NCBI RefSeq assembly: GCF_005885635.1
Contig: NZ_VATY01000003.1
Location: 186,001-250,000, forward strand
Length of the DNA: 64,000 bases
Direction: 5' to 3'
Origin: Maribacter algarum (ex Zhang et al. 2020)
Lineage (GTDB): Bacteria > Bacteroidota > Bacteroidia > Flavobacteriales > Flavobacteriaceae
Below are positions 1 to 64,000 of the stretch, one piece after another. Position 1 is the first letter of the stretch, and each line of letters starts with the position of its first letter. The position numbers and the translations under genes are program-made. The notes beneath the pieces are model-generated. The model saw only the letters and a list, made by a program, of their open reading frames with translations, had not been told where the DNA came from and did not search any database.

Positions 1-914
1 AACCATGTTACGCCTGAATCTAAGCTAGCAAAAACACCTTCATTTGTAATCATTAAGGTTTTGGAGCCGTTTACCAAAATACCTCTTACAAAGCTTGAGG
101 CTAATGGATTTAGAACAGACGTCCAATTCGAACCTTCATCTTCAGAAAAAAAGTACTTACCGCTAGAGGCACCGAAATATATTTTTTCCTGATAACCATC
201 AATACTGTTTATTGATTCGCCAAAGAAGTATGGCGAGGCACTCCACAAACTTAAATCATCTGTAGATCTGAAAATCCTGCTTGAGCTTACTACATAAAAC
301 GCTCCTTCAAAAGAAAGAAGTTTATAAGCACCTGTTGGACCATCGCCTTGTATGCTAACTTCTAGCCATGTTGCCCCATTATCACTAGACTCATAAAGAC
401 CATTACCTGCTGCATATACTTTTGAACCATATATTTCAATATCTTGAAACTGCCTGTTTTCGATATTACCACCTACATAGGAATAAGTTTGACCACCGTT
501 ATTCGAATAAGTCATTCCACCATTCGCATTCCCGGCATAAATATTTTGTCCGTCAACAAGAAGTGTATAGAATGTTTCATTCTCAATTCCAGAATTTAGA
601 GGCAACCAGTTATTTCCTGAGTCAGTTGATCTATATATGCCATTGCTACCTATTGAGGCATAAATGTTGCCGCTGTAAATAGATAAAACCAACGATTGTG
701 AATTAGTCGGCAATCCTGAATTCACCGGAAACCACGACGCCCCTATATCAGTGGACTTATAAATTCCGCCATTACTAGCAGAAACAAATAAATCATCACC
801 CAATTGAACAATATCATTTGCATAACCTCCCTCAGGCCCATTAGTTTGAGTCCATTGCGAGAAAGAAAGTAAACATGTGAAAAAGAAGGCAATCGAGAGT
901 AAAATTTTATTCAT
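1..914 (-). CDS. Secreted Asp-box (BNR/sialidase-like) repeat protein, C-terminus cut by window edge
   Basis: An open frame of about 304 codons runs from an ATG at 914 to the left edge without a stop. The first 20 residues form a Sec signal peptide (LLSIAFFFTCLLSFSQ). The rest is a regular series of units ending in the Asp-box pattern S-x-D-x-G-x-x-W, for example YKSTDIGASW, YRSTDSGNNW, YESSDNGATW, FFSEDEGSNW and FASLDSGVTW. This pattern is typical of beta-propeller proteins of the sialidase/sortilin/YCF48 type. No sialidase catalytic residues can be claimed, so it is best called a secreted propeller of unknown ligand. Many flavobacterial proteins of this kind end in a T9SS sorting domain, but the C-terminus is outside the window. 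Confidence 0.85.
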   Translation of the reverse strand, partial: MNKILLSIAFFFTCLLSFSQWTQTNGPEGGYANDIVQLGDDLFVSASNGGIYKSTDIGASWFPVNSGLPTNSQSLVLSIYSGNIYASIGSNGIYRSTDSGNNWLPLNSGIENETFYTLLVDGQNIYAGNANGGMTYSNNGGQTYSYVGGNIENRQFQDIEIYGSKVYAAGNGLYESSDNGATWLEVSIQGDGPTGAYKLLSFEGAFYVVSSSRIFRSTDDLSLWSASPYFFGESINSIDGYQEKIYFGASSGKYFFSEDEGSNWTSVLNPLASSFVRGILVNGSKTLMITNEGVFASLDSGVTW

Positions 915-1235
915 GAGAATCTATGTTAGGTGGTTTGAACCAAAATATGTTTTGAGTTAAAACTGTAGCTTTAATTTATTCTTGCAGTCAACCTAAAGTT
1001 TGAAAAGTAATCGGAGTTATAATAGTTTTCGAATGGAAGTAAAGATTTCTTGAAGAAATAAAGTTTTTGAGGGAATTCATTGAGTTTAGGTTTTCGACGT
1101 TTGGCACCTCTAAAATAAACTGTAAGAATTCGCCTATTTTTATAAATCGATTAAACGTAATATATTTCGTCAAAGTACATTGTAAATTCTATGATAAAAG
1201 TCAGGTAGAATATATTTTGAACTCACCTTCCTGAT
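915..1235. other. Intergenic stretch with no recognised gene
   Basis: A-T-rich spacer between the start of the Asp-box gene and the terminator of the next minus-strand gene. A 61-codon frame at 988-1173 (minus) has no recognisable family, no plausible signal and no neighbour support, so it is not called. The 5' untranslated region of the Asp-box gene must lie near 915-960, but I see no clean TAnnTTTG box. Confidence 0.5.
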
Positions 1236-1271
1236 AAATTAAAAAGAGAGACGGATGATTTCCGTCTCTCT
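1236..1271 (-). terminator. Rho-independent terminator of the 934-residue T9SS protein gene
   Basis: A perfect 11-bp inverted repeat (AGAGAGACGGA at 1245-1255, TCCGTCTCTCT at 1261-1271) with a 5-nt loop. Read on the minus strand it is followed by TTTTTAATTT. It begins 20 nt downstream of the stop codon at 1291. Confidence 0.85.
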
Positions 1272-1290
1272 ATTCTACTATTTTAGTTAG

Positions 1291-4095
1291 CTATTCTCTC
1301 GAAATAACCAGCAACTCCTGATAAAAATCACCTAGTGTGTCTTGTGATCTTAAAATATAATTTCCTGGGTGTAATCCGCTTACAGGCACTAGGTAAGAAT
1401 TTCCGTTTAGTACACCTTCAGCGTTAAAAGACTCTAAAAGTCTTCCATTAAAGTCGTATATCTCTATCACTTTCAATTCTACGGAGTTTTCAAAACTCAA
1501 TCGTGTTTCAGTTCTGGCTGGATTAGGAGAAATGATTATTGAACTTGACTTTTCTGCTACAACAATAACAATTGGATTACTTAGCTCAAAATCTATTGAA
1601 AGTGCCATTCCCACTTGCCCCCTCAGACTGTTTTCTGAGTATGGAATGGCCGAGACGGTATAGGTGCCAACTACAAAGTTACTTCCTTTGTAATCTCCAA
1701 TCGGAAGATCTTGAAATAATGCATATGGAACCAGACTTTCCGTTCGAGCGGAAGTTAAAGCACCGGACAAAGACAGGCGTACACTTTCAACATCTTCAGA
1801 TGTATTAGCCCTTATATCTAAATGCCTTGTTGGAAGTTCATTGATATCAATAACCATTCCCTCCGTAATAACAAAAAGATCTTCATCTGTATCCGCATTT
1901 ACCAACATGAAATCGATTACTTGTAAACTGGAGTCGACCAGCTCAAAATTGATTCTGTATGAAGAACCTAAACTTCCTCTCGCACTATCTTCAGAATAGG
2001 GAACTCCTATAACGGAATAGCTTCCGGTGGAAAAATTATTGCCCTTGTAATTTCCAATCGGAAGATCTTGAAATAAGGCATAAGGTTCTAAACTTTCTGT
2101 TCTTGCAGAAAATTGAGAGCCTGACAATGACAATTTTACGCTCTCTACATCATCAGTTGTATTAGCCCGAATATCTAAATGATTTGTAGGCAAGCTGTTG
2201 ATATCAATGACCATTCCTTCTTCAATGGTAAACAGATCTTCATTTGTTCCTGCATTAATAAGTGTAAAACTCTCTATTTCAAGTGTTCCAATTACACCGA
2301 TTATTTCAAAATTTAAGGTCAAGAAATTCCCTGCTTCACCTTGAAGTGCATCTCCAGAATATGGAGTAGCAGAAACGGTATAGTTACCTGGTATGAAATC
2401 ATTCCCCTTGTAATCTCCAATCGGTAAATCTTGATACAAGGCGTATGGCAACAGGCTTTCGGTTCTTACTGTATTTTGAGCTCCCACCAAAGAAATACGA
2501 ACACTTTCAACGTTTTCAGTAGTATTTGCACGAATATCTAAATGCACTGTTGGAAGGTCTTCAATAGCAATCATCATTCCTTCTTCTAACAGAAATAAAT
2601 CTTCATTTGTTTCTGCATTCACTAACATAAAGCTGGTAACGGAAAGTTCATTATCCTTCTCTTCTTCTTCTTGCTCAAGAACTTCTACAATGACAGTCCA
2701 AATTTCATCTGTTCCATCTTGGGCAGTTACTGTATACTCAACGGGAGTTGAAAAATTACGTGCAACTCCGGTTTCGGGAGTTACAGTAGCGTTTGTAGAA
2801 ATTTCCAAAGTTGGAATCAAAGACTCTAATTCCGTTCCGAAAGGAACTTTTAAGTTCACCGTTTTATTTTCTGTATTAATTACAGGTTCTCCAGTTTGTT
2901 CTGAAACAGAAAATGAAGTGATATCATTTTCATTTGAAGCACTTGAATTAACAGTGATCACTTGTTCACATTCTGAGAAATTATCAGAAGTATCCGTCAC
3001 TGTCCAAGTAATGGTTGTCATGCCAACGGGATATGGATCTTGTAATCCTAAATCATCACTACGAGAAAACGAAAGCTCAATTTCCTCGTCACAAACATCA
3101 GCTGCTGTAGCAGCTTCTATTTCAATGGACACCGGGTTTCCGTCGTGGCTGGATACCATAATACTTTCAGGGCATATCAATGTTGGAGGCACTTCATCTG
3201 TTACGGTAATGGATTGCATACAACTATCTGAAACATTTCCAGTTTCATCAGTGGCCGTCCAAGTTATGATGGTCTCTCCCACTGGAAAAAGGTCAGTTAA
3301 CTCCAATCCATCATTTCGAATTCCTGAGAATTGTATTTGGGTGGATTCATTATCCGTAGCTGTTGGCAATGGTAATTGGAAAGTTGCTCCGCAATTATCT
3401 ACATCTGAAACCATATTTAAGGCTTCAGGACATGTAATCATGGGCCGTTCGGTATCAACGGAACCAGGGAGTCCTGGTGACCCTATATCTTCACCTTCGT
3501 TTGTTTCAAAAACCATGCTGGCATAGGCTTTGAAAATCGGTGTAGCTATACCAACTGTGCTCAAAGACCAGTTCGTCCCTATATTATTGTCCGAATCTAA
3601 ATCCCTTAAAAAAATTGATGCAGAACCGTCATCTTCTGGCCAGATTTCTCCGTCCGCTGCATATGCTACCTGCTCGATAACATTTTCTTGGGATGTATTA
3701 TCTCCGGAATAGGACTCAAAACTATTCCATATGCCGATGGTATCACCTCCATTATTCAAAGAGCTCCAACGTATAACCGGAATCAAGTCTACGGTACCCC
3801 AAACTTGACGAAAGTCACTTTCAGATAAAACAGACGCATTGAACAAAATAGCAGATTTTCCAGAAAGAATTGTTCCTGACGGGATATTTGCTTCACTATA
3901 GGAGGCACCACTATTGTCATCAATTACAAAGCCAGTTAGGTCTGCTAGTTCCGTACCCGCATTATAAACTTCTATCCACTCCCATGCGCTATCGGCATTA
4001 CTTGGATTGTACATGATTTCAGTAATTCGTAAATCTTGTGCGTGTGAGGCGAACGTGATACCAAAAAGAAAAATCAAAAACGTAATTTGTTTCAT
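1291..4095 (-). CDS. Large secreted protein: lamin-tail, two HYR, DUF5018-like, three ~120-residue repeats, T9SS sorting domain
   Basis: 934 residues with a Sec signal peptide (cleavage probably after ASHAQ). Residues about 20-60 carry the lamin-tail signature (ITEIMYNP, WEWIEVYN). Two HYR (Ig-like) modules follow at about 215-385, each containing a cysteine pair and a TxTWTxTD motif. A DUF5018-like beta-sandwich spans about 385-475. Then come three related repeats of about 120 residues, each with LDIRANT, RTESL, PYALxQDLPIG and a GxYxVxxxPYS motif. The last 75 residues (SPNPARTE ... LHPGNYIL) form a type A T9SS C-terminal domain, so the product should be exported across the outer membrane and anchored or released. 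Lamin-tail and HYR domains are adhesive modules in such proteins and no enzyme domain is visible. The gene is monocistronic with its own terminator. Confidence 0.85.
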   Translation of the reverse strand: MKQITFLIFLFGITFASHAQDLRITEIMYNPSNADSAWEWIEVYNAGTELADLTGFVIDDNSGASYSEANIPSGTILSGKSAILFNASVLSESDFRQVWGTVDLIPVIRWSSLNNGGDTIGIWNSFESYSGDNTSQENVIEQVAYAADGEIWPEDDGSASIFLRDLDSDNNIGTNWSLSTVGIATPIFKAYASMVFETNEGEDIGSPGLPGSVDTERPMITCPEALNMVSDVDNCGATFQLPLPTATDNESTQIQFSGIRNDGLELTDLFPVGETIITWTATDETGNVSDSCMQSITVTDEVPPTLICPESIMVSSHDGNPVSIEIEAATAADVCDEEIELSFSRSDDLGLQDPYPVGMTTITWTVTDTSDNFSECEQVITVNSSASNENDITSFSVSEQTGEPVINTENKTVNLKVPFGTELESLIPTLEISTNATVTPETGVARNFSTPVEYTVTAQDGTDEIWTVIVEVLEQEEEEKDNELSVTSFMLVNAETNEDLFLLEEGMMIAIEDLPTVHLDIRANTTENVESVRISLVGAQNTVRTESLLPYALYQDLPIGDYKGNDFIPGNYTVSATPYSGDALQGEAGNFLTLNFEIIGVIGTLEIESFTLINAGTNEDLFTIEEGMVIDINSLPTNHLDIRANTTDDVESVKLSLSGSQFSARTESLEPYALFQDLPIGNYKGNNFSTGSYSVIGVPYSEDSARGSLGSSYRINFELVDSSLQVIDFMLVNADTDEDLFVITEGMVIDINELPTRHLDIRANTSEDVESVRLSLSGALTSARTESLVPYALFQDLPIGDYKGSNFVVGTYTVSAIPYSENSLRGQVGMALSIDFELSNPIVIVVAEKSSSIIISPNPARTETRLSFENSVELKVIEIYDFNGRLLESFNAEGVLNGNSYLVPVSGLHPGNYILRSQDTLGDFYQELLVISRE

Positions 4096-4319
4096 AATCT
4101 AAATTTTTTTAATTAATAATTTTAATAAATATAATTGTAGTATTATTCTTACTTTTTATCAACGAAGAAGTACAGCCCGATATTGTTCAATATTTACTAC
4201 GGAGTATGCAATTCATCGAATTCTTAGATTTTGATTATCAAATGAATAGGCAATTTTTATTCTTATAATAGATTTTGTAAATATGACCATGGAAATACGA
4301 CTTATATAAAAAACCAGAC

Positions 4320-4823
4320 ATGAGAAGAGTTTACTACCTATTCATCCTATTCAGCTTTGTTGTCTTGACAAAAGCAAAAGCACAGGATATGAATCCTGAA
4401 AAACTATCAGAACTAATCACACAAGTTTCTGACACGGTCATGACCAATAGCAATACCATACAATTCATGTATCAAGAGCGACCTTTGATTTGTGTTTATG
4501 ACGAAAATGCCAATCGAATGCGTATCATTTCTCCTATCGTGGAAACAAAAGATTTAAAGGAGGAGCAATTATTAAATATGCTAGTGGCGAATTTCCATTC
4601 TGCCTTAGACGTCAAATATGCTCTAAGTGATGAAGTAATATGGTCCGTTTTTATTCACCCTTTGAAAGAATTAGGTGATCATCAAGTTTTGGATGCAATT
4701 AGCCAGGTACATGCGGCAAGTGTGACTTTCGGTACTTCTTATTCTAGTACAAATCTCGTATTTCCGGGGAACACGAAGAAGAAAGAAGCTCCCAAAGAGA
4801 AAAAACTAATAGAAAGAGGCTAA
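4320..4823 (+). CDS. Periplasmic protein of unknown function, possibly YbjN-like fold
   Basis: 167 residues with a signal peptide (YYLFILFSFVVLTKAKAQ). The mature part is a compact alpha/beta domain with alternating hydrophobic strands (NTIQFMYQ, PLICVYDE, NRMRIISPI) followed by a helix containing LLNMLVANFHSALDVKYAL. This order loosely resembles YbjN / type III secretion chaperone folds, but I cannot assign it firmly. The tail is Lys-rich (KKKEAPKEKK). Its stop codon overlaps the stop of the convergent acyltransferase gene by 4 nt, so the two genes end back to back with no terminator between them. Confidence 0.6.
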   Translation: MRRVYYLFILFSFVVLTKAKAQDMNPEKLSELITQVSDTVMTNSNTIQFMYQERPLICVYDENANRMRIISPIVETKDLKEEQLLNMLVANFHSALDVKYALSDEVIWSVFIHPLKELGDHQVLDAISQVHAASVTFGTSYSSTNLVFPGNTKKKEAPKEKKLIERG

Positions 4824-5362
4824 TAACTATTTTCTGGAACTTTACCTTTTACTCCTTTAAAGAAGTCTTCATAGGTTTTAAAATCCGCTTCTTTATCATC
4901 TGTAGGCCATATGGGTTCAGAAACCTTAACCTCTTTTTTCCCAAAATCAAAAGCGATTAAAATAATTGGCACTTGCGCCTTTTTTGCAATATAGTAGAAT
5001 CCGCTTTTTAGCTTGCTCACTCTTTTTCTTGTGCCCTCAGGCGCCAAAGTCAATCGAAATACATCTCTTGTTTGAAAAACCTCTGCGGTTGCAGTGACAG
5101 TATCGCTATTCTTTGTTCGGTCGACGGGTGCGCCGCCCATCCATTTAAAATACCATCCGAAAGGAGCTTTAAAGAGGCTCTTTTTTCCTACAAAGTTGAT
5201 TTTTACATTCCATACATTACGAAGAATAATTCCCAACGGAAAATCCCACCAACTGGTATGAGGTACTACAGCCACAACACACTTTTTAACGTGTGATGGA
5301 AAATCACCATTCAGCGACCATTTCATCACTTTAAAATAAATAAACCTCGCAAATTTCTGCAT
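4820..5362 (-). CDS. PlsC-like lysophospholipid/glycerol acyltransferase
   Basis: 180 residues. The acyltransferase block I motif HxxxxD is present as HTSWWD at about residues 35-40, and the EGTR block III motif as APEGTRKR at about 107-114, followed by KSGFYYIA. These are the catalytic and glycerol-phosphate binding elements of the PlsC superfamily (COG0204). The protein is shorter than classical PlsC and lacks a clear N-terminal membrane segment. It may acylate a lysophospholipid or another envelope acceptor; the exact substrate cannot be told. It lies 66 bp downstream of the kdnB-like gene in the same direction and probably belongs to that envelope operon. Convergent 4-bp overlap with the upstream plus-strand gene. 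Confidence 0.85.
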   Translation of the reverse strand: MQKFARFIYFKVMKWSLNGDFPSHVKKCVVAVVPHTSWWDFPLGIILRNVWNVKINFVGKKSLFKAPFGWYFKWMGGAPVDRTKNSDTVTATAEVFQTRDVFRLTLAPEGTRKRVSKLKSGFYYIAKKAQVPIILIAFDFGKKEVKVSEPIWPTDDKEADFKTYEDFFKGVKGKVPENSY

Positions 5363-5428
5363 GGGTATCTAAAACAGTTAAGATTAAATAAGAGTAGTAA
5401 TGAAAAGGGACACTACGTAAAAGATAAT

Positions 5429-6556
5429 CTAAATTTTTTGGTATATAGCCTTTAATTTTTCAGGAGTTATCATACTTCTCCAACTTTTCCCTAAGGCATT
5501 TTCCCAAAGAGGTTCCATACCCATAGCTACCTCAATCATCGTATCATAATCCGCGTCGCTTAACTCGGCGCAAATACTCTTTGGCAAAATGATACCTTGT
5601 TTTTCTTTCATTTGATTGAAGAGCTGCACTCCTTTTGGGTAAAATTCCTCTAAATGTTGAAAAACCAAACAATTTCCAATACCGTGTTTAACACCTAATA
5701 AATACCCTAAACCGTAGCTCATTGCATGGGCGACGCCCACCTGAGAATATGCAATGCTCATACCCCCATGCCAAGAAGCCATCATCAACTTGTCTCTTGA
5801 TTCTTCTGAAGTTAAATCGCCGAGGTATACCTCTTTACAAAGATCTAGGGCTTTTTCACCATAGCTTTGGCTAAAGGCATTTAAATAAGTACCATTTAAG
5901 GATTCAATACAGTGAATGAAGCAGTCCATGCCGGTATAAAACCACTGTTCTTTTGAAACTCCCTGAGTAAGATTGGGATCAAGAACCACCTGGTCAAATG
6001 TTGTATAATCAGAATTTATTCCCAATTTCTTATCAGGGCCCATTAAAACCGTAGTTCGAGATACTTCTGCACCTGTACCACTAATTGTTGGAATACCAAC
6101 ATGATAGATAGATGGTTTTTGAACTAAATCCCACCCTTGGTAGGCAGCAGAACCACCGTTGTTCGTCAACATAATAGAAACCGCCTTTGCCAAATCCAAT
6201 AAAGTGCCTCCACCAATACCAACAATTCCAGATGGAAGCTCGCTATGATCGTTTTCTATTCTTTGAACTAAGGCATCTACCTGTGTGGTCTTTGGTTCTT
6301 CTTCTGCAGAAACAAAAATTATCTGATCGTTAAAAATAACAGGAATTCTTGCTGCAACGTCAGTGCCTTCAAAAACCTCGTCAACTAAGAAAATAAACGG
6401 TGCATCTGAATGTTTGCGTTTAGGTAACAAAATATCTCCCAATTGATTGAAACTATCTTTTCCAAATACAACCCTAGGAACCATTGGGAAATTCCTATAC
6501 CCTTCAGCTTTTGATCCAATCACTTTTTTTGTATCTATGTCTTTATTAATATCCAT
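5429..6556 (-). CDS. kdnB: Iron-containing alcohol dehydrogenase, probable Kdo 8-oxidase (KdnB-like)
   Basis: 375 residues of the group III (iron-dependent) alcohol dehydrogenase family. The NAD-binding GIGGGTLLDLAKA motif is at about 114-126, followed by TISGTGAEVSRT, DxxxHCIES and the metal-binding histidine region VGVAHAMSYGLG and KHGIGN. The overall pattern (VVFGKDSFNQL near the start, GINSDYTTFDQ, GMDCFIHCIESLNGTYLN) fits KdnB as I remember it from Shewanella, which oxidises the C8 hydroxyl of Kdo on the way to 8-amino-Kdo. Location supports this: it follows a HAD phosphatase and kdsB with an 8-bp gap. The partner aminotransferase KdnA is not in the window. The family is certain; the Kdo substrate is an inference from motif pattern and synteny. 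Confidence 0.8.
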   Translation of the reverse strand: MDINKDIDTKKVIGSKAEGYRNFPMVPRVVFGKDSFNQLGDILLPKRKHSDAPFIFLVDEVFEGTDVAARIPVIFNDQIIFVSAEEEPKTTQVDALVQRIENDHSELPSGIVGIGGGTLLDLAKAVSIMLTNNGGSAAYQGWDLVQKPSIYHVGIPTISGTGAEVSRTTVLMGPDKKLGINSDYTTFDQVVLDPNLTQGVSKEQWFYTGMDCFIHCIESLNGTYLNAFSQSYGEKALDLCKEVYLGDLTSEESRDKLMMASWHGGMSIAYSQVGVAHAMSYGLGYLLGVKHGIGNCLVFQHLEEFYPKGVQLFNQMKEKQGIILPKSICAELSDADYDTMIEVAMGMEPLWENALGKSWRSMITPEKLKAIYQKI

Positions 6557-6564
6557 ATTTCAAA

Positions 6565-7263
6565 TTACAAATGCTTTAAAATATCCGATAACTTATTTAT
6601 TTTCAAGTAATTAAAATCCCTATCCTCAATAGTAACTTCTTCATGTTGCCAAGTGGTATGAAAGGGAACGTGTACCGCTTGCGCCCCAATATTCAATAAG
6701 GGCAATACATCTGATTTCAATGAGTTTCCTATCATTAAAAACTCTTGGATGTTTATCTCTAAATGCTCGAGTAAATTTAGATAGTTTTCTTCTTTCTTAT
6801 CGCTCAAAACTTCAACATGATGAAAATACTTAGACAGGCTAGATCGTTCAATTTTCCGTTCTTGATCTAATAAATCACCTTTCGTTAAAACAATTAAACG
6901 ATACCTGCCACTTAGGGCTTCCAGTACTTCTTTAACTCCTTCCAAGAGTTCCACAGGGTGCGAAATCATCTTTTTACCCAGATTCAACAAATCAGCAATC
7001 GTTGCTTGTGAAACAGTGTTATTAGAAATTTCTAGAGCTGATTCCACCATCGAGAGCATAAAACCTTTTATGCCATAGCCATAGAGTGGTAAATTTTTCA
7101 TTTCCATTTTGAAAAGCTCTTGGTCTATTTTGTTTTTGGTTTCAAAGCTATCCAACAAACTGGCAAAGTCTTCTTCAGCTTCTCTAAAATAAGTCTCATT
7201 AACCCATAGCGTATCATCCGCATCAAAACCTATGACTTTTATCGAACTATAATCTACCTCCAT
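6565..7263 (-). CDS. HAD-family phosphatase in the Kdo gene group
   Basis: 232 residues with the HAD motifs: nucleophile motif I DADDT at about 14-18, motif II VLTK at about 125-128, a lysine in the SDKKEEN segment as motif III and motif [10 protein letters not shown] at about 178-185. An alpha-helical cap (about 25-95) lies between motif I and II, so it is a C1-capped enzyme like YjjG or phosphoglycolate phosphatase. Its start overlaps the end of kdsB by 10 bp and the kdnB-like gene follows after 8 bp, so the three are translated together. That position suggests it could act as a Kdo-8-phosphate phosphatase, but true KdsC proteins are capless and shorter, so this is inference only. Confidence 0.8.
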
Positions 7264-7982
7264 GCTTCTTGTGCGCGTTGCAAATCTTCTGGGGTATCAA
7301 TCTCAATTCCACTCACTGTGGTTTCCACCATTTTTATTTTTTTTCCATATTCCAGATAACGAATGGCCTCTATCTTCTCTGTGGCTTCAAGCCCCAACAT
7401 CGGTAATCTTTGAAAATCCATTAAAGCACTTTTCCTGAAAGCGTAAATGCCTTTGTGTTTATAATATACATTTTCTATTTCGGTTGCCCTAGGATACGGA
7501 ATTGGAGACCTTGAGAAGTACAATGCAAAGTTGCGATTATCCACAATTACTTTCACTGTATTCGGATTCGCTATTTCATCCTTGTCCGTTATCCGAACCA
7601 TTAGCGAAGCTAAATCAATCTCCATCTCAAGATCAGATTTGAAAACCTCCAGCACACCTGCTAGACTTTCCCTATCCGTAAAGGGTTCATCACCCTGAAC
7701 ATTTACTATGATGTCGACATTCATGTTCTCGACAGCCTCGGCAATACGATCACTTCCACATTCATGCTCTTTGATACTCATAATCGCTTTGCCGCCGGCT
7801 TTCGTAATTGTATCAAATATTACCTCACTATCAGTAACTACAAAAACTTCATCAAATAACCGGGTATTTTTAGTGGCCTCGTAGGTACGAACAATGACGG
7901 GTTTACCCGAAAGGTCTTGCATCAATTTTGCAGGAAATCTAGATGCCGCGTAACGCGCGGGTATCATAGCAATTATCTTCAC
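7254..7982 (-). CDS. kdsB: 3-deoxy-manno-octulosonate cytidylyltransferase
   Basis: 242 residues, the usual length for KdsB. It activates Kdo (or 8-amino-Kdo) with CTP to give CMP-Kdo for lipid A inner-core assembly in the cytoplasm. Diagnostic segments are [15 protein letters not shown] at the N-terminus (nucleotide binding), [25 protein letters not shown] (metal-binding Asp), [24 protein letters not shown] and the C-terminal IDTPEDL. It is followed with a 10-bp overlap by the HAD phosphatase gene and preceded by DUF4126 with a 20-bp gap, so it sits in the middle of an operon. Confidence 0.96.
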
Positions 7983-8002
7983 GTTTTCTTGGGGATTAAT
8001 TT

Positions 8003-8572
8003 TCAGGTTTTAGCTCGAGGACGAAGCTTTCTATAAATCCTAAATATGATAAACAAAATTATAATCACCAAAACAGCTGCAATGGCCGGCGCAAAAATCG
8101 ATGCAGTTGTGACAGCTACCGCAGTCCCAGTTTCTACAGTAGAGACTAAGGGGTTAGCCACTCCTCCAGTAGAAGCTGTTGAGGCCAACCTACCAGTGGC
8201 GTTCGCACCCTTAATTGCCGTGGCGGTACCTCCACCTGCTATAATAGCCAGGGACCATGTTACAACTGGATCCAGACCCGCAACTGTACTTACCATTACT
8301 GCCGTACCTGCTATTGCTGCCAATGGAACTGCCATACTATCCAATGCGTTGTCAACCCAAGGAATAAAATAAGCAAATACTTCGATTACGGTGGCTACAC
8401 CCAAGGTAATCACCGCAGCAAGGCTGCCAATCCATTGCCAACTATCATTGAGCTCCCAAACATTAAAAAAACTGGCCAGACTAAGGGCGAATAAAGGTAA
8501 GAAGACTCGAAAGCCAACTGAGGCAGCTAAGCCAACTCCTAAAAATATACTGATTACTGTTTCGGAGGTCAT
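8003..8572 (-). CDS. DUF4126 integral membrane protein
   Basis: 189 residues, strongly hydrophobic, with four to five predicted membrane segments and the DUF4126 features VGFRVFLPL near the N-terminus, [17 protein letters not shown] in the middle and a Gly/Ala/Thr-rich central part ([13 protein letters not shown]) ending in a helix [17 protein letters not shown] and a basic tail. The function of this family is not known. It begins a likely transcript with kdsB, which follows after 20 bp, and is itself 86 bp downstream of the helicase gene. Confidence 0.85.
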
Positions 8573-8586
8573 TCTTTATTGTGTGC

Positions 8587-8647
8587 TAAGGTGTTTAATG
8601 TTTTATATCATTCATCGCGCTTCGCACAATCTACCTCAAACACCTTA
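8587..8647. repeat. Spaced inverted repeat between the helicase and DUF4126 genes
   Basis: TAAGGTGTTT at 8587-8596 and its exact complement AAACACCTTA at 8638-8647 flank a 41-nt loop. There is no T-tract after it in either direction, so it does not look like a standard terminator. It may be a folded mRNA segment in the 86-bp gap or chance. Confidence 0.35.
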
Positions 8648-8658
8648 CCAAATTTAAT

Positions 8659-10098
8659 CTATTCCCCATCAAGAAAAAAATCGTTCTTGAATCCGATTAG
8701 GTACAACCGTTTTTTAGCTCTTGTGACAGCCGTATATAGCCACCGCAAATATTCCTTATCTACACCATTGGGTAGATAAGGCTGTTCTACAAAAACAGTA
8801 TCCCATTGGCCACCTTGAGATTTGTGACAAGTTATTGCATATGAGAATTTTACCTGTAATGAATTAAAGTATTTATTACCCTTAACCCCGAGAAATTTTT
8901 TATATTTAGAAGTTTCATTTTCATAATCTTCCATTACCTTTTGGTACAGACGATTTCCATCTTCGTAGGACAAGGATGGAGTGACGGCTTGAATGGTATC
9001 GAGAAGTAATACCGTTTCAAACGGTTTCATATTCGGATAATCAACCATCTGGACTTTCACCTCAGCAAACTTGAAGGAATAAAGTTCTTTTATCGCAAAG
9101 ATTTCCAAGACCTCAATGATATCGCCATTGGCAATAAACCCGGCCTCAGATTTCGTATCTAACCAGAAGTAATTATTCTTTACTACCATCATAAAATCTC
9201 CAACGGCAATTTCATTTTCCAAATACAGAATTCGACTGCGGATATTCTCGTTATAAAGATTTGCCCTCTTGTTCGAGCGAACTATAAAACTGGTTTCCTC
9301 TTTCCCATTTTCAGCGTACGAATTGTCGATCGCATCCAAAATTTCTTGTCCATCGATTAACCGGACAATATCTTTGAACGGACTTACATCAAATTGAAAC
9401 GCTTCAAAAAATTCGCTTTGTAATTGTTCACGAAGCATTGTTGCGTTTAGCAAAATCCCCGAATCTTCAGCTTGGCGTACTACCTCATCCAGCTCCAAAC
9501 GAATGACATCTTTATTATAATTTAGTTCCAACTTATCAGCATCCAAGGCAGGACTTAAATTTAAATGCACTGGCGGAAGTTGTGCCGTATCCCCTATTAG
9601 TATCAATTTGCAATTATGTCCAGAATAAATAAACATTAGTAAATCATCCAACAATGAACCGTTTTCAAAGAGCTTAGAATCTGCAGGAGTATCAGGAATC
9701 ATAGATGCTTCATCAACGATAAATATGGTGTTACGATGTTTATTAGGGGCCAAAACGAACTGTATTCCCCCTCCACTTTGCTTCTTCGGAAAATAGATTT
9801 TTCTATGGATGGTAAAGGCAGACGTAGTCGAGTAATTAGACATAACCTTTGCGGCCCTTCCCGTTGGGGCCATTAAAACCGCTTTCATCGTTGTCTGCCA
9901 TAAACTATTCACCAAAGTGCCTACAAGTGTAGTTTTTCCGGTACCTGCGAAACCCTTTAATAAAAAAATGGCATCTTTTTTGTTGCTTAAAATAAAGCTG
10001 GATAGCTTTTGCAAAGCGACAGACTGCTTTAGGGTGGGTTCGTGTGGAAATTTATCCTTTAAAATGGTATAAAAAGAAGCGTCTGTAAGGGTTTTCAT
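8659..10098 (-). CDS. RecD-like ATP-dependent DNA helicase (AAA/UvrD-C superfamily 1B)
   Basis: 479 residues from the chosen ATG. Walker A GFAGTGKTTL lies near residue 50, Walker B IVDEASMIPD near 128, motif III LIGDTAQLPPV, and the C-terminal SF1 motifs V/VI as CHKSQGGQWDTVFVEQ and YTAVTRAKKRLYLIG. This is the compact RecD-like helicase common in Bacteroidota, probably a 5'-3' helicase in DNA repair; it has no RecBC partners here. An open frame continues upstream to 10170, but I prefer the ATG at 10098 (MKTLTDASF) because the region 10138-10166 is occupied by the divergent promoter and the upstream residues look non-conserved. Confidence 0.85.
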   Translation of the reverse strand: MKTLTDASFYTILKDKFPHEPTLKQSVALQKLSSFILSNKKDAIFLLKGFAGTGKTTLVGTLVNSLWQTTMKAVLMAPTGRAAKVMSNYSTTSAFTIHRKIYFPKKQSGGGIQFVLAPNKHRNTIFIVDEASMIPDTPADSKLFENGSLLDDLLMFIYSGHNCKLILIGDTAQLPPVHLNLSPALDADKLELNYNKDVIRLELDEVVRQAEDSGILLNATMLREQLQSEFFEAFQFDVSPFKDIVRLIDGQEILDAIDNSYAENGKEETSFIVRSNKRANLYNENIRSRILYLENEIAVGDFMMVVKNNYFWLDTKSEAGFIANGDIIEVLEIFAIKELYSFKFAEVKVQMVDYPNMKPFETVLLLDTIQAVTPSLSYEDGNRLYQKVMEDYENETSKYKKFLGVKGNKYFNSLQVKFSYAITCHKSQGGQWDTVFVEQPYLPNGVDKEYLRWLYTAVTRAKKRLYLIGFKNDFFLDGE

Positions 10099-10137
10099 AG
10101 GGCTGCTAAGATAATCAGGATTTTTAGTAGAAAAACT

Positions 10138-10166
10138 TTTGCGATTGAAAAAAAAATGTAAATTTG
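10138..10166 (+). promoter_or_regulatory. Bacteroidota-type sigma-A promoter for the 10198 gene
   Basis: TTTG at 10138-10141 and TAAATTTG at 10159-10166 with a 17-nt spacer fit the -33 TTTG / -7 TAnnTTTG consensus of this phylum. The ATG follows 31 nt downstream. Confidence 0.65.
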
Positions 10167-10197
10167 TCAATAAGCCAAACTTTTAAAAATTTAATTT

Positions 10198-10932
10198 ATG
10201 GTAACACTAATATTGATTATAATAGGGATAATTGTCTTTACCGTTTTGATGGTGATGTTGATAGACAAATTTTTACCTCAAAAGATGAAACCTGTTATCT
10301 CTATAGTGCTTGGATTATTATCAATTCTTTTTGCTTATTTGATTTATCAGTCTATCACTGGGCCAATTCGATTTCAAGAAGTAAAAGAGGAACGCTACGG
10401 ACAAGTTATAAACACTTTAAAAGATATAAAACTTGCACAAGAGGCGCACAAAAGCGTTACGGGCAAATATGCAGGTACCTTCAAAAACTTAATTGATTTC
10501 GTTGATAGGGCGAATTATACTATTACTCAACAGCGTGACACGTCTTACATGGTTTATAGTGAGGTGTTTAGAATTGATGTTCCTAAAGACAGTGTTATCA
10601 TAGATACCTTAGGCACACGCTCAGTGAAAGATTCATTATTCAAAAAAGACGCACGTTATAAGAACATGATGAATGTACCAGGTGTACCAGGCAAGACCTT
10701 TGAAATGAAGGCTTCCATAATTGATAAGGGTGGTTATAAGGCTCCTGTTTATGAAGTGAAAGTTGCGAAAAGCGATATCTTGGCCGACCAACCTAAAGAC
10801 TTATTATCTCGTGAGAATGCTCAGGTGAGCGTTGAAGAGGTAAATGGAACTCATATCAGCGTTGGTTCTTTAGATCAGGTAAGTACAAGTGGTAACTGGC
10901 CGGCGTTATATGATAGAAAAGGTGACAACTAA
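10198..10932 (+). CDS. Membrane protein with pilin-like segment, unknown function
   Basis: 244 residues. Two hydrophobic helices open the protein (about 3-23 and 31-51), followed by a periplasmic domain beginning with a helix, RYGQVINTLKDIKLAQEAH, and then GKYAGTFKNLIDFV. This helix-turn order resembles the processed part of pseudopilins, where a long helix runs into a short GxY segment, but no prepilin peptidase site is visible. The rest is beta-rich with SVIIDTLG and MMNVPGVPGKTFEM. It has its own promoter and is followed by the DUF3822 gene with overlapping ends and then rsmD, which suggests one transcript. Known function: none that I can name. Confidence 0.65.
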   Translation: MVTLILIIIGIIVFTVLMVMLIDKFLPQKMKPVISIVLGLLSILFAYLIYQSITGPIRFQEVKEERYGQVINTLKDIKLAQEAHKSVTGKYAGTFKNLIDFVDRANYTITQQRDTSYMVYSEVFRIDVPKDSVIIDTLGTRSVKDSLFKKDARYKNMMNVPGVPGKTFEMKASIIDKGGYKAPVYEVKVAKSDILADQPKDLLSRENAQVSVEEVNGTHISVGSLDQVSTSGNWPALYDRKGDN

Positions 10933-11740
10933 AGAAGCAACAGAGACTTCAAAAGAATTCAATAAACTGTCCATTCAAGTTAGCTTGAATGGACTTTCTT
11001 TTTGCATTGTAGATACCATTGCAAATTCAGTACTTAGTTCAGACCATATTGTTTTTGAAAAAGAACGCACTCCTTATGGCCTGCAAAAAGGCTTGGTTTC
11101 CCTTTTCAATAAACATAAAATACATCAACAGCAATTTACTGAAGTCATAGTTGTACATCGCAATAAGTTGTTCAGCCTTGTTCCTAAATCCCTGTTTGAC
11201 GAAAATGAAATGGCTAATTACCTTAAGTTCAATACAAAGATATTGGCAAATGACCATATTGCTCATGACGAGGTTGAGAATCATGATATGGTCAATGTAT
11301 ATGTCCCCTTTGTGAACGTTAATAATTACGTTTATGAACTTTTCGGTGAGTTCATTTATAAGCACAGCGGTACCGTTATGGTTGAATCTCTTCTTACGGG
11401 TCAAAACATTCCAAAGGAGCCGACATGCTACGTTCACGTGTCAGACCGACAAATGGAAGTAACTGTAATTTCACAGCGCAAATTAATACTATACAATAGC
11501 TTCAATTTCGTAACAAAAGAAGACTTTGTTTACTATTTGCTTTTTACCCTAGAACAACTTAAGTTAGATACAGAAACTACCAAATTAAAACTATTCGGTG
11601 CCATTGAGGAAGGTGATTCCATTTATGATATCTGCTATGAATATGTAAAGAACATCTCCATATTTGTACCTTCTATTTCTTCTTATCCTATGGATTTAGA
11701 AAAGGACACCATCGACTTCACTGTTTTAAAAACCCTCTAA
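10910..11740 (+). CDS. DUF3822 family protein
   Basis: About 276 residues from the ATG at 10910, which overlaps the end of the previous gene by 23 bp; an upstream GTG at 10889 is also in frame. Features seen are KLSIQVSLNGLSFCIVD near the start, TEVIVVHRNKLFSLVP, NYLKFNTKIL, YVHVSDRQMEVTVI and FVYYLLFTLEQLKLD. This matches DUF3822, a Bacteroidota family. The order (strand-loop-strand opening, VHVSD in the middle) recalls actin-like ATPases such as PilM, but that is inference. Its stop overlaps the rsmD start by one base (TAATG), so translation is probably coupled. Confidence 0.8.
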   Translation: MIEKVTTKEATETSKEFNKLSIQVSLNGLSFCIVDTIANSVLSSDHIVFEKERTPYGLQKGLVSLFNKHKIHQQQFTEVIVVHRNKLFSLVPKSLFDENEMANYLKFNTKILANDHIAHDEVENHDMVNVYVPFVNVNNYVYELFGEFIYKHSGTVMVESLLTGQNIPKEPTCYVHVSDRQMEVTVISQRKLILYNSFNFVTKEDFVYYLLFTLEQLKLDTETTKLKLFGAIEEGDSIYDICYEYVKNISIFVPSISSYPMDLEKDTIDFTVLKTL

Positions 11741-12279
11741 TGCGAATTATCTCAGGGAAGTATAAAAGTAGACGCATTAGCGCTCCTAGCAAACTGCCTG
11801 TACGGCCAACAACCGATATGGCAAAGGAAGCCCTCTTCAATATTCTGAATAACCGTTACTATTTTGATGAAGTGGCCTTCTTAGATCTTTTTGCCGGCAC
11901 AGGAAACATCAGTTATGAATTCGCTTCGCGAGGCTGTGAAAAAATAACTGCGGTTGATGGAGACTTTGGTTGCGTACAATTCGTTTCCAAAACAGCTGCA
12001 GAGCTAGATTTAGATATTACGGCACTGAAAAGCGATGTATTTTCTTTTCTTGAAAAAACAGTAATTAAATCAGACATTATTTTCGCCGACCCTCCATATG
12101 ATATGCCTTTAGAAGATTTTGAACGACTTCCTGAATTGGTTTTCGAAAAAGACTTATTGCTTAAAGATGGTATCCTGATTATTGAGCACGCCAAGCAAAC
12201 AGACCTTTCGCATCTTTCAAATTTTGTCAACAAGCGAAAATATGGCGGAAGTGTTTTTAGTTTTTTTGAGTTACCTTAA
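11740..12279 (+). CDS. rsmD: 16S rRNA (guanine966-N2)-methyltransferase
   Basis: 179 residues, normal for RsmD. It methylates G966 of 16S rRNA in the 30S particle using S-adenosylmethionine. Visible motifs are MRIISGKYKSRRI at the N-terminus, RPTTDMAKEALFNIL, the SAM-binding FLDLFAGTGNISYE at about 46-59 and the catalytic ADPPYD at about 115-120. Translationally coupled to DUF3822 through TAATG. The following lipoprotein gene begins 41 bp downstream and may be on the same transcript. Confidence 0.95.
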   Translation: MRIISGKYKSRRISAPSKLPVRPTTDMAKEALFNILNNRYYFDEVAFLDLFAGTGNISYEFASRGCEKITAVDGDFGCVQFVSKTAAELDLDITALKSDVFSFLEKTVIKSDIIFADPPYDMPLEDFERLPELVFEKDLLLKDGILIIEHAKQTDLSHLSNFVNKRKYGGSVFSFFELP

Positions 12280-12320
12280 TTGCACTATGAGTGCCTTCTA
12301 TTTCAAATAGAATCTTTTAC

Positions 12321-13964
12321 ATGAAATATCTGCAAATTTTCCTTATCCTATTGACAATTTGGTCATGCCAAAAGCCAGTCCAAAAAGCGGACAAAATAAT
12401 TACCAACGCTGTTATTTGGACAGGCAATACACAACAACCATACGCTCAGGCCATGGCATTAGTGGGAGATTCCATTATTGCCATTGGCGCCCATGAAGAA
12501 ATTAAAGAACTAAAAGACGTCTCAACTGAACTCGTAAATGCTGAAGGCAATTTCATTACTCCGGGATTTATAGATACCCATGTACACTTAATGATGGGTG
12601 GAAATGCGCTTTTAAGTGTCGAATTGAGAGATGCAAACACCCCAGAAGAATTCACTAAAAGAATTGCATCATATGCAAATACCTTGAAAGATGGTCAATG
12701 GATTTTAGAAGGCAATTGGGATCATACTTTATGGGGCGGTGAATTACCAAATAAAGAATGGATAGACAAATACACAGAAGACAAACCCGTAGCTCTATAT
12801 CGATTAGATGGACATATGATTTTAGCAAATTCCGCTGCCTTGAAAATTGCCGGAATCAACAAAAACACTAGTAAAATCGAAAGCGGAGAAATCGTTCGAA
12901 ATGCTGACGGAACTCCAAGTGGAATTCTAAAAGGAAATGCCATGTACCTGGTTCTTAATAAGGTTCCCTCATTGAATCAAAGAGAAAAGAAAAATGCCTT
13001 AAGAGCAGCAACGAATTACTTGCTATCCAAAGGTGTAACCTCAGTTCATGATATGGATAGTTTAGGCACCTACACCGCGGCCAAAGAACTCAAAGATTCT
13101 AGCGAGCTTGCTATTCGTATCTATATGGCGAAACCGCTAAATCGCTGGAATCAGAAATTTGATATGGGTAATTCAGACAATAAATGGCTAAAAACAGGAA
13201 TTGTAAAAGGTTTCGTAGATGGCTCTTTGGGTTCACACACCGCTGCCTTCAAAGAACCCTATACAGATAAGCCTGATGACAGTGGGTTTTTTATAAACGA
13301 CGAGGATAAAATATCAGAATGGACATCAAGTGCGGACAAAGAGAATCTTCAGGTGACAATTCATGCCATTGGCGATAAAGCTATTCATTCATTACTAAAC
13401 ACATACGAACAAGTAATCAAAGAAAATGGGCCTGAAGACAGAAGGTTCCGTGTGGAACATGTACAACACATAGCAAATCAAGATATTAGCCGTTTTGATG
13501 AGTTAGATGTAATTGCCAGTATGCAGCCCTATCATGCGATTGATGATGGCAGATGGGCTGAAGAGCTCATAGGTTCTAAGCGTATACGAACTACTTATGC
13601 GTTTAAATCCCTATTGGATGCCAACGCAAAACTGGTTTTTGGAAGCGATTGGCCGGTAGCCCCCGCCTCTCCCTTAGATGGAATTTATGCTGCTGTAACA
13701 CGCAGAACTTTAGATGATAAGAATCCCGATGGTTGGGTTCCCGAACAAAAGATAACTGTAGAACAGGCACTTAAAGCCTATACTACAACAGCAGCTTATG
13801 CGTCATTTGAGGAAAAACGAAAGGGAACACTCGAACCTGGTAAACTTGCTGATTTTGTAATACTAAGTGAGGATATTACAAAAATAGACCCTGTTAAAAT
13901 CAAAAACGTTCAGATTTTAAAGACTTATTTGGGTGGAATCAAGGTTTACGATGGTGAAAAGTAA
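12321..13964 (+). CDS. Amidohydrolase lipoprotein (YtcJ-like)
   Basis: 547 residues from the ATG at 12321. The start is chosen because it gives a clean lipoprotein signal (ILLTIWSC, lipobox cysteine at about residue 16), whereas the longer frame from 12291 adds ten residues before it. The metal-dependent hydrolase core begins with TPGFIDTHVHLMMGG (His-x-His metal ligands) at about 85-95, then KGFVDGSLGSHTA, VTIHAIGDKA, RVEHVQH and FGSDWPVAPASPLDGIYAAVTR with the catalytic Asp. This is the YtcJ-like amidohydrolase 3 family. Substrate unknown; members act on amides or related C-N bonds. A membrane-anchored periplasmic location is predicted. Confidence 0.9.
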   Translation: MKYLQIFLILLTIWSCQKPVQKADKIITNAVIWTGNTQQPYAQAMALVGDSIIAIGAHEEIKELKDVSTELVNAEGNFITPGFIDTHVHLMMGGNALLSVELRDANTPEEFTKRIASYANTLKDGQWILEGNWDHTLWGGELPNKEWIDKYTEDKPVALYRLDGHMILANSAALKIAGINKNTSKIESGEIVRNADGTPSGILKGNAMYLVLNKVPSLNQREKKNALRAATNYLLSKGVTSVHDMDSLGTYTAAKELKDSSELAIRIYMAKPLNRWNQKFDMGNSDNKWLKTGIVKGFVDGSLGSHTAAFKEPYTDKPDDSGFFINDEDKISEWTSSADKENLQVTIHAIGDKAIHSLLNTYEQVIKENGPEDRRFRVEHVQHIANQDISRFDELDVIASMQPYHAIDDGRWAEELIGSKRIRTTYAFKSLLDANAKLVFGSDWPVAPASPLDGIYAAVTRRTLDDKNPDGWVPEQKITVEQALKAYTTTAAYASFEEKRKGTLEPGKLADFVILSEDITKIDPVKIKNVQILKTYLGGIKVYDGEK

Positions 13965-14823
13965 GGAGACTCATATCGCAAAACCACAAGAGAAACCCAT
14001 ACGCTTACAAGAATACGGCATTGGCCTCTTCTCCACTATATCCACAAAATCCGCTTTAAAAAAAGCCTTAAAGAAAAAATTGATTTTTGTGGATGGAAAA
14101 TTGGGCGAGACTTCAACTTACATCCGTGGGAATGAAATTATTACGTTTCATCCATCCGAAGAAAAACCTAATAAAAAACAATTCATACTTAAACTAGAAA
14201 TAGTTTATGAGGATGAATATATTGCTATTATTCGCAAACCTGCCGGAATTTTGGTAAGTGGAAACTCCTTTAAAACCATAGCCAATGCTCTAGTACAAAA
14301 TCTTCAAGAAAGTGGTCAATCGGATGCCATAAAACCACAACCAGCGCATCGATTGGATTATGCAACAACCGGTCTTTTACTCATCGGAAAAACAAGTACT
14401 TCTCTAATAGCATTAAATAAATTATTTGAGCAGAAGCAAGTGCTGAAAACCTATTTTGCCGTTACCATAGGAAAAATGATAAAGAAAGGAACGATTACTT
14501 TTTCTGTGGACGGAAAGGAAGCCATTTCAAACTTTGAGGTGATTGAGACCATCGTATCGGAAAGGTTTCAGTATTTGAATTTGGTTAAGCTATCTCCTGA
14601 AACGGGAAGAAGACACCAACTAAGAAAACATTTGTCCGAATTAGGAAGCCCCATTTTAGGAGATGAAACATATACTAAGAAAGATCTCCTTTTAAAGGGA
14701 AAAGGATTATACCTACATGCTTTTTCCTTGAAGTTTTTACATCCCTTTACTAATGAAAAAATGTATTTTGAAAAAGAACTTCCCTTGAAATTCGGAAAAC
14801 TTTTAAAAAAAAGCAGGTCATAA
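13951..14823 (+). CDS. RluA-family pseudouridine synthase
   Basis: 290 residues from the ATG at 13951, which overlaps the end of the amidohydrolase gene by 14 bp; a GTG at 13933 is an alternative start. An S4-like N-terminal part (SALKKALKKKLIFVDGK) is followed by the catalytic domain: VYEDEYIAIIRKPAGILVSG, then the catalytic-Asp motif HRLDYATTGLLLIGK at about 136-150, and SPETGRRHQLRKHLSELG, GDETY near the end. It isomerises uridines in rRNA or tRNA; the exact site cannot be read from sequence. The last 12 bp overlap the 3' end of the RNase P RNA gene on the other strand. Confidence 0.9.
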   Translation: MVKSKETHIAKPQEKPIRLQEYGIGLFSTISTKSALKKALKKKLIFVDGKLGETSTYIRGNEIITFHPSEEKPNKKQFILKLEIVYEDEYIAIIRKPAGILVSGNSFKTIANALVQNLQESGQSDAIKPQPAHRLDYATTGLLLIGKTSTSLIALNKLFEQKQVLKTYFAVTIGKMIKKGTITFSVDGKEAISNFEVIETIVSERFQYLNLVKLSPETGRRHQLRKHLSELGSPILGDETYTKKDLLLKGKGLYLHAFSLKFLHPFTNEKMYFEKELPLKFGKLLKKSRS

Positions 14824-15119
14824 GCCGGATTCTGTTCCTCATTGCTGAGTTCCTTATCATTTATCTAGACTTTCGGTTACCCAAAAGCTCTAACCGCCTA
14901 CCCTTCGGCTCGGGCGTGCAGCCCTCAAACACCGGTTTACATGACGTTTCACCGCATAGAGTTTACCTGATTTCACTACAGCCGAACTGTACTTGCTTTC
15001 TGTTGCACTTGTCCGCATCTCTCGACGGATGGGTGTTACCCACTATGCTGCACTATGGTGTCCGGACTTTCCTCCTTGTACTGAAACTAAATCAGCACAC
15101 GACGATAAGGTGACCTGCT
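14812..15119 (-). ncRNA. rnpB: RNase P RNA (bacterial type A)
   Basis: The catalytic RNA of ribonuclease P, which removes 5' leaders from pre-tRNA. Read on the minus strand it contains the universal GAGGAAAGTCCGGAC core near its 5' end, an ACAGAAAGCAAGTACAG segment, and ACAGAATCCGGCTTAT near its 3' end. Helix P1 is a perfect 9-bp pair between 15111-15119 and 14812-14820. The 3' side of P1 is followed by eight T residues (minus strand), giving a combined P1/terminator whose DNA lies inside the last codons of the RluA-type gene. Length about 308 nt. A -7 box sits just upstream. Confidence 0.94.
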
Positions 15120-15123
15120 GATG

Positions 15124-15131
15124 CAAAGGTA
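15124..15131 (-). promoter_or_regulatory. -7 promoter box of rnpB
   Basis: TACCTTTG on the minus strand matches TAnnTTTG exactly and lies about 5 nt before the first base of helix P1, as expected for the transcription start. No good TTTG element is visible at -33. Confidence 0.6.
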
Positions 15132-15184
15132 GCCCAATACTCGATAATTGTTGATAAAAAATCACTTAAAGAACTAGAATCACC

Positions 15185-15214
15185 TTTGATAGTATCGCGC
15201 TATTTTTATATTTG
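15185..15214 (+). promoter_or_regulatory. Promoter of dnaX
   Basis: TTTG at 15185-15188 and TATATTTG at 15207-15214, spacer 18 nt, match the Bacteroidota sigma-A consensus. The TTG start of dnaX lies 36 nt downstream. Confidence 0.65.
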
Positions 15215-15249
15215 TAGACCGTTCATTTTTGACTTAAAATAACTCCTAT

Positions 15250-17298
15250 TTGGAACCCTTCATAGTATCAGCAAGAAAGTATAGACCGCAAACATTTAAA
15301 GATGTTGTGGGCCAACAAGCGATTACCAATACGCTGCTGAATGCTATAGAAAATAACCATTTGGCCCAGGCGCTTTTGTTTTGTGGTCCACGTGGTGTTG
15401 GCAAAACAACTTGCGCACGTATTCTAGCCAAACAAATCAATCAAGATGGTACGCAAAGTGAAGATGAAGATTTTGCTTTTAACATTTTCGAGTTGGATGC
15501 TGCGTCTAACAATTCCGTAGATGATATTCGGAATCTGATTGACCAAGTCCGTATTCCGCCGCAGACAGGTAAATACAAAGTATATATCATTGATGAGGTA
15601 CATATGTTGTCCTCAAACGCCTTCAATGCATTCTTAAAAACTTTGGAAGAGCCACCCAAACATGCCATATTCATCTTGGCCACTACGGAAAAACATAAAA
15701 TAATACCCACCATACTTTCGCGTTGTCAAATATTTGACTTTAAACGAATTACGGTAAAAGACGCTGCAAACTACTTAAAGTACATAGCAAAGAATCAAGG
15801 TATTGAAGCGGAGGATGATGCGCTTCATATCATCGCTCAAAAAGCAGATGGAGCCATGAGGGATGCGCTCTCCATTTTTGATAGAGTTGTCAGTTTTTCT
15901 GGAAAACAACTTACTAGAAAAGCGGTTACCGAAAACCTAAATGTTCTTGATTACGAAACTTATTTTGAAGCGACGGACCGTATTCTTGAGCATAACATTC
16001 CGGAATTACTTCTTTTATTCAATAAAACTTTGTCCTTAGGATTTGACGGACACCATTTCATTAGTGGCTTAGCAACTCATTTTAGAGATTTAATGGTATG
16101 TCAACATCAAAGCACCATTAATTTGCTTGAAGTCGGCGACGGAGCGAAACAAAATTATCTAGAACAATCTCAAAAGACTTCCAATTCCTTTTTGCTAAAA
16201 GCGTTAAACATAGCCAATGACTGTGATTTAAAATATAAGACTAGTAAGAACCAACGTCTTCTAGTGGAACTGTCTTTAATGAAATTGGCATCCATCGATT
16301 TTGATGGAGAAAAAAAAAACCCTGAATCAGTAGCGCTTTTAGATAGTACCGTTGACTTTATTGCTCCTGCTTCTTTTTATAAAGGAATAACTCGCACCAA
16401 GTCAACAGCAGTGGAAACTAAGGAGGAAGTTTCTTCTGAAACTACAACAAATGCCCCTAAACAGGTTAAGGAAATCATTATAGAAGAAAGTCCTGAGGAA
16501 GTTAGAACTACCTCTACTATCTCTGAAGAATCCATTTCGCAAACCGCGATTACTCCTGAAGCAACTCAAAGGATTCCCTCAGAGGCCAAAGCTACACCTA
16601 CCGAACCAGCAACTTTGGAAGTTATGCAGGAAGTGACTCAAACCATTCCAACGGAAGTTGCGTCTGCACCTATTGCACCAATATCTGAAATGAGTGCAGT
16701 TGAAACTGTTCAAGATGTACCTTCTGAAATGCCAAGATCAATTACGGAACCAGAAGTTGCCCTCTCCGAATCGGTTGAAACTGTTGTAGAAGAGAAAGTT
16801 ACCGAAGCTCCTAAAATCAATATTAGTCTCGCAGAAAAAAGAGTTTCCGCACTTTCAATATCCAGTCTGAAGGCTAAAAAAGTTCACGAGCAGAGTCGTA
16901 AAGACCATACGATTGATGAAAGCAAACTTCCCAAAGAAGTTTTTGCTGAGGAAGCTTTACAAGGCCATTGGGCAGATTTTGTTCAAAAATTGGATGAATC
17001 GGGTAAAAAAATTCTAGCATCAAATTTAAATGCCGATGTTCCTAAGTTAAGAAACGAAACGACTATCTGGATTGAGCTACCAAACGATACCATGAAAAAG
17101 GAAATTGAACGGGAGCAGTATGATTTGATGGAGTATCTTAAAGGGAAGTTGAATAACTATTTTATCACTTTACAAATAACCGTAAACGAAGCCACGGCTA
17201 AAAAATTTGCTTTTACTCCCGAAGAGAAATATCAAAAGTTGCGGGAAAAGAATCCAACAATAGATTTGTTGCGAAAAGAATTCGATTTAGACCTTTGA
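15250..17298 (+). CDS. dnaX: DNA polymerase III subunit gamma/tau
   Basis: 682 residues starting with TTG; the following SARKYRPQTFKDVVGQ is the normal N-terminus, so the TTG is likely real. DnaX is the ATPase of the clamp loader. Walker A GPRGVGKTT is at about 45-53, ELDAASNNSVDDIR and IIDEVHMLS (Walker B) follow, then the SRC sensor motif in LSRCQIFDF. The four-cysteine zinc module usually found after Walker A is absent here. Domain III ends near residue 352. An acidic Pro/Thr/Glu-rich linker (about 385-540) leads to a C-terminal domain (about 560-682) that would bind the polymerase. A run of ten A at codons 354-357 sits at the core/tau boundary. The 3' end overlaps the convergent membrane-protein gene by 12 bp. 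Confidence 0.96.
   Translation: MEPFIVSARKYRPQTFKDVVGQQAITNTLLNAIENNHLAQALLFCGPRGVGKTTCARILAKQINQDGTQSEDEDFAFNIFELDAASNNSVDDIRNLIDQVRIPPQTGKYKVYIIDEVHMLSSNAFNAFLKTLEEPPKHAIFILATTEKHKIIPTILSRCQIFDFKRITVKDAANYLKYIAKNQGIEAEDDALHIIAQKADGAMRDALSIFDRVVSFSGKQLTRKAVTENLNVLDYETYFEATDRILEHNIPELLLLFNKTLSLGFDGHHFISGLATHFRDLMVCQHQSTINLLEVGDGAKQNYLEQSQKTSNSFLLKALNIANDCDLKYKTSKNQRLLVELSLMKLASIDFDGEKKNPESVALLDSTVDFIAPASFYKGITRTKSTAVETKEEVSSETTTNAPKQVKEIIIEESPEEVRTTSTISEESISQTAITPEATQRIPSEAKATPTEPATLEVMQEVTQTIPTEVASAPIAPISEMSAVETVQDVPSEMPRSITEPEVALSESVETVVEEKVTEAPKINISLAEKRVSALSISSLKAKKVHEQSRKDHTIDESKLPKEVFAEEALQGHWADFVQKLDESGKKILASNLNADVPKLRNETTIWIELPNDTMKKEIEREQYDLMEYLKGKLNNYFITLQITVNEATAKKFAFTPEEKYQKLREKNPTIDLLRKEFDLDL
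16310..16319 (+). promoter_or_regulatory. A10 run, candidate slippage/frameshift site in dnaX
   Basis: Ten consecutive A in the codons GAA AAA AAA AAC. With one extra A (or a -1 ribosomal shift) the next codons are CCC TGA. With one A fewer they are ACC CTG AAT CAG TAG. Either shift therefore ends the protein at about 358-361 residues, immediately after domain III, giving a gamma-like product. Confidence 0.6.
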
Positions 17299-17646
17299 TT
17301 TCCTGGCCATCCAACCTCGTAATGCCAATACGAGCATCACAATTGCGATAATTAGAAGTCCGAAGGCTTCTCTTCCCTCCTCTATGTTTTTAATATCACC
17401 GGCTCCTATTTCAAAGCCTTCAAACTTTTCCGGATAAGAATAAAAGAAACCGATTAGGGCGGCGACTCCTCCAGCCAATGGAATTGTAAACGAAAGTCGT
17501 CCAAAAGCAAAAGCCAACGTAATAATCCCGGCTAGACCCCAAATAATAATCCATAACATTGGATCCGGGTCATTGTACTGCAATGCCGCAGAAATGATGA
17601 ATAAGATTCCGAAAAGTATGGCAATGATTTTAAAAAGCTTGTTCAT
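17287..17646 (-). CDS. Transmembrane 220 (TMEM220) family protein
   Basis: 119 residues with four hydrophobic segments (about 5-22, 28-47, 52-70, 95-113). The family signature is SAALQYNDPDPMLWIIIWG at about 19-37, followed later by EGREAFGLLIIA. Its biochemical role is not known. It is convergent with dnaX and its last 12 bp overlap the dnaX 3' end; there is no terminator between them. Confidence 0.85.
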   Translation of the reverse strand: MNKLFKIIAILFGILFIISAALQYNDPDPMLWIIIWGLAGIITLAFAFGRLSFTIPLAGGVAALIGFFYSYPEKFEGFEIGAGDIKNIEEGREAFGLLIIAIVMLVLALRGWMARKSKV

Positions 17647-17757
17647 GAATCAGTTGGCTTTAATTTGATGTCTAAAATACAAAATACACTTCTAACTTGA
17701 TTTGTACCAAGATTCATGTCATTTACTGCATGTAAGAAATCATTCCTATTTTCTTTC

Positions 17758-17765
17758 TATTTTTG
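17758..17765 (+). promoter_or_regulatory. -7 promoter box of miaE
   Basis: TATTTTTG matches TAnnTTTG and lies 17 nt before the miaE ATG, leaving a short leader. No convincing -33 element seen. Confidence 0.4.
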
Positions 17766-17782
17766 TCCCAAAGAAAAACGCT

Positions 17783-18364
17783 ATGTTAGGTCTAAAACTT
17801 CCCACTGACCCTAGGTGGGTTAATATCGTTGAGAAAAATATTGATGAAATCTTAACAGATCATGCGTATTGTGAGCAGAAGGCAGCTAGTACGGCGATTT
17901 CGTTAATTGTAAGTTTCCCCGAGTATACGGATTTGATTGAAGAGATGATTGCATTGTCTCGTGAAGAAATGGGGCATTTTAAAATGGTGCATGATCGTAT
18001 TATCGCTAGGGGACAGAAACTAGGCAGAGATCGCAAAGATGAATACGTTTTACAATTGGTCAAGTTCTTTCCAAAGGGAGGTAGCAGAACTACCCAGCTT
18101 GTACACAGACTTCTATATGCAGCATTAATAGAGGCTCGAAGCTGCGAACGTTTTCGATTATTATCCGAAGAATTGGAAGATAAAGATCTTGCAGAGTTCT
18201 ATCATAAATTAATGGTCAGTGAAGCAAGTCACTATACGATGTTCTTAAAGTTTGCCCGACAATATGGAGACCGCGAAGAAGTAGATAAAAAGTGGCAAAA
18301 TTTATTGGAATATGAGGCCGAGATTATGAAAAACCTTAGTAAAAGTGAAAGTATTCATGGATAA
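17783..18364 (+). CDS. miaE: tRNA-(ms[2]io[6]A)-hydroxylase
   Basis: 193 residues from the ATG at 17783; the frame extends upstream to 17702 but the conserved start is MLGLKLPTDPRWVNIV and a -7 box lies inside the upstream part. MiaE is a non-haem di-iron monooxygenase that hydroxylates the isopentenyl group at A37 of tRNA. Iron-ligand motifs are visible on the four helices: DHAYCEQKAAS, SREEMGHFKMVH, EARSCERF and SEASHYTMF. The position next to dnaX is probably incidental. Convergent with ppk1. Confidence 0.93.
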   Translation: MLGLKLPTDPRWVNIVEKNIDEILTDHAYCEQKAASTAISLIVSFPEYTDLIEEMIALSREEMGHFKMVHDRIIARGQKLGRDRKDEYVLQLVKFFPKGGSRTTQLVHRLLYAALIEARSCERFRLLSEELEDKDLAEFYHKLMVSEASHYTMFLKFARQYGDREEVDKKWQNLLEYEAEIMKNLSKSESIHG

Positions 18365-18416
18365 AAAAGGTTTAAGGTTTAAAATTAATTTTATAATTCT
18401 AACCTCATAACGTTTT

Positions 18417-20492
18417 TCACTTCTCCTCTAACTTCTCCAAATAATAATCATACATGGCAAACTGCGAACGCACTTTTTTGTTGCCATTTTTCCGATACGC
18501 ATTATCTTGCGACTCATTAAAAACACGTGCTTTGACATTGTCACTCCAAGACATTTCGAAAGTATCCAATAGTTCTTGCTTGATATCTTCATCGTAAATA
18601 GGACAACCAACTTCAACACGATTATCAAGGTTACGGGTCATCCAATCAGCTGAAGAAATATAGATTTTTGAATCACCACCATTTCCGAAAATAAAAACAC
18701 GTGGGTGCTCTAAGAATTTATCTACAATACTAATCGCCTCAATATTCTCACTTATACCTTTGATTCCGGGCACTAAACAACAAACTCCTCTAATAATCAA
18801 TTGAATTTTGACCCCCGCCCTACTGGCCTCATAAAGCTTGTCTATCATTTTATAGCTTGTAAAGCTGTTCATTTTGATTTTGATATAGGCTTCATTACCA
18901 GCCAAAGCACTTTCTATTTCTTTATCAATTAGTTTGAGAAACGTACTTTTTGTATAATGTGGTGAAACTATGAGGTGCTTGTATTTATTAATCTTATAGG
19001 TTGTCTCAAAGAAATCAAAGACCTTGTTCAATTCTTTAAGTATAGCTTCGTGAGCGGTAAATAAGGTGTAATCTGTATAGATGCGAGCTGTTGCTTCACT
19101 AAAGTTTCCGGTGCTAATGAAACCGTAACGTTTCATTCCTTCCTCTTCCTCTCGTTCGATTACGCAAACCTTACTATGTACTTTGAGCCCGGGTACACCA
19201 AAAATAAGTTTAACTCCCTCAGCTTGAAGTTGCTCCGCATATTCTATGTTGGCTTGCTCATCAAAACGAGCTTGCAATTCGATTTGAACCGTTACCTGCT
19301 TACCATTTTTAACTGCATTGATTAGTGACGCTGCTACTTGCGAATTACTAGCAAGCCTATAAACTGTTATCTTGATAGTTCTAACCTTAGGGTCTAAAGC
19401 GGCTTCCCGAAGAAACTTAATGACATAAGAAAAGGTATGATATGGGGTATATTGTAAATAGTCTTTTTGGGCAATTTGCTCGAGTAGGCTGCCTTCCATG
19501 CTGAAATCTTTTACAGGCAGAGGCGTAATTTTATCATACATTAAATCTTGTCTGCCCAGGCTAGGGAAACCCATATAATCGCGTCTATTGTGATAGCGGC
19601 CACCAGGTATTACGCTATCAGTATCCTCAATATTCATTTTCTCTCTAAGAAAAGCCAAGGTGTCTTTTCCAATACTCTTATCGTATACAAAACGGACCGG
19701 ATCTCCCAACTTTCGATGTTCCACACTTGAAGATATCTTGGCAATAAAACTTTTACTAAGGTCATTGTCCATATCAAGCTCAGCATCCCTGGTAATTTTA
19801 ATCATGTGTGCCGATATCGATTCATACTCGAACATGGTAAAAATACTCCGTAGGCAGTATCGAATAAGATCATCTAATATAATGATGTAATTTTTATCAC
19901 CCTCTTTTGGAAGTACTACAAAGCGGTCAATGCCTTTGGGAATTTCTATTAAGGCGTATCTTTTCTCTTTTTCTTCAGCTATTTGATCCCCGATAATAAT
20001 CATCTTCACGGCCAAATAAGCTGCAGTATCCTTTAAGGTAGGAAACTCTGTAAGATCATTAAGAATGATGGTCATCAATTGTGGGCTTACATTCTGAAGG
20101 AAATAGTTTTTTACAAAGTCCCGTTGTTTATTGTTAAGCTGGGTTTCTTTGATAATAAAGATATTCTGACCTTCTAATTCAGCCTGAATCTGCTTTAAAA
20201 TTTTTACACTTCTTGATTGTTGGTCAATTACAATCTTAGTAATTTCCTCCAAAAGATCTTTGGCGATTTCTCCACCTAAAACACTCTTTCCTTTTTTTCC
20301 TGCCTCTACTATTCGCTTTACGGTAGCGTATCGCACTTTGAAAAACTCATCGAGATTGTTTGAGTAAATACCGAGAAATCGCAGCCTTTCAATCAAAGGT
20401 ACATTAGTATCGGTACTCTCTTGTAAAACGCGCTCATTAAACCATAACCAACTGATTTCGCGGTTTACATATTGATTTTTGGCTTTTATCAT
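18417..20492 (-). CDS. ppk1: Polyphosphate kinase 1
   Basis: 691 residues, the usual length. It makes polyphosphate from ATP. The N domain opens with YVNREISWLWFNERVLQE, followed by NNLDEFFKVR; the head domain is in the middle; the two phospholipase-D-like catalytic domains carry KVHSKVCVIERE (with the histidine equivalent to the autophosphorylated one) and, near the end, SSADWMTRNLDNRVEVGCP. Also visible are DYLQYTPYHTF and TIKITVYRLASNSQ. Its start overlaps the stop of sixA (ATGA), so sixA and ppk1 are translated together. Confidence 0.96.
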   Translation of the reverse strand: MIKAKNQYVNREISWLWFNERVLQESTDTNVPLIERLRFLGIYSNNLDEFFKVRYATVKRIVEAGKKGKSVLGGEIAKDLLEEITKIVIDQQSRSVKILKQIQAELEGQNIFIIKETQLNNKQRDFVKNYFLQNVSPQLMTIILNDLTEFPTLKDTAAYLAVKMIIIGDQIAEEKEKRYALIEIPKGIDRFVVLPKEGDKNYIIILDDLIRYCLRSIFTMFEYESISAHMIKITRDAELDMDNDLSKSFIAKISSSVEHRKLGDPVRFVYDKSIGKDTLAFLREKMNIEDTDSVIPGGRYHNRRDYMGFPSLGRQDLMYDKITPLPVKDFSMEGSLLEQIAQKDYLQYTPYHTFSYVIKFLREAALDPKVRTIKITVYRLASNSQVAASLINAVKNGKQVTVQIELQARFDEQANIEYAEQLQAEGVKLIFGVPGLKVHSKVCVIEREEEEGMKRYGFISTGNFSEATARIYTDYTLFTAHEAILKELNKVFDFFETTYKINKYKHLIVSPHYTKSTFLKLIDKEIESALAGNEAYIKIKMNSFTSYKMIDKLYEASRAGVKIQLIIRGVCCLVPGIKGISENIEAISIVDKFLEHPRVFIFGNGGDSKIYISSADWMTRNLDNRVEVGCPIYDEDIKQELLDTFEMSWSDNVKARVFNESQDNAYRKNGNKKVRSQFAMYDYYLEKLEEK

Positions 20493-20977
20493 CCTCTTAA
20501 TTGCTTTGGAAAAATAGTTTGTTTTGTGATTCCTTTTTCAACGGATTTCCAATCTTCGACTTCGAATTCCAAATGTACCAATCCACTTGTAGGAACGTTT
20601 TCAATATAGGTATTTCCGAGGGAATTGGCAATGTGCGTAAACGCATGATTATGTCCAAAAATCAGCACAGTATTTAAATCATCATCCAGCCCTTTTACGA
20701 ACTGAAGGACGTATTCTCCTGAAAAATCATATAACTCATTGACTACCCGAAACTTGTCTAATGCAAAATACAATTGTCTTACGAAAATCATGCTTGTATG
20801 CAATGCCCTATTTGCAGGACTAGAGAAGGCAGCATCAACAGGTATCGATTGCTCATTGAAATTATCGGCTACTAAATGCGCATCGTTTATACCTCTTTGC
20901 AATAACGGACGGTCTTTATCGCCAACGGAATACTCCCAGGAGGACTTGCCATGGCGGACTAGAATAAGGGTCTTCAT
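20489..20977 (-). CDS. sixA: SixA-type histidine phosphatase
   Basis: 162 residues of the phosphoglycerate-mutase-like histidine phosphatase family. The catalytic LVRHGKSSWE lies at residues 6-15, SSPANRALHTS at about 54-64 and the second catalytic histidine in FGHNHAFTHIAN at about 106-117. SixA proteins remove phosphate from phosphohistidine. The 4-bp overlap with ppk1 suggests a shared role around phosphorylated histidine intermediates or polyphosphate, but the substrate is not shown by sequence. Confidence 0.88.
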   Translation of the reverse strand: MKTLILVRHGKSSWEYSVGDKDRPLLQRGINDAHLVADNFNEQSIPVDAAFSSPANRALHTSMIFVRQLYFALDKFRVVNELYDFSGEYVLQFVKGLDDDLNTVLIFGHNHAFTHIANSLGNTYIENVPTSGLVHLEFEVEDWKSVEKGITKQTIFPKQLRG

Positions 20978-21068
20978 TCTTAATTGTCTTTAAAAAGGGG
21001 GGATATTAGTGTTCATTTGACTTGGCAGTTTTATTCAAAGTTTTCTGCCCAAGCCAACTGTTACTGGT

Positions 21069-21713
21069 CTATGGTGCTAATCGCTCCATCTTCCAGTCTA
21101 TATTTTCAAGTGTATATTGAATTCGGTCATGCAAGCGATTTGGTCTTCCTTGCCAAAACTCCATTGAAACGGGCTTTACAATATATCCGCCCCACCAATC
21201 TGGGCGTTCGATTTCTCTACCTTCGTACTCCTGTTCTAAATCTGTAAGTTTTTTTTCTAAGAATTCCCTTGATGGAATTACGCTACTCTGGTTAGAAACT
21301 AGTGCACCTAACTTACTTCCTTCCGGGCGAGATTCAAAATACCCATCGGAAAGATTCTTTGAAATTTTTTCAGCTTTTCCTTTGATAATAATCTGACGTT
21401 CTAAATTCGGCCAAAAAAAGGAAATACAAACATGTGGGTTCTTGGCTATCGCCTTTCCCTTCTCACTTTCGTAATTTGTATAAAAGGTAAACCCTTCATG
21501 AGTATACTTTTTCAATAACAATACTCTATTCTTTGGAAAACCATCTAAACCGATTGTGGAAACCGTCATAGCATTTGGTTCATCTACTCCTTCAGAAGCC
21601 TCAACCTCATAAAACCATTTTTGAAAAAGCTCCATAGGATTATCTGAAACAGTGTTCTCCATCAAGGCACTCTTTTCGTACGATTTTCGGTAATTTCCTA
21701 AATCCTTTTGCAT
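21069..21713 (-). CDS. pdxH: Pyridoxamine 5'-phosphate oxidase
   Basis: 214 residues, normal for PdxH. This FMN enzyme makes pyridoxal 5'-phosphate from pyridoxine- or pyridoxamine-phosphate. Visible are EPNAMTVSTIGLDGFPKNRVLL (FMN contact, here in two overlapping parts), FTFYTNYESEKGKAI, ISFFWPNLERQI, YFESRPEGSKLGA, the substrate-binding WWGGY and the C-terminal EFWQGRPNRLHDR. It stands alone with 91 bp to sixA and about 120 bp to rnz. Confidence 0.96.
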   Translation of the reverse strand: MQKDLGNYRKSYEKSALMENTVSDNPMELFQKWFYEVEASEGVDEPNAMTVSTIGLDGFPKNRVLLLKKYTHEGFTFYTNYESEKGKAIAKNPHVCISFFWPNLERQIIIKGKAEKISKNLSDGYFESRPEGSKLGALVSNQSSVIPSREFLEKKLTDLEQEYEGREIERPDWWGGYIVKPVSMEFWQGRPNRLHDRIQYTLENIDWKMERLAP

Positions 21714-21763
21714 AAGACAATAGTATTAAAAATACACCTGTAAAGTTCTGTAAAAATTATAAG

Positions 21764-21792
21764 ACCCCAAAGGTTTTGAAAGTCTTTGGAGT
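21764..21792 (-). terminator. Probable terminator after rnz
   Basis: On the minus strand ACTCCAAAG and CTTTGGGGT can form a 9-bp stem (one G-U pair) with an 11-nt loop. The following CTTATAATTTTTA is a weak T-tract. It starts about 44 nt after the rnz stop. Confidence 0.5.
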
Positions 21793-21835
21793 GCGCTCTT
21801 TATAGGTGTTGAGCTTGCTCGATTAAATAATCTTG

Positions 21836-22741
21836 TTAGAATTCGAAAATTTTACCATCGTCTGCCAGCTCAACATTTTGGAAAATCGTTTGCGCTTCTT
21901 CCTTGAAAAGTTCAATGGACTTATATCTAGTTGAGTAATGCCCTAAAATCAAAATACCAACATCAGCTGCTTTTGCAATGGCAGCGGCTTCTTTAGCTGT
22001 TGCATGTTTTGTTTTACCAGAAAGATGTTCTTCTGAATCTAAAAAAGTGGATTCATGGTATAAAACATCAGAACCCTTAATCTGTGGAATAATCTCGGGC
22101 ATATAGGCCGTATCACTGCAATAGGCATAGGTTTTAGGCTTTGGAGAATCAAAGGTCAATTCTGTATTTGGTATCACTTGACCACTATCTAAAGTGACAT
22201 CCTTTCCGTTTTTGATATTTTGATAGGATGATATGTCAATTTTATGTTTCGCAACTTTTTCTGTGTTTAGCTTCCGTTCACCCAATTTCTCTTTAAACAG
22301 AAATCCATTGGTATATACTCGATGATTTAGAGGAATAGTTTCAACCGATACTTTATCATCTTCATAAATCAGTTCTGTTTCCTTAGATGTCAACTCATGA
22401 AAAATCAAGGGGAAATTCGTCCATGAATCCCCAAGTTTTAAAAGAAGGGTGATAGCTTCTTTAATTCCCTTCGGACCATAAATATGCATTTCTTTGTCCC
22501 TACCTAGCAAACGAAATGTTGAAATTAATCCAGGTAATCCAAAGAAATGGTCTCCATGCAAATGGGAAATAAAAATATGATTGATTCGAGAAAACTTAAT
22601 TTTGTTCTTCCGCAGTTGTACTTGTGTTCCTTCTCCACAATCGATAAGAAACATATGTCCTTTGATATCTAAAACTTGAGACGTTGGATTGGTTAAAGTT
22701 CGTGGCGTAGCGGCATAGCAGCCTAGAATGTGTAATTTCAA
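21836..22741 (-). CDS. rnz: Ribonuclease Z (tRNA 3' processing endonuclease)
   Basis: 301 residues with the metallo-beta-lactamase fold of the short-form RNase Z. The zinc motif FISHLHGDHFFGLPGL is at about 58-73, LIDCGEGTQVQLR precedes it and GHYSTRY with the late histidine ligand is at about 267-273; YCSDTAYMPE and HESTFLD are also typical. It cuts tRNA precursors after the discriminator base. Its start overlaps the stop of the small gene upstream by 4 bp (ATGA). Confidence 0.95.
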   Translation of the reverse strand: MKLHILGCYAATPRTLTNPTSQVLDIKGHMFLIDCGEGTQVQLRKNKIKFSRINHIFISHLHGDHFFGLPGLISTFRLLGRDKEMHIYGPKGIKEAITLLLKLGDSWTNFPLIFHELTSKETELIYEDDKVSVETIPLNHRVYTNGFLFKEKLGERKLNTEKVAKHKIDISSYQNIKNGKDVTLDSGQVIPNTELTFDSPKPKTYAYCSDTAYMPEIIPQIKGSDVLYHESTFLDSEEHLSGKTKHATAKEAAAIAKAADVGILILGHYSTRYKSIELFKEEAQTIFQNVELADDGKIFEF

Positions 22742-23070
22742 ATTCCGAGGTCCCTTTCTATTTCTTCCATTTCGATTATATCTCGTGCTTCCTGAAGCGT
22801 TGGAACCACAACAATTTCTTCTGGAACTTCATCGTAAGCAACCTTATCTGTGACTAAAACAAAAGATTTGTTTGCTCCCCTATGTTTGTTAGAGAGCTCT
22901 AAAAACTCCAAAACATCTCCGCTGCTCAACTTGGAAAAAGAAAAAAGATTGATAATTAAATGATCGTTCTCGATTTTCGTGTAAGCATTGGCCAAATTTT
23001 CTAAAAACATAGACAACTCGATATTCTCCTGAAAAACTGTAGTAGTAGTTCCATTTTTATCAAAAACCAT
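22738..23070 (-). CDS. Small STAS-like protein co-transcribed with rnz
   Basis: 110 residues with an alternating strand-helix pattern: VFQENIELSMFLENLANAY, HLIINLFSFSKLSSGDVLEFLELSN, SFVLVTDK, EIVVVPTLQEARDIIEMEEIERDLG. This resembles an anti-sigma antagonist (STAS) fold, particularly the strand LIINL followed by the helix after SSGD. No phosphorylatable serine can be confirmed. It sits between pyrB (5 bp) and rnz (4-bp overlap). Automatic annotation tends to name such proteins ribonuclease Z from their neighbour, but this protein has no nuclease motif. Confidence 0.6.
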   Translation of the reverse strand: MVFDKNGTTTTVFQENIELSMFLENLANAYTKIENDHLIINLFSFSKLSSGDVLEFLELSNKHRGANKSFVLVTDKVAYDEVPEEIVVVPTLQEARDIIEMEEIERDLGI

Positions 23071-23075
23071 AGTGT

Positions 23076-24002
23076 TTATTTTATTTTTGAGGCTAATAAA
23101 TAAATCACCGCCATACGAATAGCAACTCCGTTTTCGACCTGATTCAATATAATCGATTGATTGGAATCCGCTACATCGCTGGTTATTTCAACACCCCTGT
23201 TTATAGGGCCTGGGTGCATAATCACAATTTCTTTGTTTAAACTTTCAAGCAGTGTTCTGTTCACTCCGAACTGCTGAGTATATTCTCTTGTGGTTGGAAA
23301 GTAACTAATATCCAATCGTTCATTTTGTATGCGTAGCATATTCGCCACATCACACCAGTTCAAGGCTTTTCGTAAATCGGTCTCAACTTCTACACCTAAA
23401 GACTCAACATGTTTGGGAAGCAGGGTTTTCGGTCCGCAAACTTTAACATTTGCTCCTTGTAACTTAAGCGCAAAAATATTTGATAGCGCTACGCGGGAGT
23501 GTAAAATATCTCCAACAATAACCACATTTTTACCCGCCACATCACCAAGTTTTTCCCGAATAGAATAGGAATCCAACAAAGCTTGTGTTGGATGCTCATG
23601 TGCTCCATCACCAGCATTTACAATAGATGCATTTACATGTTTCGATAAGAATATCCCAGCTCCAGGATTTGGATGACGCATCACGACCATATCTACTTTC
23701 ATAGAAAGAATATTGTTGACGGTGTCAATAAGTGTCTCTCCCTTTTTTACAGAAGACTGACCGGCGGAAAAATTGATAACATCCGCGGACAAACGTTTTT
23801 CGGCTAATTCAAAAGACAGTTTGGTACGCGTACTGTTCTCAAAGAAAATATTGGCAATGGTAATATCTCGAAGTGATGGGACTTTCTTAATAGATCGATT
23901 GATAACTTCTTTAAAATGATCGGCAGTTTCAAAAATGAGCTGAATATCTTTTTCATTCAGATATTTAATTCCCAATAAGTGTTTGACACTTAGTTCGCTC
24001 AT
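23076..24002 (-). CDS. pyrB: Aspartate carbamoyltransferase catalytic subunit
   Basis: 308 residues. It catalyses the first committed step of pyrimidine synthesis. The carbamoyl-phosphate loop is FFENSTRTKLSFELA at about 52-66, SVKKGETLIDT follows, then MRHPNPGAG, NAGDGAHEHPTQALLD at about 126-141, VGDILHSRVA and HPGPINRGVEI near the C-terminus. No pyrI regulatory subunit is nearby. The start is 1 bp after the pyrR stop, so pyrR-pyrB form one translation unit. Confidence 0.97.
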   Translation of the reverse strand: MSELSVKHLLGIKYLNEKDIQLIFETADHFKEVINRSIKKVPSLRDITIANIFFENSTRTKLSFELAEKRLSADVINFSAGQSSVKKGETLIDTVNNILSMKVDMVVMRHPNPGAGIFLSKHVNASIVNAGDGAHEHPTQALLDSYSIREKLGDVAGKNVVIVGDILHSRVALSNIFALKLQGANVKVCGPKTLLPKHVESLGVEVETDLRKALNWCDVANMLRIQNERLDISYFPTTREYTQQFGVNRTLLESLNKEIVIMHPGPINRGVEITSDVADSNQSIILNQVENGVAIRMAVIYLLASKIK

Positions 24003-24003
24003 A

Positions 24004-24543
24004 CTATTTATTTATCAAATAAATTACATCTTTTCCGTCATTCTCCTTCCACATCACTTTCACCTTCTCGTTGTTTATTGCATCGACTTGTCGTCCTCTA
24101 TAGTTGGGTTGAATCGGTAAATGTCTACTAAATCTTCTATCGATTAAAGTCAGTAACTCTACGTCTTTAGGTCTTCCGAAAGATTGTAAGGCGGTTAAAG
24201 CGGCATTAATACTTCTTCCGGTGTAAAGCACGTCGTCTATAAGCACAACATTTTTATCTTCTACTAAGAAATTGATACTTGTAGCTGTGGCCTCAAGTGT
24301 TTTATCCCCCCTTCGGAAATCATCACGATAAAAAGTGATATCCAAAAATCCCAAGTCAATATGTTTGACCTTGTATTCTTCCTTTAAAATTTTGGTAAGT
24401 CGTTCGGCTACGAAAGTTCCTCTGGGCTGAATCCCAATTAAAACAGTGTTTGAAAAGTCCAAATGATTTTCAAGAAGTTGACAAGCCAATCGGTGAAGGA
24501 TGATGTTGATTTCTTTTTCGGAAAGAAGTACTTTTTGACTCAT
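24004..24543 (-). CDS. pyrR: PyrR-type uracil phosphoribosyltransferase / pyrimidine regulator
   Basis: 179 residues, the normal PyrR length. The PRPP motif VLIDDVLYTGRSINAAL is at about 95-111, and the family segments IGIQPRGTFVAERL, LDITFYRDDFRR, LLTLIDRRFSRHLPIQP and YRGRQVD are all present. In other bacteria PyrR binds pyr mRNA leaders and also makes UMP from uracil. It is the first gene of the pyrR-pyrB group. No PyrR attenuator leader is evident here. Confidence 0.95.
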   Translation of the reverse strand: MSQKVLLSEKEINIILHRLACQLLENHLDFSNTVLIGIQPRGTFVAERLTKILKEEYKVKHIDLGFLDITFYRDDFRRGDKTLEATATSINFLVEDKNVVLIDDVLYTGRSINAALTALQSFGRPKDVELLTLIDRRFSRHLPIQPNYRGRQVDAINNEKVKVMWKENDGKDVIYLINK

Positions 24544-24568
24544 AATGGACGTGAATCCTTTTGTTGGA

Positions 24569-24576
24569 CAAAAATA
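24569..24576 (-). promoter_or_regulatory. -7 promoter box of the pyrR operon
   Basis: TATTTTTG on the minus strand matches TAnnTTTG and lies 25 nt upstream of the pyrR ATG. The -33 region shows no TTTG. Confidence 0.4.
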
Positions 24577-24616
24577 GGGAATTCTCGATTAATAGGAATC
24601 TTAATTTGTAGCAAAA

Positions 24617-24649
24617 CAAAAACCCTGACCAAAACGGTCAGGGTTTTTT
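24617..24649 (-). terminator. Terminator of rpsA (bidirectional shape)
   Basis: AAAAACCCTGACC and GGTCAGGGTTTTT form a 13-bp perfect stem with a short loop; T-tracts follow on both strands. It lies 45 nt downstream of the rpsA stop and upstream of the pyrR promoter box. Confidence 0.88.
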
Positions 24650-24693
24650 ATTCATAGTTTCTCACCTTCGTGGGAAAGATAAATGTCACTGGT

Positions 24694-26565
24694 TTATTTC
24701 TTCCCAGCTTCCATCTTATCCTTTAACGCCTGTAAAGCTTCGTTAGCATCACCTAAAGTTGGTTTTGCTTCATCAGCAGAAGCTTTCTGTCTTTTAACAG
24801 CAGCTTTTACATTACGTTTCTCTTCTTCTCTAAAGATTGCGGTATGACTTGCCACAACTCTTTTGAAGTCTTTATTGAATTCAATAATCTTGAATTGGGC
24901 TTCTTCTCCTTTTCCGAGTTTCTTGCCATCTTCTTTCTCTAAATGACGTTGCGGTACGAATGCCGTAATGTCTTCATTGAATTCAATGATAGCTCCTTTA
25001 TCAACAATTTCGGTTATAGATGCCGTATGAACTGAATCTAAACCAAATTCTTTCTCGTATTTATCCCAAGGATTATCAGTTGTCTGTTTGTGACCTAAGC
25101 TTAACTTACGCCCATCAACATCCAATTCCAGTACCTCAACCTCTAAAGTTTCACCAACAGCGGTAAACTCAGATGGGTGCTTAACTTTCTTAGTCCAAGA
25201 AAGGTCAGAGATGTAAATCAATCCGTCGATACCTTCTTCTAGCTCAACAAATACACCGAAGTTCGTAAAGTTTCTAACGATACCTTTGTGTCTTGAAGCA
25301 ACAGGATATTTTGTGGTGATATCCGTCCATGGGTCTGGAGTCATTTGCTTGATGCCAAGAGACATCTTGCGATCTTCTCTATCTAAAGTCAATACAACTG
25401 CTTCAACCTCATCACCTACTTTCACGAAATCTTGTGCAGAACGCAAGTGTGTAGACCATGACATTTCAGAAACGTGAATCAATCCTTCAACACCTTCAAC
25501 AACTTCAATGAATGCACCGTAATCAGCAATAACGACTACTTTACCTTTCACTTTGTCACCAATCTTAATGTCCTCAGATAAAGCCTCCCATGGGTGCTTC
25601 TCTAATTGTTTCAATCCTAGTTGGATTCTTGATTTATTCTCATCGAAATCAAGGATTACCACATTCAATTTCTGGTCTAGTTCAACAACCTCGTTCGGGT
25701 GGTTGATTCTACTCCAAGAAAGGTCTGTAATATGAACTAATCCATCCACACCGCCTAAATCGATAAAGACTCCGTAAGAAGTAATATTTTTAACAACACC
25801 TTCAAGTACTTGTCCTTTTTCAAGTTGACTGATGATTTCTTTTTTCTGTTCTTCGATATCTGCTTCAATCAATGCTTTGTGCGATACAACAACGTTTTTG
25901 AATTCGTGGTTGATTTTAACCACTTTGAATTCCATTGTTTTATTCACGTATTGATCGTAGTCACGAATAGGCTTCACATCAATTTGAGAACCTGGAAGGA
26001 AAGCTTCGATTCCGAATACATCGACAATCATACCACCTTTAGTTCTACATTTAACGAAACCACTAACCACTTCCTCCTTGTCATGAGCCGCATTGACGCG
26101 ATCCCAAGCCATAATAGTTCTTGCTTTTCTATGAGAAAGGACCAATTGACCGCTCTTATCTTCACGGATATCAATCAATACCTCAACTTTATCTCCAACT
26201 TTTAAATCAGGATTGTAACGGAATTCGTTCAAAGAAATAACCCCTTCCGATTTTGCATTGATGTCGATAATTGCTTCACGGTCTGTTAAATACACAACAG
26301 TACCTTCAACAACTTCAGCATCAGCAGTATCTACAAAGTTCTCTGAAACAAGTTTTTCGAACTCTTCTAATTTAGCGTCCTCAACTTTTTCAATACCTTG
26401 CTCGTACTTTTCCCAATTAAAGTTTTCTAAAAATTCTTTTGGATCTTGGACGGGAGCCGTCTCTTTTACCTTCTCTACCGTTTCGGTAGCTTCTTGAACT
26501 GCTTCTGCAGTTTCTTGAGTTGCTTCAGTAGTTTCTTCTACTTGAGCTTTTTTTTCTTCAGCCAT
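24694..26565 (-). CDS. rpsA: 30S ribosomal protein S1
   Basis: 623 residues with six S1/OB-fold repeats: openings are visible as VVEGTVVYLTDREAIIDI, VVSGFVKCRTKGGMIVDV, VLEGVVKNITSYGVFIDLG, VKGKVVVIADYGAFIEV, HKGIVRNFTNFGVFVELE and HTASITEIVDKGAIIEF. S1 binds mRNA and helps start translation. An acidic, low-complexity N-terminal tail of about 50 residues (rich in E, T, A, V) precedes repeat 1, and a Lys/Ala-rich tail follows repeat 6. It is monocistronic with a terminator behind it and a leader of about 110 nt before it. Confidence 0.97.
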   Translation of the reverse strand: MAEEKKAQVEETTEATQETAEAVQEATETVEKVKETAPVQDPKEFLENFNWEKYEQGIEKVEDAKLEEFEKLVSENFVDTADAEVVEGTVVYLTDREAIIDINAKSEGVISLNEFRYNPDLKVGDKVEVLIDIREDKSGQLVLSHRKARTIMAWDRVNAAHDKEEVVSGFVKCRTKGGMIVDVFGIEAFLPGSQIDVKPIRDYDQYVNKTMEFKVVKINHEFKNVVVSHKALIEADIEEQKKEIISQLEKGQVLEGVVKNITSYGVFIDLGGVDGLVHITDLSWSRINHPNEVVELDQKLNVVILDFDENKSRIQLGLKQLEKHPWEALSEDIKIGDKVKGKVVVIADYGAFIEVVEGVEGLIHVSEMSWSTHLRSAQDFVKVGDEVEAVVLTLDREDRKMSLGIKQMTPDPWTDITTKYPVASRHKGIVRNFTNFGVFVELEEGIDGLIYISDLSWTKKVKHPSEFTAVGETLEVEVLELDVDGRKLSLGHKQTTDNPWDKYEKEFGLDSVHTASITEIVDKGAIIEFNEDITAFVPQRHLEKEDGKKLGKGEEAQFKIIEFNKDFKRVVASHTAIFREEEKRNVKAAVKRQKASADEAKPTLGDANEALQALKDKMEAGKK

Positions 26566-26584
26566 TTGAAGAGTATTATTTGTA

Positions 26585-26623
26585 TTCTACAACCTTAACA
26601 AGAGTTAAACGATTAGCGTAGAA
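26585..26623 (-). promoter_or_regulatory. Hairpin in the rpsA leader
   Basis: Nested inverted repeats in the 5' untranslated region: TTCTAC/GTAGAA as outer arms (26618-26623 with 26585-26590) and TTAAC/GTTAA as inner arms (26604-26608 with 26595-26599). It lies 20 nt before the start codon and could be an autoregulatory S1-binding structure. Confidence 0.4.
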
Positions 26624-26684
26624 GCTGTTATATGAATTTTTTCTTTCCCTTTCTTCTCTTGAAAAATTTCGTTAAAAAGGGCTG

Positions 26685-26715
26685 CAAAAATACAGTTTTT
26701 ATTTCAGTAAACCAA
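26685..26715 (-). promoter_or_regulatory. Promoter of rpsA
   Basis: On the minus strand TTGG (26712-26715) and TATTTTTG (26685-26692) are 19 nt apart, a good fit to the Bacteroidota -33/-7 consensus with one mismatch in the -33 box. The leader to the ATG is about 110 nt. Confidence 0.6.
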
Positions 26716-26828
26716 CCCAATTTTAAAAAGGTCTTATTCGAGTAGCACATATTTTGATAATAGATGATAAATTAGGGCATTTATTAGTATCTTGGGCATT
26801 CAAATATTAACCGTTTAAATAATAATAC

Positions 26829-27209
26829 ATGAGCGTTAAAGCAAAGTATCAAGGCGTTTTGAACCTTGGTGAACAATTAGGAATTAAAGATGGAAACGTA
26901 ACCGAAGAAGGTGGCGTTCTTAAAATAAAAGGAGTGGCAAATACGCCTTACGAAAAAGACTTACTTTGGGATAAAATCAAAGAATTAGGTGGCGAAAGTG
27001 CTTCTGACATTAAAGCAAATATTTCAGTTGCCGATGATTCCATCTACCACAGACATACCGTTTCTAGCGGAGAGTCTTTAAGTAAAATCGCGAAGCACTA
27101 TTACGGTGATGCCATGAAATACAAGCAGATTTTTGCTGCAAACACCAATATTCTTAAAAATCCAGATGTGATTCATCCAGATCAGGTTTTGGTTATTCCA
27201 AATCCATAA
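26829..27209 (+). CDS. BON-like/LysM domain protein (Kbp/YgaU-like)
   Basis: 126 residues. The N-terminal part (about 1-68) resembles a BON domain (VLKIKGVANTPYEKDLLWDKIKEL) and the C-terminal part is a LysM domain (RHTVSSGESLSKIAKHYYGD through HPDQVLVIP, about 76-126). This is the arrangement of E. coli Kbp (YgaU), a cytoplasmic potassium-binding protein; there is no signal peptide here, which agrees. Potassium binding is inferred from the arrangement only. It ends at a terminator shared with cmk. Confidence 0.85.
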   Translation: MSVKAKYQGVLNLGEQLGIKDGNVTEEGGVLKIKGVANTPYEKDLLWDKIKELGGESASDIKANISVADDSIYHRHTVSSGESLSKIAKHYYGDAMKYKQIFAANTNILKNPDVIHPDQVLVIPNP

Positions 27210-27231
27210 GAATTTAACTTATTGTACATTG

Positions 27232-27263
27232 AAAAAGGGATGGCCAGAAACCATCCCTTTTTT
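27232..27263. terminator. Bidirectional terminator between the LysM gene and cmk
   Basis: AAAAAGGGATGG (27232-27243) and CCATCCCTTTTT (27251-27262) form a 12-bp stem with a 7-nt loop. T-tracts are present on both sides; the cmk stop codon lies in the T-tract. Confidence 0.88.
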
Positions 27264-27954
27264 ATTTCTTTTCAATAATGCGCAACGCAAAATTATACAT
27301 TCGCTCAAACTGTTCTTTCAATCCCATATCGCTATTATCAAACTCAATAGCATCTTCCGCTTTTCGCAGTGGCGAAAATTCCCGACTTGAATCTATCGCA
27401 TCACGTTGCTGCACATTTTTAAGCACTTCATCATAGTCTACTTCTTCGCCTTTGTGCAACAATTCTTTATAGCGTCGATACGCTCTTTTTTCCGGGGAGG
27501 CGCTCATGAATATCTTTACTTCCGCATCCGGAAAAACTACAGTTCCGATATCTCGCCCGTCCATGACAATGCCTTTCGCCTTTCCCATTTTTTGCTGTAG
27601 GGCGACCAATTTAATTCGCACGGCTTCAATTTCCGCAACCGGACTCACAAACTGGGAAACTTCCATAGTACGGATTTCCTTTTCTACGTTTTCTCCGTTT
27701 AAATACATCTCCGAAAATCCCAACTGGTCATTATACTGAAAGTTGAGTATTATTTTATCAAGGGAATTTACCAAAGCGTCTACATCTTTGTGATGCTTAT
27801 CTATAAAACCATTTCTCATGGCAAATAGCGTCACAGCACGGTACATCGCACCGGTATCCACGTATACATAACCCAAAGCTTTTGCCAATTGTTTGGCAAT
27901 TGTGCTTTTCCCTGTTGAGGAATAGCCGTCAATAGCTATGGTTATTTTTTCCAT
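27262..27954 (-). CDS. cmk: Cytidylate kinase
   Basis: 230 residues. It phosphorylates CMP and dCMP with ATP. Seen are the P-loop IAIDGYSSTGKSTIAKQLA at about 5-23, YVDTGAMYRAVTLFAM at about 31-46, the NMP-binding MDGRDIGTVVFPDAEVKIF at about 131-149 and RAYRRYKEL in the lid. The Ser of the P-loop (SSTGKST) replaces the usual SGPAGSGK variation, as is common in flavobacteria. It is 50 bp downstream of lon in the same direction and may be read from its own promoter. Confidence 0.95.
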   Translation of the reverse strand: MEKITIAIDGYSSTGKSTIAKQLAKALGYVYVDTGAMYRAVTLFAMRNGFIDKHHKDVDALVNSLDKIILNFQYNDQLGFSEMYLNGENVEKEIRTMEVSQFVSPVAEIEAVRIKLVALQQKMGKAKGIVMDGRDIGTVVFPDAEVKIFMSASPEKRAYRRYKELLHKGEEVDYDEVLKNVQQRDAIDSSREFSPLRKAEDAIEFDNSDMGLKEQFERMYNFALRIIEKK

Positions 27955-28004
27955 TCAATAAAAATAGTCAGAAATAAAGGAGTTCTACCCTACTAGCAGA
28001 AATA

Positions 28005-30455
28005 TTAGAACTTCTTTGCGTTTTTGACCTTCTGATTCGTAATTGCAATATCAACAACCTCATGCATATCAGTAACATAGTGAAAGGTCAATCCCTTCAA
28101 ATAATCTTGTTTGATTTCTAAGATGTCTCGCTCATTTTCTTTGCAAAGAATAATCTCTTTAATACGAGCGCGCTTAGCTGCTAGAATTTTTTCCTTGATT
28201 CCGCCTACTGGTAGTACTTTTCCACGAAGTGTTATTTCGCCGGTCATGGCCAAACTTTTCTTCACCTTCCGTTGTGTAAATAAGGAAACCAAAGAAGTTA
28301 GCATAGTAACTCCAGCACTTGGACCGTCTTTCGGAGTTGCCCCTTCTGGAACGTGAATATGTACGTTGTACTTCTCAAAGAGCTCCGCATCGATACCAAA
28401 ACGGTCGGCATTTGATTTGATATATTCCATGGCAATGGTGGCAGACTCTTTCATTACCTTACCAAGGTTTCCAGTAATATTTAATGTTCCTTTTCCTTTA
28501 GATAATATGGATTCAATAAAAAGAATGTCTCCCCCCACGCTCGTCCAAGCTAAACCAGTGACAACACCTGCAACATCATTGTTTTCATATTTGTCACGCT
28601 CCATTCTTGCAGGACCCAATGTCTTTTCAACATCTGCACTACTCACTTTTATCTCATACTCCTCCTCTGTAGCAATAGATTTTGCAGCATACCGTACCAT
28701 TTTGGCAATCTGCTTTTCTAATGAACGTACTCCGGATTCTCTCGTATAACCTTCAACAATTTTCTCCAACTGCGGCTTACCAATCTTTAAATGTTTGGAT
28801 TCGAGTCCGTGTTCTTTTAATTGCTTCGGAAGTAAATGACGCTTAGCTATCTCGACCTTTTCTTCAATAGTGTAACCTGTGACATTGATGATTTCCATAC
28901 GATCACGAAGTGCCGGTTGAATCGTTGACAAGTTATTTGCAGTTGCAATAAACATCACCTTAGAAAGGTCATAGCCCATTTCCAAGAAATTGTCATAAAA
29001 TTCACTATTCTGTTCAGGATCTAAAACTTCAAGCATCGCTGAAGAAGGGTCTCCTTGATGGCTATTGGATAACTTATCTATCTCATCTAAAATAAAAACG
29101 GGATTTGATTTTCCCGCTTTTTTCAGGCTTTGCACAATACGTCCCGGCATCGCACCGATATAGGTTTTACGGTGTCCGCGAATTTCAGCTTCATCCCGTA
29201 ATCCTCCTAAAGAAATACGCACATATTCCCTTCCTAGGGCTTCGGCTACTGATTTTCCTAAGGAAGTTTTACCGACTCCCGGTGGCCCGTATAAACAAAG
29301 AATAGGCGATTTCATATCATTTCGCAGTTTCAATACTGCCAGATATTCGATAATTCTTCGTTTAACATCCTCCAAGCCGTAATGATCTCGATCTAAAATC
29401 TTTTGGGCCCTTTTTAAATCAAATTTATCCTTCGAAAACTCATCCCATGGAAGATCTAAAAATAAATCCAAATAATTTCTTTGGATGGAATACTCGGCTA
29501 CCTGAGGGTTCATTCGTTGCATTTTGGATAACTCCTTATCAAAGTGCTCCCCTATCTTTTCATTCCATTTTTTCTTCTTGGCACGAGCTCGCATTTCTTG
29601 GATTTCCTCATCATAGGAAACTCCACCCAACTCTTCTTGAATGGTTTTCATCTGCTGGTGCAAGAAGTATTCACGTTGCTGCTGATCCATATCACTACGA
29701 ACCTTAGATTGAATATCATTCTTCAATTCAAGCTTTTGTAATTCAACATTCATGTACTTCAAAGTAGCCAAAGCTCTTTCTTGAAGGTTCCGAATTTCAA
29801 GCAATTCTTGTTTTGCCGCAACTCCTAAGTTCAAGTTTGATGATATGAAGTTTATTAAAAAGGAATTGCTCTCGATATTCTTAATTGCAAAAGAAGCCTC
29901 GCTAGGTATGTTCGGATTATTTGCGATTATCTTCAGCGATAAATCCTTTATAGATTCAATTATTGCTAAAAACTCTTTATCATCTTTTGCAGGTCTTTCT
30001 TCCGCAGTCTCTCTTACAGTTGCCGTTATGTAAGGGGTTTTCGTTAAGACTTCTGCAATTTCAAAACGCTTTTTACCCTGAATAATAACCGTTGTATTGC
30101 CATCAGGCATTTGTAGTACCCGTAAAATTTTAGCAACGGTACCCAGAGTGTTGATATCTTTTACATCAGGGTTTTCAGTCTCCTCATCCTTTTGTGAAAC
30201 CACTCCGATTACTTTAGAACCGTTATTAGCGTCCTTTATTAATCTAATTGATTTATCACGCCCAGCAGTAATCGGAATTACAACTCCTGGAAACAAAACA
30301 GTATTACGTAATGGTAATATCGGAAGGGTTTCAGGTAAACTCTCGCTGTTCATTTGTTCCTCGTCCTCGGGGGTCAATAAGGGAATTAACTCCGCATCCT
30401 CTTCTATGGAATGCAAAGACATATTGTCAAAATTGGTAAACTTAGAATTTCCCAT
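28005..30455 (-). CDS. lon: ATP-dependent Lon protease
   Basis: 816 residues. The LON substrate-binding domain begins with [19 protein letters not shown] at about 44-62; the AAA module has Walker [16 protein letters not shown] at about 390-404 and Walker [11 protein letters not shown]; the protease domain has the catalytic Ser in [10 protein letters not shown] at about 715-724 and the Lys in [14 protein letters not shown] at about 754-767. Lon degrades misfolded and regulatory proteins in the cytoplasm. The 150-bp upstream gap with a palindromic motif close to the start suggests stress control. Confidence 0.97.
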
Positions 30456-30467
30456 ATATACATTTAA

Positions 30468-30478
30468 GACATTCTGTC
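30468..30478 (-). promoter_or_regulatory. Palindromic operator-like site upstream of lon
   Basis: GACATTCTGTC (minus strand GACAGAATGTC) is a perfect inverted repeat GACA-N3-TGTC, 12 nt before the lon ATG. Similar TGACA-spacer-TGTCA motifs are, as I recall, seen before heat-shock genes in this phylum; the binding protein is not identified here. Confidence 0.35.
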
Positions 30479-30650
30479 ATTATAATAACACTGAACGTTC
30501 TCTTATTTTAAGTCGTTAAAGTATTCAAAAGCCTTACTATCATTAAGTTATCTTCAAATTGGCTTTTCTTGTTTACAAATAAAGACAATTGTTATGCCAA
30601 TCCTGATTTAAATTGATAAAGCCTTTGTAAATGATTTTTTTAACACAAAC

Positions 30651-30680
30651 TGTAACAATCCGTAACTTCCCTTATCTCTA
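30651..30680 (+). promoter_or_regulatory. Candidate ECF-type promoter of the sigma operon
   Basis: TGTAACA at 30651-30657 and TATCTCTA at 30673-30680 with a 15-nt spacer, 19 nt before the sigma gene. TGTAACA resembles -35 elements that I associate with autoregulated ECF sigma factors in Bacteroidota. No TAnnTTTG box is present here. Confidence 0.4.
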
Positions 30681-30698
30681 TAACAAACCATTCATTTT

Positions 30699-31253
30699 TT
30701 GAGCCACAAAAAAGAAAATACTGACGTTTTAGTTCAATTGTGTTTGCAAGGAAAACAAAGTGCACAATTGGAGATTTACAACCGCTATTACAAAGCCATG
30801 TACAATACATCGGTGCGGATTGTAAAGAACAGCGCAGAGGCTGAGGATGTGATGCAAGAGTCGTTTTTAAACGCGTTTACGAAACTGCACACATTTAAAG
30901 GAGAGGTAACTTTCGGATCTTGGTTGAAACGCATTGTGATAAACAACAGTATCTATCATTACAGAAAACAACAAAAGAAAAAAGAAGTTGATCTGGATGA
31001 TGTAATGTACAAGGTCGAAGATAATGACGGAGTTGTTTCGGATCATGCGATCACGGAATTGAAGGCTCAAAAAGTGATGGAGACCATGAATCTGTTGAAA
31101 GACAATTACAGAGTTTCTTTGACCTTACATTTAATAGAAGGGTATGATTATGAAGAAATAAGTAAAATAATGGATATCAGTTATGCCAACTGCAGAACGA
31201 CAATCTCTAGGGCAAAGCAAAGTTTGAGAAATAAATTAACAATTGCATACTAA
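30699..31253 (+). CDS. ECF-type RNA polymerase sigma factor
   Basis: 184 residues from a TTG start; no in-frame ATG lies before region 2. Region 2 is visible as ARIYNRYYKAMYNTS-like sequence (EIYNRYYKAMYNTSVRIV) and AEDVMQESFLNAFTKLHTF, and WLKRIVINNSIYHYRKQ at its end. Region 4 is LLKDNYRVSLTLHLIEGYDYEEISKIM with the helix-turn-helix SYANCRTTISRAKQSLR. It directs RNA polymerase to a stress or envelope regulon. Its stop overlaps the start of the anti-sigma-like gene (TAATG). Confidence 0.92.
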   Translation: MSHKKENTDVLVQLCLQGKQSAQLEIYNRYYKAMYNTSVRIVKNSAEAEDVMQESFLNAFTKLHTFKGEVTFGSWLKRIVINNSIYHYRKQQKKKEVDLDDVMYKVEDNDGVVSDHAITELKAQKVMETMNLLKDNYRVSLTLHLIEGYDYEEISKIMDISYANCRTTISRAKQSLRNKLTIAY

Positions 31254-31813
31254 TGGATAAGAATAATATAAATAGGCTATTTGACAAGCTCCAAGGTACT
31301 TTCGACACGGAAGAACCCAAAGGAGGGCATCAGCAAAGGTTCTTAGAAAAGTTACAAGCATCGCAAGGTGTTGCATCAATTCAAAAGAAAAGTAATGCTT
31401 GGTGGAAACCCTTATCAATAGCAGCCTCAGTAGTCATCCTTTTAGGAATAGGTTTCAGCATGTACAATACATCGCCTACTGTAAATCAGCAGGTTGCTGA
31501 AATTTCTCCGGAAGTATCGCAGACACAATTTTACTTTGCCAGCCTTATTGATGAACAAGTAAAACTACTGGAGAGCGAAAGTACTCCGGAGACCAAGAAA
31601 ATGATTGATGACACCATGATTCAATTAAATAGGTTAGATGCCAATTATAAAGTACTAGAACAAGACCTTTTGAATGGCGGAAACAGCAAATTGATACTGA
31701 GTGCTATGATAAACAATTTTCAAACACGAATAGACCTTTTACAAGACGTACTAGATCAAGTTTCAACTATTAAAAACTTAAAAAAATATAATGATGAAAA
31801 CTATACTATTTAA
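31253..31813 (+). CDS. Probable anti-sigma factor (single membrane span)
   Basis: 186 residues. A cytoplasmic N-terminal segment of about 50 residues contains HQQRFLEKLQAS, like the start of many Bacteroidota anti-sigma proteins; one membrane helix (about 50-67, LSIAASVVILLGIGFSMY) follows and then a helical periplasmic part (QTQFYFASLIDEQVKLLES, MIDDTMIQLNRLDANYKVLEQ). Translational coupling to the sigma gene supports an anti-sigma role. It lacks a zinc motif. The end overlaps the DUF4097 gene by 23 bp. Confidence 0.8.
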   Translation: MDKNNINRLFDKLQGTFDTEEPKGGHQQRFLEKLQASQGVASIQKKSNAWWKPLSIAASVVILLGIGFSMYNTSPTVNQQVAEISPEVSQTQFYFASLIDEQVKLLESESTPETKKMIDDTMIQLNRLDANYKVLEQDLLNGGNSKLILSAMINNFQTRIDLLQDVLDQVSTIKNLKKYNDENYTI

Positions 31814-32885
31814 ATTTCCCCTTATTGTACTTTTAGTACTTCCTATGCTACTTTCGGCTGGGAATGGAAAACTGAAAGGTAAATACACTAAAGAAAAAAC
31901 CATTAAAAAAGAGTTTGATGTCAACTCAGATGCCCTCTTAAAAATCAGGAACAGCTACGGTAATCTGAATCTCACTTCCTGGGATGAAAACAGGGTTGTT
32001 ATTGAAGTGCATATTAAAACCAACGGTAACAATGAGGAAAAAGTCCAAAAGAAACTTGATGGAATTTCAGTTGACTTTGAAGCAAGTAGCAGTGTAGTTT
32101 CCGCAAGAACTATTTTCGATGACAATAAAAACAGTTGGGGTTGGAACTGGGGCAAAAACAACAATGTCAACATGCAAATCAACTATACGATTAAACTTCC
32201 CATAAAAAATAGTGTGAACTTGAATAATGACTACGGAAGTATTATTTTAGACCGTGTGGATGGGCATGCAAAAATCAACTGTGATTATGGTCGATTAGAA
32301 ATTGGCGAACTCCACGGGAGAAATAATCAATTGAATTTCGATTACACTTCAAAGTCAACTATCGATTTTATAAATAGTGGTACCATAAACGCGGATTATT
32401 CCGGATTCACTATTGAAAAAGCAGGAGATTTGACCATCAAAGCAGATTACACCAACTCGACGGTAGAAAAAATGGGCAATCTCGACTACAACACCGATTA
32501 CGGTAAAATCGAGATAGGAGAAGCTAAAAACGTTTTAGGTACGGGAGATTATATAACTGTTAAGTTAGGTACAATTCACGGCAATGTAGATGTAACAGCT
32601 GATTATGGTTCAGTAAAGATTGCAAAACTGGCGGCCGATGCTGGAAACGTGCAGATACGCAGTGACTATACAGGTATAAAAATAGGATATGATCCAGGGT
32701 ATCATTTTAATTTCGAAATCAAAACCTCATATGCAGGGGTAAGTGGAAAAGATGATTTTGAAATGAGTGTAAGTCAAGTCAAAAATACAAGTAAGTATTA
32801 CAAAGGCCATTACGGGTCTTCGAATAGCGGAAACTCCGTATCTATTTCAAGTGACTACGGAGGAATAACATTTTATAAAAATTAA
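31791..32885 (+). CDS. Secreted DUF4097-type beta-strand repeat protein
   Basis: 364 residues with a signal peptide (LFKFPLIVLLVLPMLLSAG). The body is a series of short beta-strand repeats with Asp-Tyr-Gly/Ser turns (NNDYGSIILD, NCDYGRLEIG, NADYSGFTIEK, NTDYGKIEIG, TADYGSVKIA, SSDYGGITFYK), as in DUF4097 and polymeric beta-helix adhesins. It is probably periplasmic or outer-membrane-bound; function unknown. Either ATG at 31791 or 31794 may be used. It follows the anti-sigma gene on the same transcript. Confidence 0.8.
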   Translation: MMKTILFKFPLIVLLVLPMLLSAGNGKLKGKYTKEKTIKKEFDVNSDALLKIRNSYGNLNLTSWDENRVVIEVHIKTNGNNEEKVQKKLDGISVDFEASSSVVSARTIFDDNKNSWGWNWGKNNNVNMQINYTIKLPIKNSVNLNNDYGSIILDRVDGHAKINCDYGRLEIGELHGRNNQLNFDYTSKSTIDFINSGTINADYSGFTIEKAGDLTIKADYTNSTVEKMGNLDYNTDYGKIEIGEAKNVLGTGDYITVKLGTIHGNVDVTADYGSVKIAKLAADAGNVQIRSDYTGIKIGYDPGYHFNFEIKTSYAGVSGKDDFEMSVSQVKNTSKYYKGHYGSSNSGNSVSISSDYGGITFYKN

Positions 32886-32932
32886 TTCATTAATCAACCC
32901 ATCCGTCAAAAGCGGATATTAAAAACACAATC

Positions 32933-33658
32933 ATGAAAAAATTATTGAGCCTAAGTTTAGTACTATTGTTTACAGCCTCATGTTCAGCACAATGGGGGAA
33001 AAAAGTTAAAGGAAATGGAAATGTAACGACCATTGAACGCAGTGTCGGTGAATATGATGCCATCGGATTATCTGGTTGGTTTGATTTAGATTTAGTAGCC
33101 GGAAAAGAAGGCGAAATCAAATTGGAAGGTGAATCTAATCTATTAGAATATATCAAGACCGAAGTGAAAAACGGAAAGTTATCGATCAAAGTAGAAAAAG
33201 GGTACAATCTAAAACCTTCATCGTGGGATGATGGCATTAGAATCACCGTTCCTGTTGAGAGTATCAACGCTGTTGCACTTTCAGGTTCGGGAGATATTGT
33301 TGGTAAAACAACAATCAAAACTGATAATTTCAAAACCGCGATGTCTGGGTCAGGTGACATTACCTTAGATGTTGAAGCAAGTTCAATTGATGCTTCAATG
33401 TCAGGTTCAGGTGATATAACTTTAAAGGGAAGTACACGTGATTTCGAAGCGACCATATCAGGTAGCGGTGATATCAAAGCCTATGATCTAGAAGCGGATA
33501 ATGTAGATGCAACAGTATCAGGATCTGCTGATATTAAGGTAACAGCAAACAAAATGCTGAAAGCCAGAGTATCAGGATCAGGAGATATTAGCTATCGCGG
33601 TAACCCAGAAAAAGTAGACACGAAAGCTTCTGGTTCAGGAGATATTTCAAAAGGATAG
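32933..33658 (+). CDS. Head-GIN domain protein (DUF2807), probable lipoprotein
   Basis: 241 residues. The N-terminus is a lipoprotein signal (SLVLLFTASCSAQ). The mature protein has two to three units of the head-GIN beta-helix fold with the recurring SGSGDI motif (at least six copies) and GLSGWFDLDLVAGKEGEI at the start. Such proteins are thought to be surface or periplasmic beta-helices; no function is shown. It closes the sigma/anti-sigma cassette and is followed by a strong terminator. Confidence 0.85.
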   Translation: MKKLLSLSLVLLFTASCSAQWGKKVKGNGNVTTIERSVGEYDAIGLSGWFDLDLVAGKEGEIKLEGESNLLEYIKTEVKNGKLSIKVEKGYNLKPSSWDDGIRITVPVESINAVALSGSGDIVGKTTIKTDNFKTAMSGSGDITLDVEASSIDASMSGSGDITLKGSTRDFEATISGSGDIKAYDLEADNVDATVSGSADIKVTANKMLKARVSGSGDISYRGNPEKVDTKASGSGDISKG

Positions 33659-33700
33659 GGGTTTATTCATCAAAGAAGAAAACCCCCACTAATCAAAAAC

Positions 33701-33726
33701 AAAGCCTCTGCAAAGCAGAGGCTTTT
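33701..33726. terminator. Bidirectional terminator, hairpin AAAGCCTCTGC
   Basis: AAAGCCTCTGC (33701-33711) and GCAGAGGCTTT (33715-33725) pair with a 3-nt loop and a T-tract on both sides. It serves the DUF2807 gene and the convergent 33746 gene. Nearly the same hairpin occurs at 36112 and 42441. Confidence 0.85.
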
Positions 33727-33745
33727 TAAATTAAAGTAACCGATA

Positions 33746-34222
33746 TTACTCTATTCTTAAGAAAGATATTTTTGTGGATTTTGTTTCAATACCATCTAGA
33801 AGAATAATCTTTGTCATAATTAAAGCGTCAATAGAATCTGTTTCTATGCCATTTGTCGAAACACTATCATAATACAATCTCATACTTTTTAGGGAATCCG
33901 AAAGGACGACGGTCTCACCCACGGTACGGATATTTTCTACAGAAAAATTTGAGCTATCTGTTTTTATAAAGCCCTCTTTTGAGAAGTCTTTTAGCTGCTT
34001 TAGAATATCTTCCTGAAATTCTGGGTGTTCATTTTTCAATTTTAATAACTCGAAATAGTTTTTTAACCGCTCAGAAACTAGGTTTTCTAAAGTAAAATCT
34101 TTGCGGTCTATTTCATATTCTGAAGCAGTAGAGTCGTCATTGGTTACTATATACTCCTTGTTCATATTGTTGCCGCAAGAGCTTAAAATCCATATAACCA
34201 GAACAAAGATTGTTTTTCTCAT
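33746..34222 (-). CDS. Small lipoprotein, unknown function
   Basis: 158 residues with a lipobox (VLVIWILSSC, cysteine at about 16) and a predicted periplasmic helical region (LENLVSERLKNYFELLKLKNEHPEF, EDILKQLKDFS) followed by strands (TVVLSDSLKSMRLYYDSV). No family recognised. Its ATG overlaps the stop of the next upstream gene (ATGA), so the two are co-translated. Confidence 0.7.
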   Translation of the reverse strand: MRKTIFVLVIWILSSCGNNMNKEYIVTNDDSTASEYEIDRKDFTLENLVSERLKNYFELLKLKNEHPEFQEDILKQLKDFSKEGFIKTDSSNFSVENIRTVGETVVLSDSLKSMRLYYDSVSTNGIETDSIDALIMTKIILLDGIETKSTKISFLRIE

Positions 34223-35112
34223 AGCGTAATGAATTTTAATTTCACAATTTTTCCATTCTTTAAAGTTTTTTCCAAGACCTTAATCCGTTTCAAATTACTG
34301 GTCGGTACTGTTAGGAGTTGAATAAAGTCTTCTTTGGAAAATAGCTCTACCCCTATATTTTTACTATGAAGTTGGTAGATAATAGCCTCGTCAGAAATAA
34401 GATTTCGCAATCCCCTTTTATGCTTATTCCAGTCTGTTACATTGCCATCGGTATAAAACTTAAGCATGAGAGCATAATCATCTGCTTCAAGCTGAATTTT
34501 TTGATTCTTATTATTCTCAATAAAACGGACTATAGTATCAGTTTTATGATAAGGAGATTTTACAACGAACTTTATATAATCATCAGCACTAGAATACGTA
34601 AAGCACCCAAGGCTATCGGTCTTAAAACCAATCGGAGATTCACCTTTACTTAATATTTTTATATCCAAAGGAATCTTTACAATAGGATTGTCTGAAAGAT
34701 TTTCTACAAAGCAAAACTGGAATTCGTTCTTTGTATTAAATCCGAACCATACCAGCAGAGCAATTGGGATTAAACCAAAAAGTAAATATTTACTTTTTGT
34801 TGTTTTTGGAATTTGAGTTATGGGTGTTTCATGATTTGACTTAAAAGTATTCCAATTACTTTGTTCAACATACTTGCTTAACAAATTAAGCATATCAATT
34901 CGCGGCAATTTATCAGGTGTATTCTTGAAGTAGGTGTAAAACCACTTTTCGCTGACCTTGGCTTTAACCTTGGTAAACAAATCTTCTTGAAATAGCGCAA
35001 TCTCCTCCCCTTTCCATGCTTCAATTGAATCAGGGGCATTGTGACTCTTTAAAAAAGTAACGGTAATCTGTTCTTTTAAGAGCTTGAAATAAAATTTGTC
35101 TTTGGTATTCAA
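34219..35112 (-). CDS. Single-span membrane protein with small cytoplasmic domain, unknown function
   Basis: 297 residues. The cytoplasmic N-terminus (about 1-107) ends in a helical module SEKWFYTYFKNTPDKLPR followed by IDMLNLLSKYVEQSNWNTF, which looks like a small helix-turn-helix-like domain seen in some Bacteroidota membrane regulators. One membrane helix (about 108-126, YLLFGLIPIALLVWFGF) leads to a periplasmic part with a beta-rich region (IPLDIKILSKG, IGFKTDSLGCFTYSS). No enzyme motif. The family is not recognised; the role may be sensory. Paired with the downstream lipoprotein gene by a 4-bp overlap. Confidence 0.65.
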   Translation of the reverse strand: MNTKDKFYFKLLKEQITVTFLKSHNAPDSIEAWKGEEIALFQEDLFTKVKAKVSEKWFYTYFKNTPDKLPRIDMLNLLSKYVEQSNWNTFKSNHETPITQIPKTTKSKYLLFGLIPIALLVWFGFNTKNEFQFCFVENLSDNPIVKIPLDIKILSKGESPIGFKTDSLGCFTYSSADDYIKFVVKSPYHKTDTIVRFIENNKNQKIQLEADDYALMLKFYTDGNVTDWNKHKRGLRNLISDEAIIYQLHSKNIGVELFSKEDFIQLLTVPTSNLKRIKVLEKTLKNGKIVKLKFITL

Positions 35113-35209
35113 TATGGTTTAATCAACTAATAATCAATCATTTAAAAATTGTAAAACAAATTACAATTATTTTACAGGAGTTATACAAAGCCAGCTACCA
35201 GCGTTCATA

Positions 35210-35217
35210 TAGGTTTG
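35210..35217 (+). promoter_or_regulatory. -7 promoter box of the DUF4349 gene
   Basis: TAGGTTTG fits TAnnTTTG and lies 27 nt before the ATG at 35245. No matching -33 element seen. Confidence 0.4.
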
Positions 35218-35244
35218 CTCTATTAATTCTAAAAATATAAAACT

Positions 35245-36093
35245 ATGAGCGTAAAAACGGTAAATCGAGTATTAATAATTGTAACTCTTTCCATAGGCAT
35301 GTGTTACTTCACGGCATGCAACCAGTCCCAATATTCAGAAAAAATTACCACTGATAATGCGGAAATAACTGAAAGCTATGATGCAGTGGTAGAAAACGAA
35401 ACCAATGATTCAAAAAACCCACAACTTCCAAAGAATTTAAAAATCATTAAATCTGCCAATGTCAAGTATAAGGTGAAAAATGTTAAAACAGCTACGAATA
35501 CCATCAAACAATCAGCATCTGTATTCAATGCCTACATCTCAGATTTAAGGTTTGAAAATAGTCTTTATAGCCTTGAAAATCGCTTCACTGTCAAAATCCC
35601 CCAAGAACATTTCGACGCTATGATGGACTCCATAGTTCAAGTTGCCGATTTTATTGATTACGAGAACATTACAACGGATAATGTTACGGAGCAGTATATA
35701 GATCTTCAATCACGTTTAAAAACAAAACTAGAAGTAAAGGAACGTTATGAAATCATACTTAGAAAAAGCGCTAAAACAGTTAAAGATATCTTAGCAACGG
35801 AGGAAAAATTACGTGTTATTCAAGAGGAGATAGAAGCCGCCCAGGGAAAATTGAAATATTTAACGAACAAAGTCGCCTATAGCACTATTCAAATTGACCT
35901 ATACGAAACTGTTGATTATAAGGAAGAGCCTGAGACTTACTCGAAGTCATTTTGGTCAAAATCAAAGGACGCACTGGTATTTGGTTGGGAGCTGGTAGAA
36001 GCAATTGTTCTTGGCATCATCTACATTTGGCCTTTACTGCTAATAGGGTTTTTTCTAACATTTCTACTTAGAAAACGTTTTGTTAAAAAATGA
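35245..36093 (+). CDS. DUF4349 lipoprotein
   Basis: 282 residues. A lipoprotein signal (IVTLSIGMCYFTAC, acylated cysteine at about 25) is followed by the DUF4349 domain: LKIIKSANVKYKVKNV, ENRFTVKIPQEHFDAMMDSI, DVTEQYIDLQSRL-like sequence (VTEQYIDLQSRLKTKLEVKE) and a coiled coil (ILATEEKLRVIQEEIEAAQGKLKYL). A C-terminal membrane helix (about 252-275, LGIIYIWPLLLIGFFLTFLL) anchors the other end. Function unknown. The last ~110 bp of this gene, with the terminator behind it, have a decayed copy at 42315-42430. Confidence 0.88.
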   Translation: MSVKTVNRVLIIVTLSIGMCYFTACNQSQYSEKITTDNAEITESYDAVVENETNDSKNPQLPKNLKIIKSANVKYKVKNVKTATNTIKQSASVFNAYISDLRFENSLYSLENRFTVKIPQEHFDAMMDSIVQVADFIDYENITTDNVTEQYIDLQSRLKTKLEVKERYEIILRKSAKTVKDILATEEKLRVIQEEIEAAQGKLKYLTNKVAYSTIQIDLYETVDYKEEPETYSKSFWSKSKDALVFGWELVEAIVLGIIYIWPLLLIGFFLTFLLRKRFVKK

Positions 36094-36111
36094 GATAACC
36101 AAAATATATTA

Positions 36112-36138
36112 AAAAGCCTCTGCTAAGCAGAGGCTTTT
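36112..36138. terminator. Bidirectional terminator between the DUF4349 gene and giant gene 1
   Basis: AAAAGCCTCTGC and GCAGAGGCTTTT pair with a 3-nt loop and flanking A/T tracts. Same hairpin core as at 33701. Confidence 0.85.
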
Positions 36139-36159
36139 CAAGTTCCTGAAATACCAATA

Positions 36160-39100
36160 TTATCTAATAATGAGTTTTTTACTGTCGGACCATGCGCCCG
36201 AGCGCACTACAATTTGATACGCTCCCGCAGCGAGTCGGCTTACATCGATAATTTCGTTCCACCCTCCCCTTAAATGCATAACTTGAGTACCGGAAATCGA
36301 ATATATTGTGTACTCTATCTCCGAACCCTCCTCTTCTAAATTGTTTAAAATAACCTGTACCTCGGTTGAAGCCGGGTTCGGACTTATTGTAAGGCTCGGC
36401 TTGTCGTTAAATACCAAATCAGAGATATCAACCAGCAAGGATTGACTTGAATTTATGACAGGAGACATAACATTTCCTGGTATGACCTCTGTTGGTGAAG
36501 CTCCATTGCCATCACTTGGTTTTCTCCATCCCACTGCAAGGTTATCACCGAAGGCCGCCTCTTTCATCAAAGCCTCGATATAGTAATTGTTCCCCTTTGT
36601 GAGTAATATGCCCTGTGATTTTTGGGTAGGGAACTTGTTCCATTCCCTATTAAGGGCATAATCCTCGTTATGGGCCAGGCGTACCTTGTCTACCGGGTCG
36701 TCGCTTGTACTAAGGTTCAGTTCGGTATGGTTGTTACCCGCTATCCAGAAATAGTAGATGCCCGTTTCCGGTGGACAGAGGTAACCACTTACCCGCACAC
36801 CAAAATTGTCGCCCATGTTCCTCGGGGTTTCGAATTCGGTCAACTCAGCACTAATCGATGGGCTGTCCGGATAATTCGGCGCATCGAGAAGATTGGCTAT
36901 CGCAGAGCCTGCTATGCCATCATAGCGTTCCATAAGGATACTGCCACTAGCGGTGCATGAGTTCGGATTGTAAGCTACTACATCTATCACAGTGGTATCG
37001 GTAAAGCCACCATCGCCGGTGGTTACCGTTATGGTCGCCATGCCTTCGGCCAATGCCGTTACAAGCCCGTTGTTGTCAACGGTAGCTATCGAGGTGTTGT
37101 TCGATGACCAGGTAACTGAATTATCGGTAGCGTTCGAAGGTGATACGGAAAGTGAAAGTGTCGAAGTTTCACCTTCCGCAAGACTCAAGTTCGAAGGTAA
37201 CAGAGAAACTCCTGTTACAGGCACATTGGCCCGTACGACCGGTGAGAGTACGCCGCCAGGTACAACCCCTGTTGGTGAAGCTCCATTGCCATCACTTGGT
37301 TTTCTCCATCCCACGGCAAGGTTATCACCGAAGGCCGCCTCTTTCATCAAAGCCTCGATATAGTAAGTGTTTCCCATTGTGAGTAATATGCCCGGTGATT
37401 TTTGCGTAGGGAACTTGTTCCATTCCCTACTAAGCGCATAATCCTCATTATGGGCCAGGCGTACCTTGTCTGCCGGGTCATCGCTTGTGCTAAGGTTCAG
37501 TTCGGTATGGTTGTTACCCGCTATCCAGAAATAGTAGATGCCCGTTTCAGGTGGACAGAGGTAACCGCTTACCCGCACACCAAAATTGTCGCCCTGGTTG
37601 CTCTGTATCTCAAAGGTTGTCAGTTCGGAGCTCAGCGACGGATTATCAGGATAATTCGGTGCGTCGAGAAGATTGGCTATCGCAGAGCCCGCTATGCCAT
37701 CATAGCGTTCCATAAGGATACTGCCACTAGCGGTGCATGAGTTCGGATTGTAAGCTACTACATCTATCACAGTGGTATCGGTAAAGCCACCATCGCCGGT
37801 GGTTACCGTTATGGTCGCCATGCCTTCGGCCAATGCCGTTACAAGCCCGTTGTTGTCAACGGTAGCTATCGAGGTGTTGTTCGATGACCAGGTAACTGAA
37901 TTATCGGTAGCGTTCGAAGGTGATACGGAAAGTGAAAGTGTCGAAGTTTCACCTTCCGCAAGACTCAAGTTCGAAGGTAACAGAGAAACTCCTGTTACAG
38001 GCACATTGGCCCGTACGACCGGTGAGAGTACGCCGCCAGGTACAACCCCTGTTGGTGAAGCTCCATTGCCATCACTTGGTTTTCTCCATCCCACGGCAAG
38101 GTTATCACCGAAGGCCGCCTCTTTCATCAAAGCCTCGATATAGTAAGTGTTTCCCTTTGTGAGTAATATGCCCGGTGATTTTTGCGTAGGGAACTTGTTC
38201 CATTCCCTACTAAGCGCATAATCCTCGTTATGCGCCAGGCGTACCTTGTCTGCCGGGTCGTCGCTTGTACTAAGGTTCAGTTCGGTATGGTTGTTTCCCG
38301 CTATCCAGAAATAGTAGATGCCCGTTTCAGGTGGACAGAGGTAACCGCTTACCCGCACACCAAAATTGTCGCCCTGGTTGCTCTGTATCTCAAAGATTGT
38401 CAGTTCGGAGCTCAGCGACGGATTATCAGGATAATTCGGTGCATCGAGAAGATTGGCTATCGCAGAGCCCGCTATACCGTCATAGCGTTCCATTAGGATG
38501 CTGCCACTGGCGGTGCACGAGTTCGGATTGTAAGCTACTACATCTATCACAGTGGTATCGGTAAAGCCACCATCGCCGGTGGTTACCGTTATGGTCGCCA
38601 TGCCCTCGGCCAATGCCGTTACAAGCCCGTTGTTGTCAACGGTCGCTATAGAGGTGTTGTCCGATGACCAGGTAACTGAATTATCGGTAGCGTTCGAAGG
38701 TGATACAACAGCGGTGAGCGATTCGGTAAGTCCGACAGTAATACTTGTCGGTGCGTTTTCAATACTTACCCCTGATACCGATACTGGGGCGGTCTCTACT
38801 GTAATAAGCGTCGTGTCGGAAAAGCCGCCATCAACGGTCGTTGCCGTTATAGTTGCCGTACCCACCGATACCGCCGTTACGGAACCGTTCGTACTAACCA
38901 TGGCGACCAGGTCATCGCTGGAGGACCAACTTACGGAAGTATCATCGGCATCCGCTGGGATAACGTTAGCAGCAAGCTGCTGTGAAGCCCCTTCGAGGAG
39001 CGTCAATGACTGTGGAGAAACACTCACTCCCGTTACCGGGACAGGAAGCGCTTCAACGCTAATGGTTGCTGTATCAATAAAACCACCATCAGTGGTCGTT

Positions 39101-42100
39101 ACCGTTATGGTCGCAGTGCCTTCAATTACCCCGATAACCAAGCCATCCGTATCCACAGTTGCTATCGAAGCATTACTTGATGACCAAGTTACTGAAATGT
39201 CCGTCGCCTCAGATGGTGTTACTGTGGCTGTCAATGTTCCCGATTCCCCTTCTTGTAAGGTTAATGTATTAACATCAAGCGATACACCTGTAACATTAAC
39301 AACAGGAGGCCCACTGAAAAAATCAAATGCCGTACAAGGTATAACTTGAAAAGGAACAGCTCCATTACCATTGCTTGGTTTACGCCATCCTACCGATAAA
39401 TTATCACCACCACCTCTTTCATTCATCAATGCTTCGATATAGTAGTTCTGACCCGCAACCAGATTAATTCCAATAGATTTTTGAGTAGGGAATTTATTCC
39501 ATTCACCGTCAAAAGACCATGATTCATGATATGCAATTCTAGTCTTATTAAGTTCATTAGCATCTGTACTTAAACTTAGTTCAACGTTATCATCCCCAGT
39601 AACCCAAAAATAATAAGTCCCAGTTTCTGGTGCTTTTAATAATCCTTTCACGCGAACTCCATAATCATCGTCAACATTAATAGGAATTCGGAATTCATTG
39701 AGTTCATCTACAGCACTTGGCGCAGCAGGAAAGTTCACATTACTCTTTAATTCATCAATTGTTTTTCCCGGAACATTTGAATAGGTCTCCATAATAATTC
39801 TATCCGTACAGGGATCTGGGTCAAGTTGGCTAATCCAATCATCAATTAGTTGTACCGCATTTGCATCTATTTTGTTCTTGGCAATAGGCGGCATTCGAAT
39901 TGCCGGATCCGTGCTGTTCATTCTATGGTAAACTATCGAGGCGCTCGGATTTCCTGGGGCAACAATTTTTTCATTTGGGATTCCCAAAGGCAAATAAGGA
40001 TTTGCTGTCAAAAGTCCGGTTTGTACAATATCAAGATTTAGTCTTAAGTCAAAATCGCCGCGATTTCCAGTCCCCGGCCTATGGCAATATGCACAATTCA
40101 AATCCATATAAGACCTTGCTTTTTCATCAAGAGTTGCACTGGCATCATCAATAGATTTTGAAGTTAAAATAGTATTTGCATCAGTATCGGTAATAGTTTG
40201 GTCTAATATTCCTAAATGACTCAAGGTCACTAATTGATTGGCCGTTCTTCCAGTTTCAGAATAGGTGAAATCCTTGTTCAAATATCTGGCCCTTGTACCT
40301 AAAGTTCCCCCTGTTGTGGGGTTATGACAAGTAACACAGTCAATTGTACTTGGATAGCTCCAAGTCTGGGTGGTCGTACTTCCATTAGCTTTTGTAATGT
40401 CAATAGATTCGTCTAATCCACTAGTAAGTAGTTCAGCATCCGTTTGTTGATCATTCCATTTGTAGGTCACAAAATAAAAGTTACCATCACTGGCTTTAAT
40501 TGAGAATCTGGTTTCCAGTCGTTTCGTAATTGAGGGATTGTTCTCATTGATGGGCAATTCAAAATGCTTGACTATTACCGAACCTATAGGAAAATTCCAA
40601 TCATCAACATCAGAGTATGCTATTTTTTCGGCAGCAGTATTATGACTTCCGTCATTGGGAATAGCCATCCAACGTTTCTTTATTGCGCCATCAGACCAAA
40701 ATGATTCCACTAAATCATAGGGTATTAAGCCGTCAGTCGGCGTAAGGTTTATCAGGTCGGAAAAAGCACCCGTTTCAGACAACAATTGCGGTGTGTTTCC
40801 AAAACCAGTATTCTTGGAAGTTATCTTAAAAAGTGATGAAGTACCTTGTTTTAATATGTAGAGTTCACCTTGATTATCCTCCCCGAAAGAAATGATATTT
40901 GTAGAAGTAAAGTTACCATATTGTTCATATGACCCCGTATTGATATCTACGGTAAAGATTTCTTCCCCATTGCCATAATCAGCGCAGATGTACTTTCCTC
41001 TCAGCTCAGGAACTTCATTGCCACGATATACATATCCACCAATAACTGCATTCGCCTCTGAACGCGGAAATGCTAGAAGAGGTTGTTCATGAGGCATATT
41101 ATTGTAAAGGTTTTGTACACAAAACGTACTTTCATAGAAGCCTTCAAAAAGAGGCCAGCCATAATTGCTACCCTTTTTGATAACATTAATTTCTTCATGC
41201 CTACCCCCTCCTATTTCACCTACATATAAGGTTCCCGTTTCCCGGTCCTTTGTCATTCGGTGAGGGTTTCTATGCCCCATGCTATAATATTCTTCAAAAT
41301 TTTCTCCTGTTGGACTTAAAAAGGGATTGTCATTAGGTATCCAGTAGCCATTTCCTGTTAATTCATCCGAAAAACCATGATCATCGGGCATTGTTCGTAC
41401 TGGTGGGTGACTTTTCGTATTATCCATATCTACATCCAAACGTAAAACACCGCCATCAAGATTATTCTCAATATCTTGAGCTTTCTTGAAAGCAGTTTGA
41501 TCCCCAGTTGTCAGATACAAAAACCCATCATCTCCAAATAAGAGTCCACCACCTCTATGGGTTGTTCCATACATTCGTAGTTTTAGCATTATTTGCTCAG
41601 AAGATTCTTGAATATTAAGTGTTGTGGGATTGGCCTCATATCTAGCCAGTATCAAAAAATTACCCCAATACTCTTCGCTATCACAGCTTTGGGTAGTATA
41701 ACTATTCGGAAAATCGTTGCTATTGGCATCCTCGGTGGTGTACCAGGTATAGATATAGTTCTTTCCCGCGTTACCAAACTGCGGATGCAATGCCAGACCT
41801 AAAAAACCACCATCCCAAACAACACCAACTTTATCTGATAAATCTATCATTAAGTTCTTGGTGGAGACAGCAGGGTTCTTTTCAAACGAAAATATTTTTC
41901 CATCGCGCTGCCCAACAATAATCTTATTACCAGTTGGTAATTCGTTAAAAGTTAATGGAGAATCAAAAGTGAGATTTGGAAATATTGGTTCGTACGGCAA
42001 GCCTTGCGGAAGAATGCCAGGAAAGTTGCCATTTAGATAACTTCCTATTGGTTGAGGGTTGTCCAATCCAGAGCCTGCGAAGTAATATGGTATTGCGCTT

Positions 42101-42168
42101 AAAAAAAGTAGAGAGGAAAGCAGAAATAGGTATTTCTTCCGCTTTCCGAGGAGTAATTTTGTTTTCAT
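36160..42168 (-). CDS. Giant T9SS protein: PQQ-type sugar dehydrogenase propeller, diheme cytochrome, PA14/BIG2 repeats (copy 1)
   Basis: 2002 residues from the ATG at 42168 (aligned with copy 2; the frame opens 9 codons earlier). Order: signal peptide; glucose/sorbosone-dehydrogenase propeller (about 60-445; THRGGGLLFGDDGFLYLTTGD, NPHRMT, GSNYGWPLFEG); cytochrome region (about 460-780) with CVTCH near 610 and CAYCH near 691 plus MPP, resembling the SO2930-type diheme family; PA14-like module 1 (about 790-950); three BIG2 Ig-like domains; then three units of PA14 plus BIG2 of 260 residues, the last ending in a PA14; T9SS type A sorting domain (about 1916-2002, SPNPASTEVQV). Likely a surface sugar oxidoreductase passing electrons to haem. 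PQQ use and substrate are inference. The repeat part is richer in G+C than its surroundings. Confidence 0.85.
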   Translation of the reverse strand: MKTKLLLGKRKKYLFLLSSLLFLSAIPYYFAGSGLDNPQPIGSYLNGNFPGILPQGLPYEPIFPNLTFDSPLTFNELPTGNKIIVGQRDGKIFSFEKNPAVSTKNLMIDLSDKVGVVWDGGFLGLALHPQFGNAGKNYIYTWYTTEDANSNDFPNSYTTQSCDSEEYWGNFLILARYEANPTTLNIQESSEQIMLKLRMYGTTHRGGGLLFGDDGFLYLTTGDQTAFKKAQDIENNLDGGVLRLDVDMDNTKSHPPVRTMPDDHGFSDELTGNGYWIPNDNPFLSPTGENFEEYYSMGHRNPHRMTKDRETGTLYVGEIGGGRHEEINVIKKGSNYGWPLFEGFYESTFCVQNLYNNMPHEQPLLAFPRSEANAVIGGYVYRGNEVPELRGKYICADYGNGEEIFTVDINTGSYEQYGNFTSTNIISFGEDNQGELYILKQGTSSLFKITSKNTGFGNTPQLLSETGAFSDLINLTPTDGLIPYDLVESFWSDGAIKKRWMAIPNDGSHNTAAEKIAYSDVDDWNFPIGSVIVKHFELPINENNPSITKRLETRFSIKASDGNFYFVTYKWNDQQTDAELLTSGLDESIDITKANGSTTTQTWSYPSTIDCVTCHNPTTGGTLGTRARYLNKDFTYSETGRTANQLVTLSHLGILDQTITDTDANTILTSKSIDDASATLDEKARSYMDLNCAYCHRPGTGNRGDFDLRLNLDIVQTGLLTANPYLPLGIPNEKIVAPGNPSASIVYHRMNSTDPAIRMPPIAKNKIDANAVQLIDDWISQLDPDPCTDRIIMETYSNVPGKTIDELKSNVNFPAAPSAVDELNEFRIPINVDDDYGVRVKGLLKAPETGTYYFWVTGDDNVELSLSTDANELNKTRIAYHESWSFDGEWNKFPTQKSIGINLVAGQNYYIEALMNERGGGDNLSVGWRKPSNGNGAVPFQVIPCTAFDFFSGPPVVNVTGVSLDVNTLTLQEGESGTLTATVTPSEATDISVTWSSSNASIATVDTDGLVIGVIEGTATITVTTTDGGFIDTATISVEALPVPVTGVSVSPQSLTLLEGASQQLAANVIPADADDTSVSWSSSDDLVAMVSTNGSVTAVSVGTATITATTVDGGFSDTTLITVETAPVSVSGVSIENAPTSITVGLTESLTAVVSPSNATDNSVTWSSDNTSIATVDNNGLVTALAEGMATITVTTGDGGFTDTTVIDVVAYNPNSCTASGSILMERYDGIAGSAIANLLDAPNYPDNPSLSSELTIFEIQSNQGDNFGVRVSGYLCPPETGIYYFWIAGNNHTELNLSTSDDPADKVRLAHNEDYALSREWNKFPTQKSPGILLTKGNTYYIEALMKEAAFGDNLAVGWRKPSDGNGASPTGVVPGGVLSPVVRANVPVTGVSLLPSNLSLAEGETSTLSLSVSPSNATDNSVTWSSNNTSIATVDNNGLVTALAEGMATITVTTGDGGFTDTTVIDVVAYNPNSCTASGSILMERYDGIAGSAIANLLDAPNYPDNPSLSSELTTFEIQSNQGDNFGVRVSGYLCPPETGIYYFWIAGNNHTELNLSTSDDPADKVRLAHNEDYALSREWNKFPTQKSPGILLTMGNTYYIEALMKEAAFGDNLAVGWRKPSDGNGASPTGVVPGGVLSPVVRANVPVTGVSLLPSNLSLAEGETSTLSLSVSPSNATDNSVTWSSNNTSIATVDNNGLVTALAEGMATITVTTGDGGFTDTTVIDVVAYNPNSCTASGSILMERYDGIAGSAIANLLDAPNYPDSPSISAELTEFETPRNMGDNFGVRVSGYLCPPETGIYYFWIAGNNHTELNLSTSDDPVDKVRLAHNEDYALNREWNKFPTQKSQGILLTKGNNYYIEALMKEAAFGDNLAVGWRKPSDGNGASPTEVIPGNVMSPVINSSQSLLVDISDLVFNDKPSLTISPNPASTEVQVILNNLEEEGSEIEYTIYSISGTQVMHLRGGWNEIIDVSRLAAGAYQIVVRSGAWSDSKKLIIR
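36481..38820 (-). repeat. Three tandem 780-bp units in giant gene 1
   Basis: Units begin near 36481, 37261 and 38041. Each encodes one PA14-like and one BIG2 module (260 residues). Between 36911-37375 and 37691-38155 I see no base difference over about 465 bp. Confidence 0.9.
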
Positions 42169-42179
42169 ATTGGTGTGGA

Positions 42180-42309
42180 ATGGTTCTACCAACAAAGGAA
42201 TAGGATTTCCTCATATTTTATGGGGGCTAATCGATGAAATACATCTTAATTCGTTGAAGCACAATAGGATAAAAATCTACGTTATTCCGGCTTTGGGGTA
42301 GACTATTTT
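42180..42309 (-). repeat. Duplicated upstream region of giant gene 1
   Basis: About 130 bp before the giant gene 1 start match 48485-48613 before giant gene 2, including GGTTCTACCAACAAAGGAAT and TAATCGATGAAATACA. It is the 5' end of the tandem duplication unit and probably carries the promoter and leader of both genes; no canonical TAnnTTTG box is clear. Confidence 0.8.
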
Positions 42310-42314
42310 TTCAG

Positions 42315-42430
42315 GTTGAAAACTGGGAGAAGCCATTGCACTTGGCATCATCCATATTTGGACTTTATTATTAACAGGATTTCTTCTCGTATTTTATTTA
42401 TAAACCGTTTGGTTAAAAAAAGTGATAAAT
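42315..42430 (+). pseudogene. Decayed copy of the 3' end of the DUF4349 gene
   Basis: In frame from 42323 it reads LGEAIALGIIHIWTLLLTGF and on to a stop at 42401, against LVEAIVLGIIYIWPLLLIGF at the end of the intact gene. A stop replaces the Arg-Lys of the intact tail and the following bases (GTTTGGTTAAAAAAAGTGATAA) still align. Only about the last 110 bp of the gene remain. Directly after it comes a terminator like that of the intact copy. Confidence 0.85.
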
Positions 42431-42440
42431 AATATATACC

Positions 42441-42470
42441 AAAAAGCCTCCGTTATGCAGAGGCTTTTTA
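42441..42470. terminator. Terminator behind giant gene 2, duplicated hairpin
   Basis: AAAAAGCCTC (42441-42450) and GAGGCTTTTT (42460-42469) pair; the loop end has diverged from the copy at 36112. T-tracts on both sides. Confidence 0.8.
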
Positions 42471-42490
42471 AGTTAAGGAATTACCGAATA

Positions 42491-45400
42491 TTATCTAACG
42501 ATTAGTTTCTTACTTTCAGACCATGGGCCCGAACGTACGATGATTTGATAAGCCCCTTTAGCAAGACGACTAACATCGATTGTTTGGTTCCAGCCTCCTT
42601 TTAAGTGCATTATCTTGCTCCCGGTAATCGAGTATACAAGATACTCTATCTCGGAATCTTCTCCTTCAAGGTCATTTATTATAATCTGTATCTCAGTTGA
42701 TGCCGGGTTTGGACTTATCGTAAAGCTTGAATGGTCATTAAATGACAAATCAGAAATATCTACCATTAGCGATTGACTTGAATTTATAACCGGTGATATC
42801 ACACTGCCCGGTATGACATCGGTCGGTGATGCCCCATTGCCATCACTGGGCTTTCTCCAGCCAACTGCAAGGTTGTCACCGAAAGCAGCCTCCTTCATCA
42901 AGGCTTCTATATAATAGTCGTTCCCCTTTGTAAGTAATACCCCCTGGGACTTCTGCGAGGGGAACTTGTTCCATTCCCTGTTGAGTGCATAGTCTTCATT
43001 GTGCGCTAGACGTACCTTATTGGCGGGGTCGTCACTCGTACTCAAATTGAGTTCCGTATGGTTGTTGCCAGCTATCCAGAAATAATAGATACCAGTTTCT
43101 GGGGGACATAGGTAACCGCTTACCCTGACCCCATAGTTATCGCCCATGTTTCTGGGTGTCTCGAAAAACGGAAGTTCAGCACTTATCGAAGGGCTATCAG
43201 GATAATTGGGTGCATTGACAAGATTCGATATCGCAGAACCCGTTATATCATCATATCTTTCCATAAGGATAGTGCCGCTGGCCGTACAGGAATTTGGATT
43301 GTCCAAAACTACATCTATCACCGAGGTATCCGTGAAGCCTCCATCTTCTGTAGTAATGGTAATAGTAGCCGTACCTTCGGCTAGGGCGGTTACAAGTCCG
43401 TTACTGTCAACGGTCGCTACCGAGTCGTCATTTGATGACCAGTTAATATCTCGATTGCTCGAGTTCAAAGGTGCAATGGTGGGTGTAAGCATTCCGGTTT
43501 CTCCTTGAGCAAGGGTTAAGCTACTTGGCTGTAAAGAAACTCCGCTAACAGCAATAATTTCTTGCACTGCAGGTGATAATACGTTTCCTGGCACAATTCC
43601 TATTGGTGATGCTCCGTTACCATCGCTAGGCTTTCGCCAGCCAACAGAAAGATTATCACCGAAAGCAGCCTCTTTCATCAAGGCCTCGATATAATAATTG
43701 TTTCCTTTGGTAAGCACTATGCCCTGTGATTTTTGGGTAGGAAATTTGTTCCATTCCCTATTGAGCGCATAATCTTCATTATGGGCAATGCGCACCTTGC
43801 TAGTTGGATTATCACTTGTGCTCAAGTTCAGCTCTGTATGGTTATTGCCCGCTATCCAGAAGTAATAAGTTCCCGTTTCTGGGGGACATAGGTAACCACT
43901 CACCCGAACCCCGTAGTTATCACCTTGATTACTTTGAATCTCGAACAGCGTAAGCTCTGAACTCATCGTTGGGCTATCTGGATAATTTGGGGCGTTGATA
44001 AGATTCAATATTGCAGAACCCGATATACCATCATAACGTTCCATAAGGACGGTACCGCTTGCAGTACATGAATTTGGATTATCCGGGACCACATTTACCA
44101 CTGAAGTATCAGTGAAACCACCGTCGTTCGTAATAACTGTGATGGTTGCCGTTCCCTCTGCCATGGCCGTTACGAGTCCGTTGACATCGACAGTCGCTAT
44201 AGCGTTATTATTTGAAGACCAACTAACCGAAGTGTCTGTCGCATTCGATGGGGATACCGTAACGGACACTGGAGCGGTCTCGCCCGCGGTCAATGTTAAA
44301 TTAGGAGAAGATGAAATCCCCGTAACTCCAATGATAGAACGAACCACTGGTGACATTACATTCCCTGGTATAACTTCTGTAGGTGACGCACCATCCCCTT
44401 CACTTGGCCTTCTCCAACCCACGGCAAGGTTATCACCAAAAGCAGCTTCTTTCATTAAGGCCTCTATATAGTATTTGTTCCCCTTTGTCAGAGCTACGCC
44501 TTGAGACTTTTGTGTGGGGAACTTGTTCCATTCCCTGCTAAGGGCATAATCCTCATTGTGGGCCAAACGTACCTTGTCGGCAGAATCTTCGCTTGTACTC
44601 AGGTTGAGTTCTGTATGATTGTTACCAGCAATCCAAAAGTAATATACACCTGTTTCAGGGGGACATAGGTAACCACTCAAGCTAACCCCGTAATTATCAC
44701 CTTGGTTACTTTGAATTTCGAACAAGGTAAGCTCTGAACTCAGTGAAGGACTATCCGGATAATTAGGTGCGTTGATAAGATTCGCTATGGCAGAACCTGA
44801 TATCCCATCATAGCGCTCCATAAGAATGGTACCGCTGGGGTTACATAAATTTGAATTATCGGGTACTATATCTATTGCAGCCGAGTCAGTAAAACCACCA
44901 TCGTTCGAAGTAACCGTAATGATTGCGGTACCCTCAGCAATCGCCGTTACCAATCCGCTAATATCCACTGTTGCTATAGCAGTGTTATTAGAAGACCAAT
45001 CAACCGATGTATTCGTGGCATTCGAAGGCGCTACAGTAGCAGTGAGCGCTTCGGAAAGTCCAATGGTAATATTCGTAGGTACGTTCGAAATACTTACTCC
45101 AGAAACTGATACCGGAGTTGCTTCTACCGTAATTATGGAGGTATCAGTGAAGTTGCCATCATTTGTGGTGGCAGTTATAGTGGCCGCACCTGTAGATATT
45201 CCTGTTACCGTACCATTCATGCTTACCGTAGCTATCAGATTATCGCTTGAAGACCAAATTACAGAGGTATCGTTAGCATTTGAAGGACTAACTGCGGCAA
45301 TAAGTTGCTGCGAAGCTCCTTCGAGCAGGGTTGTTGACTGCGGGGAAACGCTTACTCCCGTTACTGCAACGGGAAGGGCATCTACTGTAATGAGCGAGGT

Positions 45401-48400
45401 AGCGGTAAAACCGCCATCAGTAGTTGTTACCGTTATGGTCGCTGTACCTTCCGCAACAGCCGTTACAAGTCCATCAACATTAACCGTAGCAATACCATCA
45501 TCACTAGATGACCAAGTTATGGAGCTGTTAGTCGCATTATCCGGAGTTATTGTCATGGTAATTTGTTGCGTGTCTCCTTCAACAATACTTATAGTTAGTG
45601 GGCTGACTGTAACCCCAGTAACTCTTATTGGAGGAGAGCTTATTTTCCATTGTTGATTTTGAGATGTATTGTCCTTTGTCCAAAGATTTAGAGGTTTCTG
45701 CTCTTCGTTACTAATAGTAGATACATTTAATACCAAACCATTATAAACACTAACAATGTTCGTGTATTCATCTCCTACATCTTCAATATACCAAAGTTGA
45801 TGCTGGTCTCCATTCCATGGTTCCTGTATAACATTAGCACCACGATCACTTCTTAAATCGCTCAATGATAAAACCAAACCTGAATGCTTTGCCCTTATTC
45901 GATATTTTTTATTTCCGACTGGTTCTATATACCAATTAGAATGGTCCTCAAGATTTGAAGAAATTTCAACAACCGATGCGTCATCTAAATTTGAGGCATT
46001 ACTTACCGCCATAAAATTAGAACTGTAACGAGCCTGCAAAGTGTATAGCCCTTCTTCTATCGTTTTGGGTCCATCAATATCAAGCCCCTCAATCCAACCA
46101 ATAAGTACTTCCATATAGTCCTCATCTACCATGTTACGACCTATTGGTGGCATTCTATCAGCTTCAGTACTGATATCCCTTAAGTACAATAATGAATTTT
46201 GTATATCTTGAGGTACTACCAGTTCGTAGCCCGGTAGTGAAGCGTGACTTATCGCAGATGTATTGACTAACAATTGATCGTACAAGGCAGTCAGTGAGCG
46301 ACCATCGAAGGCTCCTTCTACCCCATTGGGTCTGTGGCAAAAAGCACAATTGGCATCGATATAAGATCTTACTTTCATTTCATTACTGGAAGACTCAGAG
46401 TTAATGTTAGCTGAAACTGGTAAATCTGTGTATTTTTCTATTTCTTCACTAAACATATTCAAATGATTCCAGGTTTCTAACTGATTGCTTGTAATGCCTG
46501 AAGATGGATAGGTATAACTTTTATTGAGTTGTCTTGTTTTCAAACCAAGTGAATAGCCCGCAACACTATTATGACATTGAATACATTGCGACCGGTTCGG
46601 AAAATTCCAAGTTTGATTAACGATGGATCCATCACTTTTTGTAATACTATAATCTTGCGATATATCTTCATCTATTCCAATTAAAAAGGCATCGGTCTGT
46701 TCGTCATTCCACTTATAGGTAACGCCATAGACATCATTATCTTCAGTGAAAACCAGAAACCGCGTTTCTAATTTTGTGACTTTTGAAGGATCATTTTCAT
46801 CTGTTGGTAAGTCGAATTGCTTAATTGCTACAGTACCTGGTGGAAAAGACCAGTTCTCTTCCTTCTCAAAATGAATTTGCTCTGATGGAGTGTTGTGATT
46901 TCCATCGTTTGTTAATGCAATCCATCTTCTCTTTTCTGCTCCATCTGACCAAAGTGGTGCGTTAACATCGTAGGGCACTAAACCATCTATAGGTGTTAGA
47001 GACTGTAGATCTGTAAAAACATTTAAATCAGACAATTTTTGAGGTGGGTCAACTGAAGGCCCAGAACGTACAACTTTGCGAATGACAGCACCATCTTGTC
47101 CGGTACCAAACAAGTCTAAGATGTAGATATCTTCATTTGAACTTCCAAAAAATGAGGAAATTCCATCTTTACTGCCTACTCCACTAACGGGTACGTTTAA
47201 TAAGTAATTTATATCACCTGAATTTTCACCGGTCTTGGTCAAGGTCCATACATTTTGGGTGGTCTGATCTCCGAACAAATATTTCCCATTTAACTCCGGA
47301 AATTTAGATCCTCTATAAACAAAACCGCCTATAACGCAAGTTCCAACACTTCTGTCATAGGCATGTATTGGAGGCCTGTCATTCCCAATAAGTTGGGTGG
47401 GCTGTGCTTTAGGCCCATTTCGATCTCCTTCTCCATAAGGCCATTGTAGATTGTCCCCTTTTCTGACCAAACTTACTTCTTCTCTTGTATGTTGACCAAT
47501 GTCACCTATCCAAATATCTCCTGTAGGTGGGTCAATTGTCATTCGATGAGGGCTTCTAGTGCCAATGGCGTAAAATTCTTCTAAAATACCTCCATTTGTA
47601 TCCTGCCAAGGATTGTCGTTTGGTATGTAATAATTTTGAGTATATGAATTTGACCATCCGCTAGGTGGTGTACCTTTATTCAGTGGTTGTTTTCTTATTG
47701 GATGACTGATAGTTCCTCCTCTTCGGTCAACATCAATCCTTAGCACTCCACCAAATAACCATTTGTCAATCTGCTGAGTTACTCCATAATTGTCATTTGC
47801 GCCTCCTTCATCACCTAATGATAGATACAAAAACCCGTCTTCAGGTCCGAAAAACATATCACCTCCATTGTGCCAATCATTTCTATCGTAAATATTAATC
47901 AGTATTTGCTCACTTGATGGGTTTATAATATTAGAGCCTAAGGGTAGATTAAACCGAGAAAGTCTCATATATCCGTTCGTTTGCGATCCATTCCCATCCG
48001 TACCTACCACTGGACTATACCTATAAAATACATATATATACTCGCCATTTTCAGAACTTGTTTGACCGTAATCTGGGTGTAATGTTAAACCCAACATTCC
48101 ACCGTCGGTATTAACAACAACATTATCTGATATATCTAAGAGTAATTCTTTATTGCTAGTGCTTTCGTCGCTATCTATTTTCCAAATGTGACCCTGTAGT
48201 CCAAGAACCAAGAATTCACCACTATTAGGCAGCTCAACCATATCCACTGGATCAATAAAGGTTAGGTTAGGAAAAGCATTTACAACAGTATAACTTGCAG
48301 TTGATGAGCTGGTTATAGTAGGTATTTGGCTAGGAAAAACGCCATTAAGGTAAGCACCAATTGGTGTTGCATTTTGAATTCCTGGCCCTGCGAAATAAGG

Positions 48401-48478
48401 AACAGCACTCAAAAGAATTAGTGACGAAAATACAAGAAGGTAATTACGGATTTTTTTTTGCGGTTGTTTCGTTTTCAT
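42491..48478 (-). CDS. Giant T9SS protein: PQQ-type sugar dehydrogenase propeller, diheme cytochrome, ricin trefoil, PA14/BIG2 repeats (copy 2)
   Basis: 1995 residues, paralogue of the previous giant. Order: signal peptide (YLLVFSSLILLSAVPYFAG); dehydrogenase propeller (about 65-460; DMFFGPEDGFLYLSLGDEGG, SPHRMTIDPPTGDIWIGD); cytochrome region (about 480-805) with CIQCH near 631 and CAFCH near 710; ricin-type beta-trefoil (about 808-946) with three QxW-like motifs (SNW, QLW, QQW); three BIG2; then PA14-BIG2-PA14-BIG2-PA14; T9SS sorting domain (about 1919-1995). Where copy 1 has its first PA14 this copy has the ricin domain. Its PA14/BIG2 units have the same 780-bp spacing but are well diverged. 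Probably binds and oxidises carbohydrate at the cell surface; this is inference. Confidence 0.85.
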   Translation of the reverse strand: MKTKQPQKKIRNYLLVFSSLILLSAVPYFAGPGIQNATPIGAYLNGVFPSQIPTITSSSTASYTVVNAFPNLTFIDPVDMVELPNSGEFLVLGLQGHIWKIDSDESTSNKELLLDISDNVVVNTDGGMLGLTLHPDYGQTSSENGEYIYVFYRYSPVVGTDGNGSQTNGYMRLSRFNLPLGSNIINPSSEQILINIYDRNDWHNGGDMFFGPEDGFLYLSLGDEGGANDNYGVTQQIDKWLFGGVLRIDVDRRGGTISHPIRKQPLNKGTPPSGWSNSYTQNYYIPNDNPWQDTNGGILEEFYAIGTRSPHRMTIDPPTGDIWIGDIGQHTREEVSLVRKGDNLQWPYGEGDRNGPKAQPTQLIGNDRPPIHAYDRSVGTCVIGGFVYRGSKFPELNGKYLFGDQTTQNVWTLTKTGENSGDINYLLNVPVSGVGSKDGISSFFGSSNEDIYILDLFGTGQDGAVIRKVVRSGPSVDPPQKLSDLNVFTDLQSLTPIDGLVPYDVNAPLWSDGAEKRRWIALTNDGNHNTPSEQIHFEKEENWSFPPGTVAIKQFDLPTDENDPSKVTKLETRFLVFTEDNDVYGVTYKWNDEQTDAFLIGIDEDISQDYSITKSDGSIVNQTWNFPNRSQCIQCHNSVAGYSLGLKTRQLNKSYTYPSSGITSNQLETWNHLNMFSEEIEKYTDLPVSANINSESSSNEMKVRSYIDANCAFCHRPNGVEGAFDGRSLTALYDQLLVNTSAISHASLPGYELVVPQDIQNSLLYLRDISTEADRMPPIGRNMVDEDYMEVLIGWIEGLDIDGPKTIEEGLYTLQARYSSNFMAVSNASNLDDASVVEISSNLEDHSNWYIEPVGNKKYRIRAKHSGLVLSLSDLRSDRGANVIQEPWNGDQHQLWYIEDVGDEYTNIVSVYNGLVLNVSTISNEEQKPLNLWTKDNTSQNQQWKISSPPIRVTGVTVSPLTISIVEGDTQQITMTITPDNATNSSITWSSSDDGIATVNVDGLVTAVAEGTATITVTTTDGGFTATSLITVDALPVAVTGVSVSPQSTTLLEGASQQLIAAVSPSNANDTSVIWSSSDNLIATVSMNGTVTGISTGAATITATTNDGNFTDTSIITVEATPVSVSGVSISNVPTNITIGLSEALTATVAPSNATNTSVDWSSNNTAIATVDISGLVTAIAEGTAIITVTSNDGGFTDSAAIDIVPDNSNLCNPSGTILMERYDGISGSAIANLINAPNYPDSPSLSSELTLFEIQSNQGDNYGVSLSGYLCPPETGVYYFWIAGNNHTELNLSTSEDSADKVRLAHNEDYALSREWNKFPTQKSQGVALTKGNKYYIEALMKEAAFGDNLAVGWRRPSEGDGASPTEVIPGNVMSPVVRSIIGVTGISSSPNLTLTAGETAPVSVTVSPSNATDTSVSWSSNNNAIATVDVNGLVTAMAEGTATITVITNDGGFTDTSVVNVVPDNPNSCTASGTVLMERYDGISGSAILNLINAPNYPDSPTMSSELTLFEIQSNQGDNYGVRVSGYLCPPETGTYYFWIAGNNHTELNLSTSDNPTSKVRIAHNEDYALNREWNKFPTQKSQGIVLTKGNNYYIEALMKEAAFGDNLSVGWRKPSDGNGASPIGIVPGNVLSPAVQEIIAVSGVSLQPSSLTLAQGETGMLTPTIAPLNSSNRDINWSSNDDSVATVDSNGLVTALAEGTATITITTEDGGFTDTSVIDVVLDNPNSCTASGTILMERYDDITGSAISNLVNAPNYPDSPSISAELPFFETPRNMGDNYGVRVSGYLCPPETGIYYFWIAGNNHTELNLSTSDDPANKVRLAHNEDYALNREWNKFPSQKSQGVLLTKGNDYYIEALMKEAAFGDNLAVGWRKPSDGNGASPTDVIPGSVISPVINSSQSLMVDISDLSFNDHSSFTISPNPASTEIQIIINDLEGEDSEIEYLVYSITGSKIMHLKGGWNQTIDVSRLAKGAYQIIVRSGPWSESKKLIVR

Positions 48479-48484
48479 TTTGGT

Positions 48485-48613
48485 TTGGTTCTACCAACAA
48501 AGGAATAGGATTCGCTAATATTTCATGGGGCTAATCGATGAAATACACCTTAATTCGTTGAAGCACAACAAGCCAAAAAGTTATGGTATTCTCACTTTAA
48601 AGTAGGATATTTT
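48485..48613 (-). repeat. Duplicated upstream region of giant gene 2
   Basis: Matches 42180-42309 (see that entry). Marks the right end of the 6.3-kb duplicated unit; beyond 48613 the similarity is lost. Confidence 0.8.
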
Positions 48614-48676
48614 GAAGAAGGAATTTTAGGGTATAAAGGATAGGCTTTCAGACAACTATAATTATTCGAAATAACC

Positions 48677-50068
48677 CTAAGAAAGTGCCTTTTCCTCTTT
48701 TGGAACCCTAAAAAGCAAAACAATTCCTATTAAGAAAAATACAACCAAGAAAAGAATAGCCCATCTCATATTGTATTTCTCATCAACGATGGCAAAAATA
48801 ACCATCCCTATTACGATACCAATCTTCTCCGCGACATCATAAAAGCTAAAATATGATGTCGTGTCTTCCGTTTCGGGTAAGAATTTTGAATAGGTGGAAC
48901 GCGCTAAAGACTGCACGCCACCCATGACAAGACCAACAAAACCAGCCGCTATATAAAATTCTTGTGGAGTTTTCATAAAAAATGCATAGACACATAATAG
49001 CATCCAAATGGCATTTACGACAATCAAAGTTTTAATATTGCCAAACTTGTCTGAAGCTCTTGATGTCAAAAATGCACCTAAAATAGCGACCAATTGAATT
49101 ACGAGAATACTAATGATTAGTCCTGTAGTTTTTTGGTCATCGTCAGCCCATCCAATTTCTTTTTCACCAAAGTAAACGGCAATAAGCATAATAGTCTGTA
49201 CGGCCATACTAAAAACGAAGAAAGCTTCCAGATATCGTTTTAACCTTAAGTTTTGCCGCAACTGTTGCCAAACCCCTTTTAATTCTCTAAATCCGTTAAG
49301 CAGTACATCTTTAGTTACTTTTTGACCATTGGAGGTTCCTTTGGGTAAAACAACAAAGGTGTACTGACTAAAAAGCGCCCACCAAATTCCTACGGTTATG
49401 AAGGAGATTTTCATGGCTTCAAAAGATGCGGCATTTCTTGCAGCTTTCATTGCCGCCTCAATTTCTTCTTCACTACCATTTTCAGAAATACCATCCGCAA
49501 TACCAATATCAAAACCAAAATATTCTGGTTTCATAACCATAGCCAGGTTGAGGACCAGTAAAAGGACGCTTCCAATATATCCCATTGAAAATCCTTTCGC
49601 ACTAATGCGATCTTGCTGTTCTTCAAAAGCTATGTCAGGTAAATATGAATTATAAAAAACTAGACTACCCCAATATCCAAGTAAGCCCATAAAATAGAAC
49701 AGGAGACTCATATGAATGGCATCTAAGTCGAACCAATACAAACCAACGCATCCAATACTGCCGAGATAACAGAAGAACTTCATGAAGTTCTTTTTATTCC
49801 CCACATAATCAGCAATTCCAGATAGAATAGGCGATGATATGGCAACAATCAAAAAGGTAAAAGCGGTAATAATTTCAATAAGTACGGTAGGCTTCATCTC
49901 AAAACCAAAAGCAGAAACGAGTTCATCATCCGTAGAAAATAAAGCAGAATAAAAAATTGGAAAAATGGACGAGGCAATTGTCAGGGTATATACCGAGTTT
50001 GCCCAATCATAAAAGGCCCAAGCATTAAGTAGTTTTTTGCTTCCTTTAACCGCTGGAGTTCTTGCCAT
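48677..50068 (-). CDS. UMF1-family MFS transporter (Atg22-like)
   Basis: 463 residues with about 12 hydrophobic segments. The N-terminal AWAFYDWANSVYTLTIASSI and SPILSGIADYVGNKK are typical of the UMF1 (unknown major facilitator 1) family, as are GYIGSVLLLVLNL and GGVQSLARSTYSKFLPE near segment 9-10. Substrate unknown. It is the last gene of a minus-strand group, separated from the M48 peptidase gene by a terminator. Confidence 0.9.
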   Translation of the reverse strand: MARTPAVKGSKKLLNAWAFYDWANSVYTLTIASSIFPIFYSALFSTDDELVSAFGFEMKPTVLIEIITAFTFLIVAISSPILSGIADYVGNKKNFMKFFCYLGSIGCVGLYWFDLDAIHMSLLFYFMGLLGYWGSLVFYNSYLPDIAFEEQQDRISAKGFSMGYIGSVLLLVLNLAMVMKPEYFGFDIGIADGISENGSEEEIEAAMKAARNAASFEAMKISFITVGIWWALFSQYTFVVLPKGTSNGQKVTKDVLLNGFRELKGVWQQLRQNLRLKRYLEAFFVFSMAVQTIMLIAVYFGEKEIGWADDDQKTTGLIISILVIQLVAILGAFLTSRASDKFGNIKTLIVVNAIWMLLCVYAFFMKTPQEFYIAAGFVGLVMGGVQSLARSTYSKFLPETEDTTSYFSFYDVAEKIGIVIGMVIFAIVDEKYNMRWAILFLVVFFLIGIVLLFRVPKEEKALS

Positions 50069-50084
50069 AATTTGGTTTGGTCAT

Positions 50085-50117
50085 AAAAAAACCGTCAGCC
50101 GGATGACAGACGGTTTT
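50085..50117 (-). terminator. Terminator of the M48 peptidase gene
   Basis: On the minus strand AAAACCGTC and GACGGTTTT pair around a 12-nt loop, followed by TTTTTTTATG. It lies 28 nt after the peptidase stop and just before the UMF1 start. Confidence 0.8.
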
Positions 50118-50144
50118 AAATATACGATTATTACGAATAGGTTT

Positions 50145-50954
50145 CTATTGAAAAGAAGTAACGCCAAATTTGGCAGCCTCTTTTTTGGCCGCAGGTGCCC
50201 AATTCGCCAAATTGGCAATACGGGTATCATTTGATGGGTGTGTACTCATAAATTCGGGTGGTGCTTGTCCTCCACTTTTAGCTTTCATTCGTTTCCATAG
50301 TTCAGCTCCTTCATCTGGATTATACCCAGCAATGGCCATAATCTGAAGACCAATACGATCCGCTTCTGTTTCATGGCTTCGGCTAAAAGGAAGCATGATA
50401 CCCAAGGTCGAACCTAGGCCATAAGCTTGATTGAACATATTTCTTTTTTGAGGGTCTTGAATCGCGATATTGCCTGCAACAGCGCCTAATTGCTGCAGAG
50501 TACCCGCACTCATTCGCTGCGCTCCATGATCAGCAAGTGCGTGAGCAACTTCATGCCCCATAACTACTGCCACACCTGTTTCTTGCTGCGTAATTGGTAA
50601 TATACCTGTGTAAAAAACAATCTTGCCACCTGGCATGCACCAAGCATTTACCGTTTCATCTTTTACTAAGTTATATTCCCACTTATAGTCTTTTAAATAA
50701 CCAGGATATCCATTCGCTGTTAACCATCGTTCAGCCGCAGAAGATATACGTTGCCCTACTCGAGTAATCATTTTTGCTTCCGTTGTGTTTTCCACTACAT
50801 TATTTTCAGTCAAAAACTGATCGTATTGTGCAAAAGCCATGGGGAAAATTTGCTTGTTTCCATAAAAATTCAAGACTTTTTGACCTGTAAAAGGGTTAGT
50901 CTTACACGCTGTAACGCCAATAAATATAGCCAGCGTTAAAAATAACTTTTTCAT
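50145..50954 (-). CDS. M48-family metalloprotease lipoprotein
   Basis: 269 residues. A lipoprotein signal (LTLAIFIGVTAC) gives an acylated cysteine at about 17. The zinc site HEVAH is in VVMGHEVAHALADHG (about 129-143) and the third ligand in SHETEADRIGLQIM; MPGGKIVFYTGIL and MSTHPSNDTRI are typical of the LoiP/YcaL-type peptidases. Likely an envelope quality-control protease on the inner face of the outer membrane. It starts 38 bp after the GH31 gene. Confidence 0.92.
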   Translation of the reverse strand: MKKLFLTLAIFIGVTACKTNPFTGQKVLNFYGNKQIFPMAFAQYDQFLTENNVVENTTEAKMITRVGQRISSAAERWLTANGYPGYLKDYKWEYNLVKDETVNAWCMPGGKIVFYTGILPITQQETGVAVVMGHEVAHALADHGAQRMSAGTLQQLGAVAGNIAIQDPQKRNMFNQAYGLGSTLGIMLPFSRSHETEADRIGLQIMAIAGYNPDEGAELWKRMKAKSGGQAPPEFMSTHPSNDTRIANLANWAPAAKKEAAKFGVTSFQ

Positions 50955-50991
50955 TGTGATTTGTGTTTAGTCCTCGTAAAGTACAAAAAAA

Positions 50992-53391
50992 TTATTTTCC
51001 TATAATACGAAGAGAAGTAAAGTTTTTGTTGACTTCGATAGAATGATTTCCGTTTTGATTAATATCCTTTAAGCTTACTTCTTCATTATCAATTTCTATG
51101 CCATCAATTTCGAAAGGAAGGCCATGAAATCTGAACTCTAAGGTGTTATAAGATGTTATGAAAGTACCATCTTTGTGTTGTTGAATGCTCAAGCTATTTG
51201 GCTTACCCTGCAGCTTTAGCTTTCGGTGACTATACCTGCCTTTAGTATAATCGTAGCCGTCTTGCCCATCCTCGTAAACCATAGAATTTTCCACGCCCTC
51301 TTTGTAATATACATCTAGAATTAAGGTGTCAATTATTTTTTCACCCACATACTGCTGTACAGGATATTTAGGAATTATTGCTCCTTCCTTTATAAAAAGC
51401 GGAATTTTATCAAGATCTGCGGCAACCCATTTCTCCTTACCACCATCTACAACTTCCTCTGTCCAGAAATTATACCATTTTCCTCTGGGAATGTACATTC
51501 TTCTACCTTGGGCATTTGGTTCTTGGACCGGACAAACCAAAATCTGGTCACCAAAAATAAATTCATCTGTTCTAAAATGAGTTTGTGGGTCTTCTTGGTC
51601 GAACATGACCAAAGACTTCAACATAGCTATTCCGTTTTTAGAATAGTCGTAGAACATGGTATATAAATATGGAAGCAGCTCATAACGTAATTCGACAAAC
51701 TTTCGAACAATATTGGTTATCTCCTCGTCAAAAGACCATGGTTCTTGATCACCGTGATCACCGCTTGAATGTACTCTACAAAACGGATGAAAAATGCCCA
51801 ACTGAATCCAACGGGCAAAAAGCTCTCCATTTGGTTGTTCTGCAAAGCCCCCAATGTCAGAACCGACAAAAGAATAGCCACTCATGCACATACGCTGCAT
51901 TTGTACATTGGCCAGCCATAAATGTTCCCAGGTCGCTACGTTATCTCCCGTCCATGTACAAGCGTACCTTTGTGTTCCTGCGTATGCTGCTCTCGTAATA
52001 ACAAAAGGTCTTTTCGGGTACGAATGTTTTTTCACTCCATTATACGTGGCCCGCACCATTTGCATTCCATACACATTATGCGATTTTCTATGTGTACTCG
52101 GGTTACCATCATTGTTGTGCCTTGTATCCAAAGGTGCTGTTTTTGAGGGCACTTCCATTACGGCGGGTTCGTTCATATCGTTCCAAACCGCATGGACTCC
52201 CATTTCCGCCATAAATTCTTTGTACAATTCTGCCCACCATTTGCGAACTTCAGGATTTGTAAAATCAGGAAAATGACATTCTCCTGGCCAAACTTTGCCA
52301 TGCATATAGGGTCCATCACCACGCTTGCAGAAATAATCGTTTTCCATAGCTTCTTGATATACCCAATAGTCACGATCAATCTTTATTCCTGGATCGATCA
52401 TAACAACGGTTTTAAAACCATCTTCTTCGAGCTCGCCAATCATTCTCTTTGGGTCTGGGAAACGTGTTTTATCCCATGTAAAACAGCGAAAGCCATCCAT
52501 GTAATCAATATCCAAATAAATGGCATCACATGGAATCTTCAAATCTCGAAACTTCTTGGTAATTTCCTTGACGTTACTTTCAGGAAAATAACTCCATTTA
52601 GACTGTTGATAGCCTAAAGCCCATAGTGGTGGAAGCTCTGGTTTTCCTGTTAAATCGGTATACAAACGTACCACTTTTGACATGTCGGGCCCGTAGATGA
52701 AGTAGTAATTCATTTCGCCACCGTCAGCCCAAAAACTGGCTGTTGTCCGACGTTCATGTGCGAAATCAAAGTGCGTTTTAAAAGAGTTATCGAAGAAAAT
52801 ACCGTATGCCTTGCCGTTTGTGAGGCCGACATAAAAGGGTATCGCCTTATATAAAGGATCTCTGTCTTTTCCGTAAGCATACGAATCAGTAACCCAATTC
52901 TCTAAGCGTTTTCCTTTCAGATTGGAATGTGTTGCCTTATCGCCGAGCCCATAAAAGCTTTCACCTGTTTGGGCTATCTTGCTCATTTTAACGGTATTGC
53001 CCCCATACTCATAGTTCTCTTCCCAATGAAAACCGATTTCGTCTTCATTGATAATATTTCCTTCAGGGTCGGAAATTTGTACACGCATGGTTTTCTTATC
53101 AACTAAAACCTTCATCCGTATAGTTTCAATGAGATATTCTGTTTTGGTTTCAGAAATATCCAACTTATCATAACCTCTGCGCCCAACTTTGCTGATAGCA
53201 TATGAAAAATCAGGCTCGAAATTATAGCTGGTGGCATAGCGAAAACGTAACATACTATTACGTAATACGGTAATTTGAAGTACCACTCCGTTTTCAGAAG
53301 TGAAATACAATTTATCGACATCTTGAAGAAAGTCGACTATCTGGTTGGGGTATAAATTCCCTTTATATTCTAATTCGGTATTCGTAATCAT
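50992..53391 (-). CDS. Glycoside hydrolase family 31 alpha-glucosidase
   Basis: 799 residues without a signal peptide, so cytoplasmic. The GH31 nucleophile lies in VWNDMNEPAVM (about 400-410) and the acid/base Asp in WTGDNVATWEHL (about 478-489). Also typical are FYGLGDKA, PLWALGYQQSKWSYFPE, IYLDIDYMDGFRCFTWD and GSDIGGFAEQP. It releases glucose from the non-reducing ends of alpha-glucans. Located 103 bp after glgB in the same direction, which suggests a role in glycogen or maltodextrin turnover. Confidence 0.93.
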   Translation of the reverse strand: MITNTELEYKGNLYPNQIVDFLQDVDKLYFTSENGVVLQITVLRNSMLRFRYATSYNFEPDFSYAISKVGRRGYDKLDISETKTEYLIETIRMKVLVDKKTMRVQISDPEGNIINEDEIGFHWEENYEYGGNTVKMSKIAQTGESFYGLGDKATHSNLKGKRLENWVTDSYAYGKDRDPLYKAIPFYVGLTNGKAYGIFFDNSFKTHFDFAHERRTTASFWADGGEMNYYFIYGPDMSKVVRLYTDLTGKPELPPLWALGYQQSKWSYFPESNVKEITKKFRDLKIPCDAIYLDIDYMDGFRCFTWDKTRFPDPKRMIGELEEDGFKTVVMIDPGIKIDRDYWVYQEAMENDYFCKRGDGPYMHGKVWPGECHFPDFTNPEVRKWWAELYKEFMAEMGVHAVWNDMNEPAVMEVPSKTAPLDTRHNNDGNPSTHRKSHNVYGMQMVRATYNGVKKHSYPKRPFVITRAAYAGTQRYACTWTGDNVATWEHLWLANVQMQRMCMSGYSFVGSDIGGFAEQPNGELFARWIQLGIFHPFCRVHSSGDHGDQEPWSFDEEITNIVRKFVELRYELLPYLYTMFYDYSKNGIAMLKSLVMFDQEDPQTHFRTDEFIFGDQILVCPVQEPNAQGRRMYIPRGKWYNFWTEEVVDGGKEKWVAADLDKIPLFIKEGAIIPKYPVQQYVGEKIIDTLILDVYYKEGVENSMVYEDGQDGYDYTKGRYSHRKLKLQGKPNSLSIQQHKDGTFITSYNTLEFRFHGLPFEIDGIEIDNEEVSLKDINQNGNHSIEVNKNFTSLRIIGK

Positions 53392-53494
53392 AGTAGGTTG
53401 ATTGTATATTAAGGAAGCAAAAAAAATACATTACTACCTAAACTTGAAATAATTACAGCTGAAATTTTCAACTATAACGATATCCTCAAATTTT

Positions 53495-55393
53495 CTATTT
53501 AAAAATAACAATACTTAAAGGCGGAATGGTCATTTCAACGGATTTATTATGTCCATGCCATTCTTTGGAGCTCAATTTCGAAATCTTCGTGTCCATACCC
53601 GAGCCGCCATATTTTTTAGCATCACTATTGAAAAGCTCTTTTACTTGTCCTGATTTCTTCGGAATTCCTATACGATAGTTTTCCCTTGGAACTGGTGTAA
53701 GATTAAGAGCAATGTAAATATCGTTTTTGTCATCATGCCCCTTACGGATATAAGTCAAAACAGAATTCTCATGATCACCATAATCAATCCATTGAAAGCC
53801 TTCCGGACTAAATTGTTTTTCATATAAGGCTGGATATGATTTGTAGAACACATTTAAATCTTTTACCAATTGTTGAACACCTGAGTGCACCTCATAATCC
53901 AACAAATGCCAATCTAAACTTTGTTGGAAGTTCCATTCAGAAGTCTGCCCAAATTCACCTCCTTGGAATATCAAATTGGTTCCCGGATGTGTGAACATAT
54001 ATCCAAAAAGCAAGCGCAAATTTGCAAATTTCTGCCATTCATCACCTGGCATGCGATATACCAGTGATTGTTTGCCATATACCACCTCATCGTGCGAGAA
54101 CGGAAGCATAAAATTCTCCGTAAAGGCGTAGGTCATGCTGAAAGTCAAATCATTTTGGTGATACTTTCTATTGATGGGGTCTTTTTTGAAATACTCTAAA
54201 GTATCGTGCATCCAGCCCATCATCCACTTCATTCCAAAACCTAGTCCACCTAAACTGACAGGTTTTGAAACCCCTGTAAATGCGGTTGATTCTTCAGCAA
54301 TTGTCTGAACACCTTCGAAATTTTCGTAAACAGCTTGATTCAATTCCCGAATAAATGAAAGCGCTTCCAAATTTTCATTATTGCCGTACATATTAGGTTC
54401 CCACTCCCCTTCTTCACGAGAATAGTCCAAATAAATCATTGAAGCCACAGCGTCGACACGAAGTGCATCAACATGAAACTGGTCGAGCCAAAAAAGCGCA
54501 TTGCTTATCAAAAATGCTCGAACTTCATTGCGACCATAATTAAAAATCAAACTTTTCCAATCAGGGTGGTATCCTTTTCTTCTATCGGGATGTTCGTATA
54601 AATGAGAGCCATCGAAGAACCCTAATCCGTGCGCATCTTCTGGGAAATGAGAAGGCACCCAATCCAAAATAACCCCAATATCATTCTGATGTAATTTATC
54701 TACCAATAGTTTAAAACCTTCGGGTTCACCAAAACGTGAAGTCGGGGCAAAATATCCCGTAAGCTGATATCCCCAAGAAGGGTCATACGGATATTCCATT
54801 ATTGGCATGAACTCCACATGGGTGAAACCCATTTCTTTTACATAGTCCACTAAATCCTTAGCCAATTCTTCATAACTCAAGAATTCATTTCCATTCTTCT
54901 TTTTCCAAGAGCCTAAATGCACTTCGTAGACCGAATAGGGTCTATCGAGTCCGTTTTTTTCGGCGCGATACCCCATCCATTTCTTGTCCCTCCAAGTATA
55001 TTTAGCATCCCAAATAACCGAAGCCGTATTGGGTGGGTGCTCACAGTAGCGCGCAAATGGGTCTGCTTTTTCAGTGACGATTCCATGATTATTTGAATGA
55101 ATCTTGTATTTGTAAATTTCACCATGACCGATACTAGGGATAAACCCTTCCCATATTCCGCTTTCATCCCAACGCACATTTAGTCCATGTTCTCCGTCTT
55201 GCCATGCATTGAACTCCCCAACTACCGAAACTGAATTTGCGGTTGGCGCCCAAACAGAAAAATATGTTCCTTTTACGCCATCAACTTCCGTTGGATGAGA
55301 ACCGAGCTTCTCGTATAATTTATAATGCTTTCCCGATTTGAATAAGTTAATATCAAAATCAGAAAAAAGACTGTGAGCGATGACCTTTGACAT
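53495..55393 (-). CDS. glgB: 1,4-alpha-glucan branching enzyme
   Basis: 632 residues from the ATG at 55393; an upstream TTG at 55414 would add seven residues that look foreign. CBM48 is visible at about 30-110 (YFSVWAPTANSVSVVGEFNAW), and the GH13 core has VYEVHLGSW, EFMPIMEYPYDPSWGYQ, DWVPSHF, the nucleophile in DALRVDAVASMIY (about 312), the acid/base Glu in IAEESTAF (about 368) and FSHDEVVYGK. It makes alpha-1,6 branches in glycogen. Other glg genes are not in the window. Forms a likely operon with the GH31 gene. Confidence 0.95.
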   Translation of the reverse strand: MSKVIAHSLFSDFDINLFKSGKHYKLYEKLGSHPTEVDGVKGTYFSVWAPTANSVSVVGEFNAWQDGEHGLNVRWDESGIWEGFIPSIGHGEIYKYKIHSNNHGIVTEKADPFARYCEHPPNTASVIWDAKYTWRDKKWMGYRAEKNGLDRPYSVYEVHLGSWKKKNGNEFLSYEELAKDLVDYVKEMGFTHVEFMPIMEYPYDPSWGYQLTGYFAPTSRFGEPEGFKLLVDKLHQNDIGVILDWVPSHFPEDAHGLGFFDGSHLYEHPDRRKGYHPDWKSLIFNYGRNEVRAFLISNALFWLDQFHVDALRVDAVASMIYLDYSREEGEWEPNMYGNNENLEALSFIRELNQAVYENFEGVQTIAEESTAFTGVSKPVSLGGLGFGMKWMMGWMHDTLEYFKKDPINRKYHQNDLTFSMTYAFTENFMLPFSHDEVVYGKQSLVYRMPGDEWQKFANLRLLFGYMFTHPGTNLIFQGGEFGQTSEWNFQQSLDWHLLDYEVHSGVQQLVKDLNVFYKSYPALYEKQFSPEGFQWIDYGDHENSVLTYIRKGHDDKNDIYIALNLTPVPRENYRIGIPKKSGQVKELFNSDAKKYGGSGMDTKISKLSSKEWHGHNKSVEMTIPPLSIVIFK

Positions 55394-55590
55394 AAAGTGC
55401 TGTATTTGTTGCAAAAGTAATCAACTTTGTAGGATTGAATACCGTAAGAATCGGCAGATATCTTTTTCTTGATTCCTCTTGCTAAATTACCAATATAAGG
55501 CTGAATTTTTGATAAACTGAAAAAAGTGGAACGCTTTTTGAAATATAAATTACAACTTTGAAAAATTCGTATAAACTAAATACTATTATT

Positions 55591-56160
55591 ATGAAAAAAG
55601 CAACGCTAATACTCGGCGCATTTCTGACACTTTTTATGGTTTCCTGTGAAGTAAACGGCCTTGATGGACGTGATGGATTGGATGGGCTTGATGGAAGAGA
55701 CGGGTTAGATGGCCAAGATGGTGTGAATATTCTAGCCAACGTAATCGATATAGAGGGGGATTTCACACCCGAAGGAGATTACAGAATTTTATATGAGTTT
55801 CCAGATACCATTGAGGTTTTTGAAACAGATTTAGTCTTAGTTTATATTCTTTTTGACCAAACTGAAGATAGCAACGGTGAAGCCATAGACATTTGGCGTT
55901 TACTACCGCAGACTTTAATTGTTGACCAAGGTCTTTTGCAATATAACTTTGACCATACCTTTTTAGATGTAAGCATATTCTTAGAGGCAGATTTTGATTT
56001 AGGTCTTCTACTACCTGGCGATACTGAGCAACAAGTGTTTCGCATAGCTGTGGTACCAGGAGAAAAGTCTGGCAAATCAAGCCTTGACCATACGGATATC
56101 GAAGCTGTGATGGCTCATATAGGTGTGTCAGAAAAAGACGTTTCAAAAGTAAAGTTATAG
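55591..56160 (+). CDS. Collagen-like Gly-x-Asp lipoprotein, unknown function
   Basis: 189 residues from the ATG at 55591. The signal ends in a lipobox (FLTLFMVSC), so the cysteine at about 18 is acylated. Next comes a short run of eight Gly-x-x triplets of the form G-L/R/Q-D (GLDGRDGLDGLDGRDGLDG), like the collagen-type repeats in other Bacteroidota lipoproteins. The remainder (about 50-189) is a beta-rich domain with FPDTIEVFETDLVLVYILF and VFRIAVVPGEKS, family not recognised. Followed by a terminator. Confidence 0.8.
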   Translation: MKKATLILGAFLTLFMVSCEVNGLDGRDGLDGLDGRDGLDGQDGVNILANVIDIEGDFTPEGDYRILYEFPDTIEVFETDLVLVYILFDQTEDSNGEAIDIWRLLPQTLIVDQGLLQYNFDHTFLDVSIFLEADFDLGLLLPGDTEQQVFRIAVVPGEKSGKSSLDHTDIEAVMAHIGVSEKDVSKVKL

Positions 56161-56188
56161 TCGAACATAATTGTCTTTTAAAAAACTT

Positions 56189-56228
56189 AAGAATCCTGTT
56201 TTCTCAATGATAACAGGATTCTTTAATT
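56189..56228 (+). terminator. Terminator of the collagen-like lipoprotein gene
   Basis: AAGAATCCTGTT (56189-56200) and AACAGGATTCTT (56212-56223) form a 12-bp stem with an 11-nt loop, then TTAATTTT. Confidence 0.85.
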
Positions 56229-56290
56229 TTATGACTTCCTTAAGAAAGGAATAACTACATACTACGTCTGAACTATAAAATTATTAACTC

Positions 56291-56791
56291 ATGCAAAAAA
56301 ATATCGCCATTATTCTTGTGCTGCTTTTTGCAAGCTGCAAGGGAAACTCCCAGGAAAAGAAAGAAGTACTTGCCAAATCCGATGCAAAAGAAAAAGTCTT
56401 TGCTGTTACTAAAACGGAAGCTGAGTGGCAAAATCAATTAACCCCAGATCAATATTATGTCTTACGCAAAGCGGCTACGGAGAATCCTTTTACGAGTGAA
56501 CTACTGGAAAATAAGGAAGAAGGGGTATATGTTTGTCAAGGATGTGATACACCGCTTTTTGAAAGTAAAACCAAATTTAAATCAGGTACAGGATGGCCAA
56601 GTTTTTACCAAGAAATTGAAGGTAACGTTGCTTATGATGTGGATTATAAAATCGGCTATAAACGTACCGAAGAGCATTGCGCTACCTGTGGCGGACATTT
56701 GGGCCATGTTTTCGAAGATGGGCCAGAGCCAACTGGAGAAAGACATTGCATTAACGGAGTTGCACTAAAATTCATCCCGGCAGAGAAATAA
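56291..56791 (+). CDS. msrB: Peptide-methionine (R)-S-oxide reductase, lipoprotein
   Basis: 166 residues. The lipoprotein signal (IAIILVLLFASC) places MsrB in the envelope. The zinc-binding CxxC pairs are VCQGC (about 79-83) and CATC (about 127-130); FKSGTGWPSFY (about 96-106) and the catalytic cysteine in RHCINGVALKF (about 152-162) are typical. It repairs oxidised methionine in proteins. It stands alone with a terminator downstream. Confidence 0.96.
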   Translation: MQKNIAIILVLLFASCKGNSQEKKEVLAKSDAKEKVFAVTKTEAEWQNQLTPDQYYVLRKAATENPFTSELLENKEEGVYVCQGCDTPLFESKTKFKSGTGWPSFYQEIEGNVAYDVDYKIGYKRTEEHCATCGGHLGHVFEDGPEPTGERHCINGVALKFIPAEK

Positions 56792-56829
56792 TTTCAATAC
56801 ATATTCCCGAAACCTAAATCGGGTTCAAG

Positions 56830-56875
56830 ATTCCAAATCCTAGCTTATCAAAGTCTAGAGTTTGGAATTTTTTCT
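56830..56875 (+). terminator. Terminator of msrB
   Basis: ATTCCAAA (56830-56837) and TTTGGAAT (56861-56868) form the base of a longer hairpin, followed by TTTTTTCTTTT. Confidence 0.7.
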
Positions 56876-56902
56876 TTTGACGATTTGTTATCTTCGAAGT
56901 AT

Positions 56903-57433
56903 ATGAATTATCAAGAAAACTACATTGAGAGTGCGGTATTTGAATTCAAACGATATAAAACGCTAGGGGACAAAACCTTTGCGCAACTTGAAGAAAAAAA
57001 TATCCATTGGACATTTTCTGAAATAGATAATAGCATTTCCATTATCGTCAAACACATGGTAGGAAATATGCTGAGTCGTTGGACAAATTTCTTAACAGAG
57101 GACGGTGAAAAATCATGGAGAAATAGAGAAACCGAATTCAAGGATGCATACGCTTCAAAAGCTGAGATGATAGAAGCTTGGGAAAAAGGATGGAACTGTC
57201 TTTTTGAGGCGATAGCCTCAATCAATTCCGATAACTTTGATTCAAAAATCAAAATTAGAAATGAGGAACATACAGTTTTTGAAGCAGTTAATCGACAACT
57301 AGCCCATTATGCCAATCATGTTGGGCAAATTATATTTATAGGAAGAATGATTAAAAAAAGTGAATGGGTTTCTCTATCTATTGCCAAAGGAAAATCTGAT
57401 GATTTTAATCGTCAAAGATTTAGAAAATCATAG
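56903..57433 (+). CDS. DUF1572 (DinB-like) protein
   Basis: 176 residues from the ATG at 56903; a TTG at 56885 is less likely. The sequence is all-helical with IVKHMVGNMLSRWTNFL, histidine-containing helices and RQLAHYANHVGQIIFIGRM at about 134-152, whose histidines fit the metal site of DinB-like four-helix proteins (DUF1572). Function of the family is not established, possibly thiol- or metal-dependent. No partner genes nearby. Confidence 0.85.
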   Translation: MNYQENYIESAVFEFKRYKTLGDKTFAQLEEKNIHWTFSEIDNSISIIVKHMVGNMLSRWTNFLTEDGEKSWRNRETEFKDAYASKAEMIEAWEKGWNCLFEAIASINSDNFDSKIKIRNEEHTVFEAVNRQLAHYANHVGQIIFIGRMIKKSEWVSLSIAKGKSDDFNRQRFRKS

Positions 57434-57510
57434 TTCATCCCTCGCACTTCGTATTTCGCACTTCGTATTTTTCTCTTCATTTTTTATAACATTATTTTGG
57501 ATTTTGTTAC

Positions 57511-57542
57511 TTGCTTTTTGCTACCTGAAATGCGTACTTTTG
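57511..57542 (+). promoter_or_regulatory. Probable promoter of lpdA
   Basis: TACTTTTG at 57535-57542 fits TAnnTTTG; TTG at 57511-57513 is 21 nt upstream. The ATG is 46 nt downstream. Confidence 0.5.
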
Positions 57543-57550
57543 CACTCGCT

Positions 57551-57566
57551 CCCGATAGCTTTCGGG
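57551..57566. repeat. Short palindrome CCCGATAGCTTTCGGG in the lpdA leader
   Basis: CCCGA and TCGGG flank a 6-nt centre. Close relatives of this 16-mer (CCCGATAGCTATCGGG type) are, as I recall, dispersed in flavobacterial genomes. A direct repeat CGCACTTCGTATTT is found just upstream near 57443-57471. Confidence 0.4.
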
Positions 57567-57588
57567 TTGAACACTAAAAATTAAGTTT

Positions 57589-58980
57589 ATGAGCAATTTT
57601 GATGTTATTGTTTTAGGTAGTGGTCCTGGAGGGTATGTAACCGCTATTAGAGCTTCTCAACTGGGTTTGAAGACCGCAATTATAGAAAAAGAAAGCCTCG
57701 GAGGGGTTTGCCTCAATTGGGGATGTATTCCAACCAAAGCTTTATTAAAATCTGCTCAAGTATTTGAATATCTGCAACATGCTGGCGACTATGGACTAAA
57801 AGCTGATGGCGTTGATAAAGATTTCGATGCTGTTGTCAAAAGAAGCCGTGGTGTTGCTGACGGAATGAGCAAAGGTGTTCAATTCTTAATGAAAAAGAAC
57901 AAAATCGAAGTTATCAATGGCTTCGGAAAAGTAAAAGCAGGAAAAAAGATTTCGGTTAAGGGTGAAGACGGGAAAGAAACCGAATATTCTGCAAGTCACA
58001 TTATCATCGCCACTGGTGCGCGAAGTCGCGAGCTACCAAGTTTACCACAAGACGGTAAAAAGATTATCGGCTATCGTGAAGCAATGACTTTGGACAAACA
58101 ACCCAAAAAGATGATTGTTGTTGGTAGTGGTGCTATCGGAATTGAATTTGCCTATTTCTATAACTCTATGGGAACTGAAGTGACCGTAGTTGAATATCTA
58201 CCTAGAATTGTTCCTGTTGAAGATGAAGATGTTTCGAAACAATTGGAACGTAGTTTTAAAAAATCTGGAATTAAAATAATGACTTCTGCGGAAGTAACGG
58301 GGGTGGATACTTCTGGGGATGGTGTTAAGGCAACTGTAAAAACGTCCAAAGGTGAAGAAATACTTGAAGCTGACATTGTACTTTCCGCGGTTGGTATTAA
58401 AACCAACATTGAGAATATTGGCTTAGAGGATGTAGGTATTGCTACCGATAGAGATAAGATTTTGGTAAATGATTTTTATCAAACCAATATTCCTGGTTAC
58501 TATGCTATTGGTGATGTTACTCCCGGGCAGGCTTTAGCACATGTTGCCTCAGCAGAGGGAATTCTTTGTGTTGAGAAAATCGCAGGAATGCATGTTGAAG
58601 CTTTGGACTATGGCAATATTCCTGGATGCACCTATTGTTCTCCCGAAATCGCTTCTGTTGGTTTAACTGAAGCACAGGCCAAAGAAGCTGGACACGATAT
58701 TAAAGTTGGTAAATTTCCTTTTTCCGCCAGTGGAAAAGCAAAGGCTTCCGGTGCGTCTGACGGATTTGTAAAAGTGATTTTCGATGCCAAATATGGCGAA
58801 TGGTTAGGATGCCATATGATTGGGGCAGGCGTTACCGATATGATTGCAGAAGCTGTTTTAGGGCGTAAATTGGAAACTACGGGCCATGAAGTCCTAAAAG
58901 CCGTTCACCCTCACCCAACGATGAGTGAAGCGGTCATGGAAGCCGTAGCGGACGCTTACGACGAAGTAATTCACTTGTAA
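57589..58980 (+). CDS. lpdA: Dihydrolipoyl dehydrogenase (E3)
   Basis: 463 residues. FAD-binding VIVLGSGPGGYVTAIRA at the N-terminus, the redox disulphide in GGVCLNWGCIPTKAL (about 39-53), NAD-binding IVVGSGAIGIEFAYFY (about 175-190), IGDVTPGQALAHVASAEG and the active-site His-Glu in HPHPTMSEAVMEA (about 443-455). E3 reoxidises the lipoyl arms of 2-oxo-acid dehydrogenases and the glycine cleavage system. No E1 or E2 gene is adjacent; the PepSY gene follows after one base. Confidence 0.95.
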   Translation: MSNFDVIVLGSGPGGYVTAIRASQLGLKTAIIEKESLGGVCLNWGCIPTKALLKSAQVFEYLQHAGDYGLKADGVDKDFDAVVKRSRGVADGMSKGVQFLMKKNKIEVINGFGKVKAGKKISVKGEDGKETEYSASHIIIATGARSRELPSLPQDGKKIIGYREAMTLDKQPKKMIVVGSGAIGIEFAYFYNSMGTEVTVVEYLPRIVPVEDEDVSKQLERSFKKSGIKIMTSAEVTGVDTSGDGVKATVKTSKGEEILEADIVLSAVGIKTNIENIGLEDVGIATDRDKILVNDFYQTNIPGYYAIGDVTPGQALAHVASAEGILCVEKIAGMHVEALDYGNIPGCTYCSPEIASVGLTEAQAKEAGHDIKVGKFPFSASGKAKASGASDGFVKVIFDAKYGEWLGCHMIGAGVTDMIAEAVLGRKLETTGHEVLKAVHPHPTMSEAVMEAVADAYDEVIHL

Positions 58981-58981
58981 T

Positions 58982-59536
58982 ATGAAGTGGGAAAATAGAA
59001 ATGTCCATAGAGATGTAGCCTATTTTTATATCGGGCTAATAATTGCTTTTTCTTTTTCAGGAATTATTCTGAACCACCGTGCCGATTGGTATCCGATGGA
59101 TTATGCTTATGAGACCAAAGATGTTCAATTAGAACTTCCTTCGGATAAGAATGCGATTGATTCGGAAAAATTTATCAAAGGTATTTCTGAAAAGTGGGAA
59201 TTAGATGCCGAATATGACAGTCACCGTATTCGAGACAACGAACTTCGTGTTTTCTATAAAGATAATATTGTTTTAGATGCTGATATCACTACAGGAAAGG
59301 GCGTTGTGGAATACAAGCGTAAAACACCTGTATTAGGACAAACCATGTTTTTGCATAAGACCACCAATAAATTCTGGATTTGGTATTCTGATATCTTTGG
59401 AATTGGTATGTTGATTATTGCTTTTACCGGAATGTTCATTATCACCAAAGGAAAAAACACATTTAAAAGAAGAGGTTGGAAACTAGCCCTTGCTGGATTA
59501 GTCTTTCCTATCATAATACTCATCTTATTTAGCTAA
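58982..59536 (+). CDS. PepSY-type membrane protein
   Basis: 184 residues with a membrane helix near each end (about 13-30, FYIGLIIAFSFSGIILN; 138-155, GIGMLIIAFTGMFIITKG) and a third at the C-terminus (LALAGLVFPIIILILF). The middle (about 50-110) is a PepSY-like periplasmic domain. Proteins of this kind (PepSY_TM) often accompany ferric reductases or iron uptake; the conserved HRDVAYFYIG and FLHKTTNKFWIWYSDIFG blocks are seen. It begins one base after the lpdA stop. Confidence 0.8.
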   Translation: MKWENRNVHRDVAYFYIGLIIAFSFSGIILNHRADWYPMDYAYETKDVQLELPSDKNAIDSEKFIKGISEKWELDAEYDSHRIRDNELRVFYKDNIVLDADITTGKGVVEYKRKTPVLGQTMFLHKTTNKFWIWYSDIFGIGMLIIAFTGMFIITKGKNTFKRRGWKLALAGLVFPIIILILFS

Positions 59537-59546
59537 AACATCAGAA

Positions 59547-59846
59547 ATGCTCAACCTTTTTAGAATCACATCAATCTTGGAAGGCATATCGTATTTGTCT
59601 TTATTTGCCGTAACCATGCCTTTGAAATATTTGGCAGACATTCCAATGCCAAATAAATATGCTGGTTATGCACATGGCGTCCTATTTATCGCCTACATCT
59701 TGATTGCCGCTATTTTTTGGTTCCAGAAAAAATGGTCATTGAAGAGAGGTTTTATATTGGTAATTGCTTCCCTCCTTCCCTTCGCTACATTTTATGTGGA
59801 CGAAAAATATCTAAAACCCCTGAAATCAGGGAACGCTAGTACTTAG
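59547..59846 (+). CDS. DUF3817 membrane protein
   Basis: 99 residues with three membrane helices. The family block is FRITSILEGISYLSLFAVTMPLKY at the N-terminus in two parts and HGVLFIAYIL in the middle, which match DUF3817. Function unknown. It is 10 bp after the PepSY gene and most likely on the same transcript. Confidence 0.85.
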   Translation: MLNLFRITSILEGISYLSLFAVTMPLKYLADIPMPNKYAGYAHGVLFIAYILIAAIFWFQKKWSLKRGFILVIASLLPFATFYVDEKYLKPLKSGNAST

Positions 59847-59888
59847 ATTTGGTTGATATTTGCACTATAGAAGACCAAATATCAAATT

Positions 59889-60578
59889 ATGTATTACCAA
59901 GTAACTGATTTCTACGACCCGATTGGGCAAAAAGAAATATCAAGTAAATGTCCTGATTGTGGAAGTCAAAATTGTCTAGAACTTCATTTTTATCAAAAGA
60001 GAATAGAAACCCCATTCTCTAAAAAGGTATCTAAAAAGGTAACCGGGGTTTTAGTATGTCGCAACACTGAAACTGAAATCTCACCCGTTCTTTGGACAAA
60101 TGAAATCGAGAATTATTTCAATACTGAAAAATCAAAATTGAAGCTTCATTCGACCGGACTTAAATTCAACAAGTGGTTTTATTTCATTCTAATTGTTCCG
60201 ACACTACTAATTCTAGGCGGCATTGGGTATTCTATGTGGGAGCATAATACCTACATGAATCAAAGCGCATCAATAGAAAATTCAGCTGTCGGTGATAAAG
60301 TGATGGTAATGCAAACCTTTTTAGAAAAGAATTCCACCAAAAGTTATGGAAACACTTGGTATCAAATTATTGGCATTGACTCAGACACAATTTTTCTAAA
60401 ACAGCATGCTGATTTTAGCAATGAAGATGGATTTGATTTTGATTTAGAAGATAAAAATTTTACCGGGGAAACTATCAAAGCTTCTCTACCACGCTTTAAA
60501 GAACGAAGTGTCATGGGCTTTGATTATACGGATATGAAATTTTCAGGATATATTACAGATATTCAAAAGAAGGAATAA
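59889..60578 (+). CDS. Membrane protein with N-terminal zinc-ribbon-like motif, unknown function
   Basis: 229 residues. The N-terminal cytoplasmic part has CPDCGSQNC (about 21-29) and a later single cysteine (VLVCRNTE), which may form an incomplete zinc ribbon. One membrane helix (about 96-117, FYFILIVPTLLILGGIGYSMW) leads to a periplasmic domain with KVMVMQTFLEK and TIFLKQHADFS. No family recognised. The next gene follows after two bases, so the pair is co-expressed. Confidence 0.65.
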   Translation: MYYQVTDFYDPIGQKEISSKCPDCGSQNCLELHFYQKRIETPFSKKVSKKVTGVLVCRNTETEISPVLWTNEIENYFNTEKSKLKLHSTGLKFNKWFYFILIVPTLLILGGIGYSMWEHNTYMNQSASIENSAVGDKVMVMQTFLEKNSTKSYGNTWYQIIGIDSDTIFLKQHADFSNEDGFDFDLEDKNFTGETIKASLPRFKERSVMGFDYTDMKFSGYITDIQKKE

Positions 60579-60580
60579 GT

Positions 60581-60877
60581 ATGGAAAACATGTATACGGG
60601 AAAATCCTCCAAAAATCCAAATATGCCCTTAATTTGGGGTGCTTTAATGGGAATAGGTCTTATTGTCTTCGGAATTTATCTATACTTCGATTTGGCTGCT
60701 TGGGAAAATTCGAACGAAGAAATGCGTTTGAATTCCCTTTTGTGGTTTTTATACGACATAGGTGGGAAACTCACTGTGGCAGGTATTTTCGCATTAATTG
60801 GCGCCATCGTTTTTGGTGGCGGTTTCAAAAAGACCCAGGAACTAAGAAAACTGAAAAACGGATCCCACAAATCCTAA
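60581..60877 (+). CDS. Small two-span membrane protein, unknown function
   Basis: 98 residues with membrane helices at about 17-35 (LIWGALMGIGLIVFGIYLY) and 64-83 (LTVAGIFALIGAIVFGGGF) and a basic C-terminal tail. Two bases downstream of the zinc-ribbon protein gene. Its end overlaps the convergent dehydrogenase gene by 4 bp. Confidence 0.65.
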   Translation: MENMYTGKSSKNPNMPLIWGALMGIGLIVFGIYLYFDLAAWENSNEEMRLNSLLWFLYDIGGKLTVAGIFALIGAIVFGGGFKKTQELRKLKNGSHKS

Positions 60878-62046
60878 TTTTCGACGAACTTGTAGATATT
60901 TCCATCATAAGCGCATATATACAGCTCGTTATTGGTGTCCGTCCCAAATGAAGAAATCGGCAACCTAGATTCAGCTAATAACTGGTTGTTTGTGATGTTT
61001 GTTTCTAAATTTGTGCTTAAGCCCCAGATTCTTCCAGAGATAAAGTCTCCATAAATATAGCGTCCTTGAAGGGAAGGTGTAGATTGCCCACGATAGACAT
61101 AACCACCTGTAATCGATCTGTCGTTGTCACTTTGATCATACTCAAAAATTGGGGCAATAAAACCACCTGAATCACAAGTTGGGGAATCAAAACATTGCGT
61201 ACCCTCCAGAGTATTCCAGCCGTAGTTGCCTCCATTTTCAATAATATCAATCTCTTCAATTCTATTTTGCCCAACATCACCTGCCCACAATAGATCAGTT
61301 TGTACGTCAAAACTAAAACGCCATGGGTTTCTTAGTCCGTAGGCATATATCTCATGTTGAGCAGACCTGCTCGTTACAAAAGGATTATCCGATGGAATGG
61401 CATATTCCAAACCGTTCTCGGTTCTATCCACATCTATACGCAATATCTTCCCGAGAAGATTAGTTAAATTTTGAGCGTTGCCTTGGGGGTCACCTCCAGA
61501 ACCTCCATCACCAGAAGCAATATACAGATAGCCGTCTGGCCCAAAAGCTAATTGCCCTCCATTATGATTCGCAAAAGGTTGAGGAATACGCAGTAAAATA
61601 GTTTCACTTGTCGGGTCAGCTATATTTGAATTTGAACTTGAGACCCGAAAACTTGAAACAACGGCCAAATCTGCTGATGGTGTATAAGTGACATAGAAAA
61701 GTCCGTTTGTGCTATAATTTGGGTGAAAAGCTAATCCCAATAGCCCAAGTTCATCCCGACTTACAAGGTTACTGGCAATATCTAAAAAAATGTTACTTTG
61801 AGAAGTAACCGCATCATTGGCAAAAACTCGAATAACTCCGCCTTGCTCTACAACAAAAATTCTATCGGTATCATCATCAGGGCTTTGTAAATCAAGTGGT
61901 TTTGAAAAACTTAAATTTGGAAAAGCATTCTGCAATGTAAGACCTTCCTCAGGTATTGGATCAATGGGTTGACTATCATCTGAGTTCTTACAATCCGTAA
62001 AAAGAAAAATTAAGATAACAAAACCAATATTAAGTACTCTCTTCAT
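60874..62046 (-). CDS. PQQ-dependent sugar dehydrogenase-like lipoprotein
   Basis: 390 residues. A lipoprotein signal (VILIFLFTDC, acylated Cys at about 19) is followed by a six-bladed glucose/sorbosone dehydrogenase propeller: LGLLGLAFHPNYSTNGLFYV, NHNGGQLAFGPDGYLYIASGD (with the conserved His, about 163-183), GLRNPWRFSFD, WAGDVGQNRIEEI and GGNYGWNTLEG. It corresponds to the first domain of the giant proteins, without cytochrome or binding modules. Many members use PQQ and calcium; no PQQ biosynthesis gene is in the window, so the cofactor is assumed. Confidence 0.88.
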   Translation of the reverse strand: MKRVLNIGFVILIFLFTDCKNSDDSQPIDPIPEEGLTLQNAFPNLSFSKPLDLQSPDDDTDRIFVVEQGGVIRVFANDAVTSQSNIFLDIASNLVSRDELGLLGLAFHPNYSTNGLFYVTYTPSADLAVVSSFRVSSSNSNIADPTSETILLRIPQPFANHNGGQLAFGPDGYLYIASGDGGSGGDPQGNAQNLTNLLGKILRIDVDRTENGLEYAIPSDNPFVTSRSAQHEIYAYGLRNPWRFSFDVQTDLLWAGDVGQNRIEEIDIIENGGNYGWNTLEGTQCFDSPTCDSGGFIAPIFEYDQSDNDRSITGGYVYRGQSTPSLQGRYIYGDFISGRIWGLSTNLETNITNNQLLAESRLPISSFGTDTNNELYICAYDGNIYKFVEN

Positions 62047-62126
62047 AGCGCGGGGTTTATGTATATACGCAGAATCGGATAACCTGAGATATCCTTAAGC
62101 AAAACCCTCGTTTTTATGGGTAATCT

Positions 62127-62585
62127 TTATACGCCAAACTGGGTCAGGTGATGATCCAAATGTTTTGAAAACAGCGTATTCCATTCATTTTCTGATAGCG
62201 CACCAAAAGCATGGGATTCTTTGCCTTCAAAATGTGAAGCTCCCAATTGTTGGGTTTTTTGAATATGTTCTACTAGCCTTTTCTTTTCTGTTTCGAATTC
62301 TCGCTCATCCGTAATCAAGAACATGGGCGCTGTACGTGTATTTTTCTTGTAAGGCTTCGGTCCTACCACAACATTTTTAGCAAAAAGTTTAATCATGAAT
62401 TTTTGAAAGCCTCCTGGTTTGGGATGCTTATCAGTGTAAACAAGTTCATAGGCTACATTACAATGCGCTAGCATTTGAGCAACATTCATCTTACCCCATT
62501 GCGGCTGGGTTTCTGGTGTTAATGAATTAATTCTAGAAACTGCTGCTTGCGATTCTTGTTCGTTAAAAAGGTTTTTCCAACTCAT
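62127..62585 (-). CDS. DUF1569 (DinB-like) protein
   Basis: 152 residues from the ATG at 62585 (MSWKNLF); the frame opens 20 codons earlier at 62645. DUF1569 features are QWGKMNVAQMLAHCNVAYE (about 29-47), TAPMFLITDEREFETEK and SKHLDHHLTQFGV at the end, with histidines that fit a DinB-type metal site. Function unknown. The gene lies between aroQ and the dehydrogenase gene, both on the same strand. Confidence 0.85.
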   Translation of the reverse strand: MSWKNLFNEQESQAAVSRINSLTPETQPQWGKMNVAQMLAHCNVAYELVYTDKHPKPGGFQKFMIKLFAKNVVVGPKPYKKNTRTAPMFLITDEREFETEKKRLVEHIQKTQQLGASHFEGKESHAFGALSENEWNTLFSKHLDHHLTQFGV

Positions 62586-62657
62586 GATGTTTGATTCTTT
62601 GATTCCATTAAAGATAAAGATATCCCTTGTAAAATGGCAAATCAATTTGGAGGCTGG

Positions 62658-63071
62658 TTAGCGTAAGCTTTCAATAGCCAAATCATAACTCTGAAGTCCG
62701 AAACCCAGAATTACTCCCTTTGCACCCGAAGAAATATAGGAAACATGACGGAAATCCTCGCGCTTGTGGGTATTAGAAATATGGACCTCTACAACTGGGG
62801 TCTCGATGGCTTTTACAGCATCACCTATTCCCACAGAAGTATGGGTATATGAAGCTGCATTCAAAACAATACCATCGTATGAAAAGCCAACTTCCTGAAT
62901 TTTACTAATGATTTCCCCCTCGATATTAGACTGGTAGTACTCTAAATCTATACCTTCAAACTTAGATTGTAAGGCTTCGAAATAATCTTCAAAGGTTTGA
63001 TCACCATAAACTTCGGGTTCTCTTTTCCCTAAAAGATTTAAATTGGGGCCGTTGAGTATTAGTATTTTCAT
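62658..63071 (-). CDS. aroQ: Type II 3-dehydroquinate dehydratase
   Basis: 137 residues, the normal length. The third step of the shikimate pathway. Visible are ILILNGPNLNLLGKREPEVYG at the N-terminus (in two parts, with the catalytic Arg and Tyr), YYQSNIEGEIISKIQE, GIVLNAASYTHTS and EVHISNTHKREDFRHVS with the catalytic His. Confidence 0.96.
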   Translation of the reverse strand: MKILILNGPNLNLLGKREPEVYGDQTFEDYFEALQSKFEGIDLEYYQSNIEGEIISKIQEVGFSYDGIVLNAASYTHTSVGIGDAVKAIETPVVEVHISNTHKREDFRHVSYISSGAKGVILGFGLQSYDLAIESLR

Positions 63072-63153
63072 GGCTTAAAAGTACTAATAATATTGTCCCC
63101 TGAAAAGTGGAAAACACCACTAGTCCTAAAAGTCTTGAAAATATGCTAACCGT

Positions 63154-63681
63154 CTAAAAAAGAAATAAATACCCTAAAAGAACGGAAGAAAAAGTAACAT
63201 CATCGTTTACAGCGAAATACGAGATATTCAATTCAGAAATTCCACCTCTTAGATCAATACCGATAGAAGGTCTATAATATAAAGCACCATCATTTCCTTC
63301 ATTGATACCTACTGCATAGCCAATATCTGCTCCGAATTTAAAACCTACATTTTTACCAGGGTATACACGTAAAGAAGCACCTACAGGTATATATTGTACA
63401 TTGGCAAATTCCGTTTCGGCAACCAGTCCATTAACCGATATACTTTCTTTTGAGCCAAAAGCATTAAAAAAACCAGCTGTAACTCCAACATCTAATAATT
63501 TAGAAACACCCCAGTGATGATATGCATCTACACCTAAGCCAAAACTATAGGCCTCAGAAAAATCACCTATTACAAGGCCTCCATTTACACCTGCTCTAAA
63601 ATTCGTTCGATCTACGTTTCGCTGTGCTTGAACAGCAAACGCAGCAAAAATTAGCACTAAAGTCAAAATACCTTTTTTCAT
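63154..63681 (-). CDS. Outer-membrane beta-barrel-type protein
   Basis: 175 residues with a signal peptide (GILTLVLIFAAFAVQAQ). The mature protein consists of alternating strands rich in Gly and aromatic residues (FRAGVNGGLVIGDFSEAYSF, GVGVDAYHHWG-like, VGFKFGADIGYAVG) and ends in VLLGYLFLF with a terminal Phe, as expected for a small beta-barrel. Exact family not fixed. A -7 box lies 29 nt upstream of the ATG. Confidence 0.75.
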   Translation of the reverse strand: MKKGILTLVLIFAAFAVQAQRNVDRTNFRAGVNGGLVIGDFSEAYSFGLGVDAYHHWGVSKLLDVGVTAGFFNAFGSKESISVNGLVAETEFANVQYIPVGASLRVYPGKNVGFKFGADIGYAVGINEGNDGALYYRPSIGIDLRGGISELNISYFAVNDDVTFSSVLLGYLFLF

Positions 63682-63709
63682 GTTGGGTTTGGTTATGGTT
63701 TGATTGAGA

Positions 63710-63717
63710 CAAATCTA
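63710..63717 (-). promoter_or_regulatory. -7 promoter box of the beta-barrel gene
   Basis: TAGATTTG on the minus strand matches TAnnTTTG, 29 nt upstream of the ATG at 63681. No clear -33 element. Confidence 0.45.
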
Positions 63718-63821
63718 ACTTCATTCCTAAACTCTTCCTCATTTTTGTTGTCAAAGCGAGTAAACCGTCATTAAAAACCAAGATATTGTAGGTCTTCTTT
63801 CAAAAACCGCTCAATTTTGAA

Positions 63822-63850
63822 TAAAAAAATAGCCACTAAAAAGCGGCTAT
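63822..63850 (-). terminator. Terminator of the right-edge gene
   Basis: On the minus strand ATAGCCGC and GTGGCTAT form an 8-bp stem (one G-U pair) and are followed by TTTTTTTATT. It lies 26 nt after the stop of the partial gene. Confidence 0.75.
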
Positions 63851-63876
63851 CCCTGTTATTTTATACTATTCTATTT

Positions 63877-64000
63877 TCAAAAGAAGTAATTGGCTCCTAC
63901 CTGAAAAGCAAAGTTTTTGATATTATTTCCATCGAGTACCCGTGTGAGTCCAGGGCTAATCCTTAAATTAAAGTAAAAGTTCTCATTCATGCGGTATCCA
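63877..64000 (-). CDS. Outer-membrane beta-barrel protein, C-terminal end only
   Basis: The last 40 codons of a minus-strand gene that starts beyond the right edge. It reads GYRMNENFYFNLRISPG, then FAFQVGANYFF and a stop. Alternating polar/hydrophobic strands and a terminal Phe-Phe are typical of the last strands of a porin-family or OmpA-like beta-barrel. Followed by a terminator. Confidence 0.7.
   Translation of the reverse strand, partial: GYRMNENFYFNLRISPGLTRVLDGNNIKNFAFQVGANYFF

Follow-up and report, generated by a model that had tools for sequence, protein, structure and literature searches.

The dnaX Locus and Its A-Run

The window examined here is a stretch of 64,000 nucleotides from the flavobacterium Maribacter algarum (contig NZ_VATY01000003.1), and all coordinates given below count from its first letter. 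It contains dnaX, the gene for the gamma/tau subunits of DNA polymerase III, together with a group of smaller features located around and beyond the middle of the gene (the basis of each assignment is given in brackets):

15250..17298, + strand: dnaX, DNA polymerase III gamma/tau, 682-aa tau form, TTG start (ORF and profile matches)
16291..16308, + strand: stem-loop, arms 16291-16297 and 16302-16308, loop 16298-16301 (folding, codon choice)
16306..16914, + strand: linker joining domain III to the C-terminal domain, residues 353-555, low confidence (AlphaFold pLDDT <50)
16310..16319, + strand: A10 run, codons 354-357, GAA AAA AAA AAC (sequence reading)
16323..16325, + strand: TGA in the -1 frame, closing a 358-aa product after one added A (sequence reading)
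16331..16333, + strand: TAG in the +1 frame, closing a 360-aa product after one missing A (sequence reading)
16948..17283, + strand: tau C-terminal domain, residues 567-678, missing from the short form (AlphaFold model and conserved columns of a 10-sequence alignment)

The dnaX product matches NF011531 with 719.3 bits (cut-off 685) and TIGR02397, the N-terminal DnaX family, with 387.9 bits (cut-off 250). The latter match covers residues 6-346, and the A10 run lies beyond it, after the clamp-loader part of the protein. Pfam domain III is found on residues 222-348 with a score slightly below its cut-off (23.2 and 24.4 bits, respectively). In the AlphaFold model of tau a helix ends at residue 347 and pLDDT is below 50 over residues 353-555; this model has a mean pLDDT of 53, is mostly poor over residues 1-166 as well, and was used for the linker boundary only.

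The zero frame around the run reads GAT GGA GAA AAA AAA AAC CCT GAA TCA GTA and continues to the end of tau. Addition of one A gives GAA AAA AAA AAA CCC TGA, in which the stop is one codon past the run and the product has 358 aa, and loss of one A gives GAA AAA AAA ACC CTG AAT CAG TAG, in which the stop is four codons on and the product has 360 aa. The predicted short forms, of ~40 kDa, would thus differ at their C-termini, EKKKP with one added A and EKKTLNQ with one missing. The gene is of the single-ORF type, that is, the 682-aa tau form is encoded in the zero frame; it does not belong to the two-ORF type, in which gamma occupies the zero frame. A first-pass annotation of the locus had placed an A10 run with stops in both other frames at codons 354-357, where the clamp loader ends, and had proposed products of 358-361 residues; direct reading confirms the former statement, and the sizes held to within one residue.

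Directly upstream of dnaX and divergent from it is a class A RNase P RNA (RF00010, 196.5 bits) at 14806-15121 of the reverse strand. A 65-aa ORF at 14916-15113 overlaps this RNA and is probably spurious.

Distribution of the A-Run in Bacteroidota

The query was mapped onto 306 dnaX loci, 297 of which are non-identical around the site. At least nine A occur at the site in 273 of these 297 Bacteroidota loci; three of the remainder are cut by contig ends and 21 have no such run. By taxonomic distance from the window, the run is present in 13/13 loci of the same genus, 136/137 elsewhere in the family Flavobacteriaceae (the miss is cut by a contig end), 65/71 elsewhere in the order (one miss is cut and five lack the run), 38/43 elsewhere in the class (one cut, four lacking it) and 21/33 elsewhere in the phylum (all twelve misses lack it, ten of them having not even five A in a row). 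All 149 non-identical, uncut Flavobacteriaceae sites have the run, in agreement with the expectation of the first-pass annotation that it would be kept rather than broken by AAG lysine codons. Its length varies from A9 to A12 among relatives and is exactly A10 in 134 of the 142 genes of genus and family that remain when nine family loci selected for short frames are set aside. The codon phase of the run is not fixed (all three occur), and neither is its position (residues about 350 to 373 in most genes) or the codon at its start (GAA, CAA, GTA, TCA, AAA, and others).

Some points define the scope of these figures. Related genes were counted separately, so that the percentages overstate independence. 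The run finder reaches up to 80 codons beyond domain III, and a few distant runs (e.g., L260, L286) are perhaps unrelated to the site. Some of the A9, A11, or A12 runs are possibly sequencing errors. From one same-genus genome (57% complete) a full dnaX was not obtained.

The A-run at this site has not been kept by chance, and the flavobacterial site is one part of a phylum-wide feature. On the basis of sequence comparison alone, this presumed dual-product site is conserved and looks functional; from its spread we infer that it is probably old in the phylum.

The ten phylum loci without an A-run of five or more (L278, L280, L282-L285, L288, L289, L291, L292) sit in sequence that is G+C-rich by eye. 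Three loci of one family, f15, come from very small genomes (~300-600 kb), and their dnaX is either short or diverged. The frame of L265 is closed after 345 codons, L267 carries A8, and in L268 an A11 is followed by a +1 frame of 130 codons. In these three the site seems to have been lost or to have decayed.

Exchange of Frame Between tau and the Short Form

The longest frame downstream of the run is the zero frame in 197 of the 273 genes. The remaining 76 genes encode the short form in the zero frame, which closes shortly past the run, and have tau in the -1 frame (68 cases) or the +1 frame (eight cases, L268 included; this locus is within the counts of 273 and 76 and was left out of the tree and the stem counts). 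In the seven +1-frame genes that remain without L268 the tau frame is open for 209-256 codons. The interchange of the product encoded in the genome is thus directly visible in the DNA, and a FastTree phylogeny of 272 genes requires a minimum of 35 switches of the tau frame; this estimate is rough, as it rests on one gene and a fast method. The two layouts also occur side by side within a genus. In Flagellimonas, a two-ORF gene (L089) and a single-ORF gene (L092) share the same A10 followed by G; what sets them apart is a one-base indel immediately downstream, besides a substitution. Among laboratory flavobacteria, the single-ORF form is represented by Zobellia uliginosa and Maribacter (loci L069-L071) and the two-ORF form by Cellulophaga baltica (L076). 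A listing of the family with nearly one genome per genus includes at least 11 loci with frames of 361-377 codons, the others having 564 or more (150 rows, counted by eye).

Sequencing error is an unlikely general cause of the two-ORF genes, as 55 of the 76 shifted genes have exactly A10, and remains possible for single cases with A9, A11, or A12. One gene was counted as single-ORF despite an early stop: L138 (Gillisia marina) has A10 in the usual place and a zero-frame stop 59 codons past the run, which reflects either a sequencing error or a broken tau.

Some groups appear uniform in their layout. Genus g111 is two-ORF in all ten loci fetched (L151, L153-L159, L161, L162), and in family f4 all 19 rows examined have the two-ORF layout as judged by open-frame length (361-374 codons; named loci are L178, L179, L227, L229, L231, L232, L235-L237, and L240-L247).

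Stops in the Unused Frames

Both unused frames stop within six codons of the site in 84.2% of the 273 genes, compared with 14.5% of 49,044 linker positions in the same genes. For the 123 single-ORF genes of genus and family, a -1 stop occurs within two codons in 98.4% (null 23.3%) and a +1 stop within six codons in 92.7% (null 36.3%); in seven family genes the farther stop is at 11-15 codons. Codon choice contributes to this arrangement. A motif [IVL][IVL][PA] follows the site in 69 of the 123 genes, and of the 64 that have Ile as the first residue, 63 use ATA, which creates a +1 TAA; upstream in the same genes ATA accounts for 812 of 3,524 Ile codons (23%). Both stops are therefore maintained, partly through biased synonymous codons, and the suggestion of the first-pass annotation that relatives would keep early stops held for both unused frames beyond the null. 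Retention of the +1 stop points to a requirement of slippage in two directions and not to one of a -1 ribosomal shift.

A Hairpin Upstream of the Run

The first-pass annotation had missed a potential hairpin directly upstream of the run. In the window this stem (TCCATCG-ATTT-TGATGGA) closes one base 5' of the A10, with a folding energy of -7.9 kcal/mol and a z-score of -2.03; 9 of 200 shuffles fold equally well. In a random 60 of the 149 genus and family genes, the 60 nt upstream of the run have a mean z of -1.69 vs. -0.21 and -0.29 at controls, and the downstream window of the same genes has -0.34 vs. -0.29 and -0.21. Outside the family the upstream value is -0.56 (controls -0.42 and 0.07; 60 of 124 other genes). 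No 3' stem stimulator rose above control, either in the 60 sampled genes of genus and family or in 59 others, pseudoknots being outside this test.

Stems lying no more than two bases from the run, at -4 kcal/mol or better, are present in 11/13 genus and 106/136 family genes, vs. 1-2% at control positions of the same genes, and in 13/64 genes of the order, 5/38 of the class and 0/21 of the phylum. No upstream stem at -4 kcal/mol was found in the family f4 loci that were read. The possibility that the stem is a by-product of the peptide was ruled out by synonymous redraws, in which the protein is fixed and codons are drawn from each gene's own usage: stems of -6 kcal/mol or better occur in 78% of the 149 genes and in 3.3% of the redraws. 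The codons concerned can be identified in 99 genes that encode the motif AS[IV]x[FY]DG, where those used are the ones that pair: Ala is GCC in 79/99 (32% elsewhere), Ser is TCC or TCT in 98/99 (40%), Ile is ATC in 96/97 (20%), Asp is GAT in 96/99 (73%), and Gly is GGA in 92/99 (27%). The hairpin is thus kept through codon choice in most Flavobacteriaceae dnaX genes.

The case for the stem rests on this codon choice and not on covariation. At fixed columns covariation is weak, its score being reached by 48 of 500 shuffles and the number of further pair types by 10 of 500 (the number of paired cells was reached by 0 of 500), partly because the stem of some genes has a different sequence or is shifted in register (L039, L041, L056, L087, L204). 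In L087 (2548-2581) a seven-codon insertion before the run brings a new stem (CCTGCCT...GGGCAGG) that is flush with the A10. A terminator scan listed none at the site. The hairpin potential and its conservation are shown; a role as a stimulator of slippage is likely and is an inference.

A Shine-Dalgarno-like tetramer occurs within 15 nt 5' of the run in 9/13 genus and 106/136 family genes, compared with about 10% at control sites; in the window it is GGAG at 16306-16309, abutting the run. Because it mostly co-occurs with the stem, their effects are difficult to tell apart (among genus and family genes, the stem stands alone in nine and the tetramer in seven). As a reason for the conserved codons, the tetramer could explain GGA and could not explain the 5' arm. 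The tRNAs read include one tRNA-Lys, with anticodon UUU as in E. coli; the set comprises 38 matches, two of which were not read and two of which had no ARAGORN call.

A10 Runs Elsewhere in the Genome

By count alone the single A10 in the window is unremarkable, since 100 dinucleotide shuffles give a mean of 5.0 with a standard deviation of 3.0. The whole genome (5.11 Mb, both strands) contains nine A10 sites, vs. about 400 expected by extrapolation from the shuffle rate of the window. A10 seems to be strongly avoided in this genome with dnaX as an exception, as judged from shuffles of one 64-kb window. Runs of this type are also scarce within dnaX itself: outside the site, the 273 genes have just 12 runs of nine or more A in 481,858 nt.

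Five of the eight A10 runs that were given loci, dnaX among them, sit in open frames of at least 100 codons. Two of the non-dnaX runs borne by ORFs are together kept in 0/9 homologues: the run of L008 in 0/4 close homologues of the genus (a more distant one, L345, also lacks it) and that of L003 in 0/5. L008 is a sharp control because the same Glu-Lys-Lys-Asn is encoded there. L001, another ORF with A10, had no relative at E 1e-20 in 13 other genomes. An adjacent stem was absent at all seven other A10 sites read in the genome.

Relation to Known Systems

The dnaX gene of Thermus thermophilus makes its two products by transcriptional slippage on nine A (PMC5009743, PMC1088944). Larsen et al. 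(2000) is reported to be the original paper on this system, which is characterized by mRNAs of mixed run length and by roughly equal amounts of tau and gamma. As in the window, tau is encoded in one ORF with an A-run and close stops in both other frames, and the short product, like the one predicted here, lacks the C-terminal part. The differences are that the run is A10 and not A9, that the phylum is another one, that a stem is adjacent on the 5' side in the family, and that some relatives template the short form.

Two-ORF genes are also on record. In 2013, 17 two-ORF dnaX genes from 12 genera were reported, 12 of them with poly-A, and transcriptional slippage was proposed (PMC3711429); nine of the poly-A genes have ten A, that of Chloroherpeton nine, and those of two Chlorobium eight and seven (Chlorobi). 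In this GeneTack cluster recoding yields tau, the same layout as in the two-ORF relatives described above and unlike the single-ORF gene of the window. Slippage at poly-A dnaX genes outside Thermus had thus already been proposed, and the kind of system is known; the claim of the first-pass annotation that a flavobacterial site would be a third occurrence of this solution failed. Neither the interchange of layouts nor the stem appears in the bearing sections of PMC3711429, the supplement not being covered. Likewise, no description of slippage at Flavobacteriaceae dnaX, of layout exchange, or of a stem at the Bacteroidota dnaX site was found in the literature searched, which did not include supplements and most subscription papers.

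A precedent for the stem is provided by Roseiflexus IS630, in which slippage is promoted by an RNA stem next to the motif on its 5' side (reference 99 of PMC5009743). Both cases have an inverted repeat directly 5' of the motif, proposed to form a nascent-RNA stem at the exit channel. The Roseiflexus motif differs in being U5C5, in undergoing one-base deletion only and in showing no detectable slippage without its context, whereas homopolymers as long as that of dnaX are reported to slip without help. E. coli arrives at the outcome proposed here, in the same gene, by -1 ribosomal frameshifting, also with a stop one codon past the shift (PMC5009743, PMC3711429). It uses A_AAA_AAG with a Shine-Dalgarno-like sequence on the 5' side and a stem-loop on the 3' side; the window, in contrast, has A_AAA_AAC, no 3' stem over control, a 5' stem, and an additional +1 stop.

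Mechanism and Alternative Explanations

The reading we favor, with a probability of about 0.8, is that transcriptional slippage is the main mechanism at the dnaX A10 and makes tau and a gamma-like form. The RNA:DNA hybrid would realign while the run is copied, giving dnaX mRNAs with A9, A10, A11, and so on. Messages with A10 (or A10 plus or minus 3) would encode the 682-aa tau, and other run lengths would lead to TGA or TAG within five codons and to a gamma-like product of 358 or 360 residues, larger insertions making this form a few residues longer. The short form would retain the clamp-loader part and lack the linker and the C-terminal domain. In Flavobacteriaceae, a nascent-RNA hairpin directly 5' of the run probably increases the rate of slippage. 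Polymerase slippage fits because the run has about nine A or more, stops are present in both frames, no codon phase is needed, and tau may lie in any frame. The comparison supports the slippage and gamma-like reading already offered by the first-pass annotation; that slippage occurs, its rate, and the making of both proteins are inferred without RNA or protein data.

A first alternative is that the short form arises solely by programmed -1 ribosomal frameshifting of the E. coli dnaX kind, with slipping at A_AAA_AAC or A_AAA_AAA within the run and termination at the TGA. This is supported by the -1 stop being nearest and best kept, by the placement of tau in the -1 frame in 68 of 75 shifted genes (L268 excluded), by a G after the run in 50 of these 68, by the E. 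coli-type A_AAA_AAG of many two-ORF genes, by the Shine-Dalgarno-like tetramer 5' of the run in most family genes, and by the one tRNA-Lys (UUU) seen. However, a -1 shift has no need of the +1 stop that codon choice keeps, and it is unable to produce tau in the seven +1-frame genes. The run ends mostly in AAT or AAC (AAG in 18 of 119 single-ORF A10 family genes), and no 3' stem over control was detected in the 60 of 149 genus and family genes. Moreover, -1 shifting is weakened by a hairpin placed just upstream of the shift site (PMC6321510), and in F. johnsoniae initiation is reported to involve Shine-Dalgarno sequences only rarely and frameshifting at prfB to be inefficient (PMC12421855). Ribosomal shifting on its own is thus unlikely and is not excluded. 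A combination of both layers, which overlaps with the favored reading, is possible: polymerase slippage would act throughout, with ribosomal shifting in addition, either a -1 shift where the run ends in AAG or a +1 shift aided by the upstream hairpin. A G follows the run in those 50 of 68 -1-frame genes vs. 50 of 197 same-frame genes, and upstream hairpins can stimulate +1 shifting (PMC6321510); this G, however, may merely be the first base of the next tau codon.

Two other explanations were considered. Conservation might reflect a neutral lysine patch, that is, a useful Lys-Lys peptide in an A-rich composition, and AAA does encode most lysines (2,645 of 3,727 in the part of the family genes upstream of the site). 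This can be all but dismissed: the run persists across differing codon phases and peptides, tau would not survive the changes of frame, runs of A9 or longer are rare in the rest of the genes, and both stops and stem are maintained by synonymous choice. Alternatively, the run might be a contingency locus that mutates at replication, so that the population switches between forms. The range from A9 to A12 among relatives speaks for this, but the DNA itself holds A10 in 134 of 142 family genes and replication slippage needs no RNA stem beside the run, which leaves this explanation with very little support.

Significance of the dnaX Site

Automatic annotation may label functional dnaX genes of this type as truncated or frameshifted. 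Pairs of close relatives in which either tau or gamma is templated are available ready-made, and the stem plus A-run is a candidate slippage stimulator in a cellular gene.

A bolder reading joins two statements, that dnaX of Bacteroidota has been freed from a fixed frame and that a hairpin programs slippage in Flavobacteriaceae; for the two together we judge the balance of evidence to be slightly favorable. If this is true, one polymerase-slippage site would serve all three frames, the templated product having switched from tau to gamma or back dozens of times without loss, and a terminator-like hairpin followed by an A-run would, in an essential replication gene, edit transcription instead of stopping it. 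The importance of the short clamp-loader subunit is disputed (PMC5009743). That a means of making it has been kept through at least 35 changes of frame is evidence, obtained without any experiment, that both forms are under selection.
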